Source: Afipia sp. (GTDB taxonomy: Bacteria > Pseudomonadota > Alphaproteobacteria > Rhizobiales > Xanthobacteraceae). Taken from it: a stretch of DNA of 64,000 bases. How positions within the stretch are numbered: the first letter of the stretch is position 1; each line of letters starts with the position of its first letter. The translations under genes were made by a program, and so were the position numbers. Positions 1 to 64,000 of this stretch are shown piece by piece. The notes below the pieces were generated by a model. The model saw nothing but the letters and a program-made list of their open reading frames with translations. It was not told the DNA's origin and searched no databases. The stretch covers positions 186,001 to 250,000 of the forward strand of contig JANQAK010000003.1 of the NCBI GenBank assembly GCA_024707075.1, read 5' to 3'.

Positions 1-129
1 CGCCGGGCATGTGGCCGCGATGGAACCGGGCCTGTGGTTTTTGCACAGAAGCACCGGGGTTTCGCCGATCGGAACAAGCATTGATTTACGCCTTTCCCCC
101 GAACATTCGCGGCGGAAAGGAGCTGAACC

Positions 130-327
130 ATGCGGCAATTCATTCTTGCAATTGTGGGTGCGGGCGGCCTGTTCCTGCTTGCCGGCGCCACGCGGAACCA
201 CGGCTGGTATCTGGCCGATCAGGTGTGCGCCCGGGGAGCGATGCTGTGCGACAATCCGGGCTGGATACTCGTCACCCTCGCGGTGCTGCTGTTCGTTGCG
301 ACCATCCAGACCATCGCGAAAACGTGA
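130..327 (+). CDS. small two-helix membrane protein, unknown function
   Basis: This 65-residue protein has a hydrophobic N-terminal segment (about residues 4-20) and a second one (about 45-61). A short loop between them contains two cysteines, in ADQVCARGAMLCDNPGW. A good ribosome site (GGAAAGGAG) lies just before the ATG, which supports the start. It converges on the LapG-like gene, with only 13 bases between their ends. I do not recognise a family; it is most likely an inner-membrane hairpin with a periplasmic disulfide-capable loop. Confidence 0.6.
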   Translation: MRQFILAIVGAGGLFLLAGATRNHGWYLADQVCARGAMLCDNPGWILVTLAVLLFVATIQTIAKT

Positions 328-340
328 GAGGGTGATCGCC

Positions 341-1201
341 TTACATCGGCAGGGTTAGAACGAGTTCATCGGACGCCGCAGCCTGCGTGCCCGGAGCGGT
401 TGCTGACATGTCGGTGTCGGAGGCGGGATCGTGGGTGTCGATCTCCGCCGGCCGCACCTGCATCATGCTGCGCACGGCCTGCGCGAACATGGGTTGCTCG
501 AAGCGCTTGGCGCCTTCCGCATCGATCGCGAACAGGGGTCGGTATTTGCTGAGCCCGCTGTCGTCGATCATCACGAAGGTGCGATTGTCGAGGACGCGCC
601 AGCGCCCATCGGTCCGCGCCGTGACCACAGCGTGGTCTTCCCCGGTTGTCGTTTCACGAATGATGACGAGGCGAAGATCGTCCGCCGGCACGCCGGCCGC
701 GCGCAATGCGACCAGCTTGGCGATTGCATAGTCCTCGCAGTCGCCGGCCCCTGATGCGAGCGTGGCCAGCGGCGATGCCCAGCGGTCTTCGACGCCGTAT
801 TGCGCACGGTCGCTGACCGGGCGGATCGCCAGGTTGACCGCACGGTTGACCTCTCCGAGGCGGGCGAGACCCTCGCGGGCGGCGGCGACCTTCACGATCT
901 CGAGAAACTTGATGGCAGGGCGGGACGTGCAGCGCGCAGGGTCATTGCCGCAGCCGGCGATGATGGCGGCCTCCTTGGCAATCGTCTGCTCTACCTCCAG
1001 CCACTTGGCGCGGAGAGGACCATCGCTGAGCACGGACGTGGGAAGCCCGAAAGGCTCTGCGGCGGGGGATGGCTGAACGTCGGCAGGATCGGCGACGCTG
1101 TCACGCAACGCATAAGCTGCCGCGTGAGCGGTCCCACCCAACGCATTGATAGCGAATACAAATGCCAAAACGCCTGCGCGCGCAGTACTGAAAGCCGACA
1201 T
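341..1201 (-). CDS. LapG-like transglutaminase-fold cysteine protease (BTLCP family)
   Basis: This 286-residue protein has an N-terminal signal peptide ending near residue 27 (AHA). A papain/transglutaminase-like triad is visible: Cys in GDCEDYA, His in EDHAVV and Asp in VLDNRT. These are hallmarks of the bacterial transglutaminase-like cysteine proteinase family, which includes Pseudomonas LapG. LapG is a periplasmic protease that clips the N-terminal retention module of a giant type I-secreted adhesin and so releases it from the cell surface. The gene is divergent from such an adhesin and its exporter, which fits that role. The usual c-di-GMP-binding inhibitor LapD is not in this window. 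The family call is strong; the substrate is inferred from position. Confidence 0.85.
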   Translation of the reverse strand: MSAFSTARAGVLAFVFAINALGGTAHAAAYALRDSVADPADVQPSPAAEPFGLPTSVLSDGPLRAKWLEVEQTIAKEAAIIAGCGNDPARCTSRPAIKFLEIVKVAAAREGLARLGEVNRAVNLAIRPVSDRAQYGVEDRWASPLATLASGAGDCEDYAIAKLVALRAAGVPADDLRLVIIRETTTGEDHAVVTARTDGRWRVLDNRTFVMIDDSGLSKYRPLFAIDAEGAKRFEQPMFAQAVRSMMQVRPAEIDTHDPASDTDMSATAPGTQAAASDELVLTLPM

Positions 1202-1764
1202 GTGACGCCCCGTGTCCGGACATCGGCTCGCAATGGTCTGCCAGCTCGTGACCGGATCTTTTCGTCACAAGCTGTAGGGCGCAGACGCTTTTCAGCGCCT
1301 TAAGCGGAGGGGCAAAGTGCGATTTGGATTCAAATATGCGCAACTAGCGCTGAGCGGATTGTGTAAAATTGTAGATAGGGCTAACGCGCGTCCGCTCCAT
1401 CTATAAATGTACATAGACCTCAGTAATCATAATATATATAGCGTAATATCAGTAGAATTTAGCTATAGAATCTTTGAACAAAAGATATTTCCACATTTTT
1501 GGGGCGTGCGGGGCGTTGCTTTTAGGCTCGATTGGCCTCGGAAGGGCATTTCAAAGTTTGTACTGCGAGGGGAAATATCGATTTTAACTCATGGATTTAG
1601 AATATGACGCCGCGCTTACTCAGTCATCCCGGCGCAACTTTACTTAAAATCAGCGCGTTAAATCATGTTGTTTAGTTCAATCCACTATGGAGCCGTAGTC
1701 TTTGATGCTATGAATTCCGGATTATCGATTTCTTAAGATTAATTTTTGGGACGGGCGGGCTGCA
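1202..1764. other. AT-rich divergent intergenic region upstream of the adhesin
   Basis: About 560 bases separate the protease and adhesin start codons. From about 1320 to 1750 the composition falls well below the surrounding G+C, with stretches such as TCATAATATATATAGCG. No convincing gene is present: a 66-codon frame at 1407-1607 has no ribosome site and no recognisable features. The region probably carries both promoters and binding sites for a repressor that prefers AT-rich DNA. That regulatory role is an inference. Confidence 0.5.
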
Positions 1765-4700
1765 TTGAATTTTGCTGGACCATTTGACGCCAAATCTCTG
1801 AGCGACTCCCCAGTTTCGCTGGATGGAGAGGGTTTTGTGTTCGGCGCGAAGCCGGGCTTTGTCCAGCATCATCCGTCGGACGCCCACATCGTCGTGCCCG
1901 ACGCGCACCTGCTGTTTTCCGGCAATTACGTGCGGATCGGCAGTGATCTGATCATCTCAAGCGCCGATCAGAAATTCGTCGTCGGAAACTACTTCAAGGG
2001 CGAAGCCAGACCGGCGCTTATATCCAACGATGGCGCGACGCTCTCCGGCCAGATCGTGGACGCGCTGACCGGTCACGTTCACTACGCACAGGCGGCGGGA
2101 GCCGCACCTGCCGCAGCCCAGGTGATCGGCCACGTCCTGAAGATGTCCGGAAGCGCCACCGCGATCCGCAACGGCGTATCGATCGAACTTCATATCGGCG
2201 ACGCCGTTCAGAAGGGTGACGTGGTCCAGACCGGATCGGACTCGTCGATCGGCATGACGTTCGTCGATGGCAGCGCATTCGGCATGACCTCGAACGCGCG
2301 CATGGTGCTCAACGAGATGATCTACGATCCGAATGGATCGTCGAACTCGTCGTTGATCAGCCTGGTTCAGGGTACAATCACCTTCGTCGCGGGCCAGACC
2401 GCCAAGAACGGCAACATGCGCGTCGAGACGCCGGTTGCCACCATGGGCATTCGCGGCACGGCGGTGCTGGTGGAGATCGCGGCCGACAACGGTCCGACCA
2501 AGTTTTCCGTGCTGGTCGAGCCGGATGGGCACACCGGCTCCTACAACCTGTATGACAAGACCACCGGCCAGTTGATCGGCACAGTATCGCAGGCCGGGCA
2601 GGTGACGTTCGTTTCGGTCGGCGGCATCGGTCAGCCGCCCACCGCGATCGAACAGCTCAAGACGCTTCAGGACCAGCAGCAGGAAAAGGCCCTCATCCAG
2701 CAGGTTTTCCAGCTCTATTTTCCGAACTACAATCCGGACAATTCCAATCCGAAGTCACAGAAATTCGGGTCGACCAGCTACAACAACCTCGCCGAAATCA
2801 CCTTCACGACGACGACCAACCAGCAGCATACATTCCTGACGCAGATCGAACTTCGATTTGCCGTGATCGATCCTAATACGGGCGTCGTCACCTACCAGAA
2901 CCGGATTTTCTACAATACCAAGGCGCAATTTTCCGCCATTCCGGTTTTTGGCGATCAGGCATTTGTTTCGACCACGGAGACGTTCAAGTTCATGGACGTC
3001 GTCAGGATCGACGATCCGGATATTGGAAACGGGCCGTTCTACGACATCGGCGTACCGTTCGTTGCCGGCAGCGCGCTCATCCTCAGCGCGATCAGCACGA
3101 CAACGGCGCCGAGTGAGGCCGCGCTCAAGGAACTGCTCACCATCAACCAGACGACCGGCGAGGTGATGTTTAACCGGCAGGATTTCAACTTCCTCGACGA
3201 TGGCGAAACGGTCAAATACGTCATCCGGGTCACGGCCACGTCCGGCCCCGACACCGGATATGTCGAGATTCCTGTCACGATCACCGGCGCCAACGATGTG
3301 CCCGTGTTCGGCACGCCGGTTGCGGTCGAACTGCATGAAATCGGAATCGTGCCTCCGGAAACAGTGCCGCCGACCAATGGCGATGGCGTATTGCAGGAAA
3401 CAATCACGCTTCATTTCACCGATGCTGATTTCAGTGAAACCGGCAGCAACTACGCCGTGGACGTTTCCGCAGTCAGCACGACCGGCTCCACGGCGGGATT
3501 TGCTCCCGCCACGCTGGAGGCCACGCTTCGGGATTTCTTCAGTTTCGCTGCGACGCCGGTCACCAAGGACGTCAATCACACCGATGGTTATATTCACGGC
3601 ACGTTCCATGCCGCCGACAAGGCCTTCGACTATCTCGCCGAAGGCGAGCAACTGGTCATCACCTATACCGTCGAACTGACCGAGCAGGATTACGGCGGCG
3701 CGCATTTTTATCAGAGCTTCACGGTCACGATCATTGGGTCGAACGATATGCCGGTGATTGCTCTGGCCGATCTTGGGCAGACAGCCACGCTCACCGAAAC
3801 TGTCGGCGAAACGGGCGACACCACGCCGGACGTGCCAGATCCTGCATCGGGCGTTATTCACTTCAGCGACGCCGATCTCACGGATCGCCCGACGGCTTCC
3901 GTTACGTTACAAAGTGCCACCTATGTAAGCGTGAGCGGCGCCACGCTTGCTCTGACGACCGATCAGTTCAACGCCATCAAGAACGCTTTCGTGATTACGC
4001 AGGCGGGGAACACGAACAACGGCGGGATCGTCTGGTCCTACAGCATTCCCGACAACGAACTCGACTTTCTCGCCAAGGGCGAAAAGGTCGTTCTGACCTC
4101 GACGATTGAAATCGACGATCATCACGGCGGAACGACGAGCACGACCGTTACGATCAACATTTTCGCCGGCACCAACGACAAGCCCGTCATTACGTCGGAA
4201 GATCTGGCGGGCGCTGTCACCGAACCGGTGACGCCATCGGGTGATTTGACCGACGCTGGCGTTATCGCTTTCACCGACACCGACCTGACCGATGTGCATC
4301 TCGTCTCGCCGACCGGGACGCCGATCGGCCCAGCACTCGGTTCGCTGGCTGTCGTTCAAAATCAGGACACCACGGGGACGGGGCTCAATGGTCAATTGAC
4401 CTGGACCTACACGGTCGCTGCGTCCGCCGTCGAGTACCTTGCAAAGGATGAAACGCGGGTCGAGAAGTTCACCATCACGCTCAACGACCAGAATGGCGGC
4501 CTGATCACCAAAGAGATCGATGTCACCATTACCGGCACCAACGATGACGCCATCGTCAGCGTCGCGGCGGGCGACCACGATGCGGGCGCGGTGACTGAAG
4601 ATGCGCACACTGCTGGCAGCGAGACGACAAGCGGCACCTTGTCGTTCAGCGACGTCGACGTGATCGACACCCACATCGTCAACGCGGTGCCTGTCGGAAC

Positions 4701-6273
4701 GACGCTCGGAACATTGACGGCGGTCAAGACCACGGACACGAGCGGCGGCACCGGCGGCTCGATCACCTGGACCTATGACGTTGCGAACAGTGCGATCCAG
4801 TATCTGGCCGCGGGTGAGCACAAAGACGAGACGTTTACAGTTTCCGTGTTCGACGGAACCAGCACAGTCACCAAGGATGTGGTTGTCACCATAACGGGCA
4901 CCAACGACGTGCCGGTGATCGCTGGCATCTCGGCGGGAGAGGTCACCGAAGATTCCGCGCTCGATAGCGGCAATCTGGTCGCCAACGGATTACTGACGAT
5001 CAATGATGCCGATCACGACCAATCAGCATTCGTGGCACAGGCCTCCACCGCCGGCAGCAACGGTTACGGCACGTTCTCGGTCGACGTGAACGGGCATTGG
5101 ACCTACACGGCGGATAACAGCCAGACGGCAATCCAGCAGCTTGGCGATGGCGAGAGCCTGACAGACACGTTCACCGTACATTCGTTCGATGGAACGGCCG
5201 ATCAGGTGGTGACGGTCACCATTCACGGCACAAACGACGTGCCGGTCATTGCAGGTGTTGCGGGAGGAGATGTCACGGAGGATACCGCGCTCGACGGCGG
5301 CAATCTGGTCGCCAACGGATTACTGACGATCAATGATGCGGATCACGACCAGTCGACGTTCGTAGCGCAGGCCTCAACCGCCGGTAGCAACGGCTACGGG
5401 GCCTTCACGCTCGATGCGGCGGGCCACTGGACCTACACCGCGGATAACAGCCAGACGGTAATCCAGCAGCTTGGTGATGGCCAGAGTCTGACGGATGCAT
5501 TCACCGTGCATTCGTCCGATGGATCGGCTGACCAATTGGTAACTGTCACCATTCACGGCACAAACGACGCGCCCGCCATGAATATCGACAACGTGACGCC
5601 CGTTGAACTGGACGGCAATGGCGTGATGAAGGTATCGGGCGTCACGGTGTCCGATGTCGATGCGGGAAGCGATACGTTCTCCGTCACCGCTGTCGCAGAT
5701 AACGGGTCGGTTGCGACTGTCGGCGGCCATTCTCTTGATCCTGATGTTCCCGGCGGGGGTTTCACTGGAACCTTTGCACAGATCACCAGTCTGTTCACCG
5801 ATGGCGCGATCTATACGCCGAACTACGCTTCGCTGACCGACACCGACATGGTGACGCTGACCGTCACGGACGGTCATAGCGGCAGCGACACCGTGAATTT
5901 CATCTTCAAGCAGTATGAGCCAAACGGCGGTGTGACGCTGAATGGCACCACAGGGAAGGACTGGATTCTGTCGAGTACCGGCGATGACTTCATGATGGGG
6001 AATGGTGGCGGCGACAACTTCGTGTTCGCGGCCCAGTCCGGTCAGGACACGATCACGGACTTCCATTCCGGCACCGACCATATCGTGCTGAACGGCTACG
6101 GCACGCCGTTTACCGATGAGACGTCTTTCAACGCTTGGCTGGATACCCAAGTGACTGAGACTAGCGGTAACGCCGTGATCCATCTCGACGCCAACGATTC
6201 GATCACGCTGACGAGCGTGGCGAAAGCCAATCTCTCGGCCCATGATTTCATCATCCATCCGGCTGGCGCCTGA
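1765..6273 (+). CDS. large type I-secreted adhesin with FecR domain and VCBS/cadherin-like repeats
   Basis: This 1502-residue protein is acidic and rich in Thr, Asp and Gly. After about 105 residues comes an Ala-rich stretch (AQAAGAAPAAAQ, residues 108-119), then a FecR-type domain (about 121-240, containing GDAVQKGDVVQTG and ETPVATMGIRGTAV). A series of VCBS/cadherin-like repeats follows, each closing with ITGTND or IHGTND. The C-terminus (about 1390-1502) has GTTGKDWILSSTGDD and DTITDFHSGTDHIVL, typical of type I secretion targets. There is no Sec signal. The start is TTG; an in-frame stop lies at 1711-1713 with no ATG between, and a GTG at 1837 with GGAGAG upstream is an alternative. The transporter genes follow directly, so this is probably their cargo, a surface-held biofilm or attachment protein. 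Confidence 0.85.
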   Translation: MNFAGPFDAKSLSDSPVSLDGEGFVFGAKPGFVQHHPSDAHIVVPDAHLLFSGNYVRIGSDLIISSADQKFVVGNYFKGEARPALISNDGATLSGQIVDALTGHVHYAQAAGAAPAAAQVIGHVLKMSGSATAIRNGVSIELHIGDAVQKGDVVQTGSDSSIGMTFVDGSAFGMTSNARMVLNEMIYDPNGSSNSSLISLVQGTITFVAGQTAKNGNMRVETPVATMGIRGTAVLVEIAADNGPTKFSVLVEPDGHTGSYNLYDKTTGQLIGTVSQAGQVTFVSVGGIGQPPTAIEQLKTLQDQQQEKALIQQVFQLYFPNYNPDNSNPKSQKFGSTSYNNLAEITFTTTTNQQHTFLTQIELRFAVIDPNTGVVTYQNRIFYNTKAQFSAIPVFGDQAFVSTTETFKFMDVVRIDDPDIGNGPFYDIGVPFVAGSALILSAISTTTAPSEAALKELLTINQTTGEVMFNRQDFNFLDDGETVKYVIRVTATSGPDTGYVEIPVTITGANDVPVFGTPVAVELHEIGIVPPETVPPTNGDGVLQETITLHFTDADFSETGSNYAVDVSAVSTTGSTAGFAPATLEATLRDFFSFAATPVTKDVNHTDGYIHGTFHAADKAFDYLAEGEQLVITYTVELTEQDYGGAHFYQSFTVTIIGSNDMPVIALADLGQTATLTETVGETGDTTPDVPDPASGVIHFSDADLTDRPTASVTLQSATYVSVSGATLALTTDQFNAIKNAFVITQAGNTNNGGIVWSYSIPDNELDFLAKGEKVVLTSTIEIDDHHGGTTSTTVTINIFAGTNDKPVITSEDLAGAVTEPVTPSGDLTDAGVIAFTDTDLTDVHLVSPTGTPIGPALGSLAVVQNQDTTGTGLNGQLTWTYTVAASAVEYLAKDETRVEKFTITLNDQNGGLITKEIDVTITGTNDDAIVSVAAGDHDAGAVTEDAHTAGSETTSGTLSFSDVDVIDTHIVNAVPVGTTLGTLTAVKTTDTSGGTGGSITWTYDVANSAIQYLAAGEHKDETFTVSVFDGTSTVTKDVVVTITGTNDVPVIAGISAGEVTEDSALDSGNLVANGLLTINDADHDQSAFVAQASTAGSNGYGTFSVDVNGHWTYTADNSQTAIQQLGDGESLTDTFTVHSFDGTADQVVTVTIHGTNDVPVIAGVAGGDVTEDTALDGGNLVANGLLTINDADHDQSTFVAQASTAGSNGYGAFTLDAAGHWTYTADNSQTVIQQLGDGQSLTDAFTVHSSDGSADQLVTVTIHGTNDAPAMNIDNVTPVELDGNGVMKVSGVTVSDVDAGSDTFSVTAVADNGSVATVGGHSLDPDVPGGGFTGTFAQITSLFTDGAIYTPNYASLTDTDMVTLTVTDGHSGSDTVNFIFKQYEPNGGVTLNGTTGKDWILSSTGDDFMMGNGGGDNFVFAAQSGQDTITDFHSGTDHIVLNGYGTPFTDETSFNAWLDTQVTETSGNAVIHLDANDSITLTSVAKANLSAHDFIIHPAGA
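4906..5565 (+). repeat. two near-identical tandem 330-bp VCBS repeat units
   Basis: Units 4906-5235 and 5236-5565 each encode 110 residues beginning DVPVIAG and ending TVTIHGTN. They are far more alike, in protein and in DNA, than the other repeats of the adhesin. For instance GGCAATCTGGTCGCCAACGG occurs unchanged in both. This points to recent duplication or ongoing homogenization. Confidence 0.85.
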
Positions 6274-6426
6274 CGGCTGGCGGGCGACGTTAACTGCGTT
6301 ATCTCCCGCGTCCCAAATGCCCCGGGAATTATGGCATAATCCCCTGCATAGAGGCGAAACCGTCGCCGACAAATGATATGGTGGCGCGAGCCACAATGGC
6401 CATTTCCGATCGGCTAGAACGCATCA

Positions 6427-8190
6427 ATGCAGCACGCAAAGACATCACATCAGGGGCATTCGCCCCGTTCCGAACTCGGTGCCGCGCTGCATGCCTGCCG
6501 CAGCGCGTTCGTCGGCGTCGGCGTGATGAGCTGCGTCATCAATATCCTTTACCTGACCGGCTCTTTCTTCATGCTGGAGGTCTACGACCGTGTGCTGCCG
6601 AGCCGCAGCATTCCGACGCTGGTCGGCCTCATCGTGCTGGCGGGCGGTCTCTACGTGGTTCAGGGCATCCTTGACCTGATCCGCAGCCGCATCCTGATCC
6701 GGATCGGATCGACGCTGGACGAAATGCTGAGCCGCCGGGTCTACGAAATCGTCGTGCGGATGCCGCTGCTGATCGGCAACCGCAGCGAGGGGCTTCAGCC
6801 GCTGCGCGATCTCGATAACGTTCGCTCGTTCCTGTCCGGCATGGGGCCGGGCGCGCTGTTCGACCTGCCGTGGCTGCCGCTTTATCTGGCGATCTGTTTC
6901 GCCTTTCACCCGCTGATCGGCGTCACCGCGCTGGTCGGCGCTATTATCCTGATCGTGCTGACCATCCTCACCGAGTACCTGACCCACGACCCCATGAAGC
7001 GCTCCACGGGCCTGGCGATGCGGCGGCAGGACCTCGCGCTGTCCAGCCGCCGGAATGCCGAAGTGCTGACCGCCATGGGCATGGCGGGCCGCGTCGGCAG
7101 GCGCTGGGAGGATTCCAACCGCGATTATCTCGCCAGCAATCAGCGGGCCAGCGATGTCGCGGGCGGCCTCGGCGCCATCGCCAAGGTGATGCGGATGATG
7201 CTGCAATCCGCCGTGCTGGGCGTCGGCGCCTATCTGGTCATCAACCAGCAGGCGACGGCGGGCATCATCATCGCGGGGTCGATCCTGAGCGCGCGGGCGC
7301 TGGCGCCGGTCGATCTGGCTATCGCGCACTGGAAGGGCTTTGTCGCCGCGCGGCAAAGCTGGCATCGCCTCAACCGGCTGCTCAGCATGATGCCCGAGCA
7401 GGCTGCACCGACCCTGCTGGAAACGCCGTCCGGCAAGCTCTCCGTCGAGACGCTAACCGTCAGTCCGCCGGGCGAGCAGAAGGCGGTCGTTCACGACATT
7501 ACGTTCGCTCTGGAGGCCGGTCAGGCCGTGGGTGTCATCGGCCCTAGCGGTTCCGGCAAATCCTCCCTGGTGCGCGCGCTGGTGGGCGTCTGGCAGCCGC
7601 TGCGCGGCAAGGTGCGCCTCGATGGTGCAGCGCTCGATCAATGGTCGCCGGAAATCCTCGGCCGCCATATCGGCTACCTGCCGCAGGACGTCGAATTGTT
7701 CGCCGGCACCATCGCGCAGAACATTTCGCGCTTCGAGGACAATGCGTCATCCGACGATATCATCGCCGCGGCGCGCGAAGCGCGCGTCCATGACATGATT
7801 ATCGGCATGAAGGACGGCTACGATACCCAGATCGGCGATCAGGGCAGCGTGCTGTCGGCCGGGCAGGCGCAGCGCATTGCGCTGGCCCGCGCGCTCTATG
7901 GCAATCCGTTCCTCGTGGTGCTGGACGAGCCCAACTCCAATCTCGACAGCGAAGGCGACGCCGCGCTGAACAAGGCGGTTCTCGCGGTTCGCGAGCGCGG
8001 CGGCGTGGTGGTCGTGGTCGCGCATCGCCCGATCGGCATCGAGAGCGTCGATCTGGTTCTGGTGCTGAAGGACGGACGGGTGCAGGCGTTTGGTCCGAAG
8101 GACAGTGTTCTCGGTCAGGTGCTGCAACGCCCGATAGCCGTACCGCCCGCGATCAAGATCGTGTCCGACAAGGGAGGAGCGCAATCATGA
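6427..8190 (+). CDS. type I secretion ABC transporter (PrtD/HlyB-like permease-ATPase)
   Basis: This 587-residue half-transporter has an N-terminal membrane domain of about six helices (residues 27-300) fused to an ABC ATPase. Visible motifs are Walker A GPSGSGKSS (372-380), signature LSAGQAQ (476-482), Walker B LVVLDEP (496-502) and the H-loop histidine in AHRP (about 532). It lacks an N-terminal C39 peptidase domain, as expected for exporters of large RTX/VCBS proteins rather than bacteriocins. The gene follows the adhesin by about 150 bases and overlaps the adaptor gene start by four bases (ATGA), which indicates translational coupling. The outer-membrane TolC partner is not in the window. 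Confidence 0.92.
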   Translation: MQHAKTSHQGHSPRSELGAALHACRSAFVGVGVMSCVINILYLTGSFFMLEVYDRVLPSRSIPTLVGLIVLAGGLYVVQGILDLIRSRILIRIGSTLDEMLSRRVYEIVVRMPLLIGNRSEGLQPLRDLDNVRSFLSGMGPGALFDLPWLPLYLAICFAFHPLIGVTALVGAIILIVLTILTEYLTHDPMKRSTGLAMRRQDLALSSRRNAEVLTAMGMAGRVGRRWEDSNRDYLASNQRASDVAGGLGAIAKVMRMMLQSAVLGVGAYLVINQQATAGIIIAGSILSARALAPVDLAIAHWKGFVAARQSWHRLNRLLSMMPEQAAPTLLETPSGKLSVETLTVSPPGEQKAVVHDITFALEAGQAVGVIGPSGSGKSSLVRALVGVWQPLRGKVRLDGAALDQWSPEILGRHIGYLPQDVELFAGTIAQNISRFEDNASSDDIIAAAREARVHDMIIGMKDGYDTQIGDQGSVLSAGQAQRIALARALYGNPFLVVLDEPNSNLDSEGDAALNKAVLAVRERGGVVVVVAHRPIGIESVDLVLVLKDGRVQAFGPKDSVLGQVLQRPIAVPPAIKIVSDKGGAQS

Positions 8191-9584
8191 AAGGGCCGAC
8201 CCTCGCAGGCACCGAACGCACCCTCCGCGGCATCCTGAACGCGATTTTTTCACCGCTGGAGCGTCTTTCGATTTTTAAAAGTCTCGACCAGCCGGGATCC
8301 CGCGGCTCGATCCGCTTTCACCTGATCGTGGGACTGGTCGTCGTTACGCTGCTGACCTGCGGGCTAGGCGGCTGGGCCTCCACCGCGCAAATCTCCGGCG
8401 CGCTGATCGCACCGGGCTCCATCGTCGTCGATTCCAACGTCAAGAAAGTGCAGCATCCGACTGGTGGCGTCGTCGGCGAGGTGAGGGCGCGCGACGGCGA
8501 CCGCGTCAAGGCCGGCGATGTCGTGGTGCGCCTCGACGATACGATCACCAAGGCCAGCCTCGCGATCGTCACAAAGGGCCTCAACGGGCTTCTGGCGCGC
8601 AGGGCGCGGCTGCTGGCCGAGCAGGACGGCGCGGAGCGGATTACGTTTCCGCCGGAGCTGATGGAGTCGTTCGCCGATCCCGAGGTGCAGTCGCTGATCG
8701 GAAACGAGATCAAGCTGTTTCAGGTCCGCTCGTCGGGGCGTGTCGGCCAGAAGGCCCAGCTCAAGGAGCGCATCTTGCAGCTCAAGGAAGAAATCAGCGG
8801 TCTGGAAGCCCAGGAAAACGCCAAGTCGCGCGAGATCGAACTCATTCAGAAAGAACTTGTGGGCGTCCGCGACCTGTTCGCCAAGAATCTCGTGCAGATT
8901 TCCCGGCTGACGGTGCTGGAGCGGGACGCCGCGCGGCTGGATGGCGACCGCGCGCAGTTCGTCGCCCAGAAGGCGCAGGCCAAGGGCAAGATCACCGAAA
9001 TCGAGTTGCAGATCATCCAGATCGACAAGGATCTCTCCAGCGAAGTTTCCAAGGAAATGCGCGAGATCAACGACAAGATCGGCGAGTTCGTCGAGCGCAA
9101 GGTGACTGCCGAGGATCAACTGCGCCGCATCGACATCCGCGCGCCGCAGGACGGCATGGTGCTCCAGTCCACGGTGCATACCGTGGGCGGCGTCATCACC
9201 GCCGGCGACGCCATCATGCTGATCGTGCCGGAATCCGATAACCTCTCCGTCGAGGCCAAGGTCAACCCGCAGGATATCGATCAACTGCGGATCGGGCAGA
9301 AGACCCTACTGCGGCTCTCGGCCTTCAACCAGCGCACCACGCCGGAACTGAACGGGACGATCAGCCGCATTTCGCCGGATACCACGACCGATCAGCGCAC
9401 GGGCCAGAGCTATTACACCATCCGCGTGTCCCTGCCGCCGGAAGAAGTGGCGAAGCTCGGCGACGTCAAACTGATCCCCGGCATGCCGGTCGAGGCTTTT
9501 GTGCAGACCGGCGAACGCACCATGATATCCTATCTCGCGAAGCCGCTGAGCGACCAGCTCATGCGCGCGTTCCGGGAAAAGTGA
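8187..9584 (+). CDS. HlyD/PrtE-type membrane fusion protein
   Basis: This 465-residue periplasmic adaptor has a cytoplasmic N-terminal tail and one transmembrane helix at about residues 47-66. A beta-barrel/lipoyl half-motif follows (VQHPTGGVVGEV, RDGDRVKAGDVVVRLDD). Next come long coiled-coil helices (about 150-310) and the second lipoyl/barrel part (RIDIRAPQDGMV through SYYTIRVSLP). Length and order match type I secretion adaptors, which link the ABC protein to TolC. It overlaps the ABC gene (ATGA) and is followed 18 bases later by the cyclase gene, so it sits inside one likely transcript. Confidence 0.92.
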   Translation: MKGPTLAGTERTLRGILNAIFSPLERLSIFKSLDQPGSRGSIRFHLIVGLVVVTLLTCGLGGWASTAQISGALIAPGSIVVDSNVKKVQHPTGGVVGEVRARDGDRVKAGDVVVRLDDTITKASLAIVTKGLNGLLARRARLLAEQDGAERITFPPELMESFADPEVQSLIGNEIKLFQVRSSGRVGQKAQLKERILQLKEEISGLEAQENAKSREIELIQKELVGVRDLFAKNLVQISRLTVLERDAARLDGDRAQFVAQKAQAKGKITEIELQIIQIDKDLSSEVSKEMREINDKIGEFVERKVTAEDQLRRIDIRAPQDGMVLQSTVHTVGGVITAGDAIMLIVPESDNLSVEAKVNPQDIDQLRIGQKTLLRLSAFNQRTTPELNGTISRISPDTTTDQRTGQSYYTIRVSLPPEEVAKLGDVKLIPGMPVEAFVQTGERTMISYLAKPLSDQLMRAFREK

Positions 9585-9602
9585 CGGATATCGGCCTGCG
9601 GC

Positions 9603-11855
9603 ATGGTGCATGGCGTCCTGAAATCGGCGGTCCGTTTCCTCGCCCGTCTGCGGCACTACGCGAGGCTGTTCGGCTACGCGCGAATGCTGTGCGTCCTCCT
9701 GCTGATTGCGCTGCTCGGCGTTCGCGTTGCCGATCCGTTTCCGCTCGAGGAATTGCGCGTCCGCACCTTCGACGGCTATCAGATTCTTCAGCCGCGCAAG
9801 ACGACGCAACGTCCGGTCGTCATCGTCGACCTCGATGAAAAGAGCCTTGCCAAATTCGGGCAGTGGCCGTGGCCAAGAACGCGCGTCGCCGATCTCGTCA
9901 AGCGGCTGACCGATCTCGGCGCGGCTGCCATCGCCTTCGATATTGTCTTCGCGGAGCCGGACCGGCTGTCGCCGGCCCTTGTGGCCGATTCATTTCGCGA
10001 TCTCGACGACGAGAGCCGGGCGAAGTTGCGGACACTGCCGAGCAACGATCAGGTGTTCGCCGATGTGCTGCGGCGGTCGCCCGCGGTTCTCGGTGAATCC
10101 GGCCTGCCGAAATTCGTTCCGCAACCCGACCTGAAACTGCCGTTGACAGGACTTGCGACACTGGGCGGCGATCCGCGCCCGTTCCTGCTGAATTTCCCAG
10201 GGCTGCTGCGTAACGTCCCCATTCTTGAAGAAGCGGCGCCGGGACGGGGACTGTTCACGATCCGCACCGAGCGCGACGGTATCGTTCGCCGCGTCCCGAT
10301 GATCATGCAGGCGCAGGGCGAGTTGATGCCTTCGCTGACGTTCGAGATGCTGCGCATCGTCACCAAATCCGACACTATCCTCGTCAAATCCGACGAGGCC
10401 GGCGTCAAAAGCGTGGCGGTGCCGGGATTTGAAATCCCGACCGACCGCAACGGCCAGCTCTGGGTGCATTTCGCCAGGCATGACGCGGCGCGTTACGTGT
10501 CCGCCGCCGATGTGCTGGAGGGCAATGTCGGCCCCGACAAGATTTCCCGCAAGCTGATCCTGATCGGCACCTCCGCGGTCGGATTGCTGGACGTCAAGAC
10601 CACGCCGCTCGATCCGGTGATGCCGGGTGTCGAGGTCCATGCGCAGGTGCTGGAAAGCGCGTTGACGCGATCCGTGCTGTCGCAACCGAATTACGCCATC
10701 GGCGCGGAGCTGCTGGCCGCGATCCTGTTCGGGCTGGCGATCATCTGGCTCACACCGGTCCTCAGCGCCATCATGCTGCTGGTGTTCGGCGCCGTCATCG
10801 TCGCCATCATGGTGGCGGCGTCGTGGTATTTCTTCACGGAACACAGGCTGCTGATCGATTTCACGTTCCCGCTGCTCGCCAGCAGTGCGATCTATCTGGT
10901 GCTGGTATTCAGCAGCTATTTCCGCGAACAGGCGCAGCGCCGCCGCATCCGCTCCGCGTTCGGTCAATACCTGTCGCCGGCGCTGGTCGAGCAATTGGCG
11001 CAGTCGCCGGAGAAACTCGTGCTGGGCGGCGAGGAGCGCGACATGACCATCATGTTCAGCGACGTGCGCGGCTTCACCACCATCTCGGAATCGTTCAAGC
11101 ACGATCCGCAGGGCCTGACCTCGCTGATGAACCGGTTCCTGACGCCGCTGACCAATGCGATTCTCGATCGCAAGGGGACTATCGACAAATACATGGGCGA
11201 CGCCATCATGGCGTTCTGGAACGCGCCGCTGAACGATCAGGCGCACCAGATCAATGCCTGCGAGGCGGCGCTCGACATGATCGATCGTATCGAGGTGCTG
11301 AATATCGAACGCGAGCGCGAGGCAAGGGAAAGCGGCAAGCCGTTCATCCCGATGCATGTCGGGATCGGATTGAACACCGGCACCTGCGTGGTCGGCAACA
11401 TGGGGTCGAATCTGAGGTTCGACTACTCGGTGCTTGGCGACAGTGTGAACCTCGCCTCCCGGCTTGAGGGGCAGTCGAAATCCTACGGCGTTCCGATCAT
11501 CGCCGGTTCGGCGACCGCGCTGGCAGCGAAGGACAAGTTCGCGATCCTCGAACTCGACTTCATCACCGTGAAGGGGAAGAAGGAGCCCGAAGTGATCTAT
11601 GCCATCGCCGGACGGGAAGATGTCGCGAAATCCGGCCAGTTCCAGCGGCTGCGCAATCTGAGCATCGAGATGCTGGCCTGCTACCGCAGCCGCGACTGGG
11701 ATGGCGCGCTCGCTGCGATTGCGAAGGGGCGCATTGCCGATGAAGCCAGGAGTTTTACGGCTTTCTACGATCTTTATTCCGAGCGTATCGAGGCGTTCCG
11801 GAAGGCACCACCGCCGGACGACTGGAATGGCGTGTTTGCCTTGACGACGAAATAA
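9603..11855 (+). CDS. CHASE2-domain class III adenylate/guanylate cyclase
   Basis: This 750-residue membrane enzyme has an N-terminal helix (about residues 27-43), a large extracytoplasmic CHASE2 sensor (about 45-340), three closely spaced helices (about 355-435) and a class III cyclase domain (about 475-650). Metal-binding aspartates are visible in MFSDVRGFT and YMGDAIMAFW, and the transition-state Asn and Arg in SVNLASRLE. A C-terminal helical tail follows. It should make cAMP (less likely cGMP) in response to an envelope signal. It lies 18 bases after the secretion adaptor gene and before an MBL hydrolase and a cNMP-binding protein, suggesting a signalling module linked to the adhesin. The link is inferred from position only. 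Confidence 0.9.
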   Translation: MVHGVLKSAVRFLARLRHYARLFGYARMLCVLLLIALLGVRVADPFPLEELRVRTFDGYQILQPRKTTQRPVVIVDLDEKSLAKFGQWPWPRTRVADLVKRLTDLGAAAIAFDIVFAEPDRLSPALVADSFRDLDDESRAKLRTLPSNDQVFADVLRRSPAVLGESGLPKFVPQPDLKLPLTGLATLGGDPRPFLLNFPGLLRNVPILEEAAPGRGLFTIRTERDGIVRRVPMIMQAQGELMPSLTFEMLRIVTKSDTILVKSDEAGVKSVAVPGFEIPTDRNGQLWVHFARHDAARYVSAADVLEGNVGPDKISRKLILIGTSAVGLLDVKTTPLDPVMPGVEVHAQVLESALTRSVLSQPNYAIGAELLAAILFGLAIIWLTPVLSAIMLLVFGAVIVAIMVAASWYFFTEHRLLIDFTFPLLASSAIYLVLVFSSYFREQAQRRRIRSAFGQYLSPALVEQLAQSPEKLVLGGEERDMTIMFSDVRGFTTISESFKHDPQGLTSLMNRFLTPLTNAILDRKGTIDKYMGDAIMAFWNAPLNDQAHQINACEAALDMIDRIEVLNIEREREARESGKPFIPMHVGIGLNTGTCVVGNMGSNLRFDYSVLGDSVNLASRLEGQSKSYGVPIIAGSATALAAKDKFAILELDFITVKGKKEPEVIYAIAGREDVAKSGQFQRLRNLSIEMLACYRSRDWDGALAAIAKGRIADEARSFTAFYDLYSERIEAFRKAPPPDDWNGVFALTTK

Positions 11856-11989
11856 AATGAGACGAAATGCCGCCGCTATCGTCCGCGCCGTCATCTGGCA
11901 AGACCTTTTTCGGTGAACAGCGCACGCTATCGCGCTGGCGAATATGACAGCCGCATGCAATTCTCGCGAAGGGTTTATTGAGTTCTTTC

Positions 11990-12820
11990 ATGCCGACCAC
12001 AATGTCCGTGCGGTTCTGGGGTGTTCGCGGAAGCATCCCATGTCCCGGTCCAAACACCGTGCGCTATGGCGGCAATACGTCGTGCGTCGAGGTTCGCTGC
12101 GGCGAGCACCTGCTGGTTTTCGACGCGGGGTCGGGATTGCGCCTGCTTGGCGGTGCGCTGGCCGATGAGGCTCCGCATGTCGACATCGATTTGTTTTTGA
12201 GTCACTGCCATATCGATCACCTGATCGGGCTGCCGTTCTTCGTGCCCGCCTTTGTGAAGGGAAACCGGCTTCGCCTGTGGGCCGGCAATCTCAAGCCGGC
12301 GGGTGGTGTAAAGGAAGCCGTCCGCAAGCTGATGAGCTATCCGCTATTTCCGATCGAGATCGAAGCTGCGCAGGGCAGCGTCGAGTTCACCGATTTTGCG
12401 CCCGGCGACGTGCTGATGCCGCGGCCCGGAATCAAGGTCATGACCGCGGCGCTCAACCATCCCGGCGGTGCCACGGGATACCGTGTCGAATTTGGCGGCC
12501 GCGCCATGGCCTACATCACCGATACCGAACTTAGCGCGGATGCCATCGATCCGGCGCTGTTGGCGCTCGCGCGGGATGCGTCGATTGTTATCATCGATAC
12601 GACATATACGGACGAGGAACTGCCGGAGCATGTCGGCTGGGGCCATTCGAGCTGGCAGCAGGCCGTCCGGCTGGCCAATGAAGCCGGTGTCGGCAAGCTC
12701 TATTTGTTTCATCACGATCCCGAGCATGACGACAACGAGATGGACCGTATCGCGGAAGCCGCAGCCAGGGCGCGACCGGGCACCGTGGTTGCAAGGGAAG
12801 GACTCTCAATTGAGATCTAG
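11990..12820 (+). CDS. metallo-beta-lactamase-fold hydrolase, candidate cyclic-nucleotide phosphodiesterase
   Basis: The N-terminus VRFWGVRGSIPCPG, the GGNTSC segment and the metal motif HCHIDHLIGLPF identify an MBL-fold hydrolase of about 275 residues. Further metal ligands are probably the His of ALNHPGG, the Asp of YITDTE and the late His of FHHDPEHDD. Related proteins include PhnP, RNase Z-like and class II cyclic-nucleotide phosphodiesterases. The position between a cyclase and a cNMP-binding protein makes a phosphodiesterase role attractive, but the sequence does not prove it. The start is uncertain: TTG at 11978 is best spaced from GAAGGG, while ATG at 11990 or 12002 fits the family's usual N-terminus. 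Confidence 0.8.
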   Translation: MPTTMSVRFWGVRGSIPCPGPNTVRYGGNTSCVEVRCGEHLLVFDAGSGLRLLGGALADEAPHVDIDLFLSHCHIDHLIGLPFFVPAFVKGNRLRLWAGNLKPAGGVKEAVRKLMSYPLFPIEIEAAQGSVEFTDFAPGDVLMPRPGIKVMTAALNHPGGATGYRVEFGGRAMAYITDTELSADAIDPALLALARDASIVIIDTTYTDEELPEHVGWGHSSWQQAVRLANEAGVGKLYLFHHDPEHDDNEMDRIAEAAARARPGTVVAREGLSIEI

Positions 12821-12899
12821 GCGAGGCTTGCGCATGTTTTTGGCAGGGCGCGCGGGGCGATAGATCGCCGTTTTCAGGAATTATCGCATATGGATTTGA

Positions 12900-12921
12900 C
12901 GCCCGATTAACACATCGGGCG
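12900..12921 (+). terminator. hairpin downstream of the MBL gene
   Basis: CGCCCGAT and ATCGGGCG form an 8-bp perfect stem with a six-base loop, 80 bases after the MBL gene's stop. There is no T-run, so it may be a weak or Rho-assisted terminator, or an attenuator before the cNMP-binding gene. Confidence 0.4.
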
Positions 12922-12995
12922 CGAGAACCGTTGTTGCGCAACGCGCGGAGCGGCATAATACATCCCAAATTTCCTTCAGCACCAGGTTGATTCCG

Positions 12996-14543
12996 ATGGA
13001 CATGTCAGGACTCGTTTCCGGAGCCGGCGGTTTTATCGCATCCGCGTTCGTGGTCGCCGGCTACACGATGCGGACGATGATCCCGCTCCGCATCTTCGGG
13101 ATACTCACCAACGTTGTGCTGATCGTTTTTTCAGTCATGCACCATCATTACCCGGTGATGGCGCTGCACATGATCTTGCTACCGCTGAACGTCTACCGCC
13201 TGCGCGAAATGCTGCTGCTGGTTCGCGAGGTGAAGAAGTCCGTCAACAGCGACCTGTCGATGGCGTGGCTGAAGCCGTTCATGACCGAGCGGAAATGCAA
13301 GGCCGGCGAGATCCTGTTCTACAAGCATGAAAAAGCCGAGGAAATGTTCTACATTGTCAGCGGACGGTATCGGCTTGTGGAGTCGGGAATCGAATTGCCG
13401 ATCGGCGCCATCGTCGGCGAACTCGGCATGCTGTCGCCGTCGAACAAGCGGACCCAGACGCTCGAATGCCTTGAGGGCGGGATCATCCTCAGCGTGACCT
13501 ATCAGAAGGTGGAGGAGCTTTACGTCCAGAATCCCGAGTTCGGATTTTACTTCCTGCGGCTGGTCAGCGCGCGGCTCTTCCAGAGATCTTGGCAAGCTGG
13601 AGGAGCAGTTGGCCGGAAGCGGCGCGCGGGTGGCATCGTGAGGATCAGGGTCAAAGTCCCGCCGTCGCCGTTCCGTCTGCTCAAGGAGCGGTACTTCGGC
13701 GAGGAGACGCGCAACCCGCGGGTCGCGCGCGCAGCATTGGCGCGGTTGTCCGCGCGACTGCCGCCTGACGTCGTCCCGATCGTCAGCGAGGCCGTTCATT
13801 CGCTGATCGATTATCAGGACCCGGATTATGCGCTGGCCTATCTCGACAGGATCGAACGCTACGTGGGCCCGGTCGGGATTACCTTGCCCAATCTCGCCGA
13901 ACTTGCACAGTTGCTGTCGGACCGGATGCACTTTGTGGATCCGATCCGGATCGCGCAGTTGAAGCTGGCCGAGGCGGGTGGTGCAAATGCCCAGCCGGAT
14001 CCGGTGTCCGTCGACAGGATCGAAAAATTTCGCTGGGATGAAGTGATCCCGATGCTTCCGCCGAAGGCGGCGGCGCCTGCGCTCGATCTGTTTCAGCGGC
14101 TGCGTCTGGCGAGGTTGTCGCGCAGGAGTGTGAGGCTGCGTTTCAGCTCACGGACCCGTTTCAAGCTGCAACGGTTGAAGTGGCTCGCCGCGGCGCGGGT
14201 CACGCGGCCCTTTTCCGAACGGTTCAAGCGGGAACGGGTATGGGTGGAGCGCTGGCTTCATATGATCGATCGAAGTCTGGTGAAGCAGCCGGAGGCAACC
14301 GTCGCGATCGTCAGGACCGCCAGCCTCATCAAGGGGCATGGCGATACCTACCAGAATGGCCTCGCGCAATGGAATGCGATCATCGACGGTCTGGTCAAGC
14401 CGACATGCGACGGCACGCTGCCGCTGCGGAGGCTTGGCGATGCCATCCAGGAAGTGCGCGAAGCTGCCATCGGCGAGCAGGCACAGGGCCGGCTGTTGAA
14501 TGCAGTCGAGCAATTGAGATCGCAGGCGCTGGCCGGAACGTGA
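12996..14543 (+). CDS. cNMP-binding membrane protein joined by an apparent frameshift to a DUF6537-like protein
   Basis: Residues 1-60 hold two or three hydrophobic helices. About 75-195 is a cyclic-nucleotide-binding domain (KAGEILFYKHEKAEEMFYIVSG, GAIVGELGMLSPSNKRTQT). From about residue 215 the sequence resembles the DUF6537 domain that I know from the C-terminal half of indolepyruvate oxidoreductase subunit beta (LIDYQDPDYALAYLDRIE, ASLIKGHGDTYQNGL). The two parts were probably separate genes. Removing one base near 13584 lets the first part end NLGKLEEQLAGSGARVAS at a TGA (13639-13641) that overlaps an in-frame GTG at 13638 as GTGA. So this is either a real fusion or a sequencing/mutational frameshift. 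An ATG start at 12996 is preferred over TTG at 12987. Confidence 0.75.
   Translation: MDMSGLVSGAGGFIASAFVVAGYTMRTMIPLRIFGILTNVVLIVFSVMHHHYPVMALHMILLPLNVYRLREMLLLVREVKKSVNSDLSMAWLKPFMTERKCKAGEILFYKHEKAEEMFYIVSGRYRLVESGIELPIGAIVGELGMLSPSNKRTQTLECLEGGIILSVTYQKVEELYVQNPEFGFYFLRLVSARLFQRSWQAGGAVGRKRRAGGIVRIRVKVPPSPFRLLKERYFGEETRNPRVARAALARLSARLPPDVVPIVSEAVHSLIDYQDPDYALAYLDRIERYVGPVGITLPNLAELAQLLSDRMHFVDPIRIAQLKLAEAGGANAQPDPVSVDRIEKFRWDEVIPMLPPKAAAPALDLFQRLRLARLSRRSVRLRFSSRTRFKLQRLKWLAAARVTRPFSERFKRERVWVERWLHMIDRSLVKQPEATVAIVRTASLIKGHGDTYQNGLAQWNAIIDGLVKPTCDGTLPLRRLGDAIQEVREAAIGEQAQGRLLNAVEQLRSQALAGT
13638..14543 (+). other. probable original separate gene: stand-alone DUF6537-like domain
   Basis: If the one-base insertion is removed, this part starts at a GTG overlapping the upstream stop and encodes about 301 residues without the oxidoreductase gamma domain that normally precedes DUF6537 in IorB. 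It contains runs of basic residues (RLRLARLSRRSVRLRF) and the conserved LIKGHGDT stretch. Its function is unknown. The partnership with a cNMP sensor suggests an effector role, but that is inference. Confidence 0.5.
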
Positions 14544-14692
14544 TCGCAGGCAGGCCGCCATTCAAACGCTTTTGTTGGGACGTGATGACGCTGAAAGCCG
14601 GTTTCCACTTTTCGGGATCATGCCCTAGAGTTATGAGGAACGTAGCGCCCGGCACGATTTGCCGCGATGCGCCCGTGCATAGGGGACGCTCG

Positions 14693-15193
14693 ATGAAGAC
14701 ATTTTTTGGATTGTTTCTTGGATTTATGCCGGCCTTGGCGCTGTCCGCTTTCGCCGGTATCTCGGATGCGCGCGCGGCGGACGACATCATCAAGCTCAGC
14801 AACAATCAGCGGATTGCCTGCGGACGCGGACTCAACGCCGGCAAACTCCAGAACATCAATTGCAAATCCTACGCGTATCTCTTCAACACGCGCACGTCGG
14901 AGTTTTACCGCTGTCAGGTGAGCGTCGGCGTGACCCGCGATAACAAGGAAGTTCTCAAGGTCGACACGGACGGCTCATGCAGCCTGAAGGCACGCGTCTT
15001 TCCGGGCGATTCGAGTTATGCGTTCGATGCGACTGAAACCGAGCCGCCGAACACCAATGCATTCTTCGGGTCGGGTGGAACCGCGATCTGGGTCAGCGAC
15101 AGCACCAAGCTCGCGGTGAAGGGGTGCATCCTGCTCAATGTCGGCGTGGCGCCGGACGTGCTGAAGTGCGTGGACATGACATTCAATAAATAG
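14693..15193 (+). CDS. secreted protein of unknown function
   Basis: This 166-residue protein starts at an ATG with AGGGGAC upstream. A clear signal peptide is cleaved near residue 28 (SDARA/ADD). The mature part has five cysteines (ACGRG, NCKS, RCQ, SCS, KGCI plus a late KCV), suggesting disulfides, and is rich in beta-type segments. I do not recognise a family. A longer frame extends upstream, but the ribosome site and signal peptide favour this start. It is monocistronic, about 150 bases after the cNMP-binding/DUF6537 frame. Confidence 0.7.
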   Translation: MKTFFGLFLGFMPALALSAFAGISDARAADDIIKLSNNQRIACGRGLNAGKLQNINCKSYAYLFNTRTSEFYRCQVSVGVTRDNKEVLKVDTDGSCSLKARVFPGDSSYAFDATETEPPNTNAFFGSGGTAIWVSDSTKLAVKGCILLNVGVAPDVLKCVDMTFNK

Positions 15194-15268
15194 TTCGTCA
15201 GCGGCCGGGCGCTGGCATCGCGATGAGTTGTGATCGCAAACGGCCAGCATCGATCTTGAATCTGAATC

Positions 15269-15427
15269 TTATCTCTTCAGGAAGATCGCCAGAACGATCA
15301 ACGCCACCACAACGGCGATGCCGATGGCCCAAGTGGTCAGCCGGACATCGCCGGACAGTTCGCGCGCGGCCTCATTCTCGGCGATTTTCTGGTTGCGCTT
15401 GCGATTGTCACGGTCCGGATCGCTCAC
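15269..15427 (-). CDS. 52-residue single-pass membrane protein
   Basis: It starts at GTG with a strong ribosome site (AGGAG, six bases before). A charged N-terminal half (SDPDRDNRKRNQKIAENEAARE) is followed by a C-terminal membrane helix (about residues 30-50, WAIGIAVVVALIVLAIF). Its first 20 bases overlap the end of the upstream small gene in another frame, so the two are probably translated together. Function unknown. Confidence 0.65.
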   Translation of the reverse strand: MSDPDRDNRKRNQKIAENEAARELSGDVRLTTWAIGIAVVVALIVLAIFLKR

Positions 15428-15569
15428 GATTACTCCTGATCTTGGCAGGGCGCTGGAGAACGATCCACTGGTCGGCCGTTCGGATGGCCCACACCAGCAG
15501 CGTACCCAGCATCGCAATCAATCCACACAGGACAAAAGCAAGGTCGGCAGCAGTCAATGACAGGTCCAT
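15408..15569 (-). CDS. 53-residue single-pass membrane protein, coupled to the next small gene
   Basis: The ATG is preceded by AAGGAAG. The protein starts MDLSLTAADLAFVLCGL, has a membrane helix over about residues 9-29, and ends in a basic tail (KIRSNRERSGP). The reading frame runs through the ribosome site and start of the downstream 52-residue gene, overlapping it by 20 bases. Two tail-to-head small membrane proteins with coupled translation suggest a heteromeric complex. I do not recognise the family. Confidence 0.6.
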   Translation of the reverse strand: MDLSLTAADLAFVLCGLIAMLGTLLVWAIRTADQWIVLQRPAKIRSNRERSGP

Positions 15570-15815
15570 GGGACACTTCCTTGATTTGAGCCCGGCAGAA
15601 CCTCATTATCAAAGCAGGATTCGTGCCGGATTGCTGCGCTGCAAAATCGATTGCGGGCCGGCCCTGCGGTCCGTGCATGTCTCCGGTTTTCAACGCATTC
15701 GCTGCCAATGTGTTCCCCCAACCGTGATTGGACGGCGCGGCATGGCGCCTTGAGACGTCGCGATGATTGATGTCCTATGCCCAGCGTTTCCAAACCGTTC
15801 GAATCGAGGTGCTCC

Positions 15816-16091
15816 ATGGGCAATGCAACGCGGACCTTGCTGGCATTGGCCGGATTGCTGGCATTGAATCCCGGGACGGCGCAGGCAACCGAATATCCGT
15901 ACTGCCTGACCTTTATCGAGTCATGGGCCGGCTCGATTGAGCGGTGCGATTATTCGACGATGGCTCAGTGCGAGGCGAGTGCGCAGGGGCTGAGCGGATC
16001 ATGCGCGGCGAACTGGCGTTTGGCGTGGAACCGGAGCCAAACGCCGGATGTTGTTGAGCCTGCTGCAAGGACGAAGCGCATTCGCCGTTAG
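15816..16091 (+). CDS. small secreted DUF3551-like protein
   Basis: This 91-residue protein has a signal peptide (residues 1-24, ending AQA). The short mature part reads TEYPYCLTFIESWAGSIERCDY then QCEASAQGLSGSC, the four-cysteine pattern of the DUF3551 family, which is abundant in Bradyrhizobium relatives. GAGGT before the ATG supports the start over an ATG 39 bases upstream. Function unknown; a periplasmic or extracellular disulfide-bonded protein is likely. Confidence 0.75.
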   Translation: MGNATRTLLALAGLLALNPGTAQATEYPYCLTFIESWAGSIERCDYSTMAQCEASAQGLSGSCAANWRLAWNRSQTPDVVEPAARTKRIRR

Positions 16092-16116
16092 AGCGCAGAA
16101 GGCGTTGCGCCTTGCG

Positions 16117-16383
16117 TCAGGTGCGCTCGATAAATTCGACGCCGATCACCGAATCCTTGCGCCAGATCAGCCGGCAGCGCGTCACCTTTCTCACGTCGCC
16201 GGTGAGGGCAAGGCTGAGGTCGGTCCCGATCGATCCGTTGTCTGTCAGTTGGATGCGCGCGCCCGTGGACGACAGATTGAGGATGGTGCAACTGCGCTTC
16301 GCGAATCCGCCATCGAGTAGCATCCACGCCTGATATTGCGTGTTGTGGCGGGGTTTGCGGGCTTCTTTCCTGAACACGGCCAT
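16117..16383 (-). CDS. PilZ-domain protein
   Basis: This 88-residue protein consists of a single PilZ-type beta-barrel: RKEARKPRH near the N-terminus, then ILNLSSTGARIQL and GVEFIE. Canonical c-di-GMP binding uses RxxxR and DxSxxG. Here RKEARKPRH can supply the arginines, but the second motif reads NLSSTG, with Asn in place of Asp, so binding may be weak or altered. It converges on the DUF3551-like gene. Confidence 0.8.
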   Translation of the reverse strand: MAVFRKEARKPRHNTQYQAWMLLDGGFAKRSCTILNLSSTGARIQLTDNGSIGTDLSLALTGDVRKVTRCRLIWRKDSVIGVEFIERT

Positions 16384-16577
16384 CGGTTTCTCCGGACTTG
16401 AGGCGTGTTCATAGCGGGTGGAAGTTTCCGAAAATTTGAATCAAAGCCCGAATGCGGGACAGGGGCGTTAGCATTTCATTAACCGTGGCGCTCTGGGGTG
16501 CGTCGATCGCGGGAAACAGGCCGGCAGGCGAAGCCCGGCGAGCATGGAACAGAGAGCTATCGGGCACGTTTGGTTGA

Positions 16578-16593
16578 CCGGAGGAGCCTCCGG
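16578..16593 (+). promoter_or_regulatory. hairpin enclosing the ribosome site of the next gene
   Basis: CCGGAG-GAGC-CTCCGG is a perfect 6-bp stem with a four-base loop. Its 5' arm and loop contain the GGAGGA ribosome site and its 3' arm ends on the first base of the GTG start codon. Folding would hide the ribosome site. Confidence 0.4.
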
Positions 16594-16886
16594 TGACTGG
16601 CGGTCATATTGATGGCACGATCAAAGCGGAACGACGTCCGCGGACGCGCAGGGGGCGCGGCGTAGCCGTCTTCGTGACCGCGCTGGTGGGCGTGCTGGCC
16701 GCAGTTTTTGCGGCAGTTCGCTACTTTACTGCCGACGAGGCCGGGCCGTCGCTTGCCTGTCGGGCAAGGCTCTACAGTCCCTATGATCCCAGAAATCTTG
16801 AGCAATGCATGGTCGTTTGCATGATTTGCACCGCCGAGGTGAAGAGGATGTGCTCGACGTCTTGCATGCTCACGGGCGCGCGATAA
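16593..16886 (+). CDS. small membrane-anchored Cys-rich protein
   Basis: This 97-residue protein has a basic N-terminus (ERRPRTRRGRG), one membrane helix (about residues 24-45) and a C-terminal Cys-rich tail with seven cysteines, including EQCMVVCMICTAEV and MCSTSC. The topology (basic residues inside) places the tail in the periplasm. The start is GTG with GGAGGA just upstream. I have seen similar short proteins in Bradyrhizobium relatives but know no function. Confidence 0.6.
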   Translation: MTGGHIDGTIKAERRPRTRRGRGVAVFVTALVGVLAAVFAAVRYFTADEAGPSLACRARLYSPYDPRNLEQCMVVCMICTAEVKRMCSTSCMLTGAR

Positions 16887-17060
16887 GGCGGTTCGATCTC
16901 GGCGCCGGTCCGGTCTCCACGAGCGGCCACGTCATGAAGGGACCGGCAGACAACATCCGTTGCCTGCGGATACTGCTTCGCTTTTAAGTCCGGTTTGCAG
17001 GGACGGGAGGCTTCCCGTGCCACTCCCGCGCAAGCGAGCTTTTGCGGGCGCGATGCGCTA

Positions 17061-17090
17061 GAACGAAAGCAAGACGTCTTGCGCGCGTTC
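17061..17090. promoter_or_regulatory. nested palindrome, possible operator
   Basis: The core GCAAGACGTCTTGC (17069-17082) is a perfect 14-bp palindrome, flanked symmetrically by GAACG and CGTTC. It lies about 77 bases upstream of the frameshifted membrane-protein gene. A dimeric repressor site is a reasonable guess. Confidence 0.4.
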
Positions 17091-17166
17091 TCTTCTCGTT
17101 TTCTTATGGGACTGGCAATGCCCAAACAGTCTGAGCGCGGAAACCTGGGGCAGCGGTGGGGGCGGA

Positions 17167-17572
17167 ATGAAACGATACGTTATTTTTGCAGCGATAGGGC
17201 CGCTGGTCGCGGGCTTTTTTTCTTCTCGTTCTCGGCGCGCCTGCCGGATACTGGGATAAGCCCGATGTGTTGGGAAAACTGTTCACGGTTGTCGTCAAGA
17301 CAGTGCCCTACAATTATCTTTTCGGGTTCATTCCAGCGCTGATGATCGGTGCGGTCGATGACATTCTCTTACATGTCAGGGTGATCAGCCCGGTCCTTCG
17401 GATGTTGTTGACCGGCCTCGTTGCGTTCGCGGCAACGGCCGTTCTGTACGGAACGCTGGGCACCGAGACCGGCCTCAAGCATTACGTGCTCTATGGGCTC
17501 GTCGGGTTTGTGCCGGCGACGATCTCATCATGGCTGGCGCACAAGTTCGACAAGGAGGGAGGGGCGCAATAA
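17167..17572 (+). pseudogene. frameshifted four-helix membrane protein (DUF5413-like)
   Basis: From the ATG the frame reads MKRYVIFAAIGPLVAGFF and then breaks inside a run of seven T (from about 17215). With six T it would continue LLVLGAPAGYWDKPDVLGKLF and join the intact downstream frame (KTVPYNYLFGFIPALMIGAVDD to LAHKFDKEGGAQ). This gives about 134 residues with four membrane helices. I associate this with DUF5413, from memory. Either the gene is inactivated or the run length is a sequencing error. Without correction only a 101-residue fragment starting with TTG at 17267 is translatable. Confidence 0.65.
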
Positions 17573-17737
17573 GTGATACATTGCCGCCCGAATATTCAGG
17601 TGGTCGCCGATTGCTGCAAGATTTTCTTCTGGATAATGGCAGTGACGATGGACGCAGGCAGAAGCCGATTCTATCGCGGTCAAGAATTGACCGAATCGTA
17701 ATGAACGGCTGCTCTTCTCGGGGCAAGGAGAGCGCGA

Positions 17738-17959
17738 ATGCTCAAGTATTTTGAGAACGTCCGTCTCGTGCGAATGGCTGACGGTAAAACCTATAAGCTG
17801 ATACGCGATCTGGGTTTGGTAAAGGGCGGCAAGGGGCTTCGTTGCCACGAGCCGATCATGACCTTCCAGTTAAAACTGAAGCCGGTCAGATTTCATATTC
17901 CGATATCGGAGATATTCTCCATGCTGACCGTCAGTTCGGCGCGCGGATCGGCCGCGTAA
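17738..17959 (+). CDS. 73-residue protein of unknown function
   Basis: The ATG is preceded by AAGGAGAG. The protein is basic and has no membrane helix; it begins MLKYFENVRLVRMADGKTYK and ends in a short hydrophobic and Ala/Ser tail. I see no motif. It lies just outside the probable left edge of the mobile element. Confidence 0.45.
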   Translation: MLKYFENVRLVRMADGKTYKLIRDLGLVKGGKGLRCHEPIMTFQLKLKPVRFHIPISEIFSMLTVSSARGSAA

Positions 17960-17991
17960 ACTTTCGCAGGAATTGACAACCCGTTGAAACT

Positions 17992-18022
17992 TGGCGGAGG
18001 GTTTAGAAGATTCTTCGAACCC
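17992..18022 (+). other. weak candidate left attachment site of the mobile element
   Basis: TGGCGGAGGG (17992-18001) and TTCGAACCC (18014-18022) occur in the same order as the 3' part of the tRNA-Ser gene on this strand (TGGCGGAAGGGG then TTCGAACCC, 26014-26039). The spacing differs by five bases. The position, just before mobC, is right for attL, but the match is short and imperfect. Confidence 0.2.
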
Positions 18023-18094
18023 GCTGTACGATACTTTAGCTGACTGGAACCATCAACTTGTCCATGCGGGTATTCGGCTTGAGGAGTTGGCTCC

Positions 18095-18523
18095 ATGAGT
18101 CGGCCCCGCAAAGCGCATCCGTTTTCCGTAAGATTTACTGAGGCAGAAAAAGCCCAACTCCGGCAAAAGGCCGGAGGCGTCCCGCTGGGGTGCTATCTCC
18201 GGGAAACCGCCCTTGGGACACCGGGAACGGCCCGGAGGGCTATCGGGCAGCCTGTAAAGGATAGCGCGGCCCTCGGCAGACTGCTGGGACTACTGGGCCA
18301 ATCCAAACTGGCCAATAACCTGAACCAGCTCGCCAAGGCGGCCAATCTTGGCAGCCTTCCGGTCACGGTCGAGACGGAGGCCGATTTAAGAAATGCCTGC
18401 GCGGCCATCGCGCAGATGCGCGACCTGCTGCTCGCGGCGCTCGGTCTGAAAGTGACCGCGCTTGAGAAGGCCGATTCGCTGACCAGCATATTTGGTGAGG
18501 GCGCGGGAGCGAACGCGCCATGA
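18095..18523 (+). CDS. mobC: MobC-like relaxosome accessory protein
   Basis: This 142-residue protein has an N-terminal ribbon-helix-helix-like segment (KAHPFSVRFTEAEKAQLRQKA) and the MobC-type core NLNQLAKAANLG followed by helices. Such proteins bind the transfer origin and help the relaxase melt and nick it. It overlaps the relaxase gene start (ATGA), so the two are coupled. The transfer origin itself probably lies in the roughly 130 bases upstream, but I could not define it. Confidence 0.85.
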   Translation: MSRPRKAHPFSVRFTEAEKAQLRQKAGGVPLGCYLRETALGTPGTARRAIGQPVKDSAALGRLLGLLGQSKLANNLNQLAKAANLGSLPVTVETEADLRNACAAIAQMRDLLLAALGLKVTALEKADSLTSIFGEGAGANAP

Positions 18524-19791
18524 TTCTGAAAGGCTCCCAACGCGGCGGCGCGCGGCAGCTTGCCCTTCATCTTTTGAACGACCGGGACAATGACCATGTC
18601 ACGGTGCAGGATCTGCGCGGTTTCGTGGCGGGTGACCTTTATGGGGCACTGGCCGAAACGCAGGCCATCGCCAGGGGGACGCGCTGCCGACAACCCGTCT
18701 TTTCCCTGAGCCTGAACCCACCCAGGGATGCAGAGGTGGGCGTAGAGGCCCTTTTTGCCGCCGCGGAACGCGCCGAGCAGGTCCTAGGCCTGTCAGGCCA
18801 GCCACGGGCGATTGTCATCCATGAGAAGGCCGGGCGCAGGCATGCGCATGTGGTGTGGTCCCGCATCGACCCCGAGCAGATGAAGGCAATCAACCTTCCA
18901 CATTTCAAGAACAGGCTGCGCGACCTTTCCAAAGACCTCTATCTCGACCACGGTTGGGAATTGCCGGACGGTCACAAGACCAATGGCTGGAAGAACCCGC
19001 TGAACTTCACGCTGGCCGAATGGCAGCAGGCCAAGCGGCTGGATCTGGACCCTCGGGAGATCAAAATGGTCTTCCGGGAAGCATGGCAGCACTCGGACAA
19101 CCTCAACAGCTTCAAAAACGCGCTGGAAGAGCGCGGTTATTCACTGGCCAAAGGCGACCGCCGTGGCTTCGTGGCCGTGGATATTCACGGTGAAGTATTT
19201 GCGGTTGCAAGGTGGGCTGGGCTCAAAACCAGGGATGTGGAAAGCAGGCTCGGCAAATCTGACACCTTGCCGGACGTGGCTGCGGTGCGGACGGCGCTGC
19301 ATCAGCGCATGTCCCGGCAGCTTCGCGCCTTCGTGAAACAGGACCGCGCCGAAAAGCAGACGGCGCTTCAGCCCCTCGCGGACGAGCGGCGGCGCATGGT
19401 CAAACACCATCGCGGTGAACGGGCGCGGCTTGAGCGGCTTCAGGCCGAACGCACGAAGCTGGAAAACGTCGAACGCGCGAAGCGCTTCAGGCGCGGCCTG
19501 GGCGCGGTCATGGACTTGCTGTCAGGCCGCGTCTTCAAAACGCGCCGTGAAAACGAACTCGAAGCGTGGAAGGGCCTGACCCGCGACCGGGCGCAGCGCG
19601 AAAGCCTGTTCTTCGCCCAGATGAAAGAACGGACGGACCTACAGAGGCGCATCGACACGATGCAAGCCCGGCAGCGCCATGAACGCATGCGGATAGCGCG
19701 GCACATTCTTGATGTTCTCAAAAACGGACGGTCATCGCCGGAGCGCGAACCGTCGCGGCGGCGGGACAGGGATTTCGGGATGGAGATTTAG
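18520..19791 (+). CDS. relaxase/mobilization nuclease, His instead of Tyr at the usual nucleophile position
   Basis: This 423-residue protein has an N-terminal relaxase domain with the metal-binding motif HEKAGRRHAHVVW (H101, H108, H110) and a later LNFTLAEWQQAKR segment seen in this family. The C-terminal half is a long basic coiled coil. The expected nucleophilic tyrosine near the N-terminus is missing: the first Tyr is residue 41, and the aligned ALHLLN motif has His17. MOBV relaxases are known to use histidine, so the enzyme may still be active. It nicks the transfer origin and pilots the strand to the coupling protein. Confidence 0.88.
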   Translation: MILKGSQRGGARQLALHLLNDRDNDHVTVQDLRGFVAGDLYGALAETQAIARGTRCRQPVFSLSLNPPRDAEVGVEALFAAAERAEQVLGLSGQPRAIVIHEKAGRRHAHVVWSRIDPEQMKAINLPHFKNRLRDLSKDLYLDHGWELPDGHKTNGWKNPLNFTLAEWQQAKRLDLDPREIKMVFREAWQHSDNLNSFKNALEERGYSLAKGDRRGFVAVDIHGEVFAVARWAGLKTRDVESRLGKSDTLPDVAAVRTALHQRMSRQLRAFVKQDRAEKQTALQPLADERRRMVKHHRGERARLERLQAERTKLENVERAKRFRRGLGAVMDLLSGRVFKTRRENELEAWKGLTRDRAQRESLFFAQMKERTDLQRRIDTMQARQRHERMRIARHILDVLKNGRSSPEREPSRRRDRDFGMEI

Positions 19792-20114
19792 GGACGCGGG
19801 TCGTCGAAGGATGGGTCTTCGCCCTCGGGCGTGTCGTCGAGCCAACCATTGTAGTCGTCACGGAGCAATAACATGATGGCGCGAGAGAATGTTTCATCGG
19901 TGATATGCGGGCGCTGCTTATGAAATTCATAAAGCATGCCGTGCTCGCGTTTGTAGTGGTCGTTCCAGAGTTCGACGAACGCAATCATTTCCCAGTGCCA
20001 TTCCGAAATCGCGATGCGCGAGACGCGCCCGTTCGGAAACGAAATCTCTTTCGTAATGATGTTCAGCAGCTTCTCTTCGCTGGGACGCGGGGCAAATACG
20101 AGTTTCTCTTCCAT
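19788..20114 (-). CDS. small protein of the mobile element, unknown function
   Basis: This acidic 108-residue protein (MEEKLVFAPRPSEEKLLNIITKE) has an aromatic middle region (SEWHWEMIAFVELWNDHYKREHG) and an acidic tail. Its ATG overlaps the stop of the upstream gene (TGATG), indicating coupling. It is convergent with the relaxase gene and overlaps it by four bases. I do not recognise it. Confidence 0.55.
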   Translation of the reverse strand: MEEKLVFAPRPSEEKLLNIITKEISFPNGRVSRIAISEWHWEMIAFVELWNDHYKREHGMLYEFHKQRPHITDETFSRAIMLLLRDDYNGWLDDTPEGEDPSFDDPRP

Positions 20115-20449
20115 CAACGCTCGAAATCGTCAGCTTTGTCTTGGTCGTGCATTTTATCACGCGGCTTGTCCAAGTCCCGCTTAATTATGCGCTCGTGGCC
20201 TTTGGCCTTTTGCGGCACACGCGGCGCATTGGCGATGCCTGCGCGCGCTATCTCGGCGTTTTCCTTCACGCGCGCCAGCTCGTTGAGGAAGTGGCGGCCT
20301 TCGGCTGTCGGCTCGAACCGGCTTTGTGTACCGCCCGGCGTCGGCTGCACAACGTGCCGATACACGGTCGCGGGCGGCTCCGGGTCGTCCCTGACACCAA
20401 ACAGAATGCGCGTGGCTTTCGAAATCTTTCGGTCGGCGTCGTCCGTCAT
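20114..20449 (-). CDS. hydrophilic small protein of the mobile element
   Basis: This 111-residue protein is highly charged, without membrane segments, and begins MTDDADRKISKATRILFGVRDD. It contains a FEPTAEGRHFLNELARVKENAEIARAG segment and a Lys/Asp-rich tail. It is the first gene of a two-gene unit divergent from the coupling-protein gene, about 70 bases away. Function unknown; regulation of transfer or an antitoxin-like role are both conceivable, but nothing visible decides. Confidence 0.55.
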   Translation of the reverse strand: MTDDADRKISKATRILFGVRDDPEPPATVYRHVVQPTPGGTQSRFEPTAEGRHFLNELARVKENAEIARAGIANAPRVPQKAKGHERIIKRDLDKPRDKMHDQDKADDFER

Positions 20450-20520
20450 CGGATGGCTCCCGCGACAGCGGCAGGATGCCGCTGATTTTATGTGAAGTAA
20501 TCACACCCACGGAGGACGCA

Positions 20521-22986
20521 ATGAATCAAATCGTGCCTTTGAAAAATAATGTTCTTATTCCGGTGTCAGCGCCAGTCACGCGCACCACGTTGCTCGGAAC
20601 GGCGGCATGGCAAAGCACGGTCCGTAAATATCAAACCGGGAATCTGTTTCTCGGCCTCGCCAAAGACGGAGCCGTGGGCCAGGACGACGAGGGACATGTT
20701 CTCGTCGCTGCCGGTGCGCGTGGCGGCAAAGGCACCTCGGCTATCGTTCCCAACCTTTGCCTGTGGCCGGGTTCGGCGGTTGTCATCGACCCCAAGGGCG
20801 AGAACGCCATGGTCACAGCGCGGCGGCGCGGGACGGGTTCAGTCTTCTGTCACGGCATGAGACAGAAGGTCCGCATTCTCGACCCGTTCAACGAAATCAA
20901 TCACCCGGACGACGCGATGGCGGATCTCAAGGCCGCGTTCAATCCGCTCGACCTCATCGACCCGAAGCGTGAGGATTCCTTAAGTGAGGCGGGCCGCATC
21001 GCTGACGCCCTTGTTGTTTCGGAGAATTCCCTTGATCCATTCTGGGATGACGCCGCGCGAAGCCTTCTGGCTGGCATCATCCTGCATGTGGCCAGCTCCT
21101 GGGATTTCCTGCCCGAGGCACGAAACCTTGTCACGGTCTACAAGCTCGTGATGGAAGGCGACGCCAATGCCCTCAAAATCCTGAAGCGCCAAAATGCCAA
21201 AGCGCCAAAGGCTGACCTGCCATCATCTTATGCGCTTCTCGCCAAGGCGATGAAGCGCAATCCCGCATTCGGCGGCGCGGTCGCGCATGCGGGCGCGATG
21301 CTGGAGGACATGGAGCGCAGCGAGAAAATGCGCGTTTCGGTCATGCAGGTCCTTCGCACCAATCTTGATTTTATCAAGGAGCCCGGCATGCAGCGCTGCC
21401 TGTCGCGTTCGAACTTCAAGATCAGTGACCTCAAGACCGACCCCAAGGGGATGAGTCTGTATCTCTGCCTGCCACAGCGGTACATGCAGCCGCATTTTCG
21501 CTGGCTGCGCATGATGACAACGCTGATCATCGGGGAAATGGAACGTGTCGCGCATCAGCCCAAGTGCGGACATCGTGTTTTGATGGTGCTTGACGAATTC
21601 GCGGGGTTGCAGCGCATGAAGGTCATCGAGAATGCCGCCGCGCAAATCGCGGGCTTCGGCGTCAAGATGATGTTCGTGGTCCAGACGCTCGCCCAGCTCA
21701 AACACACCTACAAGGATAACTGGGAAACGTTGCTGGCCAATTGTTCGACCAAATTGTTTTTCTGCAATGACGACCATTTCACGCGCGACTATGTATCGAA
21801 ACTTATCGGGGACTGCGAGGTGGTGCGCACCGTGTCCAGCCTGAATGAGACGCGGGGTATGTCCTGCAGCAGCGCCCTGTCTCGCAATGCCAGCGAGTCG
21901 CGTAATGCGTCATTCGGCAGCACGAACAATGTCAGCAACAGTTTCGGGTTTTCATCCGGCATCTCGGAGTCCAGTTCGTTCTCGTTTAATCAATCGTCGA
22001 GTTTCAACGCATCCGAGACGGTTCACAAGCGGGCCTTGATTACGCCGGACGAGGTAGGCCGCCTGTTTGGAGACCGGGAGAACCCGAAAATGCTGGTGCT
22101 GTTATCGGGCCAGCAACCGCTCACGCTTCAGCGGTTCGTTTATTTTCGCCACCCATGGCTACGGGGTTTTTACGACATCAACCGCGATCATCCAGCGCCT
22201 TTGACGCTCGATGTCTTGAAGGGTGTGCTGGCGCAGGAAAAAGCGGAGGAGGAGAAACGCAAGCGCGCCATGGAGGAAAAGGCGATAGCGGCCCAGAACG
22301 AAAGAAAACAGGCGGCTGACGAATACAACCGCAAGGAGGCCGCAAGCATGCGCAGGGAGCAGATTATCAGTTTGGTCCTCGAAGGCTTGCAGTGGATATT
22401 CATCCTGGGCGCGTTGCTGTTCGTCTATTATCGATTTTTTCCGGTAGGAATGCGAAGCGGCGGGCCGCTTCGCATGTGCGCTAACCGGCGCGTAAGTCAC
22501 GTGCCAGGATCGCGCGGATTTTTGCGCGTTCAGCAGCGAAATGTTTTGCCATCGCGCCCGGTTCGCGCATCTCCCGGCGGGCGATGCGCCAGAAGATCGT
22601 TACGTCTTCGTGTTCCCAGCCCATCATGTGGACGAGAATGTCCTCGATGTGCTGGCGGGTCAGCACGACGGTTTCCCGTCGTGCCTGTTTGCGGCTGGCG
22701 GGGCTCATTTTTCGCCCCCGTTGCCAGCGTCTTCGGTTTCGGTGACTTCGCGGACCATCGTGCGCCCGGCCAGCGGATAGGCGTCGAACTTGAGCAACAG
22801 GCCCTTGCCGTCGCGGTTGGTCCATCCGGCCCCGATCCGGGTCCAGCGGGCTTTGTCGGTTTCGCCGATCACCTGCCAGATGATGTGCGTGGGACGTTTG
22901 GATTCGTTTGTGTTGTTCATGGTGATCTCCGTTTTCAGTCTTGGCCCGGCACAACGCCCGGCCTTATGGGGACGAAAAAAACGTGA
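20521..22986 (+). CDS. traG: TraG/VirD4-like type IV coupling protein with C-terminal membrane anchor
   Basis: The ATG follows GGAGG. The P-loop GARGGKGT lies at residues 65-72 and Walker B VLMVLDEFAG at 353-362. A Ser/Asn-rich linker spans about 445-500, followed by an Ala/Glu/Lys helix and a single membrane helix at about 616-640 (IISLVLEGLQWIFILGALLFVYY). The two N-terminal helices typical of VirD4 are absent. The last 180 or so residues are Arg/Pro/Gly-rich and read antisense to two small genes, so they look spurious. With one T fewer in the run before 22440 the protein would stop at TAG 22445-22447, giving about 642 residues, the normal size, directly before a terminator hairpin. Confidence 0.88.
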   Translation: MNQIVPLKNNVLIPVSAPVTRTTLLGTAAWQSTVRKYQTGNLFLGLAKDGAVGQDDEGHVLVAAGARGGKGTSAIVPNLCLWPGSAVVIDPKGENAMVTARRRGTGSVFCHGMRQKVRILDPFNEINHPDDAMADLKAAFNPLDLIDPKREDSLSEAGRIADALVVSENSLDPFWDDAARSLLAGIILHVASSWDFLPEARNLVTVYKLVMEGDANALKILKRQNAKAPKADLPSSYALLAKAMKRNPAFGGAVAHAGAMLEDMERSEKMRVSVMQVLRTNLDFIKEPGMQRCLSRSNFKISDLKTDPKGMSLYLCLPQRYMQPHFRWLRMMTTLIIGEMERVAHQPKCGHRVLMVLDEFAGLQRMKVIENAAAQIAGFGVKMMFVVQTLAQLKHTYKDNWETLLANCSTKLFFCNDDHFTRDYVSKLIGDCEVVRTVSSLNETRGMSCSSALSRNASESRNASFGSTNNVSNSFGFSSGISESSSFSFNQSSSFNASETVHKRALITPDEVGRLFGDRENPKMLVLLSGQQPLTLQRFVYFRHPWLRGFYDINRDHPAPLTLDVLKGVLAQEKAEEEKRKRAMEEKAIAAQNERKQAADEYNRKEAASMRREQIISLVLEGLQWIFILGALLFVYYRFFPVGMRSGGPLRMCANRRVSHVPGSRGFLRVQQRNVLPSRPVRASPGGRCARRSLRLRVPSPSCGRECPRCAGGSARRFPVVPVCGWRGSFFAPVASVFGFGDFADHRAPGQRIGVELEQQALAVAVGPSGPDPGPAGFVGFADHLPDDVRGTFGFVCVVHGDLRFQSWPGTTPGLMGTKKT
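22451..22474. terminator. perfect hairpin between the coupling-protein gene and convergent small genes
   Basis: TGCGAAGCGG and CCGCTTCGCA form a perfect 10-bp stem with loop CGGG. It lies four bases after the predicted natural stop of the coupling-protein gene and just beyond the stop of the convergent gene, so it could terminate both directions. Confidence 0.65.
22481..22708 (-). CDS. small basic protein of the mobile element
   Basis: This 75-residue protein begins MSPASRKQARRETVVLTRQH and contains an EDILVHMMGWEHEDVTIFW stretch. It is charged and helical, without membrane segments. Its ATG overlaps the upstream gene's stop as ATGA. The frame is intact and lies opposite the implausible tail of the coupling protein, which supports this strand as the coding one. 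Function unknown. Confidence 0.55.
   Translation of the reverse strand: MSPASRKQARRETVVLTRQHIEDILVHMMGWEHEDVTIFWRIARREMREPGAMAKHFAAERAKIRAILARDLRAG
22705..22920 (-). CDS. small conserved plasmid/ICE-type protein
   Basis: This 71-residue protein contains THIIWQVIGETDKARWTRIG followed by a DGKGLLLKFDAYPLAGR segment. It resembles a short family that I have seen on rhizobial plasmids and integrative elements (pattern IWTRIG..W..DGKG..L..DA.P..GR). CGGAGATCACC precedes the ATG. It is translationally coupled to the next gene. The function of the family is unknown to me. Confidence 0.6.
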   Translation of the reverse strand: MNNTNESKRPTHIIWQVIGETDKARWTRIGAGWTNRDGKGLLLKFDAYPLAGRTMVREVTETEDAGNGGEK

Positions 22987-23216
22987 TCCGGATGCAGGTC
23001 ATGCGGGTAACACGGGAGCCCACCGGGCGAATGGAGCGGGCGCCCATTGACCGAACGCAGACGATGACGTTTAGACCCCATCCTTAAGGCCGCGCGTTGG
23101 TCTTGCCGGGCCCGTCAAAGCCAAAACGGAATCACCATCACCCAACACGAATTGTCCCGACGGACACTGGCGCGGAAGGATATCGCATCCTACAAATGCA
23201 CCGGGGAGGGCCGCCC

Positions 23217-23642
23217 ATGATCAACCGCAGAATACTTCTTGCTCAAAGTCTGGCGCTGACGGTCCTGACGGGCACGAAGGTCCGGGCGTCTACCGAACCC
23301 GGCCTGCAACTGAGCGCTGAGTTTGCCCGCATGGCGCAGCACATGACCGACGCGCTGGCAAACCACCGCGCTGCCAGTGCGCAACTTGCGCAGGTTGAGC
23401 CTCGATTGCGGATGGCGATGAAAGGCAACGTCAAGGTGCGGTGGCGCTGGTATTGCGCCCAACCGGAAGTTCGTGCAACGAACGATACTAAAGCGGCTGC
23501 CATTAAAACCGTTGAAGACATTTTCATGACGCCTGCGGATACGAACGCTGATCGCAGGCTGAAACGCGTGGCTATCGCGCTTTACGAATCCGAATTTGGC
23601 GATAAATTCCACCTCGCAAGAAAACATTTTCTGGCCGGATGA
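23217..23642 (+). CDS. secreted protein of unknown function, element cargo
   Basis: This 141-residue protein has a signal sequence starting MINRRILLAQSLALTVL, with a pair of arginines that could suit Tat or Sec export, and cleavage near residue 24. The mature part has alternating Ala/Gln/Arg-rich helices and one cysteine. GGAGGG lies upstream of the ATG. I do not recognise it. It stands alone between two convergent small genes and a decayed gene. Confidence 0.5.
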   Translation: MINRRILLAQSLALTVLTGTKVRASTEPGLQLSAEFARMAQHMTDALANHRAASAQLAQVEPRLRMAMKGNVKVRWRWYCAQPEVRATNDTKAAAIKTVEDIFMTPADTNADRRLKRVAIALYESEFGDKFHLARKHFLAG

Positions 23643-23648
23643 CCGGCC
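23633..23648 (+). terminator. short GC hairpin over a stop codon
   Basis: GGCCGG-ATGA-CCGGCC, followed by GTTT, forms a 6-bp stem whose loop contains the TGA of the preceding gene. It resembles a compact intrinsic terminator. Confidence 0.45.
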
Positions 23649-23670
23649 GTTTATTGAATGATGCGCACTC

Positions 23671-24148
23671 ATGCATATTCTTTTGCAATTAGGTACGATT
23701 CCTTTCCGGAATCGGAATCATCCTGGGCGTCTTGCTCGGGACCGTAACTCTTTTCGTAGTTCATCTACACGCAAAGAGCTATCAATGGCTGGAAGGATTC
23801 CAATCGCTGTATAAGAGCTTTTGGGATGATGATGAAATTGCTCGTACGCGAAAATTTTTAGTCAACGATGTGACTTACATTACTTTGCGTGATGTGCTGA
23901 AAAAACGGCTCGCAAGCACAAACAATAATCTCACTCCTGAAGAGAATGATGAACTGGAGAAAATTGACAGATTCTGCGCATTGATGGTCAGAATTTCATT
24001 CTTTGCCAATCTTTCAAGGAACAAAGAGCATCGAAATTTGTACCGCGCCACATTTAGCTTTTGGATCGACAAATTAAAGCAGCGAGATTAACTGCTTCAA
24101 TACATCAAACAATATTGGCCAACGTTGTTCGACAAAATGAACAATTAA
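23671..24148 (+). pseudogene. decayed membrane-anchored protein gene
   Basis: The best reconstruction starts at the ATG (MHILLQLGTIPF) and loses one C near 23707. It continues GIGIILGVLLGTVTLFVVHLHA (a membrane helix), then about 100 helical residues (YQWLEGFQSLYKSFW to FWIDKLKQRD) up to a TAA at 24089-24091. The same frame goes on with the protein-like LLQYIKQYWPTLFDKMNN to a second stop. This suggests a gene with one frameshift and one nonsense change. If instead intact, only 119 residues from a TTG at 23732 would be made. The lower G+C fits acquired DNA. Confidence 0.45.
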
Positions 24149-24363
24149 TTGGGATGCATGCCCTTTAGCGTTTTGCCAATATTATTCTTTGCTTCGCATT
24201 GCGCTTGGCAATCTTCGTAAATGGGTGAACACCCGTCAGATGCAGCATCCGAAAAAATTAGCCCAATGCCCTGCATAATTCCGCCGGTGGCAGCTATGCC
24301 CAATGAAACAAAGAGTGACGTGAAACATATTTTCAGCCACTTATCCGTATCGCTATACGTCAT
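24145..24363 (-). CDS. small single-pass membrane protein
   Basis: This 72-residue protein is MTYSDTDKWLKICFTSLFVSL followed by a Gly/Ile-rich membrane segment (about residues 10-35) and a tail with four cysteines (GCSPIYEDCQAQCEAKN). The ribosome site is weak, and a longer start at 24426 is possible but less likely. It lies in the AT-richer part of the element beside the recombinase. Function unknown. Confidence 0.4.
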   Translation of the reverse strand: MTYSDTDKWLKICFTSLFVSLGIAATGGIMQGIGLIFSDAASDGCSPIYEDCQAQCEAKNNIGKTLKGMHPN

Positions 24364-24438
24364 TTCAGACCGTCCAATAGTTAAGTTAAAAAATGAACTA
24401 TCGCATAGACGATTGTTAACTTGCAAATTTTGAAGAAA

Positions 24439-25050
24439 TTAATTCATGGACAGCGACGTAGTCTCCCACATGCGCGCCGCGATTTCCCGCTCTTCAATAC
24501 CCATAGCCTGAAGATAGATAGCCGTCGTCTCAAGGCGCGCATGTCCAAGCCAGCGCTGCACGAGATTGAGCGGAACGCCCGAGCGCACGGCATGCAGCCC
24601 GAACCCGTGCCGCAATCCCTTCGGCGTCGCATGGATGCCGGAATCAATCCCAGCAGAATGCATCACGCCTTTCACGAGCTGCCATGCCCGGCTGCGGGAC
24701 AGGGGCCAGAGGCGTTCGACCGCCTGTTCGCGGATGAAGACGTCCGCCGTCAGCAGGTTCAACAGATCCGCCGGCACGGGCACCTCGCGGACCACAAGGG
24801 TACGGCTGCGCTTCTTGAGGCTGCGGATGGCGACGAAGCCGGATTCGGATTCGACCGAGGCGGGCGTCAGGGCCAAAGCCTCCGATATGCGGCAGCCGGT
24901 GTAGGCGATGGTCAGGCATAAAGCGCCGATGTCCCGGCGGGGACAGGCTTTCGCCGCCGCGATAAAGCGCTGGCGCTCGGCCGCGTTGAGATATTTCCGC
25001 AAACCCGCCTGGGTATAGAGGGAAACCGTGCCGCTTTCGGCGTGACGCAT
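24439..25050 (-). CDS. tyrosine recombinase/integrase of the element
   Basis: This 203-residue protein is short for a full integrase but carries the whole catalytic domain: Arg in TGCRISEAL, Lys in RSLKKRSR, TPKGLRHGFG (box II, with Lys at the first His position), LGHARLETT and the nucleophile in AIYLQ. The N-terminal SAM-like DNA-binding part is reduced to about 25 residues. It probably integrates or excises this element at the nearby tRNA-Ser gene. Small XerC-like recombinases of this length are known on plasmids, so a resolution role is an alternative. Confidence 0.82.
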   Translation of the reverse strand: MRHAESGTVSLYTQAGLRKYLNAAERQRFIAAAKACPRRDIGALCLTIAYTGCRISEALALTPASVESESGFVAIRSLKKRSRTLVVREVPVPADLLNLLTADVFIREQAVERLWPLSRSRAWQLVKGVMHSAGIDSGIHATPKGLRHGFGLHAVRSGVPLNLVQRWLGHARLETTAIYLQAMGIEEREIAARMWETTSLSMN

Positions 25051-25095
25051 GATCAGTCGCTCCGTGACGCGTCTTCCGCGCTGGATGCGACCGTC

Positions 25096-25114
25096 TTACC
25101 TATTCTGTTGAATG
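25096..25114 (+). repeat. imperfect copy of the palindromic half-site upstream of the recombinase
   Basis: TTACCTATTCTGTTGAATG shares its first 13 bases with the minus strand of the perfect palindrome at 25215-25247 (ATTACCTATTCTGTCGCATGG). It lies about 45 bases before the recombinase start codon, so it may be a recombinase arm site or operator. Confidence 0.4.
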
Positions 25115-25214
25115 CTCCGGAAGCCCGCCATTTACAGGCGTTTGGCTCCGCTTGACGCTAAGAATCTATCATTCGTCTTAGGGGATCGCAAGTTATTGGC
25201 CCCGCCGTTCCTTG

Positions 25215-25247
25215 CCATGCGACAGAATAGGTAATTCTGTCGCATGG
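25215..25247. repeat. perfect 14-bp inverted repeat with 5-base spacer
   Basis: CCATGCGACAGAAT (25215-25228) and ATTCTGTCGCATGG (25234-25247) are exact inverse complements around AGGTA. The symmetry, spacing and location between the tyrosine recombinase and a serine-recombinase remnant suggest a recombination core or the binding site of a dimeric regulator. Confidence 0.5.
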
Positions 25248-25318
25248 TTTTCCGGATGCTTCGAAGACTCCGCATCGCCGTAGCCTCAGCACTTCTACGT
25301 GCGGGGCTATTTTGATTC

Positions 25319-26006
25319 ATGTCGTGTGATGGAAGCGGCGTTGTCCGTGCCGACTTCCCCTTGCGCGGCATGGTTGTCTGCGCGGAGTGCGAAAAGCCCC
25401 TTACGGCCTGCTGGTCAACCAGCAAAACCGGCGCAAAGCACCCTTACTACATGTGCTTCGAGAAATCTTGCGAGCGCAACCGCAAATCCATCCGCCGCGA
25501 AAAAATCGAAACAGAATTCGCCTCGATGCTCCAAAAACTCACGCCAGAGCAATCAGCGGTCGGTCTTGCATATGAGTTGTTCAAGAACGCGTGGGCGCAA
25601 CGCATGGCGCAGGCGGAATTCTTTACCGCGCAATGCAAACGGGAAGCCGCTCGAGATCGAACGACAAGTGGAGGCATTGCTTGATAGAATTGTCGAAGCG
25701 GGCTCCGACACAATCATCGGCGCTTACGAGAAGCGTATCGCCACCCTTGAGCGACAAGCACTGGTTCTGCACGAAAAGTCGCAAAATTTCGCCAAGCCAC
25801 GCCAATCATTCGACGAGCTGTTCGAACTCGCGATCCGATTCCTTGGAAGTCCTTATAAGCTTTGGTCTTCTGGCAAAATCGATCAGCGGAACTTGGTATT
25901 CAGATTAGCTTTTGTGGAGCGTCCGCGCTACTGCGCGAAAAACGGATTTCGAACCCCAAAAACGAGCTTTCCGTTCAAAGCGTTAGAGTGTTTGGGAAAG
26001 CCTATT
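25319..26006 (+). pseudogene. remnant of a large serine recombinase (C-terminal part)
   Basis: The first frame encodes DFPLRGMVVCAECEKPLTACW and YYMCFEKSC, the zinc-ribbon of large serine recombinases. At about 25640-25660 the reading shifts by one base into EIERQVEALLDRIVEAGS, the family's coiled coil, and runs on to about 26006 before entering the tRNA. The catalytic serine domain is missing upstream. This is therefore a 5'-truncated, frameshifted relic of an earlier integrase, lying against tRNA-Ser. Confidence 0.75.
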
Positions 26007-26013
26007 AGAGAAA

Positions 26014-26103
26014 TGGCGGAAGGGGTGGGATTCGAACCCACGGTGCCCTTGCAGGCACGCCGGTTTTCAAGACCGGTGCCTTAAACCACTCGGCCACCCT
26101 TCC
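26014..26103 (-). tRNA. tRNA-Ser (anticodon UGA), CCA encoded
   Basis: Read on the minus strand, the gene begins GGAAGGGTGGCCGAGTGG. It has an anticodon stem CCGGT/ACCGG around loop CTTGAAA (anticodon TGA), the long variable arm of class II tRNAs (GTGCCTGCAAGGGCAC), a T-arm with GGTTCGAATCCC, and ends CCTTCC-G-CCA. All acceptor pairs are formed. The 3' end faces the mobile element, the usual polarity for integration sites. Confidence 0.95.
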
Positions 26104-26458
26104 AAGGCTTTGACACCGCTCTGCTGTTCAAACGATCCGGACGTCGAGGGACCGTTTTTTGCCCGATGCGGCTGGTGCGCCTCTTTATGGCAGCGGGGTG
26201 TGCTTCGTCAACGCGGACTCATTTTTGGTTCTGACAATCATCCCGCGCCCCGTAAAACCGCCGGAAGGGAGCGGATAGCGTGGATTATGAACAGGGGAGG
26301 CCGCAAACCCGGAAAAATCAATCTCCGGTTTACCACTCCGGCACCGGGCCTTTTTCGGCACGACAGCAATAGGTTAACGTCTGCAACGTATGAATGCGAG
26401 CGCGCGTCCAGGTGGTGCCCGGTAGGCAAGACGGCGCAAAAAGTGCTATTGGGGTTCT
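26104..26458. other. intergenic region between tRNA-Ser and rlpA
   Basis: About 355 bases with no frame that looks coding and no strong hairpin. It should contain the tRNA-Ser promoter (near 26104-26160, reading left) and the rlpA promoter. I could not pick a convincing -35/-10 pair. Confidence 0.4.
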
Positions 26459-27388
26459 ATGGGGATTTGCGTCACTGAATCTGGCGGGGCGGTCGCGCGC
26501 ATGGCCATGGCGGGAGCCTTGTGCCTGCTGGTCGCCAATTGCTCTGCGTCGAATAAGTTCTCCAGCCGCGTCGATCCGAAATACGGCGTCTCCAGCAGCC
26601 CCCGCGTGGTCGATTTCAACGAGCCCGTCCCCAAGGGCGGCGGCACCTACCGCGTCGGCAAGCCCTATGTGGTGGCTGGCCGCACCTACGTTCCGGAAGA
26701 AGACCCGAATTACCGCGCTGAAGGACTCGCGTCCTGGTACGGCGACGCCTTCCACGGCCGCCTGACCGCCAATGGCGAGGTGTTCGACATGACTTCGCTT
26801 ACGGCGGCGCATCCGACGCTGCCGCTGCCGAGCTACGCTCGCGTCACCAATCTGGCCAACGGCAAATCCGTCATCGTGCGCGTCAACGATCGAGGCCCGT
26901 ATCATGGCAACCGCCTGATCGACGTGTCCAACACCGCGGCCAAGCTGCTTGAGTTTCGCGACAACGGCATCGGCCGCGTGCGCGTCGAATATGTCGGGCG
27001 AGCGCCGCTTGAAGGATCGGATGATCGCCAGTTGATGGCAACACTGCGGACAGGCGTGCCTGCGCCCGTGCCATCAACGGTCCGGATTGCATCTGCAAAT
27101 GCCTTCATTCCCGAGCTGCCGCCATCGCGCGGGGTGGTGCGGGGAGATATTCCATTGCCCAGCGGGCGTCCCTATACGCTCGGCCATACGGCGGACGACG
27201 TAGCTACGGGCTCATCGGAAGTCTCGGCCTCCGCGCGCAATACGCGTCCCGGGGGACGGCGTTTTGAGCGGAGCACGTCTGCTGACACCGAGGTCGCCGA
27301 GGAAGCTCCTGCGATGACGCGGCCGGTGGCAGCCTATGCACCGCGCGACAACAGCATCAACCTGATGTCAGGCCGCGGCCTGTACTGA
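26459..27388 (+). CDS. rlpA: RlpA family septal lipoprotein
   Basis: This 309-residue protein has a lipoprotein signal with lipobox LVANC (Cys about residue 28). A double-psi beta-barrel (about residues 79-165) reads GLASWYGDAFHGRLTANGEVFDM through VRVNDRGPY. The C-terminal part is low-complexity and lacks the peptidoglycan-binding SPOR domain of the Pseudomonas protein. RlpA proteins are outer-membrane lipoproteins acting as lytic transglycosylases on denuded septal glycan. The start at 26459 lengthens the signal; ATG at 26501 would give a more usual lipoprotein N-terminus. Confidence 0.85.
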   Translation: MGICVTESGGAVARMAMAGALCLLVANCSASNKFSSRVDPKYGVSSSPRVVDFNEPVPKGGGTYRVGKPYVVAGRTYVPEEDPNYRAEGLASWYGDAFHGRLTANGEVFDMTSLTAAHPTLPLPSYARVTNLANGKSVIVRVNDRGPYHGNRLIDVSNTAAKLLEFRDNGIGRVRVEYVGRAPLEGSDDRQLMATLRTGVPAPVPSTVRIASANAFIPELPPSRGVVRGDIPLPSGRPYTLGHTADDVATGSSEVSASARNTRPGGRRFERSTSADTEVAEEAPAMTRPVAAYAPRDNSINLMSGRGLY

Positions 27389-27390
27389 GT

Positions 27391-28329
27391 TTAGCCCTTC
27401 ACGCTGTTCAGGAACTCGACCAGCGCCGCATTCACCTCATCAGGCCGCTCCTGCTGAATCCAGTGACCGGCACCCTCGATAATCAGCTTGCACTTCAGGT
27501 TAGGCAATACGCGCTCCATCTCGCTGACGCGCTTGCCGCCGAGAATGCTGGTCACGACAGAGTCGTTCGCGCCGGCAATGAAGATTGAGGGTTGATGGAT
27601 TTTGGCGCCCTGCCAGGGAGCGGTCAGCTCCCAGTTGCGATCAATGTTGCGATACCAGTTCAGGCCGCCACGAAATCCGGTGCGCCGGTAGGTTTCGACA
27701 ACATACGCGTGATCCGCAGGGCTGATCCAGTCCGGCAGTGTACGTTCGATCGCCGGATCGCCGAGAAATCCGAACCCGTCCTTCAGGTATAGCGACGTAT
27801 CCACGCCGAAGCTCACGGCGCGCATGGTGAAATCAACGTCGCATTCGAACTCGGCTTCCGCGACGCCAGGCGTCTGGAAATACTGCCAGTAGAAGTTGGT
27901 AATCCCGCTCTTTGCCAGCGTCTCCATCGGGCGCTCGCGGCCCCGCCACGGCGGTGCGACGCTCAGGCCGCCGACGGCGGTGAAAATGTCGGGCCTGAAC
28001 AGGGAGGCATGCCAGGCGACCGGCGCGCCCCAGTCGTGGCCGATGATGATCGCCTTGGTTTTGCCCAACGCCGCGACGAGGGCGACCATGTCGCCGACCA
28101 GATCGAAGATGGAATAGGAATCCACGCTTTCCGGCGCCGAGGTACGCCCGAATCCTCGCATGTCGGGCGCGACCACATGGAAACCGGCGGCGGCAAGGGC
28201 CGGAAGCTGATGCCGCCAGGAATGCGACAGTTCCGGCCAGCCGTGGCAGAGCAGCACCAGCGGTCCGGAGCCTTGTTCGGTCACAAAAATCTCGATGCCA
28301 TTGGCTGAGATCATTCGCGATGACGACAT
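27391..28329 (-). CDS. alpha/beta hydrolase, epoxide hydrolase-like
   Basis: This 312-residue protein shows the epoxide hydrolase pattern: oxyanion motif HGWP (29-32), nucleophile elbow GHDWGA with Asp99, a cap domain with tyrosines (FYWQYF, YRRTGFRGGLNWY), then acid (AGANDSVV) and base (GAGHWIQQE). It would open epoxides, or a related haloacid-type substrate, via an aspartyl-ester intermediate in the cytoplasm. It is convergent with rlpA, two bases between stops, and divergent from the carboxypeptidase gene. The natural substrate is unknown. Confidence 0.88.
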   Translation of the reverse strand: MSSSRMISANGIEIFVTEQGSGPLVLLCHGWPELSHSWRHQLPALAAAGFHVVAPDMRGFGRTSAPESVDSYSIFDLVGDMVALVAALGKTKAIIIGHDWGAPVAWHASLFRPDIFTAVGGLSVAPPWRGRERPMETLAKSGITNFYWQYFQTPGVAEAEFECDVDFTMRAVSFGVDTSLYLKDGFGFLGDPAIERTLPDWISPADHAYVVETYRRTGFRGGLNWYRNIDRNWELTAPWQGAKIHQPSIFIAGANDSVVTSILGGKRVSEMERVLPNLKCKLIIEGAGHWIQQERPDEVNAALVEFLNSVKG

Positions 28330-28430
28330 CGATTTTCTGCCTTTTTTAGGGGTTCTAAGGGATGTGTAGCCAGCGGCACGTTGTTTGGTACCAGTCCAAC
28401 TGATACAAGACGACCCTCAGGAATCTCAGC

Positions 28431-29678
28431 ATGGCAGCCATTCAAACAGCACCCCGGTTTCGCGGGCGTCCGAGCGGGCGGCTTTGGCGCGTCTGTGCTG
28501 CGGTCCTGATCGGCAGCATCGCATTGGGTGCGGCTCATGCCGCCAACAACAGCGTGCAGGGTGCGAAGAAGGACGATGGCTACGACACCGATGCGCCGAC
28601 CGCGATCCTGATCGAGGCGAAATCCGGCAGCATCCTGTTCGAAAAGAACGCCGACGAGCTTCGTGCACCATCGAGCATGATGAAGCTGATGACGGCCGAA
28701 GTCGTCTTCGATGCGATCATGAAGGGCGAGATCAAGCTCAACGATGAATTCAAGATCAGCGAAAACACCTGGCGCAAGGGCGGCGCGCCGTCCGGCGGCT
28801 CGACCATGTTCGCTGCGATCAACAGCCGCGTCAGCGTCGACGATCTGCTGCACGGCGCGCTGATCCAGAGCGGCAACGATTCCTGCATGGCGCTGGCCGA
28901 AGGCTTGTCGACCACCGAAGCCGCCTTCGCCGAGCGGATGACCAAGCGCGCGCGCGAACTCGGCCTGACGAAATCAACTTTCGCCAATTCCAACGGCCTG
29001 CCGGACCCTGGCAACAAGATGACCGTGCGTGAACTCGGTATGCTCGCACGCCACATCATCCTGACCTATCCGGACTTCTACAAGCTGTTCAACGAACGCG
29101 AGTTCACCTGGAACAAGATCCGCCAGCAGAATCGCAATCCGCTGCTGACGATGCTGGAAGGCGCCGACGGTCTGAAGACCGGCTACACCAAGGAGGGCGG
29201 CTATGGGATGGTCGGCTCTGCCGTGCAGAACGGCCTGCGGCTGATCGTGGTCGTTAACGGTCTCGAAGACTCCGACGACCGCGCGGCCGAGGCCAAGAAG
29301 CTGCTGGAATGGGGCTTCCGCAATTTCGAGGCGCGGACGCTGTTTGCGGCCGATCAGACTGTCGGCTACGCGCGGGTGTTTGGCGGCGAAAGCCGCTCCG
29401 TCAAACTGGCAAGCCCCGAGCCGATCAAGGTGATGTTGCAGCGGAACGGCAACGACAAGCTGGTCGCCCGCATCGTCTATACCGGGCCGGTGCGTGCGCC
29501 GGTTGAACCGGGGCAGCGTATCGGCGTGCTGAAAGTCTGGCGCGGCAGCAACATCGCGCTGGAATCTCCGCTGGTGGCGGCGGAAGCCGTCGCAACCGGC
29601 TCGACGACCCGCCGCGCGCTCGACGGTGCCAGTGAACTCGTCATCGGGCTTTTCCGCGCCGGCGCAGAGAAACTGTGA
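28431..29678 (+). CDS. dacC: D-alanyl-D-alanine carboxypeptidase (PBP5/6 type)
   Basis: This 415-residue protein has a signal peptide ending near residue 37 (AHA). The penicillin-binding motifs are SMMK (Ser82-Lys85), SGN (147-149) and KTG (249-251). A C-terminal PBP5_C beta domain and an amphipathic end helix (ELVIGLFRAGAEKL) follow, which anchors such enzymes on the periplasmic face of the membrane. It trims the terminal D-Ala from peptidoglycan pentapeptides. The thymidylate kinase gene starts two bases after its stop, so they share a transcript. Confidence 0.92.
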   Translation: MAAIQTAPRFRGRPSGRLWRVCAAVLIGSIALGAAHAANNSVQGAKKDDGYDTDAPTAILIEAKSGSILFEKNADELRAPSSMMKLMTAEVVFDAIMKGEIKLNDEFKISENTWRKGGAPSGGSTMFAAINSRVSVDDLLHGALIQSGNDSCMALAEGLSTTEAAFAERMTKRARELGLTKSTFANSNGLPDPGNKMTVRELGMLARHIILTYPDFYKLFNEREFTWNKIRQQNRNPLLTMLEGADGLKTGYTKEGGYGMVGSAVQNGLRLIVVVNGLEDSDDRAAEAKKLLEWGFRNFEARTLFAADQTVGYARVFGGESRSVKLASPEPIKVMLQRNGNDKLVARIVYTGPVRAPVEPGQRIGVLKVWRGSNIALESPLVAAEAVATGSTTRRALDGASELVIGLFRAGAEKL

Positions 29679-29679
29679 C

Positions 29680-30372
29680 ATGAACGAAGCCCCCAAGGCC
29701 CGGAAGCCCGTCCGGGGCCGTTTCATCACTTTCGAAGGCGGCGAGGGCTCCGGCAAGTCCACGCAAATCCAGATGCTGGCGGAGCGATTGAACGCGGCCA
29801 AGCTGCGCACCATCACCACGCGCGAGCCCGGCGGATCGGCGGGCGCCGAGATCGTGCGGCATCTGCTGTTGTCCGGCATGGGCAAGATGTTCGGCCCGGA
29901 GACGGAATCGCTGCTGTTCGCGGCGGCGCGCGACGACCACGTCGCTCAGGTCATTCTCCCGGCGTTGGATCAGGGAACGTGGGTGCTGTGCGACCGTTTC
30001 ACGGATTCGACGCGCGTCTATCAGGGCGAGTTGGGAAAGGTCGATCCCAAGCTGATTCGGGCGATGGAGCGCGTCACCATCGGTAATCTCAAGCCGGACC
30101 TCACCATCATTCTCGACGTTCCGGTCGCGGTCGGCATGGAGCGCGCCATGAAGCGGCGAGGGACGGCGCTTCCGGATCGGTTTGAAGGAGAGAGTGTGAG
30201 CTTTCATGAGAAGCTGCGCGAGGCCTATCGCCGGATCGCCGAAAACGATCCGCAGCGCTGTGCGCTTATCGACGCCAATGCCGATCCCAAGATCGTCGCC
30301 GAGCGGGTCTGGAAAGCCTTGCGCGATCACTTGTTCTCCGTAGCTGTCACGCGTGAGACCACCAAGGCATGA
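29680..30372 (+). CDS. tmk: thymidylate kinase
   Basis: This 230-residue protein has P-loop GGEGSGKST (20-28), the dTMP-binding segment TREPGGS, DRFTDSTRVYQGE and LID region KRRGTALPDRFEGE. It phosphorylates dTMP to dTDP. The start ATG lies one base after the dacC stop; a longer frame upstream overlaps dacC and is unlikely. It overlaps holB by four bases. The tmk-holB pairing is common and couples DNA-precursor supply with replication genes. Confidence 0.95.
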   Translation: MNEAPKARKPVRGRFITFEGGEGSGKSTQIQMLAERLNAAKLRTITTREPGGSAGAEIVRHLLLSGMGKMFGPETESLLFAAARDDHVAQVILPALDQGTWVLCDRFTDSTRVYQGELGKVDPKLIRAMERVTIGNLKPDLTIILDVPVAVGMERAMKRRGTALPDRFEGESVSFHEKLREAYRRIAENDPQRCALIDANADPKIVAERVWKALRDHLFSVAVTRETTKA

Positions 30373-31412
30373 ACGCGCGTAACGCTGAACCCGAAGTTGC
30401 TGTACGCGCCCCGCGCGAAACCACCGCGCTGTTCGGTCATCGTGAGGCCGAGCAGACTTTGCTGAACGCCTATCGTAGCGGTCGCATCCCGCACGCGTGG
30501 CTGATCGGCGGTGCGCAGGGCATTGGCAAGGCGACGCTGGCCTACCGCATGGCGCGGTTCGTGCTAGCGCATCCCGATCCGTCGGCGCGAGCCGTGCAGG
30601 ATGCCGATACCCTGTATGTCGATGAGGATCATCCCGTCGCGCGTCAGGTGGCGGGCGGAAGCCACGGCGGCCTGCTGACCCTGGAACGCACCGTCAACGA
30701 CAAGGGCGCCATGCGCACCGTGATCACTGTGGACGAGTCGCGCGAGACCATCGGGTTCTTCGGCTCGACGGCGGCATCTGTCGGCGGCTGGCGGGTCTGC
30801 GTGGTCGATACCGTCGATGAACTCAACGCCAACGCCTCCAACGCGCTCTTGAAAATTCTCGAGGAGCCGCCGGCGCGTTCGCTGTTCCTGCTCATCAGTC
30901 ACGCGCCCGCACGCGTGCTGGCGACGATCCAGTCGCGTTGCCGGAAATTGCCGTTGCGGCCCCTGGAGACCGATGACGTCATTCGTGCGGCGGCGGAAGC
31001 GGCCGGAAAGGATCGCAACGATCCGGCGCTGCGCGATGCGGCGGACCCCTCGGAGGGGAGTGTATCGCGTGCCCTGACGTTGGTCAGTGGCCAGTCGCTC
31101 GGGCTGCATCAGCGCACGCTCGACCTGCTGAACAGGCTGCCGCAGCTCGATCAGCGCGCCCTTCATGCCCTCGGCGATGCACTTCCGCTCAATGACCGCG
31201 TCGGGCTGAAGGCGTTTGTCGATACCGTGGACCGCTGGCTGACGGGACACCTGCATGCACCGGACGCAGGCGCAAACCTGCCGCGCCTTGCACGGCTTGC
31301 CGAGGTATGGGAAAAGATCAACCGTGCCGCGCGCGAGACGGAAGGCTTCAATCTGGAGCGAAAACCGTTGGTTTTCTCGGTATTTGGCATGCTCGCCGAG
31401 GCCACGCGCTGA
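30369..31412 (+). CDS. holB: DNA polymerase III subunit delta prime
   Basis: This 347-residue AAA+ clamp-loader subunit has GAQGIGKATLAYRMARFVL (Walker A region), the sensor-type segment VDTVDELNANASNALLKILEEPP and the SRC motif (IQSRCRK). The zinc-binding cysteines of E. coli delta prime are absent, as in many alphaproteobacterial forms. It overlaps tmk (ATGA) and is followed 80 bases later by metG, an arrangement conserved in Hyphomicrobiales. Confidence 0.93.
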   Translation: MNARNAEPEVAVRAPRETTALFGHREAEQTLLNAYRSGRIPHAWLIGGAQGIGKATLAYRMARFVLAHPDPSARAVQDADTLYVDEDHPVARQVAGGSHGGLLTLERTVNDKGAMRTVITVDESRETIGFFGSTAASVGGWRVCVVDTVDELNANASNALLKILEEPPARSLFLLISHAPARVLATIQSRCRKLPLRPLETDDVIRAAAEAAGKDRNDPALRDAADPSEGSVSRALTLVSGQSLGLHQRTLDLLNRLPQLDQRALHALGDALPLNDRVGLKAFVDTVDRWLTGHLHAPDAGANLPRLARLAEVWEKINRAARETEGFNLERKPLVFSVFGMLAEATR

Positions 31413-31492
31413 TCCCGGATTCAGGCGCAGGAATGGCACAATCGACGTTTACGGAAAGGCCTTCGCAACCATTGCGATTGCAAAAGTAACCT

Positions 31493-33049
31493 ATGTCCCG
31501 TCAGACCTTTTACATCACCACAGCGATCGCTTATCCGAACGGCGTTCCGCATATCGGCCACGCCTATGAGGCGATTGCGACCGATGCGCTGGCGCGTTTC
31601 CAGCGCCTCGACGGCAAGGATGTGTTCTTCCTGACCGGCACCGATGAGCACGGCCAGAAAATGGTTCAGACGGCGCAGAAGGAAAACATGACGCCGATGG
31701 ACCTTGCGACGCGCAACGCCGCGCGTTTCAAGGAGATGGATCAGCGGCTCAACGTTTCCTACGATCGCTTCATCCGCACCTCTGAAAAGCAGCATCACGA
31801 GTCGACCCAGGAAATCTGGAAACGGATGGCCGCGAACGGCGACATCTATCTCGACAGCTACGCCGGATGGTACTCGGTGCGTGATGAAGCCTATTACGCC
31901 GAGGACGAAACCGTCGTCGGCGAGGACAAGGTGCGCCGTGGTCCGCAGGGCACGCCGGTCGAATGGGTCGAGGAGAAGAGCTATTTCTTCAAGCTCTCGG
32001 CCTATCAGGACAAGCTGCTCGCGCTTTACGAGAACCAGCCCGACTTCATCGGCCCGGACTCGCGCAAGAATGAAGTCATCAGCTTTGTTAAAAGCGGACT
32101 GAAGGATCTGTCGATTTCGCGCACCACGTTCGACTGGGGCGTCAAGGTGCCCGGTGCTGAAGAGCATGTGATGTATGTTTGGGTCGATGCGCTGACCAAC
32201 TACATTACCGGGGTGGGCTTTCCGGACGAGAGCGATAAGAACTGGCGCTACTGGCCGGCGGACGTCCACATTATCGGCAAGGACATCATCCGCTTCCACG
32301 CAGTGTACTGGCCCGCCTTCCTGATGTCGGCCGGCATTCCGGTGCAGAAGCGCGTGTTTGCTCACGGCTTCCTGTTCAACCGCGGCGAGAAAATGTCGAA
32401 GTCGGTCGGCAACGTGGTCGATCCGTTCAATCTCGCGGACGAGTATGGCGTCGATCAGTTGCGCTATTTCTTCCTGCGCGAAGTGCCGTTCGGACAGGAC
32501 GGCAACTACAATCATGAAGCCATCGTGGCGCGCACCAACGCCGATCTCGCCAACGATCTCGGCAATCTGGCGCAGCGCTCGCTGTCGATGATCGGCAAGC
32601 AATATGGCGGTGTGCTGCCGGAACCGGGTGCATTCAGCGATAGCGACAAGGCCATTCTCGCGATGGCCGACGGCATGTTAGAGCAGGCGCGCACCGCCAT
32701 GGGTACGCAACAGATACATCATGCACTCAATGCGGTCTGGGCCGTCGTCGCCGAAGCCAACCGTTATTTTGCGGGCGAAGCGCCGTGGGCGCTGGCGAAG
32801 ACCGATCCGTCGCGCCAGAAGACGGTGCTGTACGTTACCGCCGAAGTCGTCCGTCAGATTGCGATTCTTGCGCAACCGGCGATGCCGGAGGCCTGCGCCA
32901 AGCTGCTCGACATTCTTGGCATCGCGCAGGATGCGCGTGACTTTGCGGCGCTCGCAACCCGGATCAAGGGCGGCACGCAACTGCCGCCGCCTGCGCCGAT
33001 TTTCCCGCGTTACATCGAACCCACGGAAGCCAAGCCGGTTAAAGCCTGA
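31493..33049 (+). CDS. metG: methionyl-tRNA synthetase
   Basis: This 518-residue class I synthetase has the HIGH motif as HIGH (20-23) and KMSKS at about residue 300. The connective region ([14 protein letters not shown]) lacks zinc-knuckle cysteines. The C-terminal tRNA-binding dimerization domain is absent, giving the short form. It charges initiator and elongator tRNA-Met. Its stop overlaps the ATG of the TatD gene by one base. Confidence 0.95.
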
Positions 33050-33843
33050 TGCTCGTCGACAGCCACTGCCATCTCGATTTTCCGGACTTCGCCGACGATC
33101 TTGACGCGATCGTGTCTCGTGCCGAAGCTGCTGGCGTGGGCCGCATGGTCACGATCTCAACGCGGGTGCGCCGGATCGATGCATTGCTGGCGATCACCGC
33201 GCGGTTTCCGAATGTCTATTGCTCGGTGGGCACCCATCCAGGTCAGGCTGTCGAGGAAGACGGCATCACCTCCGACGAACTGATTGCGCTCACGAAGCAT
33301 CCCAAGGTGGTGGCGCTGGGCGAGGCGGGGCTGGACAATTTCTACAAGGACGGATCGCCGGAAGCGCAGGAGCGGGGCTTTCGCGCCCATATCGCGGCGG
33401 CGCGTGCGACGGGATTGCCGCTGGTGATCCACACCCGCGAGGCGGATGAAGCCTGCGGCCGCATTCTCGACGACGAGATGGCAAAAGGCCCGTTCAAGGC
33501 GGTGCTGCATTGCTACACGGGCGGGCGCGAGCTTGCGATGAAGGCCATCGGGCTTGGCCTTTCGATCTCCTTCACCGGCATCCTGACGTTCAAGAATTCG
33601 CAGGCGATCCGCGACATCGCTGCCGAATTGCCGGCGGACCGCATCATGGTGGAAACCGACGCACCTTATCTCGCGCCGGGCAAATTCCGCGGCAAGCGCA
33701 ACGAGCCGTCCTTTGTGGTCGAGACCGCGAAGGTGCTGGCGGACACGCGCGGCGTGTCGCTTGAGGAGATCGCGCAGCAGACCACGGAAAACTTCTTCCG
33801 GCTGTTCGACAAGGTGCCGCGCCCGGACGCGAAAGCCGCATGA
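33049..33843 (+). CDS. tatD: TatD family metal-dependent hydrolase/DNase
   Basis: This 264-residue TIM-barrel protein has the metal motif DSHCHLDF at the N-terminus. GEAGLDNF, VIHTREADE, LHCYTGG and METDAPYLAP are all at the expected spacing. TatD enzymes are 3'-5' exonucleases or quality-control nucleases. The genes before (metG) and after (MBL hydrolase) overlap it by one and four bases, so all three are co-translated. Confidence 0.93.
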   Translation: MLVDSHCHLDFPDFADDLDAIVSRAEAAGVGRMVTISTRVRRIDALLAITARFPNVYCSVGTHPGQAVEEDGITSDELIALTKHPKVVALGEAGLDNFYKDGSPEAQERGFRAHIAAARATGLPLVIHTREADEACGRILDDEMAKGPFKAVLHCYTGGRELAMKAIGLGLSISFTGILTFKNSQAIRDIAAELPADRIMVETDAPYLAPGKFRGKRNEPSFVVETAKVLADTRGVSLEEIAQQTTENFFRLFDKVPRPDAKAA

Positions 33844-34640
33844 CAGTGACGCTGACGATACTCGGCTCCGGATCGTCCGCCGGGGTGCCACGCCCGGCGC
33901 TTGGCTGGGGCGCATGCGATCCGAACAATCCCAAGAACCGCCGCCGCCGCTGTTCACTGCTGGCCGAGAAGGCAGGAACGAACGGCATCACGCGCGTGCT
34001 GATCGACACCTCGCCGGACCTGCGCGAGCAATTGATCGACGCCAATGTCGATCATCTCAACGCGGTGTTTCTCACTCATGAACACGCCGACCAGACCCAC
34101 GGCATCGACGACCTGCGCTCCGTGGTGATGCACCAGCGCAAGCGGATTCCGGTCTATCTCAACAGATCGACCGGCAAGGATATTCTCACACGTTTCGCTT
34201 ACTGCTTCGAGCAGGCTCCGGGCAGCGATTATCCGGCGATCCTCGAGAAGCGTTCGATCGAGGCCGGCGAAACCGAAACCATCGAGGGGAAGGGCGGCTC
34301 CCTCGCCCTGACCGCCTTCCTGGTTCAGCATGGCAACATTCCGGCGCTCGGCTATCGCATCGGCGATGCCGCCTACACGCCGGACCTTCACGATATCCCG
34401 GAGGAAAGCTGGTCCACGCTGGAAAATCTCGATCTGTGGATCATCGACGCGTTGCGCTATGCGCCGCATTCGAGCCACTTCAACGTCGACGATGCGCTGG
34501 CGTGGATCAACAAGTTCAAGCCGCGCCGCGCGGTGCTGACCAACCTGCATTCCGACCTCGATTACGAGGAACTGCGTGGAAAATTACCGGATGGTGTTGT
34601 GCCGGGTTTTGACGGCATGCGGCTGGCGGTGAAGGCATAG
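33840..34640 (+). CDS. MBL-fold hydrolase, PhnP-like
   Basis: This 266-residue metallo-beta-lactamase-fold protein has SGSSAGVPRP near the N-terminus, metal motif HEHADQTHGIDD and later metal ligands in QHGNIPALGYRIGD and NLHSDLDYEEL. It belongs to the family that includes PhnP cyclic-ribose phosphodiesterase. In alphaproteobacteria this gene regularly follows metG-tatD, which argues for a housekeeping role. The exact substrate is unknown. Confidence 0.87.
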   Translation: MTVTLTILGSGSSAGVPRPALGWGACDPNNPKNRRRRCSLLAEKAGTNGITRVLIDTSPDLREQLIDANVDHLNAVFLTHEHADQTHGIDDLRSVVMHQRKRIPVYLNRSTGKDILTRFAYCFEQAPGSDYPAILEKRSIEAGETETIEGKGGSLALTAFLVQHGNIPALGYRIGDAAYTPDLHDIPEESWSTLENLDLWIIDALRYAPHSSHFNVDDALAWINKFKPRRAVLTNLHSDLDYEELRGKLPDGVVPGFDGMRLAVKA

Positions 34641-34649
34641 TTGGTGCGT

Positions 34650-36422
34650 TCATCCTTCGAGGCTCGCGCGGCTACGCTGCGCTCGCACCTCAGGATGACG
34701 CTTCGCTTTGTTGCCGTCACCCTGAGGTGCCGTAGCGAAGCGGAGGCCTCGAAGGGCGACGGCTAGATCAATTACGCCGAAATCGCCTTCGCAGAATCCG
34801 CCTGTTCGCGCAGCGCGAGACTTCTGGATCTTGCCGGTGGAGGTCTTCGGGATCGAGCCGAAAATCACTGACTTCGGCGACTTGAATCCCGGCAGCACGC
34901 TTTTGCAGTAGGCGAGGATTTCCGCTTCGGTCGCGCTGGCGCCTTCCTTCAACTCGACGAAGGCACAGGGCACCTCGCCCCATTTCGTATCCGGCTTGGC
35001 CACCACCGCCGCGAACAGCACGGCGGGATGCTTGTACAGCACGTCCTCGACCTCGACCGATGAGATGTTCTCGCCGCCCGAGATGATGATGTCCTTGGAG
35101 CGGTCCTTGATGATGACGTAGCCGTCCTTGTCCAGCACGCCGAGATCGCCGGTGTGAAACCAGCCGCCGTCGAAGGCTTCCTTGGTTGCTTTTTCGTTCT
35201 TCAGGTAGCCCTTCATCACGATGTTGCCGCGGAACATGACCTCGCCGATGGTCTCGCCGTCGCGCGGCACTTCCTGCATGGTTTCGGGATTGAGCACCGT
35301 GACGGCTTCCTGAAGCGGATAGGGCACGCCCTGCCGCCGCTTGAGCTGCGCGCGCTGGTCCGCGGGCAGGTCGTCCCAGCCGGGCTGCTCGGCGCAGACA
35401 GAGGCGGGGCCATAGACTTCGGTTAGCCCATAGACGTGGGTGAGCTTGATGCCGATGCTCTCCGCGCCCTCGAGCACCGCCACGGGCGGCGCAGCGCCCG
35501 CGATCAGCCCGACAATCCGTCTTGCCGCGTCTCCCTTCGGCGCGCCCGGAGCGTTGATCAGCGTGTTGTAAACGATCGGCGCACCGCACATGTGGGTCAC
35601 GCCGTGCTTTGGGATCAATTCGAAGATCTTGGCCGGATCGACCTTGCGCAGGCAGACGTTAATGCCGGCCGACAGCGCGATGGTCCACGGAAAACACCAG
35701 CCGTTGCAATGGAACATCGGCAGCGTCCAGAGATACACCGGATGCTGGCCGAGATTGCCTGCGAGGATGTTGCTCGTGGCGTTGAGATACGCGCCGCGAT
35801 GATGCGTCACGACACCTTTGGGGTTGCCTGTGGTGCCCGATGTGTAGCCGAGCGCGATGGCGTCCCATTCGTCCTGCGGTCGCTGCCAGTCGAAATCCGG
35901 ATCGCCGGATGCAACCGCAGCCTCGTATTCGATCTCGCCGATCCGTTGGCCGCCGGGAAACGCCGCGTCGTCGACATCGATCACCAGCGGCTTCGGGCCT
36001 TTCATCAGGTCCAGCGCATCGGAGATTACGCCGGTGAATTCCGGATCGACCAGAATGATTTTGGCCCCGCCGTGGTTGAGCTGGAACGCGATCGCCGCCG
36101 GGTCGAGCCGGATGTTGAGCCCGTTGAGCACGCCGCCGGCCATCGGCACGGCGAAATGCAACTCGTTCATCGCCGGAATGTTCGGCAGCATGGCCGCCAC
36201 CGTATCGCCACGGCCAATGCCGCGCCGGACGAGATACGACGCAAAGCGCTTGCAGCGCTCATAGGTCTGCGCCCAAGTGAGCGTGCGGCCTTCGTAGACC
36301 GTGCTGGTCAGCTCCGGATAGACGCTGGCGCTGCGGGCGAGGAAACTCAACGGCGACAGCGGGACGTAATTAGCGGGGTTTTTGTCCAGACCGATGCTGT
36401 ATTGACCCTGACTGCTGCTCAT
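34650..36422 (-). CDS. acyl-CoA synthetase (AMP-forming), C-terminus altered by an apparent frameshift
   Basis: This adenylate-forming enzyme of about 550 core residues shows YTSGTTGNPKGVV (phosphate loop), HVYGLTEVYGP, WFHTGDLGVLDKDGY and the C-terminal lysine region PKTSTGKIQK. It would activate a medium-chain or branched carboxylate to its CoA ester; the specificity is not readable. After KIQK the frame turns to SRAARTGGFCEGD and runs into an intergenic repeat. Deleting one base near 34811-34817 restores SRLREQADSAKAISA and a stop at 34772-34774, which looks authentic. So the last 50 or so residues are probably an artefact or recent mutation. Confidence 0.85.
   Translation of the reverse strand: MSSSQGQYSIGLDKNPANYVPLSPLSFLARSASVYPELTSTVYEGRTLTWAQTYERCKRFASYLVRRGIGRGDTVAAMLPNIPAMNELHFAVPMAGGVLNGLNIRLDPAAIAFQLNHGGAKIILVDPEFTGVISDALDLMKGPKPLVIDVDDAAFPGGQRIGEIEYEAAVASGDPDFDWQRPQDEWDAIALGYTSGTTGNPKGVVTHHRGAYLNATSNILAGNLGQHPVYLWTLPMFHCNGWCFPWTIALSAGINVCLRKVDPAKIFELIPKHGVTHMCGAPIVYNTLINAPGAPKGDAARRIVGLIAGAAPPVAVLEGAESIGIKLTHVYGLTEVYGPASVCAEQPGWDDLPADQRAQLKRRQGVPYPLQEAVTVLNPETMQEVPRDGETIGEVMFRGNIVMKGYLKNEKATKEAFDGGWFHTGDLGVLDKDGYVIIKDRSKDIIISGGENISSVEVEDVLYKHPAVLFAAVVAKPDTKWGEVPCAFVELKEGASATEAEILAYCKSVLPGFKSPKSVIFGSIPKTSTGKIQKSRAARTGGFCEGDFGVIDLAVALRGLRFATAPQGDGNKAKRHPEVRAQRSRASLEG
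34654..34755. repeat. palindromic intergenic repeat, family A
   Basis: Outer arms CCTTCGAGGC (34654-34663) and GCCTCGAAGG (34746-34755), and inner arms GCACCTCAGG (34685-34694) and CCTGAGGTGC (34721-34730), make a nested cruciform-type element. I recall CATCCTTCGAG-type repeats as common in genomes of this family. Confidence 0.75.
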
Positions 36423-36646
36423 ATCCGGACTCCCTGATCAACCGACGCGTTTGACGCCGTTGGCGTTCCGGTCGGACAATTTCATCAGGTTCTACAGCGG
36501 CAGTGCACGCGGTCAATGAGGTGGCATCAGGCATTTTGGGCAGAATGAGCGTATCTGCCGCGCAACGCCCGTCCATTAGAGCGAATTCAGTGATTGATTG
36601 AAGTTATTAAGATGATTTCGTGATAATATATCATAATATGCTGTAA
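36423..36646. other. AT-rich intergenic stretch
   Basis: About 220 bases. From 36575 to 36662 the DNA is strikingly AT-rich, with repeated GTGATAAT words (CGTGATAATATATCATAATATG then ACGTGATAATTTTTCC). It marks the left edge of an accessory block. No gene is seen. Confidence 0.45.
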
Positions 36647-37033
36647 TTACGTGATAATTTTTCCATGCGAGGAGGGGCCGTCAGTCCTCTCCAGAGCCCG
36701 GGAGCGGGGATTGGCGGGCTCCTTGACCTGATCCAGCTCAACAGCCGCGGCAAAAGCCCGCTTCATGCGTTCATCGGTCATCCGCTCCAGATGGCGGCGC
36801 AACATAGCGGCAGAGCCGGAATGGGGCTCGGTGATCGCTAAGCAGAGTTCGGCGCTGGTGCGATGGAAAAACCGGAAGCCGTCGGGGTGGCCTTGCGGAG
36901 CGCTCAGTTTGTCGATCTGGGACGCTGCGGCAAGCACGGCCAGCCGGTCATCGTTGTCGTTTGTGACGGCGAACCGCAGCAACGCACGCACCGTCTTCTC
37001 ATGCCGTTCGCCGGTTTCTGCCTGCGTGTTCAT
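36647..37033 (-). CDS. small soluble protein of unknown function
   Basis: This 128-residue protein starts at an ATG with GGAGG eight bases upstream. It is helical and charged (ETGERHEKTVRALLRFAVTND, FRFFHRTSAELCLAITEPH, LRRHLERMTDERMKRAF), with no membrane segment or motif that I recognise. It lies 35 bases after the DapA-like gene and is probably the last gene of that unit. Confidence 0.55.
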   Translation of the reverse strand: MNTQAETGERHEKTVRALLRFAVTNDNDDRLAVLAAASQIDKLSAPQGHPDGFRFFHRTSAELCLAITEPHSGSAAMLRRHLERMTDERMKRAFAAAVELDQVKEPANPRSRALERTDGPSSHGKIIT

Positions 37034-37068
37034 TGCCAAGTCCTCCGTCTCCCCGCCGATGTCTGCCG

Positions 37069-38034
37069 TCAGTGGACAGAATCCGGAGGTTGAACGTTGG
37101 GAGCGAAGCCGTTCACGGGAGGCAGCTTGTCATCTTCTTCGATAATCCTCATCGCCGCGGCGACCTCGGCCTTCGCTGGTTCTGCGAGTTCAACCAGAGG
37201 CAGGCGTATCTGCGGCGACATCAGCCCGAGGAGACTTAAGGCGTACTTGAGCGGAGCAGGTGTCGAATCCCTTGAGAGCGTGGCTGTGAGGCGGCCGACC
37301 CGCATCGCCAGCACTCTGGCGAGTTGCAGATCGCCCTCCTTGCAGGATCGATAAAGCTGCCGGCAGATCTCCGGAATGACGTTTGACGTGATCGAGATAC
37401 AGCCGTCCCCGCCATGCACCAGGAAAGCCGGCGCGGCTGTATCGTCGCCCGACAGCAGACGGAACCGGGGTCCTGTCAGAACGCGCAGGCGTTGCGGCCG
37501 GGCAAGGTCGCCGGTTGCATCCCGGAGGCCGACGAACTGCGGCGATTCCGCCAATCGTGCGACGGTATCGTCGGCAAGCTCACGCACCGTGCGGGAAGGG
37601 ACGTCGTGCAGAATGATCGGCAGCCGGGTGTTGTCTGCAATCGCACGGAAGTGCGCATGGATGCCGGCCTGCGTAGGCTTGTTGTAGTACGGCGTCACGG
37701 ACAGCACTGCGTCGGCGCCGTCAGCTTCCGCCCTCCGCGTCAGTTCGATTGCTTCGCTTGTGGAGTTCGATCCCGCCCCGGCGATAATCGCTGCACGGCC
37801 TCTGGAGGCCCGGACGGCGACGCGAACGAGGGCGGTATGCTCGGCGTGGTCGAGCGTGGAATCCTCGCCGGTGGTTTCACCGACCACCAATGCGGTCGCG
37901 CCGGCTGCGATCTGCCGTTCGCAGAGCCGCCGGAATACTCCGAGATCAATCTCGCCGGCATTGTCGAGCGGCGTCGGAAGGTCTGGGATATAGCCCGTCA
38001 GCCATGTGGCGGGATGGTGCATCGAAAAGGTCAT
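37069..38034 (-). CDS. DapA/NAL-family aldolase homologue with the Schiff-base lysine replaced by Arg
   Basis: This 321-residue TIM barrel resembles dihydrodipicolinate synthase: GETTGEDSTL (normally GTTGES), TPYYNKPTQ with the conserved tyrosine (117), DVPSRT, and FVGLRDATGDL where DapA has K-[DE]-A-[TS]-G. The residue aligned with the lysine that forms the Schiff base with pyruvate is Arg171 (codon CGG). True lysine-pathway activity is therefore doubtful. Some DapA-like proteins lacking this lysine have other roles. The neighbours are small unknown genes, not lysine-synthesis genes. Confidence 0.85.
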   Translation of the reverse strand: MTFSMHHPATWLTGYIPDLPTPLDNAGEIDLGVFRRLCERQIAAGATALVVGETTGEDSTLDHAEHTALVRVAVRASRGRAAIIAGAGSNSTSEAIELTRRAEADGADAVLSVTPYYNKPTQAGIHAHFRAIADNTRLPIILHDVPSRTVRELADDTVARLAESPQFVGLRDATGDLARPQRLRVLTGPRFRLLSGDDTAAPAFLVHGGDGCISITSNVIPEICRQLYRSCKEGDLQLARVLAMRVGRLTATLSRDSTPAPLKYALSLLGLMSPQIRLPLVELAEPAKAEVAAAMRIIEEDDKLPPVNGFAPNVQPPDSVH

Positions 38035-38043
38035 GAGATATCG

Positions 38044-38484
38044 TCACGCTGCGTTGGCCATGTTGCTGAAATTTTGCCGCCGGGCGGACAGCACAAAGTG
38101 TTCGTGGCATCTGACACCGGCCTCGATACGGAAGCCGAGCCGTTCGAGATTCTCCCGAACCTTCATGTTGGAACCCTCGCCGCGAAAGTCGATCACCACG
38201 GCGATCGCAGCCGTGGCGCTCAGAAATGGCGAGATTTCGGCCAGAGCTGCTTCGAGGGCCTGTAGCGAATGCTGTCCTGTGACAATGCCGACGGCATATT
38301 GTCCATGCGGCACGCACCGGCTCGTTGTCGACACACGCAGGAATCCGCGGTGCCGCAGTTCGAGTTCAGTCGCAGCGCTGTCGCCGCCTGCGACAATGAT
38401 CCGATGCAGGATGGATGGACGCGTCAGATCGATCATGGTCGCCATGACCTGATCATGGGTCAGGTCGAAATTGAGCTGAAGCAT
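38044..38484 (-). CDS. protein of unknown function, upstream partner of the DapA-like gene
   Basis: This 146-residue alpha/beta protein begins MLQLNFDLTHDQVMATM and has a glycine loop IIVAGGDSAATEL. The C-terminal half is regular alternating strands and helices (AAIAVVIDFRGEGSNMKV, ENLERLGFRIEAG). It ends nine bases before the DapA-like start, so both are probably co-transcribed. I do not recognise a family. Confidence 0.55.
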   Translation of the reverse strand: MLQLNFDLTHDQVMATMIDLTRPSILHRIIVAGGDSAATELELRHRGFLRVSTTSRCVPHGQYAVGIVTGQHSLQALEAALAEISPFLSATAAIAVVIDFRGEGSNMKVRENLERLGFRIEAGVRCHEHFVLSARRQNFSNMANAA

Positions 38485-38521
38485 TGCTGTATCCCCGAAC
38501 GTTGGAGTGAGGCGTAGCGTC

Positions 38522-38815
38522 TCATGCGACGCGGCGCAGCCGGAAGCTGTCGTGATCCGAATGGCTCTCTCGGGGTTCCGTAAGGCCGCGTGGAGCAGGG
38601 CTGCTTTTCATGTCCAGCTCAAGAGTGCTGGGAGCCGGCACGATCGATTCAGGATGATGGCCGTTCTCGAAGAGCGCGTATCGGACCGCTTCGGCGCGGT
38701 TGACGAAGAGCCCGCCGAACAATCCGTTTTGTTCCTGCGCGACCCAATTGCCGTGGCTGTTCTTGCCGATGAAAACCAATGACGAGCTACACGACGGAGG
38801 TTCTGTCTGTTTCAT
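38522..38815 (-). CDS. small protein, possibly DUF2188-like
   Basis: This 97-residue protein has a core SHGNWVAQEQNGLFGGLFVNRAEAVRYALFENGHH. This resembles the short beta-beta-alpha proteins of the DUF2188 type, in which a modified strand pair precedes an A-E-A helix. The Pro/Ser-rich tail looks disordered. The ribosome site is weak (GAGG at about 12 bases). It is probably part of the same accessory unit. Confidence 0.45.
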   Translation of the reverse strand: MKQTEPPSCSSSLVFIGKNSHGNWVAQEQNGLFGGLFVNRAEAVRYALFENGHHPESIVPAPSTLELDMKSSPAPRGLTEPRESHSDHDSFRLRRVA

Positions 38816-38894
38816 GATTAAGTGCCTCGATTGACATTTGCTGTTCCGGGATCGTGCAGGCCATCGTGGATAGGAATCGGACGGCCTTGCGCGA

Positions 38895-39086
38895 TCACGT
38901 CGCTAATGTCTGGTCGAGCACCGTATGAATTCGAGAGCATCGCTGGGCCGATCTCATAGCCACGGCATAAGCAGCGCCGAACAGGCGGCTGTAGATACTG
39001 CCGTCGGCCGATCCAATGCTGTTGGGACATCCAGCGGCGAAAGCCTCAAATATCTCGACAATTTTATGAGAGTTTGGATCGATCAT
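38895..39086 (-). CDS. doubtful 63-residue reading frame
   Basis: It begins MIDPNSHKIVEIFEAF and has mildly helical composition but no motif. It starts right at the AT-rich right edge of the block. A second frame (38818-39030) overlaps it on the same strand. Neither has a strong ribosome site, and one of them may be a real small gene. It is reported so that the stretch is covered. Confidence 0.25.
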   Translation of the reverse strand: MIDPNSHKIVEIFEAFAAGCPNSIGSADGSIYSRLFGAAYAVAMRSAQRCSRIHTVLDQTLAT

Positions 39087-39200
39087 ATTGAAATTAAATC
39101 GATATAAAATATTCCATAATATACCTTATGCGAATCCGAGGTGTGGGCGAGCGCATGGCCGTGGATGCGGCTCCCTCAAGTCCACCAAATCCATTCCCGG

Positions 39201-40799
<1,599 letters not shown>

Positions 40800-41012
40800 G
40801 AGTCACGCTGAATGCCTGATCGAATCCGCCGCTTCGCCAGCACATAGGCGCAGGCAGAAGTTGTTGGCAAGGCGTGCTTGAACCCCGTCCGTATGACGCC
40901 GATAATGCAGTTGGTGACTCGCAGTCGTGCAAGCGGCTGACATAAAACGTTCACATCACGTCTGGCCAAGCTGGCACTCGCGCATGGCCTCTTCGATGTC
41001 AGGAATTTTCAG

Positions 41013-41582
41013 ATGACAAGGTGGTCACACCGGCGCGGACCGCTTCGGTACGGTTCGGACACGCGGCGCTGGACCGTCCTGATGATCGTGCTGATCGGCT
41101 CGCTCGGTGTCTATGTAGCCGAGCGCTGGATGCGGACGCCGGATGCGCCGATCGTCGGCAATGCTTTCGTGGCGGACGGCGATACGCTGACGATTGCCGG
41201 CACGCGGATTCGCCTGCTCGACATCGACGCTCCCGAACTCGTTCAGAACTGCCTCGATGCGCAGGGCCGCGACTGGCCGTGCGGACGGCAGGCTTCGGCG
41301 CAATTGCGAAGTCACGTGCGCGGCCACGACCTGACATGCCAGCCGAAATCGCGTGATCAGTATGGGCGCACGCTGGCAACCTGCACCCTGCCCGATGGCT
41401 CGAACATCAATGCCTGGATGGTGGCGCAAGGCTGGGCCGTGACGTCGGGCTACGACAATGTCTATGGAGCGCAGCAGGCCGACGCGAAAGCCGCCAAACG
41501 CGGATTATGGTCGGGATCGTTCACGCCGCCGCGGCAATGGCGGCAGCAGCATCCGCGTACGGACGACAACAGCAAGGACTGA
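41013..41582 (+). CDS. membrane-anchored thermonuclease-family protein
   Basis: This 189-residue protein has a basic N-terminus and one membrane helix (about residues 20-37). A staphylococcal-nuclease-type OB fold follows: FVADGDTLTIAGTRIRLLDIDAPEL, then SRDQYGRTLATC and GWAVTSGYDNVY. The arginine and glutamate of the active site are present in RIRLLDIDAPE and YGRT. The domain is periplasmic. Four cysteines suggest two disulfides. It would cut DNA or RNA; the biological role is unknown. Confidence 0.85.
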   Translation: MTRWSHRRGPLRYGSDTRRWTVLMIVLIGSLGVYVAERWMRTPDAPIVGNAFVADGDTLTIAGTRIRLLDIDAPELVQNCLDAQGRDWPCGRQASAQLRSHVRGHDLTCQPKSRDQYGRTLATCTLPDGSNINAWMVAQGWAVTSGYDNVYGAQQADAKAAKRGLWSGSFTPPRQWRQQHPRTDDNSKD

Positions 41583-41596
41583 CCGCCAGAATTTTG

Positions 41597-41848
41597 TCAG
41601 CCGACTTTCGCCAGACACGGCTGTTCGCGCAAATGCCGTTCGGTCGAGGCCGGATATTTTCGCAGCATGGCCGCCGGCCGGATCGGGCGCGGCACGAAGT
41701 TTCCGCCGCAGTTCGGACACGCACCGCCGAAGATCGTGTCAGTGCAGGTCGCGCAGAACGTGCATTCGAAAGTACAGATCATCGCCTCGCGGCTTTCCGG
41801 CGGCAGATCCTTGTCGCAGCATTCGCAGTTCGGCCTGAGTTTCATCAT
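41597..41848 (-). CDS. DUF1272 zinc-ribbon protein
   Basis: This 83-residue protein begins MMKLRPNCECCDKDLPP and contains ICTFECTFCATCTD and GGACPNCGG. Three CxxC pairs fit one or two zinc ribbons, as in the DUF1272 family. GAGGAGG sits six bases before the first ATG. Function unknown. It is convergent with the nuclease gene and downstream of the VUT transporter gene by 22 bases. Confidence 0.85.
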   Translation of the reverse strand: MMKLRPNCECCDKDLPPESREAMICTFECTFCATCTDTIFGGACPNCGGNFVPRPIRPAAMLRKYPASTERHLREQPCLAKVG

Positions 41849-41870
41849 CGGCAGCCTCCTCCGCACTGTC

Positions 41871-42425
41871 TCAGACGCCAAGGCGCCTGTCGCGCCTACG
41901 CAGCCAATCAATCGCCGGCAGCGTCAGCACCACCATAATAGCCTTGCCGACGATTTGGCCTGCGAGAAATTCGAGACTGCCGAAGGCGAGCCACAGGAAC
42001 AGCAGCGAGTCGGCCACAAGCCCGACGAAACTGCTTGCGGCCACGGCCAGCACGAGGCCGCGCTTCTGCAGCGGCGTGTAGACCGCGAAGTCGGCCAGTT
42101 CCGATAGCAGGAACGCGACGGCGGATGCGATCACCAGCGGCGCGGGTGCCAGTGCCGCCGACAGCGCGGTTCCCGCTCCGATCGCCGCCAGTCCGTAAGC
42201 CACGCCGAGCCGCCGCTGCACCAGATCGCGCAGCACCAGCGCGAGACCCGCCATCAGCACGCCGCTCGGAGCCATCAGGCCGGGCGCAACCGGGATGAGA
42301 CAGGGCCCGTTCGGCGGGCACACCGTGCCGACATGCTGGATCAGCCAGTTGGCGATCGGGATACAGGCGATGTAAGCCGCGAGAAACAGGAGGCCTTCCG
42401 TACGATGACGCTGCGCAAGCATCAT
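41871..42425 (-). CDS. VUT family membrane protein, probable queuosine-precursor transporter (YhhQ-like)
   Basis: This 184-residue protein has six membrane helices with family features: [53 protein letters not shown] and [17 protein letters not shown]. YhhQ imports preQ0/preQ1. Its ATG overlaps the queC stop (ATGA). This strongly supports a link to queuosine metabolism, where one gene makes preQ0 and the other salvages the precursor. Confidence 0.85.
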
Positions 42426-43150
42426 CGCGCGCCGGTCCCGGCTTGTGCTGTGTAGGCCGCCCAGCCTTTGGCGCGCAGGCTGCACGCCGGGCATTCGCCG
42501 CAGCCATAACCCCACGCGTGGCGCGCGCCGCGCTCGCCGAGATAGCAGGTGTGGGAATGCTCGACGATCAGATCGACCAGCCCCTTGCCGCCGAGTTCCT
42601 CCGCCAGCCCCCACGTGTCGGCCTTGTCGCGCCACATCAGCGGCGTATGCAGTTCGAAGGGACGCGCCATGCCGAGATTGAGCGCGACATTGAGCGCCTT
42701 GATGGTCTCGTCGCGGCAATCTGGGTAGCCGGAAAAATCCGTCTCGCACATTCCGCCGATGATATGCGTGATGCCGCGCCGGTAGGCCAGCGCCGCGGCA
42801 AATGTGAGGAACACCAGGTTGCGGCCCGGCACGAAGGTGTTCGGCAGGCCGCCCTCGCCCATTTCAATCGCCGTGTCGCGCGTCAGCGCGGTCTCGGAAA
42901 TCACGCCGAGGGTCGGAATATCCAGTGTGTGGCTTTCGCCGAGCTTTGCCGCCCAGTCCGGCCGCAGCGCCACCATGCCATCGATCAGTTTCGCCCGGCT
43001 TTCGAGTTCGATGGCATGGCGCTGGCCGTAGGAAAATCCGACGGTTTCCACGCGTTCGAACCGCGACAACGCCCAGGCCAGGCACGTCGCAGAATCCTGC
43101 CCGCCGGAGAACAGCACCAAGGCTGCATTGTTCTGGCCCAACTCTGTCAT
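42422..43150 (-). CDS. queC: 7-cyano-7-deazaguanine synthase
   Basis: This 242-residue protein has a PP-loop SGGQDS (15-20), [23 protein letters not shown] and the zinc-binding cysteines in HTCYLGE and [11 protein letters not shown]. It converts carboxy-deazaguanine to preQ0 with ATP and ammonia. The ATG at 43150 is chosen because upstream codons look non-coding and family members begin a few residues before the PP-loop. It is coupled to the VUT transporter. Confidence 0.94.
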
Positions 43151-43246
43151 GGGACTGCACTTAGCACCCGGGCACCGCGCCGCCAATTGTCTCAGGGCCG
43201 TCATTGCGGCATAGAGGGCAGACCCTGCTCAAGCCTGCGGTGCCCC

Positions 43247-44062
43247 ATGCTCCCTTCCCAAGATATTTCCCGGTTGCTCGACATCATGGCCGCATTGCGT
43301 ACGCCGAAAACTGGCTGCCCATGGGACCTGGAGCAGACGTTTGCGACCATCGCGCCCTACACCATCGAGGAAGCCTATGAGGTCGCGGACGCGATCGCGC
43401 GCAACGATCTCGAAGACCTCAAGGAAGAACTCGGCGACCTGCTGTTGCAGGTGGTGTTTCATGCGCGCATGGCCGAGGAACAGGGCGCGTTTGCGTTCGG
43501 CGATGTCGTAAATGCGATCAACACCAAGATGATCCGGCGTCACCCGCATGTCTTTGGCGACAGGGCCGGAAAGCTCACGCCCGACGAGGTGAAAGGCCTG
43601 TGGTACAGCATCAAGGCCGAGGAGAAAGCCGAACGTGCGGCGGCGCGCGGTGAAGCTCCTGACGCAAAGCCAGGCCTGCTGGCGAGCGTGAAGAAGAGCC
43701 AGCCTGCGCTGGCGCGCGCGATGGATTTGCAGCGCACGGCCTCGACCGTCGGCTTCGACTGGAACGATCCGCGCGCTGTGCTGGCTAAAATCCGCGAGGA
43801 AGCTGACGAGATCGAAGCGGCGCTCGATAGCGGCGATCAGGTGCATATCGCGGAAGAAACAGGTGACTTGCTATTCGCGGTGGTCAATCTGGCGCGCCAC
43901 GCCAAGACCGATCCCGAAATGGCATTGCGCGCAACCAATGCGAAGTTCGAGCGGCGCTTCGCCCATATCGAACGCGCCCTCGCCGCAAAAGGCTCATCGC
44001 TGGAAAAGGCGACGCTTGTAGAGATGGATGCGCTCTGGAACGAGGCGAAGGGCGAAGAGTAA
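43247..44062 (+). CDS. mazG: nucleoside triphosphate pyrophosphohydrolase
   Basis: This 271-residue protein has two MazG repeats. The first has TGCPWDLEQTFATIAPY, EEAYEVADAI and EELGDLLLQVVFHARMAEE; the second has KIREEADEIEAAL and EETGDLLFAVVNLARH. MazG hydrolyses non-canonical or excess NTPs to NMP and pyrophosphate. The long in-frame region upstream is antisense to queC, so the start is the first ATG after it. It is divergent from queC. Confidence 0.94.
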   Translation: MLPSQDISRLLDIMAALRTPKTGCPWDLEQTFATIAPYTIEEAYEVADAIARNDLEDLKEELGDLLLQVVFHARMAEEQGAFAFGDVVNAINTKMIRRHPHVFGDRAGKLTPDEVKGLWYSIKAEEKAERAAARGEAPDAKPGLLASVKKSQPALARAMDLQRTASTVGFDWNDPRAVLAKIREEADEIEAALDSGDQVHIAEETGDLLFAVVNLARHAKTDPEMALRATNAKFERRFAHIERALAAKGSSLEKATLVEMDALWNEAKGEE

Positions 44063-44089
44063 CTCCGGACGCTTGACGCTACACCAACT

Positions 44090-44176
44090 CGTCATTGCGA
44101 GCGAAGCGAAGCAAAGCAATCCAAAGCGATAAAGAAGAACTGGATTGCTTCGTCGCAGGTTTTCCTCGCAATGACG
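44090..44176. repeat. palindromic intergenic repeat, family B
   Basis: Outer arms CGTCATTGCGAG (44090-44101) and CTCGCAATGACG (44165-44176), and inner arms AAGCAATCCA (44114-44123) and TGGATTGCTT (44141-44150), form a nested element between two convergent genes. It is the GTCATTGCGAGCGAAGCGAAGCAATCC-type repeat familiar from this bacterial group and may also act as a terminator. Confidence 0.75.
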
Positions 44177-44180
44177 AAAA

Positions 44181-45617
44181 TCACACACCCGTCTGCGTGA
44201 TGAACTTGGTGTTGAAATACGCTTCCATCGCCTCGGTGCCGCCTTCGGAACCGTAGCCGGAATCCTTGACGCCGCCGAACGGGGTTTCCGGCAGCGCGAG
44301 GCCGAAGCTGTTGATCGACACCATGCCGGCCTCGATCGCGGCGCCGATGTCGGTCGCGGTCTTGGTCGAACTGGTGAAGGCATAGGACGCAAGCCCGAAC
44401 GGCAGCCGGTTGGCTTCCTCAGCGGCATCGTCGAACTTTGCGAATGACGACACCAGAGCCAGCGGGCCGAACGGTTCCTCGCTCATGGCGCGCGCATTCT
44501 TCGGCACGTCGGTGACCACGGTCGGCTCGAAGAAATACCCCTTGTTGCCGATGCGGCTGCCGCCGGTCGCCACCTTGGCTCCCTTGCTCACGGCATCCTG
44601 CACCATTTCCTCAATGGCCGCGATGCGGCGCGGGTTGGCGAGCGATCCCATGCGGGAGTCCTTGTCGAGGCCGTTGCCGACCTTGATCGACTTGGTGTTG
44701 GCGACGAACTTCTCGATGAACTTGTCATAGACGCCTTCCTGCACAATGAAGCGCGTCGGCGAAATGCAGACTTGGCCCGCGTTGCGATACTTCGCGCCGG
44801 ACATGATCTTGGCCGCTGCGTCGATATCCGCATCGTTGAACACGATCACCGGCGCGTGGCCGCCCAGTTCCATGGTTGCGCGCTTCATATGCAGGCCCGC
44901 GAGCGCGGAAAGCTGCTTGCCGACGATAGTCGAGCCGGTGAAGGAAATCTTGCGGATCACCGGATGCGGAATGAGATACTCGGAAATCTCGGACGGCACG
45001 CCGTAGACAAGATTGACCACGCCGGCAGGAACGCCGGCATCCACGAAGGCGCGGATCAGTTCGGCGGGAGCAGCCGGGGTTTCTTCCGGCGCCTTGACGA
45101 TGATCGAGCAGCCGGAGGCCAGCGCAGCGGACAGCTTGCGTACCACCTGATTGATCGGAAAATTCCACGGCGTAAATGCCGCGACCGGCCCGACCGGCTC
45201 CTTGATGGCGAGCTGATAAATGCCCGGCCCGCGCGCCGGAATGACACGGCCATAGGCGCGCTTACCCTCTTCCGCAAACCACTCGATGATATCGGCGGAC
45301 GCCATTGTCTCAAGCGTGGCTTCGGCCAGCGTCTTGCCCTGCTCCATTGTCATCAGCGGTGCGATGGCGTCGGCGCGTTCGCGCATCAGCGCCGCCGCCT
45401 TGCGCATCACCTTGGCGCGCTCGAACGGGGCGATCGCGCGCCAGACCCTGAAACCCTTGTCCGCAGCAGCCAGTGCTTCGTCGAGATCCGATTTGTCGGC
45501 GTGCGCAACGGTGCCGATGGTCTCCTCGGTCGCAGGATTGAGCACCGCAATGGTCCGGCCTGAATGGCTCGCACGCCACTTGCCGTCGATGTGAAGGTTT
45601 ACATTCGGATACGTCAT
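44181..45617 (-). CDS. gabD: NAD(P)-dependent succinate-semialdehyde dehydrogenase
   Basis: This 478-residue aldehyde dehydrogenase has [21 protein letters not shown], catalytic Glu in MELGGHAP, catalytic Cys in [12 protein letters not shown] and EEPFGPLA. The pattern, especially the short SSADH-like N-terminus and GYGSEGG near the end, matches GabD, which oxidizes succinate semialdehyde to succinate in GABA breakdown. AGGAG precedes the ATG. No gabT is adjacent, so other aldehydes are possible. Confidence 0.88.
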
Positions 45618-45739
45618 GTTTCGCTCCTGCGTTCTTTTTGATTTGTGATTGATCGGATGAATAGCCGTGTCCGGAGCGCGGTCAAGTCTTTCTGTCAAAA
45701 GACCAGCAGCTGGCTCATCGGGTGCGTTTCACGTTCGCG

Positions 45740-47116
45740 TCAGTGCGTGCTTGGCACCGCACCGAACTTGGCGATGGTGATGTCGCGCTTGGTCTCGTCG
45801 ACACGCACGGTCATGGCGTACCGGCCGTTCTCCATGTGCTTGTCCAGCACTTCCGCGTTGCGGTGCAGCCAACTGATCCCGGCGCCGTCGGACGCGTCGA
45901 TGAAGAGGTCGAGCGTCACCCGCGTCGCGGCGAGGCGATCCTCGATGGCGGCAAGCAGGGCGTCGATGCCCTCCCCGGTTTCTGCGGACACCGGAAAACA
46001 TGGCCGCTCTGGCGGGCGGCGCGCAGCGATGTTCGCAAGATTGGCGCGGCCCTCCGCGTCGAACCGGTCGATCTTGTTCCAGACCTCGATGATGCGGTGG
46101 CCTGTGTCCGGATCGATGCCAAGCTGCCGCAGCACATCTTCGACGTCGTGCTGCTGGGCTTCCGCATCCTCATGCGAAATATCGCGAACATGCAGGATGA
46201 CATCGGCCTCGATGACTTCCTCCAGCGTGGCACGGAATGCCGCGACCAGCATGGTCGGCAAGTCCGAGATAAACCCGACGGTATCCGACAGCATCGCCTT
46301 GCCGCCATGGGGCAGCGTCAGCGCGCGGAGTGTCGGATCGAGGGTCGCGAACAGCATGTCGGCGGCCTGGACGTCGGCGCGTGTCAGCCGGTTGAACAGT
46401 GTGGATTTGCCGGCATTGGTGTACCCCACCAGAGCGACGACGCGGTATGGCACCCGCTGGCGCCCTGCCCGGTGCAGCCGGCGCGTCGCCTGCACTTTCT
46501 TAAGTTCGGCCTCGATCTTGGCGATGCGGTCGCCGATCAACCGCCGGTCCGCTTCGATCTGGGTTTCGCCGGGACCGCCCATGAAGCCGAAGCCGCCGCG
46601 CTGGCGTTCGAGATGTGTCCACGACCGGACCAGACGGCTGCGCTGATAATTCAGATGCGCGAGTTCGACCTGCAAGGTGCCTTCGCGAGTCTTCGCGCGG
46701 CGGCCGAAGATTTCCAGAATGAGCCCGGTGCGGTCGAGCACCTTGGCGTTCCATTCCTTTTCGAGATTGCGCTGCTGGACCGGCGACAGCGCGCAATCCA
46801 TCACAACCAGATCGACATCGTTGGCCTTGATGAGGCCAAGCATTTCCTCGACCTTGCCCTTGCCGAGGTAAGTTGCGGGTCGGATCTCGCTCAGCGGGGC
46901 GACGATCGCCTGGGCCACGGTGAGATCGATGGCACGCGCAAGGCCCGCAGCTTCTTCAAGCCGCGCGTCAGGATTGCGAACGCCATTATTCCCCGTCGGC
47001 GCGTCGGGATCACCCCGTCGCACGCGTTTGTAAGGGCCGATGACCAGCACCCGCCCTGTGTCGCCCCGTGCCGGCCTTGGACGGTCGGCACCCCCGTCGA
47101 AGTTTCGGGGTTCCAA
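45740..47116 (-). CDS. hflX: ribosome-associated GTPase HflX
   Basis: This 458-residue protein has an HflX N-terminal domain (ATYLGKGKVEEMLGLI, DCALSPVQQRNLEKEW), a coiled coil with GFGFMGGPGETQIEADRR, then a GTPase domain with GYTNAGKSTLFN, DTVGFISDLP and NKID. HflX splits stalled 70S ribosomes. It starts with TTG 12 bases after the hfq stop. The start is uncertain, since the first 40 residues are variable. The hfq-hflX order is widely conserved. Confidence 0.92.
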   Translation of the reverse strand: MEPRNFDGGADRPRPARGDTGRVLVIGPYKRVRRGDPDAPTGNNGVRNPDARLEEAAGLARAIDLTVAQAIVAPLSEIRPATYLGKGKVEEMLGLIKANDVDLVVMDCALSPVQQRNLEKEWNAKVLDRTGLILEIFGRRAKTREGTLQVELAHLNYQRSRLVRSWTHLERQRGGFGFMGGPGETQIEADRRLIGDRIAKIEAELKKVQATRRLHRAGRQRVPYRVVALVGYTNAGKSTLFNRLTRADVQAADMLFATLDPTLRALTLPHGGKAMLSDTVGFISDLPTMLVAAFRATLEEVIEADVILHVRDISHEDAEAQQHDVEDVLRQLGIDPDTGHRIIEVWNKIDRFDAEGRANLANIAARRPPERPCFPVSAETGEGIDALLAAIEDRLAATRVTLDLFIDASDGAGISWLHRNAEVLDKHMENGRYAMTVRVDETKRDITIAKFGAVPSTH

Positions 47117-47128
47117 ACTAGTTCAATC

Positions 47129-47377
47129 TCAAGCTGGCGCGTCCTCGCCGCCTTCGAACAACTGGATCGGAGCGCCCGGCATGATGGTCGAGATCGCGTG
47201 CTTGTAGACAAGCTGCGAATGACCGTCGCGCCGGAGCAGCAGGCAGAAATTGTCAAACCAGGTGACAATGCCCTGCAACTTCACTCCATTGACCAGAAAG
47301 ATCGTCAGAGGCGTTTTGGTTTTGCGAACGTGATTGAGAAAAGTATCTTGTAGATTCTGTGCGCGGTCTGCCGCCAT
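47129..47377 (-). CDS. hfq: RNA chaperone Hfq
   Basis: This 82-residue Sm-like protein has the hallmark [38 protein letters not shown] and the Sm2 motif [12 protein letters not shown]. Hfq hexamers pair small RNAs with mRNAs. In this bacterial group it sits between the ntr genes and hflX and also influences nitrogen fixation genes. It is preceded by about 170 bases that probably carry its own promoter. Confidence 0.97.
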
Positions 47378-47547
47378 TTTCTTATCCCGCAGTCTTGTTT
47401 TTGGGCCAAGCCTGCCCTCTGCGGGGCGTGGTCTGGCTGCCGGCGTCCCTGAGATCCCCCTCCGGGTGCTGCACCGCGATTAAAGGACAGGCCCGAATGT
47501 TAGGCAAGACCGGTTGCGCCGGACGGGCCGCCAAACGGCGGCAAAAC

Positions 47548-48405
47548 TTAGGAAAAATCCGAAAAACGGTGAAATTCTTCACGCAAACGCATGGAAATGG
47601 CTCCGGGCTTGCCATTGCCGATGGGATGGCCATCAATCCGGACCACGGGCATGACGATCTGGCTGGACGCCGTCACGAACGCCTCGGCGGCCTCGTAAGC
47701 CTCCTCCGGCGTGAAGGGACGTTCCTCGAATGTGATCTGGAGCGCGGACATCACGTTGGTCAGCACCGCGCGGGTGACGCCCGCGAGGATGCCGCTCTCG
47801 GCCGATCGCGTGACGACCTTGCCGTCCTTGGTGATGATCCAGGCATTGCTTGAAGCACCTTCCGTGACGTGGCCTTCACCATCGACGAACCATGCCTCGT
47901 AGGCGTCGTTCTCGCGCGCCTGCTGCTTCGCCAGCACGTTCGGCAACAGCGATACCGATTTGATGTCGACGCGCGGCCAGCGGTTTTCGGGAATGGTGAT
48001 GACGCCGATGCCGCGCGCGGCGGTCTCCTGATTTTTCCGGAAATTGAGGCCGCGTGCCGTTACCACGATTGCGGGCTTCACAGGTTTGACCGGGAACGCA
48101 TGGTCGCGCCGCGCCACGCCGCGCGTCACTTGCAGATAGACGATGCCGTAAGTGACGCGATTGCGCCGCACCGTTTCGTGGATCACGATCTCCAGCGCCG
48201 ACAGCGGCATCGGCATGTCGATGCGCAACTCGCGCAAGGAACGTTGTAGCCGCGTCATATGGCGCGGCAAATCGACGACCTTGCCGTCCCGAATCTCGCA
48301 GACCTCATAGACGCCATCGGAAAACTGATAGCCGCGGTCCTCGATATTGACGCTGGCGTCCCGCATGTCGCGGTACTGGCCGTTCACATAGGCAATGCGG
48401 GACAT
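47548..48405 (-). CDS. dat: D-amino-acid aminotransferase (branched-chain-type fold IV)
   Basis: This 285-residue PLP enzyme has YVNGQYRDMRDASVNIEDRGYQFSDGVYEV, the PLP lysine in DIKSVSLLPNVLAKQ, TEGASSNAW and SGILAGVTR. These fit class IV D-alanine aminotransferases. It interconverts D-amino acids and alpha-keto acids. It starts four bases after the ntrX stop, in the conserved ntrX-dat-hfq order. Overlap in sequence with IlvE-type enzymes leaves some doubt on stereospecificity. Confidence 0.88.
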   Translation of the reverse strand: MSRIAYVNGQYRDMRDASVNIEDRGYQFSDGVYEVCEIRDGKVVDLPRHMTRLQRSLRELRIDMPMPLSALEIVIHETVRRNRVTYGIVYLQVTRGVARRDHAFPVKPVKPAIVVTARGLNFRKNQETAARGIGVITIPENRWPRVDIKSVSLLPNVLAKQQARENDAYEAWFVDGEGHVTEGASSNAWIITKDGKVVTRSAESGILAGVTRAVLTNVMSALQITFEERPFTPEEAYEAAEAFVTASSQIVMPVVRIDGHPIGNGKPGAISMRLREEFHRFSDFS

Positions 48406-48409
48406 CTAA

Positions 48410-49780
48410 CTACCCTACACCCAGCGCCTTGAGCTTGCGATGCAGCGCCGAGCGCTCCATGCCGACGAACTCCGCCGTGCGGGAAATGTTGCCGGAGAAG
48501 CGGCTGATCTGCGCTATCAGATAATCGCGCTCAAACACCTCGCGCGCCTCGCGCAGCGGCAGTCCCATGATGTGTTCGCCGTTATTGCCGGTCGGCATGG
48601 CAGGAATCATCGAGCCGACATCCTGCGGCAGCATGTCCGCAGTGATCGCCGCATCCGGATCGCCGCCGGCCAGAATCATCACGCGCTCGACATTGTTGCG
48701 AAGCTGCCGGACGTTGCCCGGCCAGACGTGAGATTGCAGCACAGCCATGGCATCTTCGCCGATCCGCCGTTTCGGCAGACCCGTTGCTGAAGAAATCTGA
48801 TCCATAAAATACTCAACCAGGTCGGGAATGTCCTCGCGTCGTTCCGACAAGGGTGGGACGCGGATCGGAACGACCGACAGGCGATGATAGAGGTCTTCGC
48901 GGAATTTGCCCTCCGCGATCTCGGCTTCCAGATTGCGCGCCGTCGATGACACGATGCGGACGTCCACGCTAACCTTGGTGGTGCCGCCTGCCCGCTGGAA
49001 GGTCTGATCGACCAGCACGCGCAAAATCCTGTTCTGAGTTTCGCGCGGCATGTCGGCGATCTCGTCGATGAACAGCGTGCCGCCATGCGCCTCCTCCAGC
49101 GCACCCGGCTTGCGGCCGGTCTCGCCGTCGGACAATTCGACGCCAAACAGTTCGACCTCCATCCGCTCCGGCGTGATCGCCGCGGCGTTGATGACGACAA
49201 ACGGACCGTCGGCGCGACTCGACATCGCATGCAGCGTGCGCGCGGCAAGCTCCTTGCCGCCGCCCGACGGGCCGACGATCATGATGCGGCTGTTGGCCTT
49301 GGCGGCGCGATCGATGGTCTGGCGCAACTGGTTCATGCAGGGTGAACGGCCCACCAGCGTGCCGGACGATGGCGCATGCTGCTTGAGTTCGCGAACCTCG
49401 CGCTTGAGGCGCGACGTTTCCAGCGCGCGGTTTGCCACCAGGATCAGGCGATCAGCCTTGAACGGCTTCTCGATGAAGTCATAGGCGCCGCGCTTGATCG
49501 CTGCGACCGCGGTTTCGATGTTGCCGTGGCCCGAGATCATCACCACGGGGACTTCAGGATGTTCGCGCTTGATCTGTTCGAGCAGTTGCAGTCCGTCCAG
49601 CTTGCTGCCTTGCAGCCAGATATCGAGGAAAATCAGGTTCGGCCGCCGGCCGGAAATTTCCGCCAGTGCGGTGTCGCTGTCACGCGCCGTGCGCGTCTTG
49701 AATCCCTCATCGTCGAGAATGCCTGCCACGAGGTCCCGAATGTCAGCTTCGTCATCGACGATCAAAATATCATTCGCCAT
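48410..49780 (-). CDS. ntrX: nitrogen assimilation response regulator NtrX
   Basis: This 456-residue protein has a receiver with phospho-acceptor Asp53 (LIFLDIW) and an AAA+ domain with GPSGGGKEL in place of the usual GESGTGKE. The sigma54-contact loop GAFTGA is missing, with ELSDGETGRKPG at that place. A Fis-type HTH ends the protein (NISRTAEFVGMERSALHRKLKALG). The lost loop suggests it acts with a non-sigma54 polymerase, as reported for other alphaproteobacterial NtrX proteins. It is the partner of NtrY, encoded just upstream, and governs nitrogen and redox responses. Confidence 0.93.
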   Translation of the reverse strand: MANDILIVDDEADIRDLVAGILDDEGFKTRTARDSDTALAEISGRRPNLIFLDIWLQGSKLDGLQLLEQIKREHPEVPVVMISGHGNIETAVAAIKRGAYDFIEKPFKADRLILVANRALETSRLKREVRELKQHAPSSGTLVGRSPCMNQLRQTIDRAAKANSRIMIVGPSGGGKELAARTLHAMSSRADGPFVVINAAAITPERMEVELFGVELSDGETGRKPGALEEAHGGTLFIDEIADMPRETQNRILRVLVDQTFQRAGGTTKVSVDVRIVSSTARNLEAEIAEGKFREDLYHRLSVVPIRVPPLSERREDIPDLVEYFMDQISSATGLPKRRIGEDAMAVLQSHVWPGNVRQLRNNVERVMILAGGDPDAAITADMLPQDVGSMIPAMPTGNNGEHIMGLPLREAREVFERDYLIAQISRFSGNISRTAEFVGMERSALHRKLKALGVG

Positions 49781-49797
49781 GAATCATGCCCGCTCTG

Positions 49798-52065
49798 TCA
49801 GTTGCCGGTTACGGCTTCTATTTCTGTTTTTGGCTCTTCGGTCGCAGCGTCTTTCGCCTGCCCCGAAATGGAGAATCTCATTCGCACCCAAGCGCCCCGT
49901 GCGCCGGGGCGCAGGGTGGATGCGTCGTTCAGTTCGATGCGTCCGCCGTGATCCTCCAGAACGCGGCCGACGATTGCGAGGCCGAGGCCGGTGCCCTTCT
50001 CGCGGGTGGTGACGTAAGGCTCAAGCAGCCGCGCACGGCTTTCTTTGGGCAGACCGATTCCGTTATCCACAACATCGATCACGATATCGTCGTTTTCGAG
50101 CGCTGCGATGACATCGATGTGCCCGCGCTCGATCTCCCCGGGAGGGACCGCGGCGATGGCTTCCGTCGCGTTCTTGATGATGTTCGTCAGTCCCTGCGAG
50201 ATCAGCCGCCGGTCGAACTTCGCCTGCATCGGCTCCTGCTTGATGTCGACTTTAATGTCGATGTCCGGATAGCCGACCCTCATCAGGAATACCGTTTGAC
50301 GAACCGTGTCCGCGACGTCCTCGCCCTCAATGACGGGTTTCGGCATCCGCGCGAATTTCGAAAATTCGTCCACCATCCTGCGGATGTCGTCGACCTGCCG
50401 GATGATTGTGTCCGTGCACTGATCGAAGATGGGCCGGTCTTCCGTGATGACCTTGCCGAATTTGCGACGGATGCGTTCGGCGGATAACTGGATCGGCGTC
50501 AGCGGGTTCTTGATCTCGTGCGCGATGCGGCGGGCGACGTCCGCCCATGCCGATGTGCGCTGCGCCGTCACCAGTTCGGTGATGTCATCGAGCGTGATGA
50601 TATAGCTCTCGTTGGATTGTCCGGTCTGCTCGGAGCTGACGCGCACCGAAAGATTGCGTGAAACGTTGTCGCGGCTGACATCGATCTGGCCCTGCAACAG
50701 CCGCTGCGCGCTGCTGCGCGCCGTCGCCATTAGCTCGTCGAGCTCCGGGACAATCTCGGATAATGGCTTGCCCATCACTTCCGATTCCGAATGCCCGATC
50801 AGTTTTTCCGCCGAGCGATTGAGAACGGCGATCTTGCCGTCGCCGTCGACGCCTATGATGCCGGCACTGGCGGATGAGAGAACCGCTTCGATGAACCGGC
50901 GGCGGCTGTCGATCAGGCCGCTCGCATTGACAAGATCGTCGCGCTGCGTCCGCAGCTCTTGCGTCATCTTGTTGAATGTCTCGCCGAGATTGGCGAGGTC
51001 GCCCTCGGATTTGATCACAGGCACCTGGACATGAAGGTCGCCGGTGGAGACGAGGTTAGCCGCGCCCATCAGCCGCCGGATCGGCGCCACCAGCCAGTTG
51101 GCGAAATTCAGCCCGATCAGCACCGACGACATCAGCACCGTCAGCGCGATCACCGTGAACATCAGCGCAAACGCGACCTGAATTCCCAGCCGGCGCGATT
51201 CAAGCTCGGCGTATTCCTTGACGCTGTCCTGTGTCTGGCGGAGCTGGGCGACCACGCGCGGGTCGAGCAGCCGCGCGACGTAAAGAAAGGTATTGTCGAA
51301 AGCGCGCAGACGAATAACGGCGGCAACGTAATTCTGTTCGATGAAAACGCCGATCTGCGGCTCGTCCTCGGTCACATTGCGGAGGAAATCCCCTGCCGGG
51401 GTCTGAAAATCCTGCCGGATGCCGGTGGCTGCCGTCTCAAGGATGTTGCGGTCCTTGTCGATGATCATCGCCCCCGGAAGATTGCGGGACGCAGCGCTCG
51501 ACGTGAGGACATTGCGGAATGTCTGGCGGTCCTGATCGAACAGCGGCCGCGCCCGGGCAATGTCGTTCGACATGCCGATGATGTCGCCCCGGATAAGCTG
51601 TGCGTGCTCGTAGACGTAGGCATTGGCCACGATCAGTGAATTCTCGATCACGGCCCGCGTGCGGACCGAGAACAACCGGTCGAGACCGCGATCGATGGTG
51701 ACGTTGGCGACGATTGACACCAGCACCGCCGGCAACACCGCGATCACCGAGAACAGGCTGACGATCTGGACGTGCAGCCGGGCAGCGGCACGGCCGCGGC
51801 GGCGAGCCTGAACGACCTGCCACACTTCCCGGGCGATGATGCCCAGGAGCAGCAGGATGGTCGCGCCGTTGATCAGCAGGAAGGTAACGACGACCTGATG
51901 AGTGGGCGCGATCGGCGTCAACCCGGTCAGGACAACGAAGGTCAGGAAGGCAGATAGCAGCGCCAGACCGACCGCCAGCGGCGCGAACAACCTGCGCAGT
52001 GGCCGGCCGGAGGACTCGGCTGACGACGGATCGAAACTTTGGGCCGACGTCTCTGCTGTGGTCAT
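49798..52065 (-). CDS. ntrY: membrane sensor histidine kinase NtrY
   Basis: This 755-residue protein has about four N-terminal membrane helices with a periplasmic loop and a HAMP region after the last helix (ANLVSTGDLHVQVPV). A PAS domain follows (SASAGIIGVDGDGKIAVLN), then the H-box [23 protein letters not shown] and the catalytic domain with DNGIGLPKESR and KGTGLGLAIV. It senses an unknown signal related to nitrogen or redox state and phosphorylates NtrX, whose gene starts 17 bases downstream. Confidence 0.95.
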   Translation of the reverse strand: MTTAETSAQSFDPSSAESSGRPLRRLFAPLAVGLALLSAFLTFVVLTGLTPIAPTHQVVVTFLLINGATILLLLGIIAREVWQVVQARRRGRAAARLHVQIVSLFSVIAVLPAVLVSIVANVTIDRGLDRLFSVRTRAVIENSLIVANAYVYEHAQLIRGDIIGMSNDIARARPLFDQDRQTFRNVLTSSAASRNLPGAMIIDKDRNILETAATGIRQDFQTPAGDFLRNVTEDEPQIGVFIEQNYVAAVIRLRAFDNTFLYVARLLDPRVVAQLRQTQDSVKEYAELESRRLGIQVAFALMFTVIALTVLMSSVLIGLNFANWLVAPIRRLMGAANLVSTGDLHVQVPVIKSEGDLANLGETFNKMTQELRTQRDDLVNASGLIDSRRRFIEAVLSSASAGIIGVDGDGKIAVLNRSAEKLIGHSESEVMGKPLSEIVPELDELMATARSSAQRLLQGQIDVSRDNVSRNLSVRVSSEQTGQSNESYIITLDDITELVTAQRTSAWADVARRIAHEIKNPLTPIQLSAERIRRKFGKVITEDRPIFDQCTDTIIRQVDDIRRMVDEFSKFARMPKPVIEGEDVADTVRQTVFLMRVGYPDIDIKVDIKQEPMQAKFDRRLISQGLTNIIKNATEAIAAVPPGEIERGHIDVIAALENDDIVIDVVDNGIGLPKESRARLLEPYVTTREKGTGLGLAIVGRVLEDHGGRIELNDASTLRPGARGAWVRMRFSISGQAKDAATEEPKTEIEAVTGN

Positions 52066-52211
52066 TCTGGGATCGTGTCAGGCCACACTTGGTCCGGCGC
52101 ACGGCGGTTGCCGTACCCAGTGATGCATTCATACCACAATGTTGCTGAATTGCGACATTTCCTAGGCGCGCCCGCATGCGGGGCAACATCTCCCACGGGT
52201 TCTAGGTCCGA

Positions 52212-52235
52212 GGGATCGCCCGCAAGGGCGATCCC
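52212..52235 (-). terminator. hairpin between ntrC and ntrY
   Basis: GGGATCGCCC and GGGCGATCCC form a perfect 10-bp stem with a four-base loop, about 25 bases beyond the ntrC stop. There is no T-run. It may reduce read-through from ntrBC into ntrYX, allowing separate control. Confidence 0.55.
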
Positions 52236-52260
52236 GTCACCGGAATGCCACTACCCTCAC

Positions 52261-53703
52261 CTAGCCGCCGCTGCGATAGACCTGAATGTCGAGATCGCGG
52301 ATCTTCTTGCGGAGCGTATTCCTGTTCAGTCCGAGCAGGTCCGCCGCCCTGATCTGGTTCCCGCGATTGGCCGCAAGGGCCGCCGTCAGCAGCGGAACCT
52401 CGATCTCTTTCAGGATGCGATGGTAGAGACCAGGCGGTGGCAGCCCATTGGGGAAGCCTGCGAAATGCGATGCGAGATACATCTCCACCGCGCCGCCAAG
52501 ATTATCCACGCTTTGCGGCATGCTGCCGCCCGAAACCACGGCAGGTGGCGCCAGTTCGCCTTCGATGACCGATCCGGTGATGACGTCCTGCGGATAAAGA
52601 GCCGCCAGACGCCGCGCGAGATTTTCAAGTTCGCGCACGTTGCCGGGCCAGCGATGCTGCTTGAGCCGCTCGACCGCCTGCGCGTCGAGTTTCTTCGGCG
52701 GCAAGCCGTCTTTTTCCGCTAGCGCGAAGAAATGCCGAATCAGATCGGGCAGATCCTCGATGCGCTCGCGCAACGGCGGCAGACGCAGCGGCACGACGTT
52801 GAGACGGAAGAACAGGTCTTCGCGGAACAGGCCCTGCTGAATCAGGATGCGCAGATCCTTGTTGCTCGCGGCAACGATCCGCACATCGGTCTTGATCGGG
52901 GTACGGCCGCCGACTGTCGTGTACTCGCCCTGCTGCAAGACGCGCAGCAAGCGGGTCTGCGCCTCCATCGGCATGTCGCCGATTTCGTCCAGGAACAGCG
53001 TGCCGCCTTCGGCCTGCTCGAAGCGGCCGGTGGCCCGGGCATTCGCGCCGGTGAACGCGCCGCGCTCATGGCCGAACAACTCGGATTCGATCAGGTCGCG
53101 CGGGATCGCCGCCATGTTGACGGCGACGAACGGACCGTTGCGGCGTTTGCCGTAGTCGTGCAGCGCGCGCGCCACCAGTTCCTTGCCGGTGCCGGATTCG
53201 CCCGAGATCATCACGGTGAGATCGGTCTGCATCAGGCGCGCAAGCACGCGATAGATTTCCTGCATTGCCGGCGAACGGCCGACCAGCGGAATGGAATCGA
53301 ACTCGCCCTCGTCCTTCACGGCGGTGGGGCGCTCCTTCGGCTCTGACAAGGCGCGGCCGACGATGGCGATCAGTTCCTTGAGGTCGAACGGCTTCGGCAG
53401 ATATTCGTAGGCGCCACGTTCCGAAGCCCGGATCGCGGTCATGAACGTGTTCTGCGCGCTCATCACGATGACGGGCAGATTGGGGCGCATCTTCTTGATG
53501 CGCGGGAGCAGATCGAACGCGTTCTCGTCGGGCATTACGACGTCGGTGATGACCAGATCCCCCTCGCCCTGACTGACCCAGCGCCACAGCGTGGCTGCGT
53601 TTCCGGTCAGCCGGACCTCGTATCCGGCGCGTGACAGCGCCTGATTGAGCACCGTCCGGATGGCGGTGTCGTCGTCTGCGACAAGTATGCTACCTGCGGG
53701 CAT
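52261..53703 (-). CDS. ntrC: nitrogen regulation response regulator NtrC
   Basis: This 480-residue protein has a receiver with Asp54 (VITDVVMP), a sigma54-interaction AAA+ domain with GESGTGKE, an intact GAFTGA loop ([15 protein letters not shown]) and [14 protein letters not shown]-terminal Fis-type HTH follows ([26 protein letters not shown]). When phosphorylated by NtrB it activates sigma54 promoters for ammonium uptake and assimilation. It starts five bases after the ntrB stop. Confidence 0.97.
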
Positions 53704-53708
53704 TTTTG

Positions 53709-54890
53709 TTAGTCCTCATCTGCGGTCTGTGAGGCATGCGACGGCGTTCCCGGGCGCTCGTCGCTATTGCTGTGATTTTGATTTTTGGATGTGTTGAACA
53801 TCGGCAGCAACACGCGGAAGGTCGTTTTCCGCGGTTGCGATTCACATTCGATAATGCCGCCGTGATCGCCGACGATTTTTGCGACGAGAGCGAGGCCAAG
53901 CCCACTCCCAGTCGGCTTCGTCGTCACGAACGGATCGAAAAGATTGGCAAGAAGATCGTCCGGCACGCCGGGACCATTGTCCTTGACGCAAAATTCGAGC
54001 GGCAACGATACCCGCGATTTCTTGCCGGGCACCGACAGGCGCACGCCGGGCCGGAAGGCGGTCGTCAACTGAATCTCGCCATCGGTCCCGAGATCCGCGA
54101 CGGCTTCGGCTGCGTTCTTCACCAGATTGAGAAACACCTGTATCAGTTGATCCTGATTGGCCAGCACCGGCGGCAGCGAGGGATCGTATTCCTCGACGAA
54201 CTTGATATTGCGCGCGAAGCCGGACTGCGCGAGCCGCTTGACGTGATCGAACACGGAATGGATGTTCACCGGCCCGCGCGCCACGGGACGCTCGTCACCA
54301 AACACTTCCATGCGGTCGACGAGGGTGACGATGCGGTCGGCCTCATCGCAGATCAGACGCGTCAGCGTGCGGTCTTCCGGCGATGCGGCTTGCTCGAGCA
54401 ACTGCGCCGCGCCACGGATACCTGACAGCGGATTCTTGATTTCATGTGCAAGCATTGCGGCCAGCGCGATCACCGAACGCGCGGCGCTGCGATGGGTCAA
54501 CTGGCGGTCCATCTTGTCCGCGATGGTACGTTCCTGAAGCATTACCACGATATGCCCCGGTCGCTCGCTGAGCGGTGCGACATGGAGATCGACCTGACGA
54601 TCGCCACCGATGCGCGGCGTGCCGAGATCGACCTTGTATTCGTTCACCGCCGAACCGGTGCGGCGGACCTGATCGATTAGCGCGAGCAACGGGCTGCCGA
54701 ACGGCACCAGTTCGCGCAGCATCTGACGCTGCAAATGCGGGATCGAGGTTTCGAAGAAGGATTCCGCGGCGATATTCGCATCGACGATCTTGCCGTCCGG
54801 CGCAATCAGCATGACCGGATTCGGCAACGCATTCAGGATGGCATCGCTGCTTGCGAAATGCGGAAGGCGTTTTTCGGCGACATTGCTCAT
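53709..54890 (-). CDS. ntrB: nitrogen sensor histidine kinase/phosphatase NtrB
   Basis: This 393-residue soluble kinase has an N-terminal PAS domain ([20 protein letters not shown]), H-box [20 protein letters not shown], the N-box region [12 protein letters not shown]1 [11 protein letters not shown] and G2 GSGLGLALV. The PII protein controls its switch between kinase and phosphatase of NtrC. It overlaps dusB by four bases, giving the classic nifR3(dusB)-ntrB-ntrC operon of rhizobia and relatives. Confidence 0.96.
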
Positions 54891-55912
54891 GCGGCGGCGC
54901 TCCAGGCAAATTCACCGAACGCATCGTGAAGCGAGCGGCGCACATGGGCAGGATCGGTCGCGGTCAGAATGGTCTGGCGCCAGCGCTTGAGAACATCAGC
55001 CGATGCGGCGCTGTCCTTTGCCGCGACTTCGAGCGCCCAGCCCAGATGCTTGCGTGCATGTCGCAATCCGATGTGCGGTCCATAGTGATCGACAACCTCG
55101 TCGTAGAGACTGCATACGTAGCCAAGCTGGTCGCGAAGTTGCGGCGTCGGCTCAAGCGCGCCGCCGTCGAGGCGTCGTGCGATCTGTCCCGGCAGCCAAG
55201 GCTGGCCCTGTGCGCCCCGCCCGATCATGACGGCATCCGCGCCGGATGCTTCGAGTGCGCTCCTGGCCTGTTCGAATGAGGTGATGTCGCCGTTGACGAC
55301 GACGGGAATGCTCACCGCGTCCTTCACCGACCGCACGGCGCTCCAGTCGGCATTGCCCTTGTAGAACTGGCAACGGGTGCGCCCATGCACCGTAATAAGT
55401 TTCACGCCAGCTGTCTCGGCGCGCCGCCCCAGTTCGGGCGCATTGAGGGATTTGTCATCCCAGCCCAGACGCATTTTCAGGGTCACGGGGACACGGACGG
55501 CGGAGACCGTTGCATCGATAAGCCGAAGTGCATGGTCGAGGTCGCGCATCAGCGCAGAGCCGGACTGGCCGCCTGTCACATGGCGAGCGGGACAGCCCAT
55601 GTTGATGTCGATGATGTCAGCACCAGCGGCTTCCGCGATTCGTGCGCCTTCGGTCATCCAATGTGTTTCGCAGCCCGCAAGCTGGACTACATGCGGGCCG
55701 ATGCCGGTCGCTTCGCAGCGCAGGACGGACATCGGACGGCCGCGCGCGAGATCGTCGCTGGCGGTCATTTCCGAGACGACAAGACCAGCACCGAGTTCCG
55801 CGGCAATACGGCGGAACGGGGTATCGGTCACGCCGGACATAGGTGCGAGAAAGACGCGATTGGCAATCTCGATATCGCCAATGGTCAAAGCTGACTGACG
55901 TGCCGGAGTCAT
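54887..55912 (-). CDS. dusB: tRNA-dihydrouridine synthase
   Basis: This 341-residue FMN-dependent TIM-barrel enzyme has [12 protein letters not shown], the catalytic cysteine in [28 protein letters not shown] and [11 protein letters not shown]. It reduces uridines in the tRNA D-loop and was historically called NifR3 because it heads the ntrBC operon. The start is uncertain: the ATG before TPARQSAL is chosen, while a GTG nine bases earlier and a longer frame to 55999 are possible. A small hairpin (CCCCGC/GCGGGG, 55946-55963) lies in its leader. Confidence 0.94.
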
Positions 55913-56166
55913 GCCAATCACTGCGTATCTCGTTTTTCTCGCGAACCCCGCGTCATTGCGGGGAACGCATAGCTTAATTTCTAAGCATCCTGCGACCATG
56001 CCTACACTTTAGCCATTTCTGAACGGCATGCAAGTGCGGCGCAACAATTCTTCCTGATTGTTCACACAGATGGGGAATCATGCTGTTACCCGCCTGAATA
56101 TGGTAAGGGCAGCACCTGACACTGCCAATATCCGGCTCAGCCACCCGCCCTGGTCGTTAGTTACCC

Positions 56167-57360
56167 ATGCCTACGTCAAAACGGACTGCCGCTATCATCG
56201 TCGCCGCCGGCCGAGGCCTGCGGGCCGGAACCGGCGGACCCAAGCAATATCGAACCATCGGCGGTAAAACCGTCCTTTCGAGGGCGATGGAGCCGTTTTG
56301 CACCCATCCGGACGTCTTCGCGGTGCAGCCGGTGCGCAATCCGGACGACGCCGATATTTTCGATCAGGCGGTCTCCCATCTCAAATACCAGCCGCCCGTG
56401 AGCGGCGGCGCGACGCGGCAGGCATCGGTGCGCGCGGGACTAGAGGCCTTGGCGGATCAGGCGCCGGACATCGTTCTCATCCACGATGCGGCCCGCGCGT
56501 TCGTGACGGACAAGGTGATCTCGCGCGCCATCGATGCGGCGCTGATCACCGGCGCGGCGATTCCGGTCGTCCCGGTCACGGATACCGTGAAGGTGGTCGA
56601 TGCATCGGGCGCTATCACGGCGACGCCGGATCGCGCGAATTTGCGAATCGCGCAAACGCCGCAGGCGTTTCGCTTCGATATCATTCTCGAAGCGCACCGC
56701 CGCGCCGCGCGCGAAGGCCGCGACGATTTCACCGACGACGCCGCGATCGCCGAATGGGCGGGATTGACGGTTGCGACCTTTGAAGGCGATGTTGCCAACA
56801 TGAAGCTGACCACACCGGAAGATTTTGCACGCGAGGAAGCGCGACTCGGCGCCATGCTGGGCGACATCCGCACCGGCACCGGCTACGACGTGCATGCGCT
56901 GACCGACGGGGATCACCTGATGCTGTGCGGCGTGCGCGTGCCGTTCAATCGCGGCTTCCTGGCCCATTCCGACGGCGACGTCGGGCTGCATGCCATCGTC
57001 GATGCCATTCTCGGCGCGCTGGCGGATGGCGACATCGGCTCGCACTTCCCGCCGAGCGATCCGAAGTGGAAGGGCGCCGCATCGGATCAATTCCTGAAGC
57101 ATGCGGTTGAACTCGTCGCCAAGCGCGGCGGACGGATCGCGCACCTTGAAGTCACCATGATCTGCGAAGCGCCGAAGATCGGCCCGCTGCGTGACGCCAT
57201 GCGCGCGAAGATCGCCGAGATCACCGGGCTTCCTCAATCGAGAATTGCGGTGAAGGCGACCACCAGCGAACGGCTCGGCTTCACCGGGCGGCAGGAAGGC
57301 ATCGCGGCCACTGCGGCCGCGACCATTCGTCTGCCTTGGGACGCAAGCGGGAGCAATTGA
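56167..57360 (+). CDS. ispDF: bifunctional IspD/IspF, MEP isoprenoid pathway
   Basis: This 397-residue fusion has IspD over about residues 1-230 ([39 protein letters not shown]) and IspF from about 235 ([49 protein letters not shown]). IspD makes CDP-methylerythritol and IspF cyclizes the phosphorylated product. The fused form is typical of alphaproteobacteria. The cinA-type gene starts two bases after its stop. Confidence 0.96.
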
Positions 57361-57361
57361 T

Positions 57362-57991
57362 ATGAGCGGCAGCGCCACCCGCGCCCTCTCCCGCTCGTTG
57401 CTGGATCTGTGCCGGATGCGCAAGCTCACCATTGCGACCGCCGAATCCTGCACGGGCGGACTGGTCGCGGCGGCGCTCACTGAAATCCCTGGCTCGTCCG
57501 ACGTGGTCGATCGCGGCTTCGTCACCTATTCCAATCAGGCCAAGCACGCCATGCTCGGGGTCGAGACCTCGACGCTGGAGACCTTCGGCGCGGTGAGCAA
57601 GGAAACCGCCGTCGCGATGGCGTTCGGCGCGCTCGAACATGCGGACACCGATCTCGCGGTTTCGATCACCGGCATCGCAGGCCCCGGCGGCGCGACGCCG
57701 GGCAAGCCCGTGGGTCTGGTACATCTGGCGGTGGCCGCGCGCGACGGCCGGATCATTCACAAGGAATGCCGCTTCGGCGCGGTGGGCCGCAGCAACGTGC
57801 GCGAGCAGTCGGTCGTCGAAGCCCTGAAAATGCTGACGGAGATGGCGCGCGGACCGCAGTCCCCGCTCAAGAAGCGCCCACGCGCGGCGGCCCATAGACC
57901 GCATCCGCGCGTTTCTCGAACGCCGCGGCGAAGCGCTGGAAAGCGGCGTCGAACATCGCGCCCATCAGCACCGCGAGCATCCGACTCTTGA
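57362..57991 (+). CDS. CinA C-terminal-domain protein (nicotinamide-nucleotide amidase)
   Basis: The first 165 or so residues form a complete CinA C-terminal/PncC domain: ATAESCTGGLVAAALTEIPGSS, DRGFVTYSNQAK, VSITGIAGPGGATPGKPVG. It deamidates NMN in pyridine nucleotide recycling. The frame continues for about 40 Arg/Pro-rich residues that read antisense to the coq10-like gene, so the two genes overlap tail to tail by 125 bases. That extension is probably unstructured, or reflects loss of the original stop. Confidence 0.9.
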   Translation: MSGSATRALSRSLLDLCRMRKLTIATAESCTGGLVAAALTEIPGSSDVVDRGFVTYSNQAKHAMLGVETSTLETFGAVSKETAVAMAFGALEHADTDLAVSITGIAGPGGATPGKPVGLVHLAVAARDGRIIHKECRFGAVGRSNVREQSVVEALKMLTEMARGPQSPLKKRPRAAAHRPHPRVSRTPRRSAGKRRRTSRPSAPRASDS

Positions 57992-58337
57992 ACTCGTAGG
58001 CGATGAAGAAGCCGACATCGCAGGCGTCGTCGGATTTCGCCTCGAAGGTCCAGCGGTTTTCCAGCTTGCTGAACGGGCCTTGCAGATACTCGACAAGGAT
58101 TTTCAGGTTCGGCCTGTCCAGCGTGACGCGGCTGGTGAAGGTCTCGCGCACCACCTGAAACGACACCGTCATGTCGGCAATGATGACTTCGCCGCCGTCG
58201 GGCTTCGATGTGCGCTGTCGGACTTTCAGCGACTGGCACATCGGCACGAATTCAGGATAGCGCTCGACGTCGGCGACGAGATCGAACATCTTCTCCGCGC
58301 TGTGGCGGACACGGCGCTTGTTTGAGAACTGCGGCAT
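57867..58337 (-). CDS. COQ10/RatA-like START-domain protein
   Basis: This 156-residue protein is a helix-grip (START/polyketide cyclase) fold: FSNKRRVRHSAEKMFDLVADVERYPEFVPMC, ADMTVSFQVVRETFTSRV, LEYLQGPF-like EYLQGPFSKLENRWTFE, and DAAFQRFAAAFEKRAD. It matches the Coq10 ubiquinone-binding family and the E. coli RatA group. In alphaproteobacteria a role in ubiquinone function is more likely than a toxin role. It follows lipA downstream, separated by a palindromic repeat. Confidence 0.88.
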   Translation of the reverse strand: MPQFSNKRRVRHSAEKMFDLVADVERYPEFVPMCQSLKVRQRTSKPDGGEVIIADMTVSFQVVRETFTSRVTLDRPNLKILVEYLQGPFSKLENRWTFEAKSDDACDVGFFIAYEFKSRMLAVLMGAMFDAAFQRFAAAFEKRADAVYGPPRVGAS

Positions 58338-58386
58338 CGAGGAGCGGCTAAAGCGTTATTGGTTTAAGTTGAAATGGATTTTGCTT

Positions 58387-58454
58387 CCGCTCGTCCCCGC
58401 GAAAGCGGGGACCCATTCTTGATTCTGGATTCCCGCTTTCGCGGGAATGAGCGG
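58387..58454. repeat. palindromic intergenic repeat, family C (double hairpin)
   Basis: Two perfect 8-bp hairpins, GTCCCCGC-GAAA-GCGGGGAC (58393-58412) and ATTCCCGC-TTTC-GCGGGAAT (58429-58448), are enclosed by outer arms CCGCTC and GAGCGG. It lies between lipA and the coq10-like gene and may cut read-through. Confidence 0.8.
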
Positions 58455-58490
58455 AGGATGGGACGTGTGTCGATCTGAACAAATCACACC

Positions 58491-59450
58491 CTATCGCTTC
58501 GCCGCTGCGCGGGCCGCCTGCAATTTCGCGAAGTCCTCGCCGGCGTGATGCGACGAGCGCGTCAGCGGGCTCGCAGATACCATCAGGAAACCCTTGGTAT
58601 AGGCGACCCGCTCGTAGCCGCCGAATTCGTCCGGCGTCACATAGCGCATCACCGCGTGATGCTTGAGGCTCGGTTGCAGATACTGGCCGATGGTGAGGAA
58701 GTCGACGTCCGCCGAGCGCAGATCGTCCATCACCTGCAACACCTCGTGGCGCTCCTCGCCGAGGCCGACCATGATGCCGGACTTGGTGAACAGGGTCGGG
58801 TCCATTTCCTTGACCCGCTGCAACAGCCGGATCGAATGGAAATAGCGTGCGCCTGGACGCACCGTCAGATAGCGCGACGGCACGGTTTCCAGATTGTGGT
58901 TGAACACATCGGGCTTCGCTGCCACGACCTGCTCCAGCGCGCCATCCTTGCGCAGGAAATCCGGCGTCAGAATTTCGATTGTCGTGTTGGGGCAGTTCGC
59001 GCGAATGGCGCGGATGGTTTTCGCGAAATGATCCGCGCCGCCGTCGGTGAGATCGTCGCGATCCACCGAGGTGATGACGACGTGGCTCAGGCCGAGCTTC
59101 TGGACCGCCAGCGCGATATGTTCCGGCTCGGAGGCATCGAGCGCGCCGGGCATCCCGGTCTTGACGTTGCAGAAGGCGCAGGCGCGGGTGCAGGTGTCGC
59201 CCATGATCATGAAGGTGGCGTGCTTCTTGTCCCAGCACTCGCCGATGTTCGGGCAGCCCGCTTCCTCGCACACCGTGACGAGGCCGTTTTCCTTGACGAT
59301 ATTTCGGGTGTTGGCGTAGCCGCGCGACATCGGCGCGCGCACGCGAATCCAGTCGGGCTTCGCCGGCGACTTCGCATCCGGCCGGTTGACCTTCTCCGGA
59401 TGGCGCGGACGCACCTGACTGGAGGACACCGTATCGATCAGAACAACCAT
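58491..59450 (-). CDS. lipA: lipoyl synthase
   Basis: This 319-residue radical-SAM enzyme has the auxiliary cluster motif [12 protein letters not shown], the SAM cluster motif CTRACAFC, and the C-terminal RSSHHAGE with the conserved serine. It inserts two sulfurs into octanoyl-E2/GcvH. It is followed by the palindromic repeat and the coq10-like gene, an order common in this family. Confidence 0.97.
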
Positions 59451-59589
59451 GAAAAGCCTGTAATTTCCGTATACTTACCTATGCTCGCCGCCCCTTTGGT
59501 GCAAGCTGGCAGTATCGTGCTAGTTTGCAGTGAATAACACGTTTTCAGGCAATCCCGCACGGCCCAGAACGACCATCCCCTGCCCATAA

Positions 59590-60186
59590 ATGGCTGAGCG
59601 CAATATCCCCGCCCCTACAGGACGCCTGCTGACGCGGAAATTTTTTGCGCGCAGCGTCCATGACGTGGCACCGGACCTGATCGGCGCGACGCTGCTGGTG
59701 GACGGCGTCGGCGGCATCATCGTTGAGGTCGAGGCCTATCACCACACCGATCCGGCGGCGCATTCCTTCAACGGACCGACCCCGCGCAACATGGTGATGT
59801 TCGGCCCGCCCGGTTTTCTCTACGTCTATCGCTCCTACGGCATCCACTGGTGCATGAATTTCGTCTGCGAGAAGGAAGGCTCAGCCAGCGCCGTTTTGAT
59901 CCGCGCGCTGGAGCCGACCCATGGCATCCCGGCGATGCGGCGGCGGCGCGGGCTGCACGAGGAACGCACGCTCTGTTCGGGGCCGGGCAAGCTCTGCGAG
60001 GCGATGGCGGTCAGCGTCAAGCACAACGGTCTTGCGCTCGATGCGCCGCCGCTCGCGATTTACGCGCGGACTCGCAAACCTGAGATCGTCATCGGCCCCC
60101 GCATCGGCATCACCAAGGCGGTGGAGTTGCCGTGGCGATACGGGCTGAAGGATTCGAAATTCCTCAGCAAGCCGTTTCCGGCATAA
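59590..60186 (+). CDS. DNA-3-methyladenine glycosylase (AAG/MPG family)
   Basis: This 198-residue protein has [16 protein letters not shown], the active-site glutamate in [39 protein letters not shown] and [12 protein letters not shown]. It removes alkylated purines from DNA in base-excision repair. It is divergent from lipA and monocistronic, followed by 197 bases without a gene. Confidence 0.94.
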
Positions 60187-60383
60187 GGCAAAATGGTGAC
60201 GCACTTCGCTGCAAAAGGCGAAGTGGTGACGGGATCGTGGCGCGATAAAATTTCGGATGTTTGCGTCGCGGGAGCGGCGCTTCGGCGGAATGCTCCTGCG
60301 CCATGCGCAATCCGCATAGTCAATTCCCTCGCCCGCCCGCAGAATGTGCATTCATCAAAATGCAGGCATGCGCAGCGAGCGGC

Positions 60384-61553
60384 TCAGAACTGCCGTCGAC
60401 TGAAGTCGGTCAGCAGCGCAAACAAAATAATGAAAAATGCTGCGACGGTCACCGGCGCGAAGGCGTATGCCGCATCCCGGCTGATGTCCCACGCAATTCC
60501 GCCGAGAATGGAGATCACCATCGCCAGACCGTAGCCGATGGTGAACACGCCCGCCGAAAAGCGCGGCACATCATCCGGCGCGACCATCAGCGCGGGAAGC
60601 GCGAGCACAAGCGTGAGCACGACGGCGCAGGCAAATCCGATCATCGCCGCCGCGCCGACTATGACCCATGATGCGGAGCCCAGCAGCAGGCCGGCGACGC
60701 CGGCAAGCCCGATCGCGCCTGCGCCGAGCAGCGGCCACTTCCTCCGCTCCCAGCGGCCTGCCATCGCGAGCAGGATGAAGGAAGCCGGGAGTTGGCCGAT
60801 ATTGAGCGCGGTCAGCGCCGGGCCGATCAGCTCGGTGTGGCCGATCTGAAGCATGTATCCGGGGAAGAAGGCGTTGGCGCAGAAGTACAACTGGTTGGCC
60901 CCGCCCATCATCAGGCCGATTTTCCAGAGCAGCGGGCTGCGCCAGTCCGGCATCCAGTGGCGGTGGCGCGCGGGCGGCGCGCTTTTGCCGCCGGGCTGGA
61001 AAATGAAAATGACCAGCGCGATGATCGCGAGCGGAATCGACCACAGCACGAGGCTGGCGCGCCAGCTCCCGGCCACAAGCGGCAGGATGACGGCGGCAAG
61101 GATGACCGGGAAGATTTCGCCGAACAAAAGGCCGTTGGTATAGACCGCCGTGGCGAAGCCGATCCGCTGCGGCGCCCACTGGCGCACGGTCGGCGGCAGC
61201 GCGGGCTGCATCACCGCGATCCCCGCCGCCATCACGACCGTGGCGACGTAAAGCGTCATGGCGTCGAACGCGATGCCCCGCAAGGCCGAGCCAGAGGCCG
61301 CGATCAGAAGCCCGATGATGAGCGCGGGCACCGCGCCCACCCGCGCGATCAGCAGCGAGCCCGGCACCGCGACCAGCGCGAACAGGAACACCGGGATCGC
61401 GTTCAGGATGCCGACCTGCGTGCCGGATAGCTTGAGATCGAGGATGATGAGCGCAAGGATCGGCGGCACCGCCAGAATGGTCAGCCGAAGACCGTTTCCT
61501 GCAAGCCACAGCAGGACGAGCGCGCCGAGCGACGAGGACCGTGATGAGGTCAC
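60384..61553 (-). CDS. MFS transporter, CynX/NimT-like
   Basis: This 389-residue protein has twelve predicted helices in two halves, with [30 protein letters not shown] and a central basic loop ([14 protein letters not shown]). The CynX/NimT group exports or imports small anions and drugs such as cyanate and nitroimidazole. The start GTG overlaps the valS stop (GTGA), so it is translated after valS. The substrate is unknown. Confidence 0.85.
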
Positions 61554-64000
61554 GCCACGTCCTTCAGCCGCTCCAGCGCTTCGAGGATTTTCGCCTTGCG
61601 CGTCTCAGCTTCCTCGCGCTTCTCGCGCTGTTCGTCGATCACCTCTTCCGGCGCGTTGGCGACGAACTTCTCGTTGCCCAGCTTGGCGTCGACCCGCTTG
61701 ATGTCGGCGTCGGCCTTTGCAAGCTCCTTGTCGAGGCGCACTTTTTCAGCCGCGAGATCGATCACGCCCTTGAGCGGAATCGCGGCCACCTCGCCGCGCA
61801 CCAGCAGTTGCACCGAGCCGTCCGGCGCGCGATCCGCGAACGAAATGTCGCCGAGACGCGCGAGACGCTTCATCACGTCGCTCCAGCGTTCGGCGCGCGC
61901 CTTGATGTCGGGCGATGCGCCGACCAGCACCAGCGGAAACAGCGTGGCGGGCGGAATGTTCATTTCCGCGCGCAGCGAGCGGATCGCCGACACCAGTTCG
62001 GTCAGCCAGCCGATTTCGGATTCGGCGGCGGGATCGCTGAACGGTTCGGCCTGCGTCTCCGGCGGAATAATCATCGGCATCGCCAGCGGATCGCCGGGAA
62101 TCGCCACGTCGATCACCGGTGGCGGTGGCGCCTTCAGCGGCCACTCCGCCAGCGCCAGAAGGCCGTCGCGCTTCGCCGTCACCGCCCACAGTTCCTCGGT
62201 GAGGAAGGGCATGAACGGATGCAGCAGCTTGAGGATTTCGTCGCGCGCCCAGGCGATGCTGGCCTGCGTCTCCGCTTTCGCGGGATTGTCCGGCCCCATC
62301 AGCACGGGCTTGGCCAGTTCGAGATACCAGTCGCAGAACACGTTCCAGACGAAGCGGTACATGATCCCGGCGGCGTCGTTGAAGCGATAGGCCTGAATCG
62401 CGTCGGTGACGTCGCGCGTCGCCTTTGCGGTCTCGTGCGCGATCCAGCGGTTCAGCGTCTCTTTGGTCTGTGTCGGATCGAAGCCGTCGGCCAGCGCGCA
62501 GCCGTTCATTTCTGCGAAGCGCGAGGCGTTCCACAGCTTGGTCGCGAAGTTGCGGTAGCCTTCGACACGCTGGGTGGAGAGCTTGATGTCGCGGCCCTGC
62601 GCCGCCATCGCCGCCAGCGTAAATCGCAATGCGTCCGCGCCGTAGTCGTCGATCAGGTGCAGCGGATCGATGACGTTGCCTTTCGACTTCGACATCTTCG
62701 CGCCCTTCTCGTCGCGGACGAGGGCGTGGATGTAGACGGTCGGGAACGGCACGTCCTTCATGAAATGGATGCCCATCATCATCATCCGGGCGACCCAGAA
62801 GAAGATGATGTCGAAGCCCGTCACCAGTACGTTGGTCGGGTAATAGCGTTCGACGTCCGTGGTGTCGTCCGGCCAGCCCAGCGTCGAGAACGGCCACAGC
62901 GCCGACGAGAACCAGGTATCCAGCACATCTTCATCACGCGTGATGAAGCCGTCGCGTTTCGCCGGATCGAGCGCCATGTCATGGCCCTGCTCCGCCGTGA
63001 TGACCTCCTGCTCGACGTAGTAGCCGAGCGCCTTGCCCACCGCCTCGTCCTCGGTCTCGGCGACGAACACCTTGCCGTCCGGTCCGTACCACGCCGGGAT
63101 CTGGTGGCCCCACCAGAGCTGGCGCGAGATGCACCATGGCTGGATGTTCTCCATCCACTCGAAGTAGGTCTTCTCCCAGTTCTTCGGCACGAACGCCGTC
63201 TCGCCGTTGCGCACGGCTGCGATGGCCGGCTCCGCCAGCGTCTTGGCGTCGACGTACCACTGGTCGGTCAGATACGGCTCGATCACCACGCCGGAGCGGT
63301 CGCCGTGCGGCACCATGTGGGTGTTGGGTTCGATCTTCTCGAGGAAGCCGGTCTCTTCGAGCTTCGCGACGATCAGCTTGCGCGCTTTGAGGCGATCCAA
63401 GCCGTGCAGTTCCTCGGCGAAGATCAATGCGGCTTCCGGCAGACCACGCAGATAGTCCTCGTTGCCGGTGAGCGACAGACGCGCTTCCTGATCCAGCACG
63501 CTGATCGACGGCAGGTTGTGACGGCGGCCGACCTCGAAGTCGTTGAAGTCGTGCGCCGGCGTGATCTTCACCGCGCCCGAGCCCTTCTCGGGATCGGAGT
63601 ACTCGTCGGCCACGATCGGGATCAGGCGTCCGACCAGCGGCAGCACCACGTTCATGCCGACCAGATGCGTGTAGCGTTCGTCCTCGGGATTCACCGCGAC
63701 GGCGGTGTCGCCGAGCATGGTCTCGGGGCGCGTGGTGGCGACCACGATGTAGCTCGACGGATTCTCCACCTCGAACTTGCGGCCCGCGATCGGATAGCGC
63801 AGATGCCACAGGCTGCTCTTGACTTCGATCTGCTGCACTTCGAGGTCCGAGATCGCGGTCAGCAGCTTCGGGTCCCAGTTGACCAGCCGCTTGTCCTTGT
63901 AGATCAGCCCCTGCGAATAAAGCTCGACGAACACTTTCGCGACGGCGCGCGACAGCCCCTCGTCCATGGTGAAGCGTTCGCGCGACCAGTCGCAGGACGC
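61550..64000 (-). CDS. valS: valyl-tRNA synthetase, 5' part outside the window
   Basis: At least 816 residues are visible. The frame is open to the window edge ([15 protein letters not shown]), so the HIGH motif lies beyond. KMSKS appears as [12 protein letters not shown]. The editing domain ([20 protein letters not shown]), [18 protein letters not shown], the anticodon-binding helices and the C-terminal coiled coil ([19 protein letters not shown]) are all present. It charges tRNA-Val. It is the first gene of a unit with the MFS transporter. Confidence 0.96.

Follow-up and report, generated by a model that had tools for sequence, protein, structure and literature searches.

Adhesin, type I exporter and CHASE2 adenylate cyclase genes stand together in an Afipia sp. 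genome (5.3 Mb, 7 contigs) and are inherited together by its relatives. We observed this at the level of gene content, gene order, co-inheritance and intact active-site residues. These genes may form a co-inherited surface-signalling module consisting of a type I secretion system (T1SS) adhesin with a FecR domain, a PrtD-HlyD exporter and a CHASE2 cyclase, in which CHASE2 would read the FecR anchor. We place this reading slightly short of an even chance.

Gene layout and predicted domains

The window is the whole stretch of DNA that was analysed (64,000 nucleotides, positions 186001-250000 of contig JANQAK010000003.1). Open reading frames and domain matches recovered the genes named in the first-pass annotation at their positions, including the divergent protease and adhesin genes and the cyclase start 18 bases past HlyD (Table 1). 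A type I exporter (ABC + HlyD) is present, both models (TIGR01842, TIGR01843) scoring over cut-off. The layout appears very unlikely to have arisen by chance because the gene arrangement is conserved across the family.

Table 1. Features of the gene cluster in the window.
Feature	Position	Strand	Support
C93 (LapG-like, BTLCP) cysteine protease, 286 aa	341..1201	-	PF06035 E 6.9e-23
VCBS adhesin (1502 aa), presumably secreted by the type I exporter next to it	1765..6273	+	VCBS TIGR01965, Cadherin_4, FecR
Adhesin N-terminal domain, residues 29-104	1849..2076	+	AlphaFold2, phmmer
Adhesin Ala-Gln, residues 108-109, linker before FecR	2086..2091	+	alignment
Adhesin FecR / retention-module-like domain, residues 152-250 (Pfam)	2218..2514	+	
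PrtD-type T1SS ABC transporter	6427..8190	+	TIGR01842 E 5.8e-223, over cut-off
HlyD-type periplasmic adaptor	8187..9584	+	TIGR01843 E 1.2e-115, over cut-off
CHASE2 adenylate cyclase, 750 aa	9603..11855	+	PF05226 E 3.2e-57, PF00211 E 9e-22
MBL-fold hydrolase, candidate cAMP phosphodiesterase	11978..12820	+	PF12706 E 1.1e-20
Fused ORF, 518 aa: 3-TM cNMP-binding protein + DUF6537 protein	12987..14543	+	domain matches

The FecR domain of the adhesin (PF04773, E 9.2e-10) had gone unmentioned in the earlier annotation. A predicted model of this region shows a FecR-type fold, with structural matches within residues 116-314 to the signalling domain of PupR and to the anchoring domain in 5ix9. Ahead of it lies an N-terminal domain predicted by AlphaFold2 with a pLDDT of ~90 over most of its length, which phmmer recovered in adhesins of four other families and which we recognized by eye in a fifth (L127). 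The two domains are joined by a linker (pLDDT <50) whose Ala-Gln pair was invariant in 27/27 aligned adhesins and nearly so in 41 sequences. This pair is also kept where the LapG-like gene was not found (G224, G227); its conservation therefore does not establish a role as a cut site.

CHASE2 receptors have an extracytoplasmic sensor, here joined to a cytoplasmic cyclase; the two parts span residues 33-378 (CHASE2) and 480-667 (cyclase domain). The catalytic residues, which we take to be those of adenylate cyclase, were identical in 22/22 aligned family rows. All checks of catalytic residues compared presumed key positions in alignments of family rows. Because the cyclase has adenylate-cyclase residues, its product is predicted to be cAMP rather than cGMP, and of the two nucleotides first proposed we retain cAMP.

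Co-inheritance in the family and across the class

The family survey covered 80 genomes from 47 genera, including that of the window. We found the cyclase (at least 57% identity) in 24/80 genomes and 17/47 sampled genera, one copy (G248) being cut at a contig edge; the tie between secretion and cyclic-nucleotide genes proposed earlier recurs on this scale. The N-terminal 330 aa of the adhesin matched in 23/80 genomes at E 1.3e-45 or better, weaker matches being left out (for example G253, 1.6e-32, and G200, 7.9e-29). This adhesin N-terminus was present in 22 of the 24 cyclase genomes vs 1 of the 56 others (22/2/1/55; Fisher P = 2.3e-16, kinship uncorrected, with the 57% and 1.3e-45 thresholds set after the data were seen). 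Five genera were mixed, and cyclase and adhesin presence agreed in three of them.

hlyD was visible in 20 of 23 relatives, and in 20/20 it immediately preceded the cyclase, both genes being on one strand. The gaps ranged from -4 to 65 bases, with one of 341 (20 stretches). The full adhesin-PrtD-HlyD-cyclase order was found on one stretch in 12/23 relatives, and in nine others the contig ends next to the cluster (L200, L206, L209, L210, L211, L214, L215, L218, L219). G197 has exporter and cyclase with no adhesin; in G124 the adhesin adjoins the cyclase with no exporter between. The C93, MBL and cNMP-binding (CNBD) genes vary in position around this core: MBL and CNBD lie downstream of the cyclase in L197, L213 and L216, and MBL is divergent from the adhesin in L212, L217 and L222. 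Judged from gene order, the fixed core is adhesin, exporter and cyclase, with MBL (12/23 family relatives) and the 3-TM CNBD protein (10/23) optional and mobile. We argue for a functional link because the genes shift position yet remain together.

Seen from the cNMP-binding side alone, the linkage looked loose. Among 80 of the 163 loci encoding a relative of this protein, 18 carried a cyclase at 70% identity or more. Twelve of these 18 were ordered adhesin-PrtD-HlyD-cyclase-MBL-CNBD (L014-L022, L031-L033), one had its Lap-like genes on the opposite side (L062), and in five no exporter could be seen (L034-L037, L063; L036 runs into the end of its contig). In Rhodopseudomonas, Nitrobacter and Bradyrhizobium, the CNBD gene often stood without a cyclase in the stretch, which reached at most 10 kb to either side (L024-L030, L038-L061, some stretches being short). 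The first-pass annotation had named as refuting evidence a cyclase-MBL-CNBD trio found mostly away from secretion genes. The family survey does not show this, given hlyD before the cyclase in 20/20 stretches; the MBL and CNBD genes are optional companions.

A class survey used 96 genomes, labelled one per family. A FecR match lay within 10 kb of 39/106 CHASE2 matches, in 25/45 genomes, where 1.75 were expected under random placement with rounded genome sizes and contig ends ignored; two CHASE2 rows under the Pfam cut-off were excluded from the 106. We read 40 stretches, 34 of them with CHASE2 matches out of the 106, and distinguished two types of FecR partner, judging signal peptides by eye. 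Type A (the window, L127, L128, L129, L131, L132) is an adhesin with no apparent signal peptide and with the N-terminal domain before FecR. Type B has an apparent signal peptide, and some members lie beside a TPR/outer-membrane-barrel protein (scanned: L133, L142). In two other families (L127, L131) the order adhesin-PrtD-HlyD-cyclase is that of the window, with overlaps or gaps of at most 12 bases; in three more (L128, L129, L132) the adhesin is divergent from the cyclase, and L132 also has a C93 gene after the cyclase. Among 38 FecR ORFs of at least 550 aa, 14 were near CHASE2 and 24 were not.

In a tree of 70 CHASE2 cyclases, the 31 adhesin-type rows, a label also carried by family rows whose stretch, as read, contains no adhesin, all fell among 39 on one side (support 81). 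None fell among the 28 on another side (support 91), and three long-branched rows lay outside. The adhesin-type label needs seven changes on this tree, several branches of which are weak.

Protease, LapD and cyclic-nucleotide effectors

The protease has a C155-H190-D205 triad and a D154/E156 calcium-site pair, and its key residues were the same in 17/17 aligned rows. It is similar to the solved chains 4u65 and 4fgo, which we take to be LapG proteins; the NCBIfam LapG equivalog scored 73.5 bits, under its cut-off of 320. C93 genes in the family fall into two classes, separated by eye from the scores: one scores strongly and occurs in nearly all genomes, and the other is LapG-like, scores less well and occurs in 30/80. 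The LapG-like gene tracks the adhesin (18/5/12/45 across 80 family genomes, P = 4e-6). A LapG-like match was missing in 5/23 adhesin genomes, two of these five being incomplete or fragmented drafts. A scan of residues 1-420 in 27 adhesins found the LapG-type cleavage site [T/A/P]AAG, as given in excerpted text of PMC13090378, before FecR in one (L198) and after FecR in one (L131). It was not found in the first 420 residues of the window adhesin.

The earlier statement that LapD is absent holds genome-wide: PF16448 gave zero matches in the whole Afipia sp. genome. Since 14 control genomes also gave zero matches, we used a separate positive control set, in which 30/100 phylum genomes matched; one strong match (L253) combined LapD_MoxY_N, GGDEF and EAL. 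Weak PF16448 matches occurred in 20/80 family genomes, including nine that bear the cyclase. Ten matches were fetched from these nine and nine ORFs were scanned: eight were HisKA_3 kinases and the ninth gave no family.

The metal ligands of the MBL protein were the same in 12/12 aligned rows. It matched NF041851 over most of its length (E 1.6e-13; 50.6 bits, cut-off 400), and RNase Z models outscored NF041851 over part of its length. The fused ORF contains cNMP_binding (102-181) and DUF6537 (264-467) domains, and the phosphate-binding residues of the former were the same in 10/10 aligned rows. Relatives encode two separate, shortly overlapping genes, for a cNMP-binding protein of ~217 aa with three TM segments (counted by eye) and a DUF6537 protein of ~300 aa. 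What had been described as one membrane cNMP-binding protein is therefore kept as its 3-TM cNMP-binding part, and the single 518-aa protein is not. At the junction the window and G209, which has a 97% identical cyclase, differ in length by a single base. This may be an assembly error, since frames are also broken elsewhere in the genome: a C93 gene is split between two frames, and a stop codon interrupts a FecR gene.

Among the 80 of 163 relatives of the cNMP-binding protein that were covered, the nearest named ones were from Afipia (76-89% identity, best segment) and a Bradyrhizobiaceae MAG (90%). Other protein searches covered the best 120 of 1574 matches and the best 120 of 268 matches. Relatives of a cyclic-nucleotide-gated (CNG) ion channel (Ion_trans + cNMP_binding) were found in 7/23 family relatives; the window gave no match at E 1e-3. 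The gene content suggests that the LapG-like protease, the MBL hydrolase and the 3-TM cNMP-binding protein are optional members of the module, as is the CNG channel of some relatives.

A proposed signalling route, its alternatives and known systems

The family-wide co-inheritance of adhesin, exporter and cyclase suggests that the anchoring domain reports the state of the adhesin to the cell interior. The FecR anchor would remain in the periplasm with the remainder of the adhesin outside, and the periplasmic CHASE2 domain would sense whether the anchor is present, loaded or cleaved. This would set cAMP production, up or down with adhesin state; cNMP-binding membrane proteins and channels would relay the signal, the MBL enzyme would terminate it, and LapG, where present, would reset it by cutting the adhesin. 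We favour a direction from adhesin to cyclase because FecR stands beside CHASE2. The module is supported by the agreement of co-occurrence, hlyD-cyclase order, other families, FecR-CHASE2 proximity, the cyclase tree and the FecR model, and by the recurrence of cyclic-nucleotide effectors (3-TM CNBD and CNG channel) in the loci. Published precedents of FecR with CHASE2, as excerpted from PMC9239204 and PMC5192318, also support it. More tentatively, the retention module of T1SS adhesins across Alphaproteobacteria might, besides anchoring, act as a signalling domain of the FecR type that a CHASE2 cyclase reads. The adhesin itself would then be the sensor in a cAMP pathway of its own, leading from surface state through cAMP to an ion channel or other membrane effectors.

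The first-pass annotation had proposed the opposite direction, with adhesin export or release tied to cAMP or cGMP. In this reading cAMP would steer export or LapG release through the cNMP-binding membrane protein, in place of LapD and c-di-GMP. In its favour, no LapD was found, a 3-TM CNBD and often a LapG-like protease share the locus, and in Shewanella putrefaciens cAMP-CRP is reported to strengthen the interaction of the Lap-type pair BpfD-BpfG (abstract of PMC8938473). Against it, five of the 23 adhesin genomes have no LapG-like match, the published motif precedes FecR in one of 27 adhesins, the CNBD gene reaches 10 of the 23 relatives, and the CNBD protein has no periplasmic domain evident by eye that could hold LapG. 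We consider this direction unlikely. Somewhat less unlikely is co-regulation only, with the cyclase sensing an unrelated envelope cue, a shared transcript serving the same life stage, and cAMP acting through global regulators. The operon-like layout with short gaps is consistent with it, as are a few genomes that keep the cyclase without the exporter and a distance-matrix test, which gave no specific coevolution signal and so adds nothing to the module reading. A shared transcript is insufficient, however, because FecR also recurs beside CHASE2 in divergent arrangements and in clusters with no type I exporter in view. Least probable, in our judgement, is continued control of the adhesin by c-di-GMP, acting through a receptor that does not resemble LapD, with the cyclase as a side branch. 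Its precedent is DvhD, described in excerpts of PMC13090378 as a c-di-GMP receptor that steers a LapG-type protease although its sequence is unlike that of LapD. Because DvhD does the job of LapD without resembling it, a missing LapD is, by analogy, compatible with c-di-GMP control.

The module in which CHASE2 would read the adhesin anchor resembles several known systems in part. Campylobacterota have a cluster of CHASE2-adenylate cyclase, phosphodiesterase, FecR-protein and TPR-protein (excerpts of PMC9239204). As there, the window places a CHASE2 cyclase beside a FecR-domain surface protein, here supplied by the FecR domain of the adhesin, and a putative cAMP phosphodiesterase. In contrast to that description, FecR in the window is part of a presumed T1SS adhesin, an exporter and a LapG-like protease are present, and none of the seven window genes scanned has a TPR domain. 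Type B clusters (for example L133, L142) likewise join FecR to a CHASE2 cyclase, but their FecR protein has an apparent signal peptide, lacks the adhesin N-domain and accompanies a TPR/OM-barrel protein, with no type I exporter tagged in the stretches.

Lap systems, in which the adhesin retention module sits in the periplasm (excerpts of PMC13090378), share with the window a LapG-type protease, a PrtD/HlyD exporter and a large adhesin, the FecR domain near the N-terminus of the window adhesin being a candidate retention module. The window differs in that no LapD and no conserved [T/A/P]AAG site were found, and in its extra N-terminal domain before FecR and its adenylate cyclase in the operon. 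The Burkholderia BiofilmReg operon, linked to biofilm, also sets a FecR-domain protein (LysM-FecR) beside a CHASE2 sensor; according to excerpts of PMC5192318, its output is a histidine kinase rather than a cyclase, and its FecR protein is not an adhesin. In the BpfD/BpfG/BpfA system of S. putrefaciens cAMP likewise touches a Lap-type adhesin, but the abstract of PMC8938473 describes a CRP route acting on BpfD and mentions no dedicated cyclase. FecR with a CHASE2 cyclase or kinase is thus known, as is an effect of cAMP on a Lap-type system. A CHASE2 cyclase within a T1SS adhesin operon was not found in any of the open PMC papers listed, which falls short of proof that none has been printed.

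The cues recognised by CHASE2 domains were stated as unknown in 2016 (excerpts of PMC5192318). Should FecR-type adhesin anchors prove to be one of these cues, a sensor class of wide distribution would gain a partner, adhesins would be reporters of attachment besides glue, and Lap-like adhesins without LapD would have a nucleotide circuit of their own. Elsewhere in the Afipia sp. genome, PrtD, HlyD and C93 genes form a further locus, which also encodes another giant protein (L147).

Adhesin linker and repeats

Across the 27 adhesins whose N-termini were aligned, an Ala-Gln pair was invariant in the linker between the N-terminal domain and FecR (27/27). The pair was kept even in genomes where the LapG-like protease was not found. 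We also observed a tandem repeat in the VCBS region of the window adhesin (330-base unit, 2.1 copies).

Secretion genes elsewhere in the window's genome

The same genome encodes a second PrtD-HlyD-C93 locus (L147), where a 2132-aa cadherin/RTX/VWA giant lies on the opposite strand. We found no CHASE2 tag in the L147 stretch. A C93 protease gene of the strong-scoring class, unbroken in most relatives, is split across two frames in this genome (L001/L004). Taken together with the other frame breaks in the genome, this split may be an assembly error.

Features and their coordinates
Feature	Location	Coordinates
Ala-Gln of adhesin linker	window	2086-2091
VCBS tandem repeat	window	4885-5573
cNMP-binding protein	window	12987-13640
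Split C93 gene	G000:C4	143462-143939
Second PrtD-HlyD-C93 locus (L147)	G000:C6	1175000-1190000
577-aa CHASE2 protein (L146), CHASE2 match	G000:C3	506286-507272
DUF3095 protein	L199	3132-4310

Cyclic-nucleotide effectors and CHASE2 proteins

Among solved-structure sequences, the L014 homologue of the window's cNMP-binding protein matched PycTIR, a Pycsar defence effector, best (E 7.7e-6). Cyclic-nucleotide-gated ion channel genes were present in loci L200, L201, L209, L212, L217, L222, L226 and L062. In L199, a DUF3095 protein is encoded a short distance downstream of the cyclase; neither the MBL-fold hydrolase nor the cNMP-binding protein was seen in that stretch.

A Pfam scan of the L146 CHASE2 protein found neither a cyclase nor a kinase domain. 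In two loci of distant Hyphomicrobiales (L087, L093), a CHASE2 cyclase and a FecR-domain gene are divergent, with the 3-TM cNMP-binding gene alongside. In L145 (G095), a FecR protein adjoins a CHASE2 protein whose sequence carries the letter motifs of histidine kinases, a pair resembling the Burkholderia BiofilmReg operon (LysM-FecR protein and CHASE2 histidine kinase).
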